From a virus, in the IMG/VR virus record IMGVR_UViG_3300032285_003046, positions 1-27,742 of that record: a stretch of 27,742 nt of DNA. One strand, 5' to 3'. A model generated the notes under the pieces. That model had not been told where the DNA came from. It saw only the letters and a program-made list of their open reading frames with translations, and searched no databases. Shown one piece after another: positions 1-27,742 of this stretch. The translations under genes were made by a program, and so were the position numbers. The first letter of the stretch is position 1, and each line of letters begins with the position of its first letter.

Positions 1-1
1 C

Positions 2-658
2 TGGCTGGATAATCCTCAGGCAGTAAATCAGACCTGGAACAGTGACGGCACTGTCACACAGTTCCTCACCACCTCTAACACAAAGGTGTATCCCGATCAA
101 TACGGTGACCTGGTGTTAGAAGTGAACAACATCCAACAAATCTATGGTGTGGACTTCAATATAAGCGACGGCCCCAACAACAACAGTTTGATCACCCTAA
201 CAAATCCTCCCGCGGGTACGTTGACTGTTCAAGCACGCATCAGGTTCAGCAGTTTGATTGAGGCCAGTGGTTACACTCTCAGCTATGCTGGAGCAGGATT
301 GGACTACACCAAGCTGAGCCCCAGCCAGGGCGGAAATGGCAGAGCAGATCCCAACAAATACACAATTGCTTACAGCCAACAGGCCACCAATTTTAGCGGA
401 GGTGCCGCAGTGAACACTTTGGGTCAAGCAGTTTATACCAGTGGCCGTGTCTACCACACCAGCACAGATGAAAGCGGAGACTTTTATGTGGGTGTGGTAA
501 CACCCGGCGCATGGGATCTCACCACTGGTGTCCAAGCATCCCCCATACCCAGCTTCCGTATTGATCAACAACGTGGAGCAATTGATGGTAGAGCCTTTTA
601 CCAAAGCATATTTGGATTCATGGCTCCCTTCATACTAGCACTTACAAGACGAGGATAA
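2..658 (+). CDS. Fibre-like virion structural protein, 3' part
   Basis: The reading frame is open from the left edge, so the start lies outside the window and 218 C-terminal residues are visible. An internal GTG at 86 is not a convincing start because the same frame continues upstream with normal-looking protein. The visible part is rich in Gly, Ser, Thr and Asn, as in beta-rich virion proteins. Near the end it reads STDESGDFYVG, then FRIDQQRGAIDGRAFYQS, and finishes with a hydrophobic stretch (FGFMAPFILAL) and TRRG. The GDFYVG...IDQ...G pattern recalls the ends of long fibre or structural proteins of marine T4-like phages, from memory only. The next gene starts 3 bases after the stop, and its GAGGA ribosome site lies at the end of this gene. 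Virion role likely; exact part unknown. Confidence 0.6.
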   Translation, partial: WLDNPQAVNQTWNSDGTVTQFLTTSNTKVYPDQYGDLVLEVNNIQQIYGVDFNISDGPNNNSLITLTNPPAGTLTVQARIRFSSLIEASGYTLSYAGAGLDYTKLSPSQGGNGRADPNKYTIAYSQQATNFSGGAAVNTLGQAVYTSGRVYHTSTDESGDFYVGVVTPGAWDLTTGVQASPIPSFRIDQQRGAIDGRAFYQSIFGFMAPFILALTRRG

Positions 659-661
659 ACA

Positions 662-1081
662 ATGACCGCTCCAATTTTTAAATTCAGAAACATCAAAGTA
701 AGACTGTCCGGAACAGGTCAGACTTTTATCTATGGCGTAAACACGCTTGTAGCAGGCCAAGAGAGCCAAACGCTGGCCCTGGGAGTTTTACCCAGTGAAG
801 TAAGCACTGTAATACTCACAGTTCAAGTGAGTAATCTTACTGCCAGCACTGTGCAAGTAAGTGCCTATGTGCAGAACAGCACAAGCACTACTGCATTCAA
901 TGCTGCAAGTGCCAGAACACTAGTTCAAAACTATCCTTTGATTTCAGCAAACAGCTTTGACCCTTTGAGTGGCAATCTTGCGTTTAGTGCAAACGATCAG
1001 CTGTGGATCCAAACCAGTGTTGCTGCCAGCTGTGATGTTGTTGTGAGTTTACTGGAGATTGCAAATGCCACGGCTTCTTGA
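662..1081 (+). CDS. Small virion structural protein, unrecognised
   Basis: The 139-residue product has no family I can name. It is rich in Ser, Thr, Val and Ala, almost free of Cys, and alternates polar and hydrophobic residues (VILTVQVSNLTASTVQVSAY), which suggests a beta-sandwich such as a fibre-associated or decoration protein. The ATG follows GAGGA by a short spacer and lies 3 bases after the previous stop. The next gene starts inside its last codons. This tight plus-strand packing suggests three genes made together as parts of one surface structure. There is no signal peptide or membrane segment. Confidence 0.6.
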   Translation: MTAPIFKFRNIKVRLSGTGQTFIYGVNTLVAGQESQTLALGVLPSEVSTVILTVQVSNLTASTVQVSAYVQNSTSTTAFNAASARTLVQNYPLISANSFDPLSGNLAFSANDQLWIQTSVAASCDVVVSLLEIANATAS

Positions 1082-2264
1082 TAACAGAGTAATTGGCGGC
1101 GCAGCAGATGTTTTAAATCGTGATGCAAGTACAATCACTCCTGGTGGTGTGATGATGTTGAGCCCCAGCAAAAAATTGTATTTGGAAGACGGGGAAATTT
1201 TTCAAGCCACCAAGGATGCTCCACAGGATCGTAGTGGTATAAGTTTGCAGCAATGGTTGTGTCGTCAATGGGTCCTAAGCTCAAATCCAGTGTCGTTGGG
1301 TGGACCCTTTACAGCAGTATTTGGCCTGGCTTATGGTGCAGGCAAGTTTGTTGCTGTGGGTATAAACGGAGCAGCGGGTGTTTTACGCTCCACTAGTTTG
1401 CAGGACTTGGTGAAGGTAACACCCATGGTTACTACCTGGAGTCCCACTGCCAATAATCCTTTCACAGGAGGAATTTTTGGTGTAACATTTGCCAAAGACA
1501 GATTTCTAGCCTGTGGTGCCAATGGGCAGATTGCTGTAAGCTATGACGGTAGTAACTGGACATTGGTGCATAACCCTGGCAATACACAAAATCTTTACAG
1601 AATTGCTTATGCTCCTGGCAAAGGTTATGTGGCCGTGGGCAGTGTTGCCAATTCTGGGGGAGCTGGAGTAACACTCTACAGTGCGGACGGTGACAATTGG
1701 ACCACTGTAAGCCCTGCACTGGATAATGGCACCTACTCCAATGTTCCCATTTATGGAGTGGGCTATGGCGGGGGTAAATTTTTGGCAGTGGGTGGAGTTG
1801 TCAACACGCCAACCAATCATATTGCAACCAGTGCTGATGGTGTGAACTGGACAGTTCGCACCAGCAGTCAGCCACTGGCCGCACATTACACAACAGAATA
1901 TGGCAATGGCAGATGGATAATAGGAACTAACGGTGTAGGAGCAACAATCCCCTACACCTGCAATCTTATCACAAGCCTTGAAGGAATAAACTGGGCTTCG
2001 TGTATCCTGAACACCCCTGATTCGACCAACGAGCAGATAGTTGTTTATGGTAATGGCATGTGGTGCACTGCGGGTTTTGGTATCCAGGGAAGTGTAGATG
2101 GCATATCCTTTGACAGAATGTACACACCCAGCTGGCCAGGCACCAACGGCACAGGTTCTGCTGGTTGCTACGGTAACGGCATTTTTGTAATGGGTAACAG
2201 AAACGGATACATCTATCGTAGTGCAGTATTGCCTGAGATAGTAACTTTACTCTCGCCCACCTAA
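1065..2264 (+). CDS. Beta-propeller adhesin or tail-fibre protein
   Basis: The 399-residue product contains about six repeats of two linked motifs: YG.GKFVAVG-like strands, then S.DG.NWT-like turns (YDGSNWT, ADGDNWT, ADGVNWT, LEGINWA, VDGISFD). This is the pattern of BNR/Asp-box or Ycf48-like beta-propellers. In phages such proteins usually sit on fibres and bind host surface polymers. The first ~90 residues (MPRLLDNRVIGG..., KKLYLEDGEIFQA) are not repetitive and may be the attachment domain. I chose the ATG at 1065 over a TTG two codons upstream. It overlaps the preceding gene by 17 bases in another frame, so translation is probably coupled. The stop overlaps a CTAAATA box. Fold likely; ligand unknown; no enzyme residues are evident. 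Confidence 0.65.
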   Translation: MPRLLDNRVIGGAADVLNRDASTITPGGVMMLSPSKKLYLEDGEIFQATKDAPQDRSGISLQQWLCRQWVLSSNPVSLGGPFTAVFGLAYGAGKFVAVGINGAAGVLRSTSLQDLVKVTPMVTTWSPTANNPFTGGIFGVTFAKDRFLACGANGQIAVSYDGSNWTLVHNPGNTQNLYRIAYAPGKGYVAVGSVANSGGAGVTLYSADGDNWTTVSPALDNGTYSNVPIYGVGYGGGKFLAVGGVVNTPTNHIATSADGVNWTVRTSSQPLAAHYTTEYGNGRWIIGTNGVGATIPYTCNLITSLEGINWASCILNTPDSTNEQIVVYGNGMWCTAGFGIQGSVDGISFDRMYTPSWPGTNGTGSAGCYGNGIFVMGNRNGYIYRSAVLPEIVTLLSPT

Positions 2265-2267
2265 ATA
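2261..2267 (+). promoter_or_regulatory. Possible late-promoter box CTAAATA
   Basis: CTAAATA overlaps the stop of the propeller gene. With T4 late spacing, transcription would start near 2273, only 3 bases before the next ATG (2276). Either the message is almost leaderless or the match is chance. No Shine-Dalgarno sequence lies between the box and that ATG. Confidence 0.35.
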
Positions 2268-2275
2268 AGTTTACC

Positions 2276-2500
2276 ATGAAAGCTGACGATCTAGACGCAC
2301 AATATTACTCTCCCGAGAACGATCAATATACTCAGCAACAGCTGAGAGATACTCGCAAACCCAAGATCACGTTGCAGCATCTGAACAAGCTAAAGAAGAT
2401 GCGTGCAGCCCGTCAGCTGGAAAATTTGGTTCGCAGAGACGTGCTAGAGCTTTTGTATGGTGCCCCTGGGGAAGAAGGCGGCGGCATGCCTGGAATTTGA
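2276..2500 (+). CDS. Small basic/acidic protein upstream of the head genes
   Basis: The 74-residue product has an acidic, Tyr-rich start (DDLDAQYYSPENDQY), a basic helical centre (KITLQHLNKLKKMRAARQLE) and a Gly/Glu tail (GAPGEEGGGMPGI). Small proteins of this build are, as I recall, found between portal and prohead-protease genes in marine T4-like phages, a position comparable to this one. I cannot name it. It could be a core or portal-associated factor. The ATG lacks a ribosome site and lies just after a CTAAATA box. The following 93 bases hold no gene but contain the next late-promoter box. Confidence 0.55.
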   Translation: MKADDLDAQYYSPENDQYTQQQLRDTRKPKITLQHLNKLKKMRAARQLENLVRRDVLELLYGAPGEEGGGMPGI

Positions 2501-2549
2501 CCAAAATCTGCCTTTTTTCATAGTATATTCGCTGGTTTGATATATCAGA

Positions 2550-2556
2550 CTAAATA
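2550..2556 (+). promoter_or_regulatory. Late promoter CTAAATA for the prohead core gene
   Basis: CTAAATA lies 37 bases upstream of the core-protein ATG, in a gap without genes and next to AT-rich sequence. It is followed by a good AAGGAG ribosome site at 2581. The spacing fits a T4-type late promoter read by a gp55-like sigma factor. Confidence 0.65.
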
Positions 2557-2593
2557 ACGATTGAGTCTGACTATTTTACCAAGGAGACAACTC

Positions 2594-3532
2594 ATGGCAA
2601 ACACCAAGCTGATGAAGGTAATGGAATACCTCATCAATGAACAAGAAGACAAGGCACGTGACCTGTTGCACCAAATCTTCATTGAGAAGGCCCGCGCAAT
2701 TCACGAAGAAATGATCAGCGACGACGAGGACGAAATGGTTCTCGGTGGCGACATGGGCGACAAGCTCAAGAGCGACATTGACGAAGTTGAAGCCGAAGAA
2801 TATTACGACGAAGCTGTTGATGCTGATGCAGAGGACGACATGGACGTTGCAGACGCCGTGGAAGACCTGGGCGACGACATGGAAGACGCTGCGGAAGATG
2901 CTGATGCTGACGAAGTTGAAGTGGAAGACGACATGGAAATGGGCGACGACGACCACATGGGCGGCGAACACGAGCATGACGAACATGAAGAGCATGAAGA
3001 TATCCAAGATCAACTTCATGACCTGGAAGCTGCTATCGATGAACTCAAGAAGGAATTCGAAGCTATGCAGGGTGAAGAATCTGGTGAAGCTGAACATGCT
3101 GATCATGACGAGGGCGCAGTTGAAGAAGCCTGGGAAGATGGCACTGACGATCTGGACGAAGACTATGACGATCTGGACGAAAGCATGGACCTGGACACTG
3201 TTGCAGCTCCCAAGAGCGGTGAAGTGGGCAGCGGCAAGTTTGCTCGTGCAGAAGTCAGCACCAAGAGTGCAGTTCCTCCTTCTCAGAGAGAAGGCATGAA
3301 CGGCGCAAAGCCAGTTGTCACAGGCAAGGGCCCCAAGGCCAGCGGTTATGACAGACAGTCTGCCCCCAGCAGCACTGAAATGACAGGCACTGCAAACCGT
3401 CGCAAGAAGGCCACTGACGGCATGAGCGCTGTGAGCAAGGAAGGCGATGCCAAGGCCCTACTCAACAAGGACCGTAGCGAAGGCTATGGAGCCATTGGCA
3501 CAAAGAGCCCCATCAGCGGTAAGAATCGCTAA
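2594..3532 (+). CDS. Acidic prohead core protein (gp67/gp68-like)
   Basis: The 312-residue product has a helical N-terminus (MKVMEYLINEQEDKARDLLH, then QIFIEKARAIHEEM) like the start of T4 gp67/gp68 core proteins. Next come roughly 170 very acidic residues rich in Asp, Glu, Met and His, then a basic, Ser/Gly-rich tail. Position supports a role in the internal scaffold: gp21, gp22 and gp23 follow. It is much longer than T4 gp67 (80 residues) or gp68 (141). The acidic stretch and the detachable basic tail could both be substrates of the gp21 protease. I chose the ATG at 2594 behind AAGGAG rather than a TTG at 2561. A strong terminator follows, so it is probably made in excess as its own transcript. 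Confidence 0.6.
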   Translation: MANTKLMKVMEYLINEQEDKARDLLHQIFIEKARAIHEEMISDDEDEMVLGGDMGDKLKSDIDEVEAEEYYDEAVDADAEDDMDVADAVEDLGDDMEDAAEDADADEVEVEDDMEMGDDDHMGGEHEHDEHEEHEDIQDQLHDLEAAIDELKKEFEAMQGEESGEAEHADHDEGAVEEAWEDGTDDLDEDYDDLDESMDLDTVAAPKSGEVGSGKFARAEVSTKSAVPPSQREGMNGAKPVVTGKGPKASGYDRQSAPSSTEMTGTANRRKKATDGMSAVSKEGDAKALLNKDRSEGYGAIGTKSPISGKNR

Positions 3533-3549
3533 AACAGCGAAGTAAACCA

Positions 3550-3584
3550 GATACCGCGGAATAAAACTTCCGCGGTATCTTTTT
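3550..3584 (+). terminator. Intrinsic terminator after the core gene
   Basis: A perfect 12-base-pair stem (GATACCGCGGAA / TTCCGCGGTATC) with a 6-base loop is followed by five T. It separates the core gene from gp21, which has its own late box downstream. Confidence 0.9.
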
Positions 3585-3636
3585 ATGCAAGATCTGGCAG
3601 TTTTTGAGCAAAAATCAACCGATTTTAAATCAACAA

Positions 3637-3644
3637 CTTAAATA
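3637..3644 (+). promoter_or_regulatory. Late promoter CTTAAATA for gp21-gp22-gp23
   Basis: CTTAAATA lies 28 bases before the gp21 ATG and after the terminator at 3550-3584. It is the only promoter-like site before the gp21-gp22-gp23 run, so it probably drives all three. Confidence 0.6.
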
Positions 3645-3672
3645 TCTGGCTAGAGATTGCTAAGGAAATCAA

Positions 3673-4308
3673 ATGGCATTGTTACTACAAGAACACCTGA
3701 ATTTTGATGCTGCTGGACTCAAACTCCTCAATGAGGGAGAAGGTGAGGGCCAGGGCAAGAACATGTTCATGGAAGGTATCTTCATTCAGGGCGGTATCAA
3801 GAATCACAATGGTAGAGTATATCCAATTGATCAGATCCGCCGTGCTGTGGAAGTGGTCAATGAAGCCATCAGACAAGATAATGGTGTGCCAGGAGAGTTG
3901 GATCATCCCCAAGAACTACAGATCCACCTGGACAGAGTAAGCCACAGCATCACAAAGATGTGGATGGATGGACCCAACGGCATGGGTAAGCTCAAGCTGT
4001 TGCCAACACCTTGCGGTCAAATCGCAAGAACATTGCTGGAAAGTGGAGTAAAGCTAGGGGTCAGCTCCAGAGGTTCAGGCAATGTGGACTACAACGGTAG
4101 TGTTTCCGATTTTGAAATGCTCACTGTTGATATTGTCGCCAAACCCAGTGCGCCAAGTGCCTACCCCATACCTGTGTATGAGGCACTGCAACACGGTAAG
4201 TTTGGAAAAAACATCATGGACCTGGCTGAGAGTGTGAGACACGATGCGAAAGCACAACAGTATCTCAAAACAACACTACTCAAGTGGGTTGATGAGTTGA
4301 AGATTTAA
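3673..4308 (+). CDS. 21: Prohead core protein and protease gp21
   Basis: The 211-residue product matches T4 gp21, the serine-type prohead protease (MEROPS S80) that cleaves scaffold and capsid precursors during head maturation. Visible landmarks are IKNHNGRVYP near residue 40, GELDHPQ with probable catalytic His78, and GVSSRGSG with the probable nucleophile at Ser131/132; assignment of the catalytic residues is by family resemblance. The C-terminus (VSDFEMLTVDIVAKPSAPSAYP) is also typical. A weak AAGGAA-type site precedes the ATG. gp22 starts 19 bases after the stop behind AAGGAGA. In T4 the protease is incorporated into the core and degrades the scaffold. The neighbours here fit that role. 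Confidence 0.93.
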   Translation: MALLLQEHLNFDAAGLKLLNEGEGEGQGKNMFMEGIFIQGGIKNHNGRVYPIDQIRRAVEVVNEAIRQDNGVPGELDHPQELQIHLDRVSHSITKMWMDGPNGMGKLKLLPTPCGQIARTLLESGVKLGVSSRGSGNVDYNGSVSDFEMLTVDIVAKPSAPSAYPIPVYEALQHGKFGKNIMDLAESVRHDAKAQQYLKTTLLKWVDELKI

Positions 4309-4327
4309 ACAAGGAGATCCCATTCCT

Positions 4328-5539
4328 ATGGAAAAACAACTACAAGAGCTCCTGGAGAATGCTGTGCTGGGCGATGAAGCCCGCACTGCCCTTCAGGAAG
4401 CATTCTCCGTAAAGCTCCAAGAAGCAGAATCCAAGCTGCAAGAAAGCTATGCTGCTCGTTTTGAGCATGAGAGATCAGTTCTTGTGGAAACCATGGATCA
4501 GATGCTGAATGATGTCATAAGCAAGGAGCTCAATGAGTTCCAGCAAGACAAGCGTTCAGTTGCTGCACAAAAGGTAAAGCTTGCTAAGGCCCTGGCCGAA
4601 GCCAAGTCTGCTGGTGAAAAGGAAGCTGCTCGCAAGGTAAAGATGCTGGAGAGCTTCATGCTCAAGCAAATTGCTGGCGAACTATCCGAATTCCGCACCG
4701 ACAGAAAGCAACTTGCTGAGCAGCGCAATGCCATGGCCCAAGAGCTGAACGAAAGCCGTGCTCAAGCACAGGCCGACGTTCAAGCCCGCGTAAACAAGCT
4801 GGAAGAATTTGTGCTTCGTCAGCTCAGCGAGGAACTCACAGAGTTCACCGCTGACAAGAAGGCACTGGTTGAACAGCGTGTGAAGTTGGCCAAAGAAGCC
4901 CAGACAAAGCTACACGAGACTCGTGAAGCATTTGTGTCTAGAGCTACCACAGTTGTTGACAAGACTCTAAACGAAGTTATCCGCAAGGAGCTCGTGCAGT
5001 GGAGAGATGATATCAAAACCGCTCGTGAGAACAACTTCGGTCGCAAGATCTTTGAAGCGGTTGCTGCCGAATACATGGGCAGCTATCTCAGCGAAGGCAG
5101 CGAAGTAAAGAAGTTGCAAAAGCAACTTCAAGAGTCAGCTCGTCAGCTAACTGAAGCTCAAGCTCAAATTCAACAGAAGCAAACACTTCTGGAGAGTGAA
5201 AAGCGGGCTGTGCAAGTTGCAAGTGATCGTGCCAAGAGAGTTGAAGTGATGAACGAACTCTTGAACCCACTTCGCGGCGACAAGCGTGCAGTGATGGAAA
5301 ACCTACTCAGCGATATCCGTACCGCTAGTCTCAAGGAAGCCTTCACTCGCTACCTGCCCACTGTGATGAATGGAAATGCTCCCCGTAGGGCAGCAGCACC
5401 AGCTCAACCACGCACAGTGGCACATTCTGGTGACAGAGTGAGTCTCGTGGAAACACAACAAACACCATCAACAAATGAAGAATCATCTGATCTTCAAAAC
5501 ATTTTGTATCTAGCAGGCGTTGCTGCTAGATCACAATAA
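4328..5539 (+). CDS. 22: Major prohead scaffold protein gp22
   Basis: The 403-residue product is dominated by heptad-like helices rich in Glu, Lys, Gln, Ala and Leu from about residue 1 to 320, as expected of the coiled-coil core that shapes the prohead. Two long segments repeat the same pattern (KLEEFVLRQLSEELTEF and MLESFMLKQIAGELSEF), suggesting internal duplication. The C-terminal ~80 residues are Pro/Thr/Ser-rich and end in NILYLAGVAARSQ. It is longer than T4 gp22 (about 270 residues). It lies directly between the protease gp21 and the capsid protein gp23, the conserved T4 order, with gaps of 19 and 14 bases, so it is translated from a shared message. Confidence 0.9.
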   Translation: MEKQLQELLENAVLGDEARTALQEAFSVKLQEAESKLQESYAARFEHERSVLVETMDQMLNDVISKELNEFQQDKRSVAAQKVKLAKALAEAKSAGEKEAARKVKMLESFMLKQIAGELSEFRTDRKQLAEQRNAMAQELNESRAQAQADVQARVNKLEEFVLRQLSEELTEFTADKKALVEQRVKLAKEAQTKLHETREAFVSRATTVVDKTLNEVIRKELVQWRDDIKTARENNFGRKIFEAVAAEYMGSYLSEGSEVKKLQKQLQESARQLTEAQAQIQQKQTLLESEKRAVQVASDRAKRVEVMNELLNPLRGDKRAVMENLLSDIRTASLKEAFTRYLPTVMNGNAPRRAAAPAQPRTVAHSGDRVSLVETQQTPSTNEESSDLQNILYLAGVAARSQ

Positions 5540-5553
5540 AGGAGAATACCCCA

Positions 5554-6762
5554 ATGAAAGGCAATCTTTTCGAAGCCAATTGGAACCTAACCAAGCAAGC
5601 TCTTTGCGAAGGCCTAACCGGCAACCGCAAGAAGGTGATGGATGTGGTTCTAGAGAACACCAAGCGCGACCTCAGCAGCAAGGCTGGCGTGCTGTTCGAA
5701 CATGCAACACCAGGCAGCACCAGCGCCGGTAACGTGGCCACCCTCAACAAGGTGATCCTGCCAGTTATCCGTCGTGTAATGCCAACTGTTATCGCTAACG
5801 AAATCATCGGCGTGCAGCCCATGACTGGCCCAGTGGGTCAGATCCACACACTCCGTGTGCGTTATGCTGATACAGTGCCAAGCCCCGCCGTTCCCGGCGG
5901 TGCGATTGCTGGTAGCGAAGCACTCAGCCCATTCGACATTGCTCGCTTTTACAGCGGCAATCAGAGTGTTGCTAACCCACGTGGTGCAGACACAACCGTG
6001 CTGGAAGGCACAGCAGGCAAGCGCCTGAACATCCAGATCCTGAAGGAAACTGTGGAAGCCAAGACCCGCAAGCTGAGCGCTCGCTGGACTTTCGAAGCTG
6101 CCCAGGACGCTCAGGCTCAGCAGGGCATTGACATTGAAGCAGAAATCATGGCCGCACTGGCTCAGGAAATCACTGCTGAAATCGACCAGGAAATCCTGAA
6201 CAGCCTGCGCACACTGGCTGGTATCACACTCACCTATGACCAGGGCGCAGTAAGCGGCACAGCCACCTTCGTTGGTGACGAACACGCTGCTCTTGCAGTG
6301 CTGGTAAACCGTGGTGCAAACCTGATCGCTGCCCGCACACGTCGTGGTGCTGGTAACTGGGTTGTTGTGAGCCCAACTGCTCTCACCATCCTACAGAGTG
6401 CCACAACTTCAGCTTTTGCTCGCACAACTGAAGGCACTTTTGAAGCCCCCACCAACACCAAGTTCGTTGGCGTGCTCAACAACAGCGTTCGCGTTTATGT
6501 TGACCAGTATGCTGCTGACGACACCCCCGTGCTGGTTGGCTACAAGGGCCCAGGCGAAATTGACGCCGCTGCCTACTACTGCCCATATGTGCCACTGACA
6601 AGCTCTGGTGTGATCATTGATCCAAACACCTTCGAGCCAGTGGTGAGCTTCATGACACGTTACGGCTACCTGGAATTGAGCAACACTAGCAGCTCACTGG
6701 GTAATGCTGCCGACTATCTGGCTGGTATAGCAATTAACACAACCAACCTGAAATTTTTGTAG
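5554..6762 (+). CDS. 23: Major capsid protein gp23
   Basis: The 402-residue product matches T4-type gp23. The N-terminal region contains the usual VLENTKRDL and LNKVILPVIRRVMP segments. The centre has the DNVVEAKTRKL-like element (here ETVEAKTRKLSARWTFEAAQDA). The C-terminal region has AYYCPYVPLTSSGVIID and FMTRYGYL. It builds the head shell after cleavage by gp21. GC-rich, regular codon use in this gene suggests high expression. A GGAG site precedes the ATG at 5554. A hairpin and then a strong terminator follow. Residues 328-363 are closely copied in the C-terminal end of the next gene on the opposite strand. Confidence 0.96.
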   Translation: MKGNLFEANWNLTKQALCEGLTGNRKKVMDVVLENTKRDLSSKAGVLFEHATPGSTSAGNVATLNKVILPVIRRVMPTVIANEIIGVQPMTGPVGQIHTLRVRYADTVPSPAVPGGAIAGSEALSPFDIARFYSGNQSVANPRGADTTVLEGTAGKRLNIQILKETVEAKTRKLSARWTFEAAQDAQAQQGIDIEAEIMAALAQEITAEIDQEILNSLRTLAGITLTYDQGAVSGTATFVGDEHAALAVLVNRGANLIAARTRRGAGNWVVVSPTALTILQSATTSAFARTTEGTFEAPTNTKFVGVLNNSVRVYVDQYAADDTPVLVGYKGPGEIDAAAYYCPYVPLTSSGVIIDPNTFEPVVSFMTRYGYLELSNTSSSLGNAADYLAGIAINTTNLKFL

Positions 6763-6771
6763 GATCCAATT

Positions 6772-6800
6772 ATATCAATGGTTTATATACCCATTGATAT
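6772..6800 (+). repeat. Perfect 10-bp inverted repeat just after gp23
   Basis: ATATCAATGG (6772-6781) and CCATTGATAT (6791-6800) form a hairpin with a 9-base AT-rich loop, starting 10 bases after the gp23 stop. No T-run follows, so it is not a terminator itself. It may protect the 3' end of the gp23 message. Confidence 0.6.
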
Positions 6801-6823
6801 CCTCCATGCCTTAAAAGACGAAG

Positions 6824-6849
6824 CCCGGAATTTTTATTCCGGGATTTTT
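6824..6849 (+). terminator. Intrinsic terminator after gp23
   Basis: CCCGGAA and TTCCGGG form a 7-bp stem with a 6-base T-rich loop, followed by ATTTTT. It faces gp23. In the other direction the sequence after the stem is only CTTCGTCTTTT, so termination of the convergent minus-strand gene there would be weaker. Confidence 0.85.
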
Positions 6850-6854
6850 CTTGT

Positions 6855-7256
6855 TTAGATACTATTTGGGCCTTGTGTAATTTCTGTCATTGTGGTGGTA
6901 TCAATTATCACACCAGTTGTAGTCAAAGGGACATAAGGACAATAAAAAACGGACGCATCAACAGTGGCACGTACTTTATAACCCACCGTATGGTTCGCCA
7001 CCTGTTCATACCAAGCAAGGTTATAGGCAGCACAATCTTCTTCGGATTCAAACTCTATGTAGCTTTCTGCTCCCAGAGTAATTTCCCATTTGGCCTGTAA
7101 GCTGTTTTTGGCCCATGCCTCGAACTCAGGGCCCATCACATGCCTGTAGAGTGGGGCCTTAAACATTCTGTCCACACCATCCCAAAACAAATAGAGCTTG
7201 TGCCCAGGATATGAATTGAGGTGTGAAATGGAATTGACTATCCACCACTCCACCAC
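6855..7256 (-). CDS. Chimeric protein with a gp23-like C-terminal end
   Basis: The 133-residue product has two parts. Residues 1-90 are unrecognised: Trp/Tyr-rich, soluble, with HKLYLFWDGVDRMFKAPLY and an acidic ESEED stretch. Residues 91-126 align without gaps to gp23 residues 328-363, with 20 of 36 identical by my count, including VGYK, FYCPYVPLT and GVIID. The DNA differs at many synonymous positions, so this is not a recent copy. It ends tail-to-tail with gp23, beyond the gp23 terminator. The start is uncertain: GTG at 7256 has no ribosome site, and the frame is closed by a stop only ten codons further upstream. It could be a capsid-associated protein that mimics the gp23 edge, or a remnant. 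It is last in the minus-strand late operon. Confidence 0.55.
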   Translation of the reverse strand: MVEWWIVNSISHLNSYPGHKLYLFWDGVDRMFKAPLYRHVMGPEFEAWAKNSLQAKWEITLGAESYIEFESEEDCAAYNLAWYEQVANHTVGYKVRATVDASVFYCPYVPLTTTGVIIDTTTMTEITQGPNSI

Positions 7257-7265
7257 GAAGGGATA

Positions 7266-7295
7266 TTCTATGCATAATACAAATTATGCATAGAA
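7266..7295 (-). repeat. Perfect 13-bp inverted repeat between two minus-strand genes
   Basis: TTCTATGCATAAT (7266-7278) and ATTATGCATAGAA (7283-7295) form a 13-bp stem with a 4-base loop. It lies 13 bases after the stop of the 657-residue adhesin and 9 bases before the GTG of the gp23-like gene. No T-run follows on either strand. It could be a processing or stability hairpin, or a protein-binding palindrome (it contains ATGCAT). Confidence 0.7.
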
Positions 7296-7308
7296 CAAGC
7301 CAGTTTAT

Positions 7309-9282
7309 TCAACTGGTGGACAGGCCCCATCCTGTGGCAAACCAAACATTTTCTTCAGTTTTCAGCAGTTGCAAATAACCTCTGTTTGCCAACATGTATT
7401 GAGGGTTTATCCCCAAGTCTGGGCTTATCAGATCAATTTCAGGATGGCTGGTTTGTATTGTCACTGATTGTCCACTGTTGTTTACCACCAATACAACACT
7501 GCCCCTGGGAAAAGGAATTTCCACATTGCGCGGCACAATAATATAGGTGCTCACTGGTTCAGTAATGTAAAGATGCTTGTGCCTGTCCCTTAGAATGATT
7601 CGATAACTTCCACCAAAAAGTAGAGTTTGAGGAATATCCGTGGCACTGGTCATCTGCCTACTACCGTCGGCAAATGCAACCGCACCTCCAGCGTCGTCGT
7701 AGATCCACTTTGTGTGAACTTCTGTGTCGCTTGTGTTGGGGATCATGCCAATGTTGGCATTGTCAGCAAACGCACTGTTGGTGATTACTGGAATATAAGT
7801 CTCACGCAGTCCCTCAAAACTGTCAAAGGCATAGATTGTTTCATAATAGTACCACCATCCCCAGCCTCCGGTATCCGCACCTGTTTTGGGTACGCTCAGG
7901 CTTACAGCAGTTTCAGCAAAATTTGCTGCATAAAGAGTTGAACCCACAAAATGTATATTCAAAGCACTGGATGCCAATCTTCTGCTGCCACTCATGTCCA
8001 ACAATTCGTTGCTGAGAGTGCTCAGCAGTCTTTGCCACTCTATATTACCCAGCATATCCAACTTGATTACCATGAAGGCATCCTGATACTCTTCATTGGT
8101 GGTTGTTATTGCAACAAAGTAAATGTGGGTTTCGTCAAAGATCACACTGGGAACAAAGGCAGCGGAAGCACCACTGGTGGCCTTTTGCCATATAATCGTG
8201 CCGTTGCTGTCCATGAGAGTCACACAAACTGTGTTACTACTCTCTGCAAAATGTCCCAAGACTATGTTGTTTTGGCTGTCCACATCAAGGCTGGTGATAA
8301 TACCTGGCTGAGCCGCATCATTGATAGCATAGCTCCACACCAAGCTGCCCTCTGTGTCAAACTTGCTGACTACTGCTGCTTGTATGCCCATCAAGGGGCC
8401 AGAGTTCACTCCACCCACACTTTGTCCTGCAACCACCAAATGATTATCAGTGTTTACTCGGATGCAAGTAAGAGCATCATAGGCATCTGTTTGACCCCCA
8501 CTGAAATATTGTTGCCAATCAGTTGTGTAGATATAACCTTGACTGTTGAGAGGACGCTTGACAGTCCAAGATCCAGCACCGCCAAAATCCACCAAGTTAT
8601 TAACAGTAAGTTTGATAAGTGGAGCTACACTTGTGTCCACATTCAAGATTGTGACTGTGCCTGTGATGCCTGTTCCACTCACCACCCACTGTGTGGTGGG
8701 AGTTTGGGGAGCAAACACACTAGCTTCCACATATAGTATGCCTGGTTCGCTGCCAGCCTGTGACACAACAGGAAAATCTTCATATTCGGGTATGCTACCA
8801 CCAACAAATGCCACATCGTTGTTCCACCATGCAGCATCAAACACAGTCAAATCAGATGTATCACTGCTGACGATTCGGGATCCCAAATACAAGCCTGTGA
8901 CACTGTCAAGTAACAAAATGTAAACAGCAGTGTTTGTGCCTGTGTAAAGGGTTCCCAACACATGAAGTGAGCCATTGGGGGCAAGCAGAACTGTTTGGGC
9001 TGACAAGTTGGAATAGGATACATTGGTGAACGCCTTTTTCCATATCACGTCACCAATCTTGTTATACTTGACCACCACAGCCCAGTTCAAGTTATGGTCA
9101 ACACCCACACTATAACTGTGGCCCACATAATCAGCAGCTACACCGCTAAAATTGATATTATCTCCAGTGTTATATACTGGTCCATAAATGCTCATCCAGC
9201 CCAGTTTATCCTGGGTCAGGCTGATGTCGTTACTGTCCAGAAGTTTCATACCGTTTTGAGTTTGAAATTGTTGGAATGTCAT
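7309..9282 (-). CDS. Large repetitive adhesin or fibre protein
   Basis: The 657-residue product starts MTFQQFQTQNGMKLLDSN and continues with repeated strands of the type WAVVVKYNKIGDVIWKKAF, VVSKFDTEGSLVWSYAI, VTLMDSNGTIIWQKAT and VIKLDMLGNIEWQRLL. These D..G...W units, about 60-110 residues apart, indicate a beta-propeller of the PQQ/WD-like kind. The last ~150 residues are different: a small domain with VSTYIIVPRNVEIPFPRGSVV and a Gly/Asn-rich end, possibly a tip. The role is probably host-surface binding on a tail fibre. The ATG at 9282 follows AAGGAT, and the collagen-like fibre gene ends 14 bases upstream, so the two are cotranscribed and may form one fibre. Confidence 0.65.
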   Translation of the reverse strand: MTFQQFQTQNGMKLLDSNDISLTQDKLGWMSIYGPVYNTGDNINFSGVAADYVGHSYSVGVDHNLNWAVVVKYNKIGDVIWKKAFTNVSYSNLSAQTVLLAPNGSLHVLGTLYTGTNTAVYILLLDSVTGLYLGSRIVSSDTSDLTVFDAAWWNNDVAFVGGSIPEYEDFPVVSQAGSEPGILYVEASVFAPQTPTTQWVVSGTGITGTVTILNVDTSVAPLIKLTVNNLVDFGGAGSWTVKRPLNSQGYIYTTDWQQYFSGGQTDAYDALTCIRVNTDNHLVVAGQSVGGVNSGPLMGIQAAVVSKFDTEGSLVWSYAINDAAQPGIITSLDVDSQNNIVLGHFAESSNTVCVTLMDSNGTIIWQKATSGASAAFVPSVIFDETHIYFVAITTTNEEYQDAFMVIKLDMLGNIEWQRLLSTLSNELLDMSGSRRLASSALNIHFVGSTLYAANFAETAVSLSVPKTGADTGGWGWWYYYETIYAFDSFEGLRETYIPVITNSAFADNANIGMIPNTSDTEVHTKWIYDDAGGAVAFADGSRQMTSATDIPQTLLFGGSYRIILRDRHKHLYITEPVSTYIIVPRNVEIPFPRGSVVLVVNNSGQSVTIQTSHPEIDLISPDLGINPQYMLANRGYLQLLKTEENVWFATGWGLSTS

Positions 9283-9296
9283 GTCATTTGATCCTT

Positions 9297-10586
9297 TTAG
9301 ATTGCAGTGATTTCAAAACCAACGCATTTGATTCGCACTGAATTTTCCAAACTGGTGGGTTTGGCCGTAATAGTAATTCTGTTGTTGTGCCAATTGGCAT
9401 TGAAAGAACTGAGTGCTTCCACACTGCTGAATACAACACCATAAACAGTAAAATCCACAGTGTTTAATCTAAAATTGCGAACAGCAATAATTTCGCATGC
9501 CTGAGCGTCCTCAACATCTGTGACACTGGTTTCATAACCCTGTGAGTAAGCCATAACTCTCACACTTACTATGCTGGAACTGGTGGCAACAAACACAGGA
9601 GTATCCTGTTCCGGCAAACACAATACACTGTCACCCAGAACCATTGCACTAGCTCCGGTAGCACCAGTTTCACCTGTGGAACCTGTTGCACCTGTGTTGC
9701 TGGCTTCACCACCTGGGCCAGTGGGGCCTGAAACACCTGCAGGGCCTTGAACTCCTGTGGCACCGGTAGCACCTGAGGCACCAGTGTTTGTTGCAAGTCC
9801 TGGCATACCCGTGGCGCCTGTGGCACCAGTGTTTGTGGCAAGTCCTGCCACACCCGTGGCACCTGTGGCACCAGTGTTTGTTGCAAGTCCAGGAGCACCG
9901 GTGATTCCTGCTACACCACGGGCACCAGTGGCTCCGGTGGCTCCTGTAAGGGTGGCTGTGCCAGGCACTCCTCGGGGACCAGTGGCTCCTGTAAGGGCAG
10001 CAGTTCCTGGTACACCTGTGGCACCTGTGCTGCCTCGGGTGCCAGCTACACCAGCGGCTCCTGCTGCACCAGTGGATCCAGCAACACCAGCAGCACCAGT
10101 GCTGCCTGTGGATCCTCTGCTTCCAGTTGCGCCTGTGGGTCCAGGCACTGTGCTAGCAGCCCCATCAGCGCCAGTTTCACCCATAGGACCCTGTTCACCC
10201 TGAGCGCCAGTTTCCCCAGCAGGACCTGTGATGCCAGCGTCCCCTTTTACACCTGTTGCTCCAGTTGCCCCTGTGAGTGTGGCCAAACCAGGAACACCTT
10301 GAGGACCTGTTGCACCGGTGTTGGCTGCTGACCCTGGGGCGCCAGCGGCACCAGTTGCACCCATTTCACCACTTGGTCCTGTTGCTCCAGTATTACCCTT
10401 CAGGCCAGTGGCTCCTGTGGCACCAGTTTGTCCCAGTGGGCCTGTGGCTCCAGGAACGTCACTTACACCAGCCTCACCGCGGGCACCAGTGCTGCCTGTG
10501 GGTCCTGTTCTGTAAACAAATCCTGGTTCACCAGTATTGCCTGTGGGGCCTGTGTATCCGGTGGGTCCGGTTGTTCCTGTGGTCAT
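9297..10586 (-). CDS. Collagen-like fibre protein
   Basis: The 429-residue product has Gly-X-Y triplets from the N-terminus to about residue 315, mostly of the G-A-T / G-P-T type, with regular interruptions such as GLATNTG. This should form a Thr-rich collagen-type triple helix. The last ~110 residues are a compact non-repetitive domain (from [13 protein letters not shown] to [11 protein letters not shown]) that may trimerise the fibre or cap its tip. Collagen-like proteins are known in fibres of many tailed phages. ATG at 10586 follows GAGGA. The upstream gene ends 13 bases before it and the large adhesin starts 14 bases after it. The repeat number is likely to vary between relatives. Confidence 0.88.
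9781..9890 (-). repeat. 45-bp tandem repeat inside the collagen-like gene
   Basis: The segment starting CCAGTGTTTG at 9781 recurs at 9826 and 9871, exactly 45 bases apart, encoding the 15-residue unit [13 protein letters not shown] plus two variable residues. Copies differ at few bases, indicating recent expansion or gene conversion. Confidence 0.8.
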
Positions 10587-10599
10587 GGTTGGGTCCTCG

Positions 10600-11355
10600 T
10601 TATGCTAAACAGGGTGCATAAGGCAAATACTCTTGTACCTTCATTTTGCACATCAATTTAAGTGTCTTTTCTCTATTGGGGCTTTTGAGAATGCTTACCA
10701 TGTTCATGGCAGTTTTTTTGTCGTCAGCAACATCAGCCAACAGGGGCACGTTTTGCTGAATGAAGTCCAGATCTTTTTGCCTTACCTGCACGTCAGGAAA
10801 CATACTCACGCCCTTAAAATAGCGCATAATTCCAGTGGGGTCCAGCACCATGGCACTGCGAGCTTTCTGGCCTATGCGGATGCGGCTGTTTTGCAAGTCA
10901 TCATATCCACCAGTGTAATCATACACTGTGCCATCCATGTCCATGCTCATGCTGTTGATGGTAAGATCTCTCAGCTTGCTGTCAGTGGCCCAATTGTGAG
11001 TGCGATCGGTTTCCAGTCTGTTACCGTGACGATGGATGCGATAGCCCAGACTACTCACATCAACTTTTTGTTCTGCTTTGCCACTGCCAAACACAGCCTT
11101 GACGGTGCCATGCACAATTCCGCTCAAATCCTGCGGAATGTCATGAGCACCAAAAATATAAATCAGTGTGCTGGGATCAGCATCCACCACAAGATCAATG
11201 TCTCTGGGTTCTTTGCCTAGTAAAAGATCTCTCACTGCACCGCCCACTATCCTGTGAGGGATATGATAGCGTTTCAACAAATTTACCACTGTTTGAGTGG
11301 GTTGGTCCAACGCCTGTGCAACTCGTGAGGGATCTATATGTGCCACTGTTGTCAT
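10600..11355 (-). CDS. Short poly(A) polymerase / CCA-transferase-like protein
   Basis: The 251-residue product has the class II nucleotidyltransferase head (PF01743-type). The signature [20 protein letters not shown] has Gly38-Gly39, Arg42-Asp43 and the metal-binding pair Asp52/Asp54. A third carboxylate is likely at Asp99 (KVDV). RDLTINSM is at 129-136 and DPTGIMRYF at 172-180. It therefore probably adds nucleotides to RNA 3' ends (CCA or A). Bacterial relatives usually have 370-410 residues, so most of the RNA-binding body and tail is missing. I chose ATG 11355; ATG 11361 is possible, and the frame runs further back into the preceding gene. A CTTAAATA box ends at 11361, which would place transcription start exactly at the ATG. 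It lies inside a tail-gene operon, an odd setting. Confidence 0.8.
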
Positions 11356-11360
11356 AGGCA

Positions 11361-11368
11361 TATTTAAG
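11361..11368 (-). promoter_or_regulatory. Possible late promoter CTTAAATA before the nucleotidyltransferase
   Basis: On the minus strand CTTAAATA sits between the gp15-like stop (11390) and the ATG at 11355. With T4 late geometry (+1 six bases after the box) transcription starts at 11355, the A of the ATG, giving a leaderless message. No ribosome site is present. Confidence 0.5.
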
Positions 11369-11389
11369 GGATTGGAGAGAACTGAGGAT

Positions 11390-13048
11390 TTAGAGTCTAA
11401 GGCGCCAAGTTCCAGGAAAGTAGCTGGTGGGTGGGAATGCATCCCAAATCTGCTCTTGGTATTTGAGCCATTTTTGACTATAATTATTTTTCACAAACTG
11501 GGGTGTTGTATTCCCAGCTGCCTCAAACACACGATTCCACTGAGTGCCATCATATTCGATGATGTCGTTCACTGTTGCATCCACACCACCCCAGGCTGCA
11601 CTCACAGGGGCCAGCTCATCCACTAACAAATAGCGATCAGCAGCTCGGGGAGGAGTCAAGCCATTTCCAGGATAGGTAGTTTGTGGATTGATCACAGCAG
11701 TGAGCGGATTCATGGTGGCCAGAGGCCAGGTGCCAGCCTGCACACTCCAAACAATCAAATTTTGGTTTGTGGGATGCATACTGATGAATCCCACTATGTC
11801 AGATGCACGGTCATCCAAATCCGTTCCATTGAGTAGTCGCAGTTCACTACCTTCGGGTAGGCTGTCAGGGTCACAAGCACTGGCAGGTTTATAGCCACTC
11901 AAACTACCATACAGCTCAAACAGTCTCCACCAGGCTAGTGTGCCGCCATTGTAGGTGGTGGGAACAAAACCCAAACTTTCCACAGGAGTGCCTGTGATGT
12001 TTCTCAGCGTTATGTCCCCGCCGTTCAAGTTGATCAGTTCCAGTTTGTTGCTGAGAGTCAGTCTCACATTCAAGTTCTTGCCCTGAAAGCTATTGCGCAT
12101 AACACTGATCAGGTCATCCACACTGTTGTTGGGAATGGTTATGCTCACATCATTGACCAGGAAGCTCATGCCAGGTTGCATGATGGGACTGCTGCGGCCC
12201 ACAATTTGTGTGGGCAACCCTTGTTCGTCCACAATGGTGCCTCCATAGTTTTGCAGGCTGATTTCATAAACTCCATCGTTCACCAAAGTCAAACCAATGC
12301 GAGCGTTTTCAGGTGTGGTTACAATGCGTGTGAGGAGCTCTCCCTGTGTCCATTCCATGCTTTTGGGATCATATTCACCAACATTGATGTTAGTGACCAC
12401 TTGCTCAATTAGCTTCTGATATTCAACCAGTGCAGGAGGATTGACCCAGATGGGTATCTTGTATTCCACAGTCATCACATCAATGGGGTTTTCTGTGCCC
12501 ACTGGAATTGTTCTGCTGCTCCAGGTTATATTGGTGGGCTCAATGGTGCTGAACAAAGTCCAGTCCAAGGGGTTCATGCTGGTTTGAATATCCATCATGC
12601 CATTGAACAACACTTGTACTTGCTCAAACAACTCTTCCTTTTGGCTCAGGTTGCTGGTCCAAAAGTCCACGTTTACAGTCATGTTGAACGGAACTGGCAT
12701 ATATCTTTTCACACTGTATCTGTTGCCAGGCGTGTTCAGATATTTGCCTTCATACTCACGTTCATTTACTGCTAGGGTGCTCACCAAACTGGGGCTTTGA
12801 CGACGCTCAGGAGCCAAACTCATGCTGGTTGTGTAAACGCTTATAAAGGGTGCGCTGGGCATCTTGTTTTCACTGCCAGCATTGATTATTGTTTCAGCCA
12901 GCCTACTGGTTTCTCCCCAGCGGCAAGGAACCCGGTGCAACCGCACAGAGCCATCAGCATTGTTACCAAATTTGACTTGAAAGTTGCTGAATGCCCTTAT
13001 AACTTGCACTCTGTAAGCACGCAACTGTGCTCCATAAAAAAATTCCAT
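11390..13048 (-). CDS. gp15-like tail sheath terminator, enlarged
   Basis: The 552-residue product resembles T4 gp15, which caps the sheath below the neck. Its start (FYGAQLRAYRVQVIRAFSNF) parallels gp15's FYNSSFRRYATLMGDLFSNI, as I recall it. Later come VPCRWGETSRL, a PSAPFISVYTTSMSL strand, and PVPFNMTVNVDFWTSN followed by FEQVQVLFNG, again in gp15 order, with VEYKIPIWVNPPALVE near residue 205. Residues from about 240 on form an extension absent in T4 gp15 (272 residues), and include GGTIVDEQGLPTQIVGRSSP and TLSNKLELINLNGGDITL. ATG 13048 follows AAGGAT by 11 bases. gp14 ends 14 bases upstream, so neck and terminator are made together. An alternative is another conserved marine T4-like structural protein of unknown name. 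Confidence 0.62.
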   Translation of the reverse strand: MEFFYGAQLRAYRVQVIRAFSNFQVKFGNNADGSVRLHRVPCRWGETSRLAETIINAGSENKMPSAPFISVYTTSMSLAPERRQSPSLVSTLAVNEREYEGKYLNTPGNRYSVKRYMPVPFNMTVNVDFWTSNLSQKEELFEQVQVLFNGMMDIQTSMNPLDWTLFSTIEPTNITWSSRTIPVGTENPIDVMTVEYKIPIWVNPPALVEYQKLIEQVVTNINVGEYDPKSMEWTQGELLTRIVTTPENARIGLTLVNDGVYEISLQNYGGTIVDEQGLPTQIVGRSSPIMQPGMSFLVNDVSITIPNNSVDDLISVMRNSFQGKNLNVRLTLSNKLELINLNGGDITLRNITGTPVESLGFVPTTYNGGTLAWWRLFELYGSLSGYKPASACDPDSLPEGSELRLLNGTDLDDRASDIVGFISMHPTNQNLIVWSVQAGTWPLATMNPLTAVINPQTTYPGNGLTPPRAADRYLLVDELAPVSAAWGGVDATVNDIIEYDGTQWNRVFEAAGNTTPQFVKNNYSQKWLKYQEQIWDAFPPTSYFPGTWRLRL

Positions 13049-13062
13049 ATGCTAGTTTATCC

Positions 13063-14148
13063 TTACAAAATGTCAGGATCGATTTTAGGTTTCACCGCAA
13101 CACGCAAATTCTGACGAGTATCAATAGTGCTGCCATCCTGTAGTTTGGTGGTGGCCTTGTTGTTGATGAAGCTGGCCAGCACCCTGCCTGCAGGCAGCCA
13201 TTCACTTCTGTAGTTGGTTTCCAGCTTCTTCCAACGATTGCTCTGTCGCACAAACAAAACAGGTGGCAGGTAATCCAAGCGTAGGAAATAGTCTCCATCC
13301 TGATAGATGGCTGGAAAACTGGTGCCACTGGGCACAGGTTTGCTATCGTTGGGAGGAATACCATCGCTGTTGAATACATCAGGCTTCACATTGATGTCAT
13401 TCTGCATCACATAAAAATGTGCGCTCTGGTAATTGCGATAGGGAACATTGTCTGTGGCTTCTGCCAACACCTGATCATTGATTTCAATTTCTTTGTCATA
13501 AGTGCTGCTGGCATCACCCACTGTGATGGGTTTGCCATTTGCATCAGTTTGTGCAGGCACGCCGTCACCACGGTCCTCCAGCTCTTTGTTGAGTATGTCC
13601 TGAAACTCTTGGCTGTTGGTGAGAGGTGAACATTTTACACGCCACAGATGAGGCCACCAGGTAGGGCTAAATCCCTCTGCAGGACGTGTGCCTTCTTCCA
13701 CCACATACCACTTGTTCATCACCTTGCCGTCCAGGGCAAGATCATCCCGCATATGTAGCACCTCAATCACATCGCCGCTCATGAGCCTGCGACCCAGCTG
13801 AGTGGCCATGTCATTCATGTGGAACATCATAAACACAGTGTCGCTTGTGAGAAACAATCCAAATTGCTTTAGATCAAACTCACTGTCTGTGACCATATAA
13901 TGCCCCTTGAGGCTGTAAACATCGTCATCATATTTGCGGTTGCGGATTTCCATGTCCACAACGTCACTTATCTGAAGCAAGTTGTCCTCAAGGTCTGGGG
14001 TGCTACCATAAGTTTCCACAGGGCCCAGATATTTGTGTATGTACAATTCAGTGCCGCCTATGCGAATATACTCACTGGCTTTACGGTCAAAAAACTGGTA
14101 ATCCTTGCCCTTTACACCGGGGCCTTTCCAAAACGTCAATGGAGGCAT
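13063..14148 (-). CDS. 14: gp14-like neck protein
   Basis: The 361-residue product resembles neck protein gp14 of T4-like phages. The first half has EYIRIGGTELYIHKYLGP, a long acidic segment, then FGLFLTSDTVFMMFHMNDM, GDVIEVLHMRDD and PHLWRVKCSPL, where T4 gp14 has its GDLIYFPM...WVEPYDPFYQ region. The second half carries a Pro/Asp-rich linker and a domain beginning FYVMQNDINVKPDVF. gp14 works with gp13 to join head and tail. Here gp13 is on the other strand about 6 kb away, which is unusual. ATG 14148 lies 9 bases after AGGAGA, and a GGTAAATA late box lies 25 bases upstream. First gene of the minus-strand late operon. The assignment rests on pattern, length and the adjacent gp15-like gene. 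Confidence 0.62.
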   Translation of the reverse strand: MPPLTFWKGPGVKGKDYQFFDRKASEYIRIGGTELYIHKYLGPVETYGSTPDLEDNLLQISDVVDMEIRNRKYDDDVYSLKGHYMVTDSEFDLKQFGLFLTSDTVFMMFHMNDMATQLGRRLMSGDVIEVLHMRDDLALDGKVMNKWYVVEEGTRPAEGFSPTWWPHLWRVKCSPLTNSQEFQDILNKELEDRGDGVPAQTDANGKPITVGDASSTYDKEIEINDQVLAEATDNVPYRNYQSAHFYVMQNDINVKPDVFNSDGIPPNDSKPVPSGTSFPAIYQDGDYFLRLDYLPPVLFVRQSNRWKKLETNYRSEWLPAGRVLASFINNKATTKLQDGSTIDTRQNLRVAVKPKIDPDIL

Positions 14149-14172
14149 ATCGTCAAATCTCCTATATGCAAC

Positions 14173-14180
14173 TATTTACC
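14173..14180 (-). promoter_or_regulatory. Late promoter GGTAAATA for the minus-strand operon
   Basis: GGTAAATA on the minus strand lies 25 bases before the gp14 ATG, followed by an AGGAGA ribosome site. The same GGTAAATA box precedes gp13 at 20403, so the two neck genes share a box variant. Confidence 0.6.
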
Positions 14181-14251
14181 TGCTAGAGGAAGGGGCTCAG
14201 AGTGCCCATTGTCAAGAGTTTTCTCAGTGGCAAAACTGTAAGTATTTGGGG

Positions 14252-14284
14252 GTGTTGTAAAAATACAACACAAAAAAAGTGTTG
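14252..14284 (+). promoter_or_regulatory. Triple GTGTTG palindrome overlapping the -35 box (putative operator)
   Basis: GTGTTGTA (14252-14259) pairs with TACAACAC (14264-14271) around AAAA. After seven A the half-site GTGTTG recurs at 14279-14284 and overlaps the -35 TTGACA. The three half-sites alternate in direction at nearly equal spacing, which looks like a repressor or activator site. No T-run follows, so it is not a terminator. Confidence 0.5.
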
Positions 14285-14310
14285 ACAGTGGGCTGATGAT
14301 TTGTTATAGT
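14282..14310 (+). promoter_or_regulatory. sigma70-type promoter for the accessory block
   Basis: A perfect -35 TTGACA (14282-14287), a 17-base spacer and -10 TATAGT (14305-14310, 5 of 6). Transcription would start near 14317, just before the AAGGAG site and the ATG at 14335. Confidence 0.85.
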
Positions 14311-14334
14311 GCGCCCAGAAGCAAGGAGATCCCA

Positions 14335-14508
14335 ATGCAATACCGTTGCCATCTGGTGAATTTTGGTTACGCCAAGTATATGGGTCCAAGCCTAGATCAA
14401 GCCCGTGCTGCTGCTGTAGCCACTGGTTTTGAATGTGCAATTTATGCAGATCAGCAATTGATCCTCAGCTGGAGCCCTATTCAGGGCTGGCGTGAGTTTG
14501 TAGCATAA
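14335..14508 (+). CDS. Small early-type protein of unknown function
   Basis: The 57-residue product begins MQYRCHLVNFGYAKYMG, has a helix (LDQARAAAVATGFE) and ends with LSWSPIQGWREFVA. The L..A...A...GFE....W-SPI-G-R pattern recalls short early genes that are common in T4-like phages, as I remember them; function unknown. The ATG at 14335 sits 7 bases after a clear AAGGAG, and a strong sigma70 promoter lies just upstream, so it is probably transcribed by the unmodified host polymerase soon after infection. The frame also contains an earlier start at 14296, but that lies inside the promoter. A 6-bp hairpin (AGCCCT/AGGGCT) near its 3' end lacks a T-run. Confidence 0.7.
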   Translation: MQYRCHLVNFGYAKYMGPSLDQARAAAVATGFECAIYADQQLILSWSPIQGWREFVA

Positions 14509-14566
14509 ATGCCACAGTGTTGCAATAATGCCACCTAAAAATATCGCATCGCACCAAAGAAAATGG

Positions 14567-14595
14567 TTGACGTAGCCCACGAATGGTGCTATATT
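14567..14595 (+). promoter_or_regulatory. Second sigma70-type promoter
   Basis: -35 TTGACG (14567-14572), a 17-base spacer and -10 TATATT (14590-14595), each 5 of 6 to consensus. It lies 30 bases before the next gene, which has an AAGGAG site. Confidence 0.8.
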
Positions 14596-14624
14596 GGCCA
14601 CATAGAGAGCAAGGAGCAAGCCCT

Positions 14625-15617
14625 ATGATGAAGCTTACCAATACTGACAAGAAGGTTCGTGAATTGGTGGGTAATGAGCCCCATTTTGCAGCGCTCAACC
14701 ACCAAGCATCCGATTTTGGTATTGAGTATGTGAAGGCGCTCAACTATGTCCACTATAATGTTGACGAGACTGAGCTCAAAGCTGAGTTGGAGAAGTTCCT
14801 GGTCAGTCGCAAGGCTGAAGCACTGGTGGCTTATGTGGGCGACCTGGACGGTGTCCAGCTTTCCACCCTGGGTAAGATTGCCTATTGCATGAACCGGGGG
14901 GCTGAGCTGGCTCCGCAGAGCGTTCTGCGTATCCGCAATGCACTGGAAAAGGTGCGTGATCAGGAAGTTACTGTGGCAGCCAAGGACACGGGCATTTTTG
15001 AAGAGCTGGAAATGACTGCGGCTGGTAAGCTGAATGATACCTACAAGAACTGCTACAGCCGTATTGACAATGTGAAGGCGCGCTTCCTCAACGGCAAGAT
15101 TGAGCTCAAGGCTGTCAGGGGCGAAGTTGAACATGTTCTTGAAGCTCAGGGCGCTAAGGCGCAGGTTCGCAAGCGCCTGGTGCAGCACTACAACGAGAGC
15201 CTGCAGGAAGCCCTGGAGGACAAGACCATCAAGAACTGGGTCAAGCCGCTCCAGGAGATTGTGAGCACGCTGGGTGGGGATGTGCAGGAGATCAAGGCCA
15301 AGGTCAAGAAGGTGGAAACCAAGGCCAAGATCAAGCCTGCTGCCAAGGACACAGCCAAGGCCCAGAATGTCAAGCGCCTGGCCAAGGAAGTGGTCCAGAA
15401 GGCTGCCAAGAGCAAGGACACCAAAACTGTCACTATCAAGCCCAACAAGAATCAGGGCCAGCCCACTGTTGCAAGCCAGGTGCGCGAGTTAATCCGCACC
15501 AACAAGAAGGGCACCAATGAGGCGGGTATGATTGAGATTGTGATCCAGGAACTGGGGCTCAGCAAGGAGCGTGGCCGTAGTGTGGTGAAGGCTTTTTGGA
15601 ACAAGGTGGAGGCGTAA
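14625..15617 (+). CDS. Lys/Ala-rich protein with a possible DNA-binding end
   Basis: The 330-residue product is not a family I recognise. Residues 1-225 are helical and mixed in charge. Residues ~230-280 form a Lys/Ala-rich linker (VKKVETKAKIKPAAK, KRLAKEVVQKAAKSK). Residues ~290-330 (VASQVRELIRTNKKG, ELGLSKERGRSVVKAFW) look like a short helical module resembling a helix-turn-helix. The design of a globular part, a basic linker and a small helical end suggests a nucleic-acid-binding protein; this is inference. ATG 14625 (or 14628) follows AAGGAG. It has its own sigma70 promoter, a GC-rich, even codon pattern typical of a well-expressed gene, and a perfect hairpin spanning its stop codon. Confidence 0.75.
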   Translation: MMKLTNTDKKVRELVGNEPHFAALNHQASDFGIEYVKALNYVHYNVDETELKAELEKFLVSRKAEALVAYVGDLDGVQLSTLGKIAYCMNRGAELAPQSVLRIRNALEKVRDQEVTVAAKDTGIFEELEMTAAGKLNDTYKNCYSRIDNVKARFLNGKIELKAVRGEVEHVLEAQGAKAQVRKRLVQHYNESLQEALEDKTIKNWVKPLQEIVSTLGGDVQEIKAKVKKVETKAKIKPAAKDTAKAQNVKRLAKEVVQKAAKSKDTKTVTIKPNKNQGQPTVASQVRELIRTNKKGTNEAGMIEIVIQELGLSKERGRSVVKAFWNKVEA

Positions 15618-15625
15618 GCCTCCAC
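15606..15625 (+). promoter_or_regulatory. Perfect hairpin spanning a stop codon
   Basis: GTGGAGGC and GCCTCCAC form an 8-bp stem, and the loop GTAA contains the TAA stop of the preceding gene. There is no T-run, so it is more likely an RNA stability, processing or attenuation element than a terminator. The next ATG is 24 bases further on. Confidence 0.6.
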
Positions 15626-15648
15626 TGTCTATAAAAAGGAACAAAGTA

Positions 15649-16026
15649 ATGACCGTTTGGACACTGAGCACCAGAGAAAAGAAGAACGTGGAGCATATCA
15701 CCATATGGTGTGCTGGCGGGCGTTGTGTTGTGCGCACTGAATGGTATCGTTGGGGGTCATGGACTGTGGAAAGCGACTCTAAGCCAGACATAGATTTGGA
15801 TAACCCTGATGGTTATGAGGTGTGGGGATCCGATTTGGACTGGGAACTTGTGGACATGACAGACGGTGTAGGCGGCGGTTGGGAATGGCCCGAAAGCATG
15901 TCAGCTGAGGAACGTGAGCAGTTTGAGCAAGTTTATGATCAGGAAGGCTGCGATGCAATTGGTGACTTGGGCTGGGGAGATCCCGAAACTGAAGTGCATC
16001 TGCATGGTGCTCTAGAGCTGACCTAA
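15649..16026 (+). CDS. Very acidic, Trp-rich small protein
   Basis: The 125-residue product has about 29 Asp/Glu against 8 Lys/Arg, with many Trp and Gly (WGSDLDWELVDMTDG, GGGWEWPE). The first 45 residues are more neutral (TIWCAGGRCVVRTEW). No named family is recognised. Small, strongly acidic early phage proteins include DNA mimics that block host restriction or DNA-binding proteins (Ocr and Arn are examples of that class). Charge alone cannot show that here. ATG follows AAGGAA. The next ATG overlaps its stop (TAATG), so translation is coupled. Confidence 0.7.
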   Translation: MTVWTLSTREKKNVEHITIWCAGGRCVVRTEWYRWGSWTVESDSKPDIDLDNPDGYEVWGSDLDWELVDMTDGVGGGWEWPESMSAEEREQFEQVYDQEGCDAIGDLGWGDPETEVHLHGALELT

Positions 16027-16313
16027 TGACCAAAGTTTACCGCATCCTACACAAGCCCACTGGCCTCTACTTTTGTCCTAGCCGTGAGGTAAAGGTAAAA
16101 CTGTCAGACGAGATAGTGTCTGGCAGCGATAGGTATATCAAGAGCAATCTGAGCAAGAAAGGCAAAGCCTATATCAAGCGTCCCAGCTTGGCATATGTGG
16201 GCAGCGGCTACTATACTCATCTGATCACAAGTGTACTCGAACTGAAATATGGCCAAGGATCCTGTGTAAAGCCCTTCCTGGAAGATGAATGGGCCATTGT
16301 GGAGGTGGAGTAG
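16026..16313 (+). CDS. Small basic protein, translationally coupled
   Basis: The 95-residue product starts MTKVYRILHKPTGLYFCPS and continues with NLSKKGKAYIKRPS and a hydrophobic centre. The VYRI.HKPTGLY...NLSKKGK.Y..RPS pattern occurs, as I recall, in short uncharacterised genes of T4-like phages. The first half is basic and could contact nucleic acid. Its ATG overlaps the stop of the acidic gene upstream and its TAG overlaps the GTG of the next, so the three are coupled. Function unknown. Confidence 0.65.
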   Translation: MTKVYRILHKPTGLYFCPSREVKVKLSDEIVSGSDRYIKSNLSKKGKAYIKRPSLAYVGSGYYTHLITSVLELKYGQGSCVKPFLEDEWAIVEVE

Positions 16314-16753
16314 TGCTTGAATCCAGTTTTGTGCGGATCTGGAGTAGTAGATTCTTTGAATACAGGGCCTATCGCCAGGCGCCATTTGCCACCATCTTGA
16401 AATTTCAATCACAGTTGGCTGAAGCACATTCGGGGGATTGGACCAGGGTTGTCTTGGAGAGAAGTGACCTGGAAAAACATTGGGGTATAAGCAGAGTTAC
16501 TTGTTTTAAAGATTTGGACAGCCTACTCACATGGATTGAAACCATGCATGCAGGCCCTACTCTACTCCGTCCTCGTAATTTTTTTGGTGTAGAGGCAGGT
16601 GTGCAAGTATGGTTCAGCACAGAAAGTGACCTGCTGCTCTGGAAAATAACAGGCTTACGGTGGGGGCAGATGCGTGTTTTCACACAGGCAGAATTTCAAG
16701 AAACTGTGGCAGAATATTTGGGCGCGCCACCACCAGACTTGCAATTTAAGTAG
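16313..16753 (+). CDS. Unrecognised 146-residue protein
   Basis: The product begins LESSFVRIWSSRFFEYRAYR and is rich in Trp, Phe and Leu without clear membrane segments (LLTWIETMHAGPTLLRP, VQVWFSTESDLLLWKI). I recognise no motif. I chose GTG at 16313, which overlaps the preceding TAG (TAGTG), over an upstream start inside the previous gene. Codon use and length support a real gene. Its stop is 10 bases before the next ATG. Confidence 0.6.
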   Translation: MLESSFVRIWSSRFFEYRAYRQAPFATILKFQSQLAEAHSGDWTRVVLERSDLEKHWGISRVTCFKDLDSLLTWIETMHAGPTLLRPRNFFGVEAGVQVWFSTESDLLLWKITGLRWGQMRVFTQAEFQETVAEYLGAPPPDLQFK

Positions 16754-16763
16754 GAAACAAGAA

Positions 16764-17060
16764 ATGATCAGTTTTATCCTATCAACTTTGGGCGTGCTGA
16801 TGACACTGGGATTGGCCTGGACGGTCAGTCTTGTCAGCGCCTATTTGGCCTGTCATTACAGCACCAGTGCTGAGGATATGATTCGTAGGGTAATCAGGGA
16901 TGTGTATGCAAGCACCCTGGTGGGTATCCTGTTTTATTTGTTTGTTCCCATGGGCAGCACTGTGATGATGCTGCTAGCACTGAGACTGGGATTTATGAGC
17001 ATAGTGGATTGGAACAAGATGGTGAACCAATATGCTAATATCAAGGCAGCTCTTGATTGA
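16764..17060 (+). CDS. Small membrane protein
   Basis: The 98-residue product has an N-terminal hydrophobic segment (residues ~2-30, with FILSTLGVLMTLGLAW), a charged middle (SAEDMIRRVIRDVY), and a second long hydrophobic region (~50-82) that may cross once or twice. It has no cleavage-type signal sequence. An earlier in-frame start at 16674 lies in the preceding gene, so I chose ATG 16764 after AGGAAACAAGAA. It sits between unknown small genes and the helicase. A role at the inner membrane (superinfection exclusion, lysis control or host takeover) is conceivable but not shown. Confidence 0.65.
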   Translation: MISFILSTLGVLMTLGLAWTVSLVSAYLACHYSTSAEDMIRRVIRDVYASTLVGILFYLFVPMGSTVMMLLALRLGFMSIVDWNKMVNQYANIKAALD

Positions 17061-17095
17061 TAGCTATCTCTGACTAATAAGGGAAAGATTTGAAC

Positions 17096-18130
17096 ATGGA
17101 TCCCAGTGATAAAAAGGTATCACGCCCTGATTGGGCGGACAGGTTTGCGCCCAGCAGTGAGGGGCGCATGTTCATGTATCTGTGGCATGAAACCACCAAT
17201 GCGCAAGAGTGTAAGTTTGGTGAGCGTTGGGTCAAGGCTGGCGATGACCCCTGGCACAGCATCTTGGCACGAGTCAAGGAGAGCGTGGGGGTTCGCAAGG
17301 ATCTGATCTATACAGGTGTGGTGCAGATTGATGCAGCCTGGGATGTGAACGACTACGCCCAGAAGGTGGGTCGTGCATACCAGGGCGCACGCATGGATGA
17401 CTATTTGCGTCAGTTTGTGGGCAGTCGCAAGGGCACCACGGGCGAAATCCACAGCATCACCAGCGACGAGCTGATCCTCAAACTCAACCATCATCTGAGC
17501 AGCATTGGGCAACCCTTGCCCTCTGCTGCCCTCAGCACCATGCAATACCAGATGGCTGAGGAAGTGATCTCCAGCTACTCTGGGGGCAACAGAGTAGTGC
17601 TGGCTGAGCTGTGTGCCCGCTTTGGCAAGACACTGTTCAGCGGTGCTGTGGCCCGTGAGATGGAGACCCCTCTGGTGGTGGTGGCCAGCTATGTGAAAAC
17701 AGTTTTTGCCAGCTTTGGCAAGGACCTCACCAGCTTTGCACAATGGCAAAACTACTCCCACGTGGACACACAGGACAAGCTCTACAAGACGCAACTGAGC
17801 GAGGCTTTGTTGCACAAGAAGCCTGCTGTGGCATATCTGAGCATGTGTCCTGGTGCCCAGCGTGAAGCTCGCATCAAATATCTGTTCAGCCGCCGTGTGC
17901 CACGACTGCTGATTGTGGATGAGGCAGATTTTGGTGTGCATAGGAATGGTCAGGCTGAACTGTTGAAGAAGGCAGTCAAGTCCCACGATAAGGTGTTGAT
18001 CATGACAGGCACAAATGCTGACCGCGCCACCAAACTGTGGAATGTGGACACTATTGTCAGCGTCACATACCCAGAGCTGTTGGTGCAGAAAACACTTGCT
18101 CAAAGGGAATTGGGGATACCTCATGCTTAA
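17096..18130 (+). CDS. Helicase N-terminal half (RecA domain 1) with a possible GIY-YIG-like front
   Basis: The 344-residue product carries the first RecA domain of an SF2 DNA helicase: Walker A CARFGKT (Gly177-Lys178-Thr179), Walker B/DEAD box LLIVDEAD (Asp275-Asp278) and motif III MTGTNADR (303-310). Motifs IV-VI are absent; they lie in the next gene. The first ~120 residues (FMYLWHETTNAQECKFGERW, RVKESVG, GTTGEIHS) resemble T5orf172/MUG113 GIY-YIG-type nucleases: KFGERW would replace the usual KIG, and E of GEIH could be the metal ligand. That domain call is tentative. The stop overlaps the next ATG (ATGCTTAA). ATG 17096 has a weak GGGAAAG site. Confidence 0.8.
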   Translation: MDPSDKKVSRPDWADRFAPSSEGRMFMYLWHETTNAQECKFGERWVKAGDDPWHSILARVKESVGVRKDLIYTGVVQIDAAWDVNDYAQKVGRAYQGARMDDYLRQFVGSRKGTTGEIHSITSDELILKLNHHLSSIGQPLPSAALSTMQYQMAEEVISSYSGGNRVVLAELCARFGKTLFSGAVAREMETPLVVVASYVKTVFASFGKDLTSFAQWQNYSHVDTQDKLYKTQLSEALLHKKPAVAYLSMCPGAQREARIKYLFSRRVPRLLIVDEADFGVHRNGQAELLKKAVKSHDKVLIMTGTNADRATKLWNVDTIVSVTYPELLVQKTLAQRELGIPHA

Positions 18131-19406
18131 GAACTTTCAAGTGGATCAGAGGCGTGACTTATTGGTGCCCAGCATCAGCCTATATCAATTGGATCTGAGT
18201 GAGCCTGTGATGCAAAGTGCAGCCGCGGGTGAATTTGATGATGAAGATATGCGGCTGCTGCCCAGCTGGAGCAAGTTTGCGGCACATCCCCAAAAGAGCA
18301 AGGGCTTTTTTGTGCGTATGTTGGAATCAGTTTTCCTGGGCAAACATGGTGTGGATCCTGCCAACGTGGACCTACAAACTCAAAACTGGTTTGGCCGAGA
18401 AAAGAGCAAAGTGGCCATGATGTTTGTGAGTGGTGGCACACGAGTCAAAGACGGCAACTTGGCCACAATTGGTGTGATTGCTCAGAGTGCATTGCCAGCC
18501 TGGCGAATTCTAGTGTTGGGTGGCGGCACCAATGAAATTGATGGACGCAAGGTCAAAAATGCCAATGCTGAGGCTCTTGTTCGCGAACAGGTTCAGGCTG
18601 CAAAGAAACTGAATCAGAGTGTGCTGATCATTTCAGCTCTGATGGCCCAGCGCAGCTTCAGTATTCCCGAAATCACTGAGCTGTATCTGGCCTATGACAG
18701 TGGTGAAGCTGGTGCCACCATTCAGAAGATGAGCCGGGCACTCACACCAGGCGCAGTGGACAAGGTGGGAAAAATCATCAGCCTCAGCTTTGATCCCAAT
18801 CGTGATGACAAGTTTGACTCCATGCTCCTGGAGACCACTTTCAATCTGGCCAAGCGTGCAGAGAGCAAAAGTGCGGCAGAAGCCATGATGGAGGTGTTGG
18901 CCACCATAGACATATTCTCAGGCACTGCTCACGGCTCAGTCAAGGTGGACAAGGACAGCTACCTAACACAGGTGTTGGCTCGCAAGAGCGTTAGTAGGGT
19001 CATAGGCAGCACTGCTGATCTCAGCAAGCTACACAAGGATGTGATCCAAGCTCTGGCACGCGGCACGGTGGACTACATCAGAGCAGACAAGGTGGCTGCT
19101 GCCCCTAAGGGCAAAACAAAACTGCTGCCCAAAAAACCTAGTAAGGAGCCTCCCTCTGATCGAAAGGTGGAGGATATTCGCAAGGCACGTGAGCGAATCA
19201 CTGCCATTGTGGATAATATAGATCTGATACGTGACGGCACAGGCTGTAACCGCCTCATGGATGCCATCAAACAAGTGGACCAAGTACCGGAAGTTCAAGA
19301 GTGTATTGAGCAGGAATTTGGTGTTGCCTGGAGCGTGGTCAAAGATCTTTTTGACAAAGGAGTGATCAAATATCAGTGGCTAGAGTTGATCTACGACAAG
19401 GTGTAA
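18123..19406 (+). CDS. Helicase C-terminal half (RecA domain 2)
   Basis: The 427-residue product completes the split helicase. QSVLIISALMAQRSFSIPEI near 160-185 looks like motifs IV-V, and QKMSRALTPG (201-210) is motif VI with the arginine finger at Arg205. From ~320 on comes a Lys/Pro-rich linker (PKGKTKLLPKKPSKEPPS) and a helical end (VEDIRKARERI, then EQEFGVAWSVVKDLFDKG). It begins 8 bases inside the upstream gene, in the +1 frame relative to it. GGGGA six bases before the ATG supports its own initiation. Together the two halves have the complete motif set. The NPPY gene starts 7 bases after its stop. Confidence 0.8.
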   Translation: MLKNFQVDQRRDLLVPSISLYQLDLSEPVMQSAAAGEFDDEDMRLLPSWSKFAAHPQKSKGFFVRMLESVFLGKHGVDPANVDLQTQNWFGREKSKVAMMFVSGGTRVKDGNLATIGVIAQSALPAWRILVLGGGTNEIDGRKVKNANAEALVREQVQAAKKLNQSVLIISALMAQRSFSIPEITELYLAYDSGEAGATIQKMSRALTPGAVDKVGKIISLSFDPNRDDKFDSMLLETTFNLAKRAESKSAAEAMMEVLATIDIFSGTAHGSVKVDKDSYLTQVLARKSVSRVIGSTADLSKLHKDVIQALARGTVDYIRADKVAAAPKGKTKLLPKKPSKEPPSDRKVEDIRKARERITAIVDNIDLIRDGTGCNRLMDAIKQVDQVPEVQECIEQEFGVAWSVVKDLFDKGVIKYQWLELIYDKV

Positions 19407-19413
19407 AGTTTTT

Positions 19414-19953
19414 ATGCAATTTGATATAATTATAGGTAACCCTCCTTACGGAAAGAACAGTAATCTAGCTGTGGAGTTTTTGAACTTGGCAGCGACTTTG
19501 AGCACCAACATACATTATGTGTTGCCCAGAACCTTTCGTAAGGAAAGTGTGCAAAACAGGTTGGATTCTTGTCTGCATCTGATGTATGATCAAACTGTAG
19601 ATGATGATGTTTTTCCTGGCACCATTGTCACCTGCTATCAAATTTGGCAGGTGAAGGCGAATCCGCGAGAGCCCATAAACGGTAGACGGACTCATGCAGA
19701 TTTCGATTTTGTGGACATAGCCTCAGCCAACGTGTGCATAGGCAGAGTGGGCAACGGCCCTTGTGGTAAAGTGTTCCTGGAAGGATTTGACAATAGGAGT
19801 GTGAACACTCATTATTTCTTGAAAGCCAAGGATGCAACAGTGATCCAAAAGATGCAGTCGTTGAGCACACTGTTTAGGAAAACAGCTCTAAACACCGTAG
19901 GGATGCCCAGTCTCAGCAAGAGCGAGTTGATCAAAATCTATGACCAAAACTAG
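19414..19953 (+). CDS. Adenine methyltransferase part carrying NPPY (motif IV onward)
   Basis: The 179-residue product starts directly at the catalytic region: FDIIIGNPPYG with Asn9-Pro10-Pro11-Tyr12, motif IV of N6-adenine methyltransferases. It continues as such enzymes do (FLNLAATLSTNIHYVLPRTF, then DDDVFPGTIVTCYQIW). The SAM-binding motif I and the FTP..LV element are missing and occur in the next gene. The remainder (GFDNRSVNTHYFLKA, MPSLSKSELIKIYDQN) may be a small target-recognition part. No ribosome site is seen; the ATG is 7 bases after the helicase stop. Its last 14 bases overlap the next gene. By itself it should not bind SAM. Confidence 0.85.
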   Translation: MQFDIIIGNPPYGKNSNLAVEFLNLAATLSTNIHYVLPRTFRKESVQNRLDSCLHLMYDQTVDDDVFPGTIVTCYQIWQVKANPREPINGRRTHADFDFVDIASANVCIGRVGNGPCGKVFLEGFDNRSVNTHYFLKAKDATVIQKMQSLSTLFRKTALNTVGMPSLSKSELIKIYDQN

Positions 19954-20401
19954 CACACTCACAGAAATCGTTCCGCTTACCAAGGAACAAAAGCAAAAGC
20001 AGTTTGGTGAGGTGTTTACGCCTCCTGAACTGGTAAACGAGATTCTGGACCAATTGCCCTTGGCAATCTGGCAAGATCCCAACAAAACCTGGTTGGACAA
20101 CAGTTGCGGTGAGGGTGTGTTTTTGCTGGAAGTAAAACGCAGGCTCATAGATGGACTGCAAGTCTGGGAACCAGACTCACTGAAACGTGAGCAGCACATA
20201 CTCAATAATCAAATCTACGGTGTGGAACTGCAAACAGACAACTGGATCAAGTGCAGAACCAATTTGGGCTTATCACCGCAGGGCAATGACGGCAACATTG
20301 TAAACACTGATGCACTGACCTATAACTACACCTTCGTCAAAGACCACAAGGGCGGTTACAAACTCAGCGACAACACGTTTGAAGAAATGTTTGAGTTCTG
20401 A
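19940..20401 (+). CDS. Adenine methyltransferase part carrying motifs X and I-III
   Basis: The 153-residue product has FGEVFTPPELV (22-32, motif X region), LDNSCGEGVF (52-61, motif I, SAM loop), YGVEL (93-97, motif II) and NTDALTYN (122-129, motif III). These normally stand before NPPY in gamma-class adenine methyltransferases. The gene ends (EEMFEF) where motif IV would follow. It is thus the missing N-terminal part of the previous gene, encoded downstream of it. The frames overlap by 14 bases, so coupled translation in near equal amounts is likely. The next gene, gp13, has its own late box directly after this stop. Confidence 0.85.
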   Translation: MTKTSTLTEIVPLTKEQKQKQFGEVFTPPELVNEILDQLPLAIWQDPNKTWLDNSCGEGVFLLEVKRRLIDGLQVWEPDSLKREQHILNNQIYGVELQTDNWIKCRTNLGLSPQGNDGNIVNTDALTYNYTFVKDHKGGYKLSDNTFEEMFEF

Positions 20402-20402
20402 A

Positions 20403-20410
20403 GGTAAATA
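20403..20410 (+). promoter_or_regulatory. Late promoter GGTAAATA for gp13
   Basis: GGTAAATA starts 2 bases after the methyltransferase stop and 27 bases before the gp13 ATG, with a GAGG ribosome site at 20425. Confidence 0.6.
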
Positions 20411-20436
20411 CCAGCCAACTAGGCGAGGTATTTTAT

Positions 20437-21195
20437 ATGAGCGGAACTCTCACACCCAAACAAGAACTTATTGATGATGTAAGCCGCATGCTGGGCGGCT
20501 CCATGGTGGAAGTGGACTTGGAAGCTCAGGATTTTCAACTTGCACTCAAACTGGCACTGGAACGTTATCGTCAAAGAAGCTCCAATGCAGTGGAAGAAGC
20601 TTACGCATTCTTGGAAGTGCAGGTATCCCAAACAGAATACTATCTGCCTGCTGAAATAGTTGATGTGCGACAAATTTTCCGCCGCGGTTTGGGTGGCACA
20701 ACTGGCGGCACATTTATAGACCCTTTCAGCCTGGCTTACACCAATTTGTACCTGTTGCAAGCTGGGGCAGGTGGGGGCTACACTGCTGGTCTACTCACCT
20801 TTGAACTGTTTTATCAGTATCAAGAGCAAGCTGGACGTATGTTTGGCAGAGACATCAATTACCACTACAACACTGTCACCAAGAAGCTCACACTTGTGCG
20901 TCAAATGATGGGTGTGGAAACTTTGCTGCTGTGGGTTACAAAGGTAAAGCCTGATGACATGATCCTGGAAGATCCATTTGCCCGTCCTTGGATTCGCAGT
21001 TATACACTGGCCTGGAGCAAGCAGATGCTGGGCGAAGCCTACAGCAAGTATAGCCAGGTAATTGGACCTCAAGGCGGTGTCACTCTTAAGGGAGATGCTC
21101 TAAAAACAGAAGCCAAAGAAGAAATGGAGAAGTTGGACAATGAGATTCTCCAATACATTGATAATGGGACCCCTTACGGGGTCATACTAGGATAA
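20437..21195 (+). CDS. 13: Neck protein gp13
   Basis: The 252-residue product matches T4 gp13, which closes the filled head and joins it to the tail with gp14. The clearest parts are YYLPAEIVDVRQIFRRG near 70, FARPWIRSYTLAWSKQMLGE near 190, and PQGGVTLKGDALKTEAKEE near 215, followed by ENLDNEIL-like helices; T4 gp13 has RIWNQPWLKHYVTALFKRQW, then LPGGVTLDGDALYSEA. A little shorter than T4 gp13 (309). The gene is on the plus strand next to gp18, while gp14 is on the minus strand beyond the accessory block. Confidence 0.9.
   Translation: MSGTLTPKQELIDDVSRMLGGSMVEVDLEAQDFQLALKLALERYRQRSSNAVEEAYAFLEVQVSQTEYYLPAEIVDVRQIFRRGLGGTTGGTFIDPFSLAYTNLYLLQAGAGGGYTAGLLTFELFYQYQEQAGRMFGRDINYHYNTVTKKLTLVRQMMGVETLLLWVTKVKPDDMILEDPFARPWIRSYTLAWSKQMLGEAYSKYSQVIGPQGGVTLKGDALKTEAKEEMEKLDNEILQYIDNGTPYGVILG
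21168..21183 (+). repeat. Hairpin at the end of gp13
   Basis: GACCCC and GGGGTC form a 6-bp stem with loop TTAC, inside the last codons of gp13. It is followed by ATACTAGG rather than T, so termination is doubtful. It may reduce read-through into the dNMP kinase promoter. Confidence 0.4.
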
Positions 21196-21200
21196 GGCAG

Positions 21201-21229
21201 TTGACCCTCCTGCCCCTTTTGCTCATACT
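21201..21229 (+). promoter_or_regulatory. sigma70-type promoter for the dNMP kinase
   Basis: -35 TTGACC (21201-21206, 5 of 6), a 17-base spacer and -10 CATACT (21224-21229, 4 of 6). The usual +1 falls on 21236, the A of the kinase ATG, and no ribosome site is present. Confidence 0.55.
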
Positions 21230-21235
21230 TGAACT

Positions 21236-21886
21236 ATGAGCAAAAGAATAATTGGTTTGGTGGGTTTTAAAGGCAGTGGCAAAGACACTGTGGGTGACAT
21301 CCTTCGTGTAAAATATGGTTACGCAACAACCAGTTTTGCCACAGGTCTCAAGGCTGCATTGTGTGCCATGTTTGGTTGGGAACCCCACATGCTGGAAGGA
21401 AAATCACCTGAAAGCAGAGCATGGCGAGAACAGGAAGATCTTTGGTGGAGTGTGAGACTAGGGCAAGTGTTAACACCCCGTAGCATGATGCAGCATTTTG
21501 CCACAGGTATTGTTCGCAATCATCTGCACAATCGCTTCTGGGTATATCGTACTCAATTGGAAATGCAAACTATACCTGGTGATATTGTGATCACTGATGG
21601 CAGATTTGCAGATGAGCTAAACATGATCCGCGAGCAGGGCGGTGTTATCGTTCATGTGCAACGGGGTCAGTTACCTGTGTGGTGGAACAAGGCCAAATGG
21701 GTCAACAAACTTCCTCCATGGCTCAAAACCAGAGTTGTCAAATTTATCCCCAGCTTGAGAGAAGTGCATGAAAGTGAACGAAATTGGATTGGGGAACACG
21801 TGGATTTCCTAATTGTGAACAATGGTTCACTGGCTGAGTTGGAAGCCAAGGTGGATTCACTCGTGCAAAAAATAGCACAAGTCTAA
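21236..21886 (+). CDS. 1: Deoxynucleoside monophosphate kinase (T4 gp1-like)
   Basis: The 216-residue product has the P-loop GFKGSGKDT (10-18) at the start. RSMMQHFATGIVRN near 85 corresponds to LMQALGTDLIVNNF of T4 gp1, then WVYRTQLE, IVITDGRFADELNMIREQGG near 120-135, and IVNNGSLAELEAKV at the end. T4 gp1 phosphorylates dNMPs for phage DNA synthesis in the cytoplasm. The gene sits between late neck and sheath genes but has its own host-type promoter, so it can be expressed apart from them. The ATG lacks a Shine-Dalgarno sequence and coincides with the predicted transcription start. Confidence 0.85.
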   Translation: MSKRIIGLVGFKGSGKDTVGDILRVKYGYATTSFATGLKAALCAMFGWEPHMLEGKSPESRAWREQEDLWWSVRLGQVLTPRSMMQHFATGIVRNHLHNRFWVYRTQLEMQTIPGDIVITDGRFADELNMIREQGGVIVHVQRGQLPVWWNKAKWVNKLPPWLKTRVVKFIPSLREVHESERNWIGEHVDFLIVNNGSLAELEAKVDSLVQKIAQV

Positions 21887-21949
21887 GCATATCAGTAAAC
21901 AAAGCTGTGATTCACTGCACAGAGAAATACAAGTTTTTGAGTCCTCAGG

Positions 21950-21956
21950 CTAAATA
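21950..21956 (+). promoter_or_regulatory. Late promoter CTAAATA for gp18
   Basis: CTAAATA lies 31 bases before the gp18 ATG in a 101-base gap that holds no gene. A GAGG ribosome site follows at about 21977. Confidence 0.7.
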
Positions 21957-21987
21957 TCGCACATAGACATACCTACACGAGGTTAAG

Positions 21988-24900
21988 ATGGCGAATTTAG
22001 TGAGCCCTGGGGTTCAAGTACAAATAATAGATGAAAGCTTTTACGGGAGCAGCGGTCCAGGAACCGTACCATTTATTGTGTTTGCTACCAAGCAAGACAA
22101 GAATCAACCTGGAAGTACCACAAGCATTGCTGACGGAACCCGTGCAGTAAACGCAAACAAGTTGTATCTGATGACAAGCCAGAGAGAGCTGTTGCAAACT
22201 TTTGGTAACCCCATCTTTTATACCCAGGCTGGCACACCACAGCAGGGTAATGAACTCAACGAGTATGGGCTTTATTCAGCCTATCAATACCTGGGTATTG
22301 CCAATCAAGCATGGGTGATTCGTGCTGATGTGGACCTTAGTCAGCTGGAGCCCAGCAGCGTGGAACCCACAGGTGAACCCACCAATGGTGATTTGTGGTT
22401 GGACCTGAGCAATACCAGCTGGGGACTGTTCCGCAGCAATGGTAATGTGAACAGCAGCTTGGCTTGGGCAGCAGTAGCACCCACCGTAATCAGCAGTGCT
22501 GGTCAGATGGAGCGTTTTATTCAGGGGTATCGTGTAAGTCCTCGTAGTCCTCTTATTGATCCAAACAGTGCTTGTATCAGCCCTGCTGGTGCAGGTACGC
22601 TTGTAATCAACAATGTTCCCGTTGCACTAGCTAGCGGAAAGAGCCTGAACCAAATTGTTCAAACCATCAACACCAATACTGCTTTGCAGAGCAAGGGCAT
22701 CCGTGCTGAAATTTTTGCAAGAGTGGAAAAGGTCAACAGCACCAGCTATGCCACAGTTTATAACCTTCGCATCAAGATAGCTGATCCAACTCTACCGCTG
22801 AGCTTGGATGGCACAGTTGGTGGATATGCTATTAATTTGCTGGAAGATCTGGGCTTTACAGATAACGGCATGGCCACTTCCTTCCCCACCAACAACATGC
22901 AGCCTATCAGCAGCATTGGCACATTGGGAACTCTTGCTGTGAATGCAGTAGCCCAATTGGATGTTATGGGTACGTCAACAGCACTCATGACTGGAGTGCA
23001 GGTTTTTGAAAAGCTGGCTGTGACAACTGAAATTGGAACTGAACTCAAGTGGTTCACTGTGGGTAGCACAGATGCAATTTGTCCTGGGTTTGGCTGGAGA
23101 GAAGCAAGTGCAACAGTTGTAACTGGTGTAAACAGCGCCCCCAGCTTTAACCCTGGAGATGAGGCACAAGTTTATATTGGCACTACTTTGGTGTCCTTTG
23201 TGAACAGCAGCAGCACACTGAGTGGTTTTGCCAATGACTTGAATACTGCGTTTGACTTGGCCAATGTGAATGCATTGGCCAGTGTTTACAGTAATGGACC
23301 CAACAGCTATCTGCGTATCACCAACTATGATGGCACAAACATAGCACTCATTGACAGCATTGGCAGCCCATTTGAAAACTTGGGATTCACAATCAGCCAA
23401 AACTTCTATGGTGAAGTAGTTGGAGCAGACGCCAATCCTACCTTCTACGGAGATACTTTTTATATCACAGTGGGCGGCATTGCCAGCGAAGCCATCAGCC
23501 CAACTGGTAATGTGAATGCTGCTGTAACAGCAATCAATAATGATCCCAACCTGGGCCTGACCGGAATTATCACAGCCAGTGTGATGATGGTGGGCACAGA
23601 CGCTTACCTCAAGATCACCAACAACAACGGCACCTTCTTCTCAATGAGAAACGGCACAGGCTACAGCTATGGTGTTGCTCCGCTCATGTTGGCTGGTATT
23701 CCCACTGGCACCACTTTTGGTAACAGCCTAGTTTATCAGGGCTACAGTGTGAGCACTCCTCAACCACGCACATTGGACCAATTGTCCAGTGGAAACATTT
23801 GGATCAACACTGTGGCCAGCAACCGCGGCGCAGCCTGGAGTATCAAACGTTACAACACCGGCCTTAACCTATGGCAGAACAAGGCTGCGCCATTCTACAT
23901 GGATGATGACAGCGCCAATTCCGGATACGGTGCAAACCGTATTGTGGGCAGTGTTTATGTTCAATATAACAGTGAAATAACTGACCCCAGCAGTGCCTAT
24001 ATGCTTGCCAAGATTTGGAACGGCACCACCTGGCAGCCCATCAACACCAGCAACATGTACACTCAAAGCACCAGCACTCCAACTGGTAGCCCTGCTGATG
24101 GAAGACTGTGGTACAGCACAAACTTGCGTGTTGATATGATGGTGAGCGATGGCGTGCAGTGGATGGGGTACCGCAACATGTATCCTTCAACTGATCCCAA
24201 TGGTGTGATCCTTAGCGCCAGCGAGCCCAGCTACCAGAGTGATGGTGCCACCCCACTTGCTGACAATGATTTGTGGATTGACACCAGTGATACTGAAAAC
24301 TATCCCAAGCTATATCGTTATGATTCACTCAACAGCTACTGGCAATTGGTGGATGTGACTGATCAGAGCAGCAGCCAAGGAATCCTGTTTGCAGATGTTC
24401 GTCCCAATGACGATGGTTTGAGCACAGGCAGTGAACTGATTCAGGACATGCTTGTGAGCAACTATGTGGATCCAGATGCTCCCAGCGCGCTTACTCATCC
24501 ATATGGATTTTTGGTGTTCAACACACGTTATAGCACCAACAATGTCAAAGAATGGCGTCCCAACTATCTCACAACAGGTTCTTACCGCGATCGTTGGGTA
24601 AGTGCCAGCGGCAATGCACTCAATGGTGGTCCATTGATGGGACGCAAGGCTCAGCGTATTATGGTTGTTCGTGCCTTGGCAAGTGCCATTGTCAGCAACC
24701 AGGATATTCGCAGCGAAAGCAACTTCTTCAACTTGATTGCCACACCTGGCTATCCTGAACTGATCGACGAAATGCTAAACCTGAACACAGACAAGAAGGA
24801 TGTGGCATTTGTGTTGGTGGATCCACCAGCCCGCTTGACTCCAGATGGAACAAGCATTCAGATATGGTCCAACAACAGCAACAATGCACCCAGCAATGGG

Positions 24901-25575
24901 GAAGAAGGATTGATCACCCACAGCCGCTATGCTGGTGTTTACTATCCTTGGGGCTTGGCCACCAACCTGGATGGCACTGAAATATTTGTTCCACCCAGCA
25001 TGACAGTGCTGCGCACCATTGCATTCAATGACCAAGTGGCTTACCCTTGGTTTGCACCAGCCGGCTTCAACCGCGGTATGGTAAGTGCAGTAACAAGTGT
25101 GGGTTACCTGAACATGGAAAACGAATATGTGCCAGTTCAGTTGAGCCAAGGCCAGAGAGATGTGCTCTATAGCAACAAGATGAACCCCATTGCGTTCATT
25201 GCAGGACGTGGATTGGTTGTTTATGGTCAGCGCACACTAAGCCCCGTGGACAGCGCACTCAACCGCGTCAACGTTTCCCGTTTGGTGAACTACCTCAACT
25301 ATCAGCTGGACAACTTGGCCAAGCCATTCTTGTTTGAGCCCAATGATCAGTTCACACGTGACAGTGTTACCCGCACATTCGAGAGCTTCTTTGGGGACAT
25401 GGTTGCACTTAGAGCAGTGTATGACTATGCAGTGCTGTGTGATGACACCAACAACACACCTGTAAGAATCGATCGTAATGAACTGTGGATTGATGTGGCC
25501 ATCAAGCCAGTAAAGGCAGTGGAATTCATCTATATCCCACTCCGTATCCTCAACACAGGAGACCCACTGCCCTAA
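21988..25575 (+). CDS. 18: Tail sheath protein gp18, greatly enlarged
   Basis: The 1195-residue product has the sheath N-terminus (SPGVQVQIIDESFYGSSGPG) and C-terminus (AYPWFAPAGFNRGMV, NPIAFIAGRGLVVYGQRTL, ALNRVNVSRLVNYL) of T4 gp18, which forms the contractile sheath. T4 gp18 has 659 residues. The extra length lies between about 130 and 790. Residues ~204-290, ~393-467 and ~489-565 look like three related domains (INN or ITVGG start, then V..IN, then a Leu-Gly-Phe-type end) resembling the flagellin/hook IN repeat. At ~134, ~602, ~705 and ~760 a short G.LW...W module recurs. These probably project from the sheath surface. The conserved ends argue against a split or a frameshift. A strong terminator follows. 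Confidence 0.93.
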   Translation: MANLVSPGVQVQIIDESFYGSSGPGTVPFIVFATKQDKNQPGSTTSIADGTRAVNANKLYLMTSQRELLQTFGNPIFYTQAGTPQQGNELNEYGLYSAYQYLGIANQAWVIRADVDLSQLEPSSVEPTGEPTNGDLWLDLSNTSWGLFRSNGNVNSSLAWAAVAPTVISSAGQMERFIQGYRVSPRSPLIDPNSACISPAGAGTLVINNVPVALASGKSLNQIVQTINTNTALQSKGIRAEIFARVEKVNSTSYATVYNLRIKIADPTLPLSLDGTVGGYAINLLEDLGFTDNGMATSFPTNNMQPISSIGTLGTLAVNAVAQLDVMGTSTALMTGVQVFEKLAVTTEIGTELKWFTVGSTDAICPGFGWREASATVVTGVNSAPSFNPGDEAQVYIGTTLVSFVNSSSTLSGFANDLNTAFDLANVNALASVYSNGPNSYLRITNYDGTNIALIDSIGSPFENLGFTISQNFYGEVVGADANPTFYGDTFYITVGGIASEAISPTGNVNAAVTAINNDPNLGLTGIITASVMMVGTDAYLKITNNNGTFFSMRNGTGYSYGVAPLMLAGIPTGTTFGNSLVYQGYSVSTPQPRTLDQLSSGNIWINTVASNRGAAWSIKRYNTGLNLWQNKAAPFYMDDDSANSGYGANRIVGSVYVQYNSEITDPSSAYMLAKIWNGTTWQPINTSNMYTQSTSTPTGSPADGRLWYSTNLRVDMMVSDGVQWMGYRNMYPSTDPNGVILSASEPSYQSDGATPLADNDLWIDTSDTENYPKLYRYDSLNSYWQLVDVTDQSSSQGILFADVRPNDDGLSTGSELIQDMLVSNYVDPDAPSALTHPYGFLVFNTRYSTNNVKEWRPNYLTTGSYRDRWVSASGNALNGGPLMGRKAQRIMVVRALASAIVSNQDIRSESNFFNLIATPGYPELIDEMLNLNTDKKDVAFVLVDPPARLTPDGTSIQIWSNNSNNAPSNGEEGLITHSRYAGVYYPWGLATNLDGTEIFVPPSMTVLRTIAFNDQVAYPWFAPAGFNRGMVSAVTSVGYLNMENEYVPVQLSQGQRDVLYSNKMNPIAFIAGRGLVVYGQRTLSPVDSALNRVNVSRLVNYLNYQLDNLAKPFLFEPNDQFTRDSVTRTFESFFGDMVALRAVYDYAVLCDDTNNTPVRIDRNELWIDVAIKPVKAVEFIYIPLRILNTGDPLP

Positions 25576-25597
25576 GCGCAGCGGAGTTTACTTACTC

Positions 25598-25630
25598 AAA
25601 AAGCGGGGCAAGCAATTGCTCCGCTTTTTT
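25598..25630 (+). terminator. Intrinsic terminator after gp18
   Basis: AAAAAGCGGGGCAA and TTGCTCCGCTTTTT form a 14-bp stem (one G-T pair) with loop GCAA and a terminal T-run. The A-rich upstream arm makes it likely to work in both directions. Confidence 0.92.
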
Positions 25631-25631
25631 C

Positions 25632-25659
25632 TTGACACATCAGCATTGCAGTATAGATT
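25632..25659 (+). promoter_or_regulatory. Possible sigma70-type promoter after the gp18 terminator
   Basis: A perfect -35 TTGACA (25632-25637) is followed by TAGATT (25654-25659) at a 16-base spacing, a weak -10. TATAGA at 25652 would be only 14 bases away. It lies directly downstream of the terminator and next to a late box. Confidence 0.35.
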
Positions 25660-25666
25660 CTAAATA
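25660..25666 (+). promoter_or_regulatory. Late promoter CTAAATA
   Basis: CTAAATA lies 32 bases upstream of the GTG at 25699, with AAAGGA as ribosome site. Confidence 0.6.
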
Positions 25667-25698
25667 TAGTGAATATTATTGATCAAAGGAAATAGCAC

Positions 25699-26043
25699 GT
25701 GGACGAAGACGAAGACAACATAGATCTAGAGTTCAAGAGTGACCTTACTCCGGATCAAGGGGATAGCCCCAATTATTTCACAGCCAGAGCATATGCCAGC
25801 GGAGAGATTACCCGTTATTCAGTGGCAATGTTGGAATTTTACAGCGATAAGATGCCACGTAATGAAGCACTGGGACTGTTGATTGAAAGCCTGAGCGTGA
25901 GCCTGGGTAATCTGATCAGTTTGGTCAAGGAGGACCATCAAGAGGAAACAATAGAAAGTGCCAACCAGGTGATTCAGATTGGACTGCTTGCCCAATCTGA
26001 ACTGATTGCAACCATGGCATATGGCCAAGTAGGGCACGCTTAA
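25699..26043 (+). CDS. Small acidic protein of unknown function
   Basis: The 114-residue product has an acidic N-terminus (DEDEDNIDLEFKSDL) and two long helices (NEALGLLIESLSVSLGNLIS and IESANQVIQIGLLAQSEL). No family is recognised. It starts with GTG 8 bases after AAAGGA. It is expressed as a single gene between the gp18 terminator and the minus-strand FkbM gene: its stop TAA shares the TTAA with that gene's stop on the other strand. A chaperone or assembly helper for the sheath or tube is conceivable from position only. Confidence 0.6.
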   Translation: MDEDEDNIDLEFKSDLTPDQGDSPNYFTARAYASGEITRYSVAMLEFYSDKMPRNEALGLLIESLSVSLGNLISLVKEDHQEETIESANQVIQIGLLAQSELIATMAYGQVGHA

Positions 26044-26789
26044 CTAGCCAAAATTTCCTTGACCTTGGGGTTACCGGTCAACCAAGGGGGAAGGAACAGC
26101 CAGTGTCCTTCCACCGCATAACTCAAAGCATAACCGCGATCTGTGAAAAAGGGGATAACCTTGTCCGGATCGCTTTTCTGTCGTTCAGCCCAAACGATGG
26201 GCTGATAAGTATCAATGGTTTTTTGTGCTCCTTGCACAACTAGCCATTCCATGCCCTCCACATCCATTTTGATCAGCACAGGCGTGAGATTGAGACTGTC
26301 AATTGTGGTGGTGAGCACCTTGTCCACCTGATCTGTGTAGAGCAAAACACAATCACTGTTCTGAAACGGTGGTTGCACTTCAAAGGCACCAAAGTTTCCC
26401 TGAATCGTATAATCTGGCTGGCGAATTTCAATCTCACCGGGCTGGTCAGCCAGTCCCATCCAGTTGGGTCTTGCATTGAGCACATGATTTAGTGCCAGGT
26501 TTCCACAGCTTACCCAGAACAAAAATCTCTGCACTTCAAACATGTGGAATGTGAGGTCCTTGTGAACAAGGGCCAATGGTATGGTCCAACTGCCCATGTT
26601 GCTGCCTCCGTCCACCACATCTGTTTGAAAAGGTCGCAACTGCTTGGCCAGATCCAGCAGCCGACGAAACTTCCTGAGCTCAAACCCAATCAGATCCACG
26701 TGCTCAATGCCGTGACGTATCCATTGGTCTCCAGCCACTGCTAGGAATCGTCCATTATGATTTTCAACAAATTTTACAGGATGGTGCAT
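26040..26789 (-). CDS. FkbM-family SAM methyltransferase
   Basis: The 249-residue product has the SAM-binding strand and loop VVDGGSNMGSW (58-68), FHMFEVQ (81-87) and the FkbM signature IKMDVEGMEW (173-182), as in O-methyltransferases of this family that act on sugars or small molecules. In phages and hosts such enzymes often modify surface polysaccharides; its substrate here is unknown. I chose ATG 26789 behind AAGGA (6-base spacing) over GTG 26825. It is a lone minus-strand gene between late plus-strand genes, ends on a shared TTAA, and has no convincing promoter or late box in the 126 bases upstream, where gp19's late box lies. It was probably picked up separately. Confidence 0.85.
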   Translation of the reverse strand: MHHPVKFVENHNGRFLAVAGDQWIRHGIEHVDLIGFELRKFRRLLDLAKQLRPFQTDVVDGGSNMGSWTIPLALVHKDLTFHMFEVQRFLFWVSCGNLALNHVLNARPNWMGLADQPGEIEIRQPDYTIQGNFGAFEVQPPFQNSDCVLLYTDQVDKVLTTTIDSLNLTPVLIKMDVEGMEWLVVQGAQKTIDTYQPIVWAERQKSDPDKVIPFFTDRGYALSYAVEGHWLFLPPWLTGNPKVKEILAS

Positions 26790-26877
26790 GATAGTTCCTT
26801 GAATAGATAAGCTGATTGTGCTCACCTATTCAAAAAAGTGCAATATCTGAGTGCCCAGAAAGTTTTTGACCGCTGCC

Positions 26878-26885
26878 TATAAATA
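26878..26885 (+). promoter_or_regulatory. Late promoter TATAAATA for gp19
   Basis: A perfect T4 late box TATAAATA 30 bases before the gp19 ATG, with a GGAG ribosome site between them. It is the only exact T4 consensus in the window. Confidence 0.85.
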
Positions 26886-26915
26886 TCAGCACAACAATCG
26901 TGGAGATAACCTACT

Positions 26916-27497
26916 ATGGTAGAGACCCTATCAAAATTTGGAGTACCTATTAACGGAGCAAGAAATGGCATGCTTATGCCCAAGATTCGCCACCGTTTCC
27001 GGGTACGTGTGGTCAATTTTGGACCAATCGCTGGCGGCCTTGAGCTGACCCAGCAAGTAATGACTGCCGACCGCCCCAACGTAAACTTCAACAGTGTGCA
27101 GGTGCACAGCTACAACAGCCGCATGTACTACGCTGAAAAGCCCGAATGGCAGGCCATCAACATTGAAGTTCGTGATGACATCACCAACAGTGTGAGCCGT
27201 CTTGTGGGCCATCAGCTGCAAAAGCAGATGAACTTCTTTGAACAAACCAGTGTGGCTGCTGGTATCAACTACAAGTTTACCACCATCATGGAAATCATGG
27301 ATGGTGGCAACGAAGCTATTTTTGAACAGTGGACACTGGAAGGCTGCTTCTTGGAAAGTGTAAACTATCAGCAGTTGGACTATACAAGTAGTGATCCTGT
27401 GACTATGCAGTTGCAAGTTAGATATGATAATGCCACCCTGGCTGATGGACTGTTTGAACGTAATCCACAGTTCAGAGCTGGCCAAGTAATTGGCTAA
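26916..27497 (+). CDS. 19: Tail tube protein gp19
   Basis: The 193-residue product fits the T4-type tail tube family (gp19, PF06841-like): an N-terminal KIRHRFRVRVVNFGP strand, KPEWQAINIEVRDD near 80 where the family has its W.I.V..D turn, and WTLEGCFLESVNYQQLDYTS near 150 followed by MQLQVRYDNATL. Tube subunits stack as hexameric rings inside the sheath, so being close to gp18 fits. It has its own perfect late promoter. Slightly longer than T4 gp19 (163). The next gene begins 8 bases after its stop. A related tube-like protein (gp48 or gp54 class) is the main alternative. Confidence 0.8.
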   Translation: MVETLSKFGVPINGARNGMLMPKIRHRFRVRVVNFGPIAGGLELTQQVMTADRPNVNFNSVQVHSYNSRMYYAEKPEWQAINIEVRDDITNSVSRLVGHQLQKQMNFFEQTSVAAGINYKFTTIMEIMDGGNEAIFEQWTLEGCFLESVNYQQLDYTSSDPVTMQLQVRYDNATLADGLFERNPQFRAGQVIG

Positions 27498-27505
27498 TCT
27501 AACCC

Positions 27506-27742
27506 ATGAGTGAAAGTCTAGGTTTGCCAGGCATCTTGGGCTCCACGACGGGGGGCTTGGCAAGCGAAATTGGCACCAATTTATTTGGCGGAACAAGCGG
27601 CGGTAATAGAACTTATTATCGCGGCTTGCCTCTGTTCCTGCGCACTAGTAGATATGCAACAGTACACAACAAGGCCAACCGTGTCATACAGGCCATGCCT
27701 AGACAGAAGTTTTTGTATTATGCCACTTTCAATCCAGGACCC
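27506..27742 (+). CDS. 5' part of another, possibly tube-like, tail protein
   Basis: The frame is open to the right edge, with 79 residues visible, and the gene continues beyond. The first ~35 are Gly/Ser/Thr-rich (LGLPGILGSTTGGLASEIG), then RGLPLFLRTSRYATVHNK and MPRQKFLYYATFNPGP. The PRQKFLY.ATF start of the second part recalls the first strand of tail tube proteins, so a second tube or tube-initiator protein is possible; the portal gp20 is less likely from this beginning. There is no ribosome site, only 8 bases from the gp19 stop, which suggests coupled translation. Confidence 0.5.
   Translation, partial: MSESLGLPGILGSTTGGLASEIGTNLFGGTSGGNRTYYRGLPLFLRTSRYATVHNKANRVIQAMPRQKFLYYATFNPGP

What the first reader, a model, noticed from the sequence alone, without database searches (positions are those of the whole stretch)
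21988..25575. Tail sheath protein nearly twice the T4 length with flagellin-IN-like and tryptophan repeats
The ends are normal gp18, but about 500 extra residues sit in the middle. Three segments have the build of the flagellin/hook IN repeat, and a G.LW...W module appears four times. A sheath studded with such domains would have an unusual outer surface, perhaps for binding or for protection in open water.
Basis: partly seen in the sequence, partly recalled or inferred. Interest (0 to 1): 0.65.

Follow-up and report, generated by a model that had tools for sequence, protein, structure and literature searches.

The report
Jumbo-phage tail sheath with flagellin-like inserts
A giant virus of bacteria builds its contracting tail from an oversized sheath protein whose middle carries three copies of a small domain shaped like parts of the bacterial flagellum cap; single copies of such domains are known in other phages, and here they are plugged in at several places and also into the protein that caps the sheath.

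Summary
The ORF at 21988-25575 encodes a 1195-aa tail sheath whose ends fold like known sheaths. The middle holds three related beta-beta-alpha-beta-beta-beta modules (IN1-IN3) and four clear W modules plus one degenerate copy. Profile comparison puts both repeat families well above column-shuffled controls. The model of the IN region matches flagellar cap FliD and flagellin D2/D3 domains best (Z 9.8). The window protein itself stays under the Pfam Flagellin_IN cut-off; the related Phosso sheath passes it.

Across 40 full-length homologues the W scaffold is near-constant, while 0-3 IN modules sit in four slots and account for much of the length difference. The window's clade has three, and its gp15-like sheath terminator carries a further IN module, absent in 15 relatives outside the clade.

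It is not unprecedented: the Atu_ph07 sheath (1086 aa) was already classed as five or more domains, FliD-like lateral sheath domains are published for XM1 and phiTE/Sf14/Adele, and a 1492-aa sheath exists.

Best reading: the core contracts, and the IN modules are outward-facing accessory domains, probably for weak attachment or fibre docking. Function is inferred; the open-water idea was not testable. New variant of a known kind.

The parts
21988..25575 (+). Tail sheath protein, 1195 aa (gp18 family, PHROG 10581)
21980..21987 (+). Ribosome-binding-site-like AGGTTAAG directly before the ATG
   Evidence: read
21988..22341 (+). N-terminal part of the sheath core (residues 1-118)
   Evidence: VIA alignment of core to solved sheaths; conserved in alignment
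22342..22488 (+). W module 1 (residues ~119-167)
   Evidence: domain E 1.2e-11; W1-W3 profile E 2.1e-6
22591..22863 (+). IN-like module 1, slot A (residues ~202-292)
   Evidence: Flagellin_IN 12.8 bits, under the 22.7 cut-off
22885..23121 (+). Conserved linker domain M1 (residues ~300-378), present in most relatives
   Evidence: alignment; no significant link to IN or W modules
23155..23391 (+). IN-like module 2, slot B (residues ~390-468)
   Evidence: (pLDDT mostly above 90)
23452..23712 (+). IN-like module 3, slot B' (residues ~489-575)
   Evidence: (phiTE sheath domain, Z 7.6)
23749..23895 (+). W module 2 (residues ~588-636)
   Evidence: domain E 2.8e-9; W2-W4 E 1.9e-7
23929..24057 (+). Degenerate W-like module (residues ~648-690); other lineages insert an IN module here (slot C)
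24067..24195 (+). W module 3 (residues ~694-736)
   Evidence: domain E 3.5e-12
24217..24363 (+). W module 4 (residues ~744-792)
   Evidence: domain E 4.7e-14
24625..25560 (+). C-terminal part of the sheath core (residues ~880-1191), the T4 gp18-like contractile part
25599..25631 (+). Terminator-like hairpin with T run after the sheath gene
   Evidence: read; not scanned with a tool
11390..13048 (-). gp15-like tail sheath stabiliser/terminator, 552 aa
   Evidence: PF16724 44 bits against cut-off 25; PHROG 11196
11951..12187 (-). IN-like module inserted in the gp15-like protein (residues ~288-366)
   Evidence: E 2.7e-5 in a six-frame scan of window and loci; residues 276-385 match the L015 contig inside an open frame of sheath length at E 1.3e-7; absent from relatives outside the clade

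Best explanation
This is the contractile tail sheath of a jumbo phage of the wider Atu_ph07/Phosso/PA5oct/RaK2-like sheath family. The N- and C-terminal parts form the standard sheath core, which assembles around the tube and contracts. The middle is a lateral arm: a family-wide scaffold of tryptophan modules, with three modules of the FliD/flagellin (IN) fold plugged into its loops. The IN modules are accessory, outward-facing domains that do not drive contraction. Repeated around and along every ring of the sheath, they most likely give a dense array of weak attachment sites, for cell-surface material or for the bases of hair-like tail fibres, with a possible secondary role in stabilising neighbouring subunits. 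Shown here: sheath identity, modular repeats, IN-like fold, variable number and slots, and a further IN module in the sheath terminator of the same clade. Inferred: outward position, and function.
For: Sheath identity. Repeats beyond chance. Fold: FliD and flagellin chains at Z 9.8-8.1 against about 5 for the unrelated rows; FliD also first in plain Foldseek; Phosso sheath over the Flagellin_IN cut-off. Modularity: W1-W4 in nearly all of 40 full-length homologues, IN count 0-3 in slots A, B, B', C; minimum changes on a core tree: A 2, B 2, B' 1, C 4. IN modules are the most divergent segments within the clade (37-42% identity against 80% for the C-core) yet under purifying selection where dN/dS could be estimated (0.04-0.22), which fits a kept but peripheral domain. 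Terminator: IN module in 3 of 3 clade members with a gp15 in hand and 0 of 15 others. Literature: the lateral domain of phiTE/Sf14/Adele sheaths takes no direct part in contraction and resembles FliD and flagellin (PMC12846349); the XM1 sheath insertion domain resembles FliD D3 (PMC10457771); family members phAPEC6 and CBB carry hair-like fibres on the sheath.
Against: No assembled sheath was modelled, so the outward position of each module is not shown here. Plain Foldseek E-values for the FliD matches are weak (best 1.9e-3). No carbohydrate-binding site or partner was identified. In phAPEC6 the hairs sit in only three rings, not on every sheath ring, so a sheath domain present in every subunit cannot alone define where they attach. 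The gp15 module and clade-wide gain could equally reflect selection for stability.
Confidence: 0.55

Rival explanations
1. The IN modules are mainly structural: they touch neighbouring subunits or rings and stiffen or cement a very long-lived tail, with no binding role.
For: Evseev et al. propose cementing by additional domains and cite a neighbour contact in phage 812 (PMC9230969). The same module in the sheath terminator would fit an end-to-end contact surface. CBB particles with contracted tails were rarely found (PMC5259590).
Against: Family members with no IN module exist (L028, L065, L071, L079). IN modules are the least conserved parts within the clade, unlike the core contacts. No direct contraction role for the lateral domain of phiTE-type sheaths.
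Confidence: 0.25
2. The IN modules are near-neutral passengers: phage-borne domains that insert into tolerant surface loops, kept only because they do no harm.
For: Several changes of slot C on the core tree (4); high divergence; published view that extra sheath domains are not needed for contraction (PMC9230969).
Against: Purifying selection where measurable, dN/dS 0.04-0.22; module B' is shared by all six full-length members of the window's clade; large synthesis cost for one of the most abundant virion proteins.
Confidence: 0.12
3. The middle domains are Ig-like, as most additional sheath domains are described, not flagellin-like.
For: Evseev et al. describe most additional domains as Ig-like; antibody chains appear low in the fold list at Z about 3.
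Against: FliD and flagellin chains lead at Z up to 9.8, antibody chains about 3; beta-beta-alpha-beta-beta-beta order with a helix; Phosso sheath passes the Flagellin_IN cut-off.
Confidence: 0.05

Closest known systems
Tail sheath of Agrobacterium phage Atu_ph07 (1086 aa) and Sinorhizobium phage Phosso (1091 aa)
   Same: Full-length homologues, about 43% identical; same W scaffold; IN modules in slots A and B; Atu_ph07 already classed as a type 3 sheath with five or more domains (PMC9230969).
   Different: They lack IN3 (slot B') and the IN module in the gp15-like terminator.
Sheath insertion domain of Vibrio phage XM1; lateral domain of phiTE, Sf14 and Adele sheaths
   Same: One sheath domain described as similar to FliD or flagellin (PMC10457771, PMC12846349); phiTE and Sf14 chains match the third module at Z 7.6 and 6.3.
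   Different: One such domain per sheath is described there, in much smaller proteins; three copies here.
Flagellar cap FliD D2/D3 and flagellin D2/D3 (Flagellin_IN, PF07196)
   Same: Fold; Phosso sheath module over the Pfam cut-off.
   Different: The window protein is under the cut-off; flagellar proteins assemble a filament or cap, here the domain decorates a phage sheath.
RaK2-like sheaths (CBB 884 aa; phAPEC6 97 kDa) and PA5oct-like Paride (879 aa)
   Same: Homologous sheath, W modules, an IN-like stretch in slot C (Paride by profile, CBB by eye only).
   Different: Different slot, one module at most; hairs have been seen on CBB and phAPEC6 tails, nothing is known of the window's virion.

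Membership tests
Contractile phage tail sheath (T4 gp18 type) | Phage_sheath_1C (PF17482) over its curated cut-off | tested here: met
   53.9 bits against 26.9, residues 1088-1184
Contractile phage tail sheath (T4 gp18 type) | Phage_sheath_1 (PF04984) over its curated cut-off | tested here: inconclusive
   14.6 bits against 31.4; several clear homologues also fall under it, so the model is insensitive for this group
Contractile phage tail sheath (T4 gp18 type) | Sheath core fold formed by the N- and C-terminal parts | tested here: met
   Z 34.3, rmsd 4.5, 352 residues aligned to 9ev2
Contractile phage tail sheath (T4 gp18 type) | Forms a contractile tube around the tail tube | not testable with these tools
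   needs virions; tail tube gene lies close downstream (PHROG 4542)
Type 3 multi-domain sheath (Evseev 2022) | Three or more domains, extra ones in the middle of the chain | tested here: met
   core plus W and IN modules in the model
Flagellin_IN (PF07196) | Score over the curated cut-off in the window protein | tested here: not met
   12.8 and 12.5 bits against 22.7; a homologue, Phosso, meets it at 28.4
Flagellin_IN / FliD-flagellin D2-D3 fold | Fold of the module | tested here: met
   Z 9.8, rmsd 2.1, 95 residues (5h5v_C); flagellar chains fill the top of the list
Flagellar axial protein | Terminal coiled D0/D1 helices and export as a flagellar subunit | tested here: not met
   both termini belong to the sheath core, so no terminal D0/D1 helices; export was not testable; only the module fold is shared

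The most novel reading that the evidence does not exclude
The IN module is a portable tail-surface unit that this clade of jumbo phages has multiplied and placed both on the sheath and on its terminator, so that the whole tail outside carries one shared type of docking site for hair-like fibres, with module number and slot setting fibre density.
Probability: 0.12. Interest if true: 0.6.

Novelty: new variant of a known kind. Interest (0 to 1): 0.38.

Why it matters
Sheath proteins of large phages carry big middle domains of unclear use. Resolving them into a conserved W scaffold plus a countable plug-in of the FliD/flagellin fold gives a simple way to compare sheaths, and natural members with 0, 1, 2 and 3 modules make the role of these domains testable. 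The shared insertion in the sheath terminator of one clade points to selection on the tail surface as a whole.

Tried and rejected
Pfam scan of the three IN segments alone: only IN1 gave a sub-threshold Flagellin_IN hit, IN2 and IN3 none. PDB sequence search with an IN profile found nothing useful (best E 0.4), so the FliD link rests on fold and on the Phosso match. PHROG scan of the IN modules: one weak hit. Diversifying selection on the IN modules: not seen, dN/dS under 0.25 where estimable. Second sheath gene suggested by two-piece hits in L008/L010: rejected, only a 22-codon copy of the sheath end beyond an endonuclease-like ORF. IN4 against the degenerate W module gave a huge score only because the two alignments share columns and rows; ignored. 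IN1-IN3 was not reproducible as a direct match. Literature terms joining Flagellin_IN and phage sheath gave no paper; no bioRxiv preprints are held, and the phiTE structure paper was not read.

Full report
What was checked. The ORF 21988-25575 on the + strand encodes 1195 aa behind an AGGTTAAG ribosome-binding-like site. The reverse strand across it, read in the one frame tried, is broken by stops. It is a tail sheath: PF17482 over its cut-off at 1088-1184, PHROG 10581 end to end at E 2.9e-250, T4 gp18 at 997-1185, and the model's core on solved sheaths at Z 34.3. The best named relatives are Sinorhizobium phage Phosso and Agrobacterium phage Atu_ph07 (about 43% identity), then PA5oct-like, CBB and RaK2-like jumbo phages. 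Neighbours fit a myovirus structural cluster: prohead protease, major head protein, gp15-like sheath stabiliser, head-tail adaptor, dNMP kinase, tail tube.

The repeats are real. Profiles of each segment built from a 40-sequence alignment were compared by hhalign. IN2-IN3 gave E 2.6e-9 and IN1-IN2 1.9e-5; W1-W3 2.1e-6 and W2-W4 1.9e-7; comparisons across the two kinds gave nothing. In 60 column-shuffled controls per pair no control reached the observed score. IN1-IN3 by itself is marginal and that pair is tied through IN2. A merged W profile finds four modules at E 3e-9 to 5e-14, and a merged IN profile three, at 6e-10, 4e-20 and 4e-23; these profiles include the window sequence, so the shuffles are the better test.

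Structure. AlphaFold2 on the full protein gave mean pLDDT 78, and on residues 198-584 pLDDT 84 with IN2 and IN3 mostly above 90. Each IN module shows two strands, a helix, three strands and usually a short helix. The IN region model matches FliD from Pseudomonas, E. coli, Serratia and Salmonella and Vibrio flagellins at Z 9.8-9.0, with unrelated chains near 5; plain Foldseek also ranks FliD first, with weak E-values. Sheath chains of phiTE and Sf14 match the third module at Z 7.6 and 6.3. By sequence, the window scores only 12.5-12.8 bits for Flagellin_IN, under the 22.7 cut-off, but the Phosso sheath scores 28.4 and passes. So the fold claim is supported, and formal Pfam membership of the window protein is not met.

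Family-wide anatomy. Over 40 full-length homologues of 785-1347 aa, W1-W4 are present in nearly all (L097, the CBB sheath, shows three). IN modules number 0 to 3 in four slots: A, B, B' and C, the last inside the degenerate W module. The slot-C insert matches IN2 at E 1.4e-10. On a tree of the core alone the least number of changes is A 2, B 2, B' 1, C 4; the count cannot tell gain from loss. The window's clade (with L038, L003, L004, L006, L012) has A+B+B'. Within that clade the IN modules are the least conserved part (37-42% against 80% in the C-core) but under purifying selection where it could be estimated.

An addition not in the finding. The gp15-like sheath stabiliser at 11390-13048 (- strand) carries an IN module at about residues 288-366. 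The region 276-385 of that protein hits contig G005 (L015) at E 1.3e-7 inside an open frame of 969 aa, the length of the L015 sheath frame (frame length), an independent sign of kinship. The insert is present in the window, L003 and L012 (549-560 aa) and absent in 15 relatives outside the clade (447-485 aa).

Against the literature. Evseev et al. 2022 (PMC9230969) already list the Atu_ph07 sheath at 1086 aa with five or more domains and discuss stability or adhesion as roles. The XM1 paper reports a sheath insertion domain like FliD D3 (PMC10457771), and the Adele paper describes the phiTE/Sf14/Adele lateral domain as shared with FliD, flagellin and other virion proteins, with no direct part in contraction (PMC12846349). 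Longer sheaths exist, such as 1492 aa in S-CBWM1. What I did not find described is the multi-copy, multi-slot use of this module and its joint presence in sheath and terminator; that search was limited to an open-access library.

Mechanism. The core contracts; the IN modules are most likely outward accessory domains. Sheath family members CBB and phAPEC6 have hair-like fibres on the sheath, which makes docking or weak attachment plausible, but in phAPEC6 the hairs form only three rings, and no binding partner was found. I put 0.55 on the accessory attachment reading, 0.25 on cementing, 0.12 on passengers.

Limits. Records near the window's own genome may be left out of some searches; L001 carries a 100% identical sheath and may be the same virus. 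The W-module scaffold was not folded alone. Habitat is not told. Module calls in homologues depend on profiles built from the same family.

Noticed in passing
window 11951-12187 (-), within ORF 11390-13048: IN-like module inserted in the gp15-like sheath stabiliser, in the window's clade only
   Followed up: yes
L008 3294-5134 (also L010, L011): A 22-codon copy of the sheath gene's 3' end lies beyond an endonuclease-like ORF of 564 aa, as if an inserted element had duplicated the end of the sheath gene; Paride also has a homing endonuclease gene next to its sheath gene. L011 was inferred from its two-piece match only.
   Followed up: partly
window 9297-10586 (-): Collagen-like protein of 429 aa (about 300 residues of G-X-Y repeats, PF01391) close to the gp15-like gene; a possible fibre.
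   Followed up: no
window 21950, 25660 and about 26878: CTAAATAT before the sheath gene (21950) and at 25660, and TATAAATATC before the tail tube gene, resembling T4-type late promoters; YTAAATAT occurs 4 times against 0.8 expected.
   Followed up: partly
L089 (G009 contig, 298556-298720): Sub-threshold Flagellin_IN match (19.2 bits) in a 669-aa ORF that is not the sheath, in a 424 kb relative.
   Followed up: no
window 26040-26825 (-): Methyltransferase-like ORF (PHROG 8156) on the opposite strand between the sheath and tube genes.
   Followed up: no
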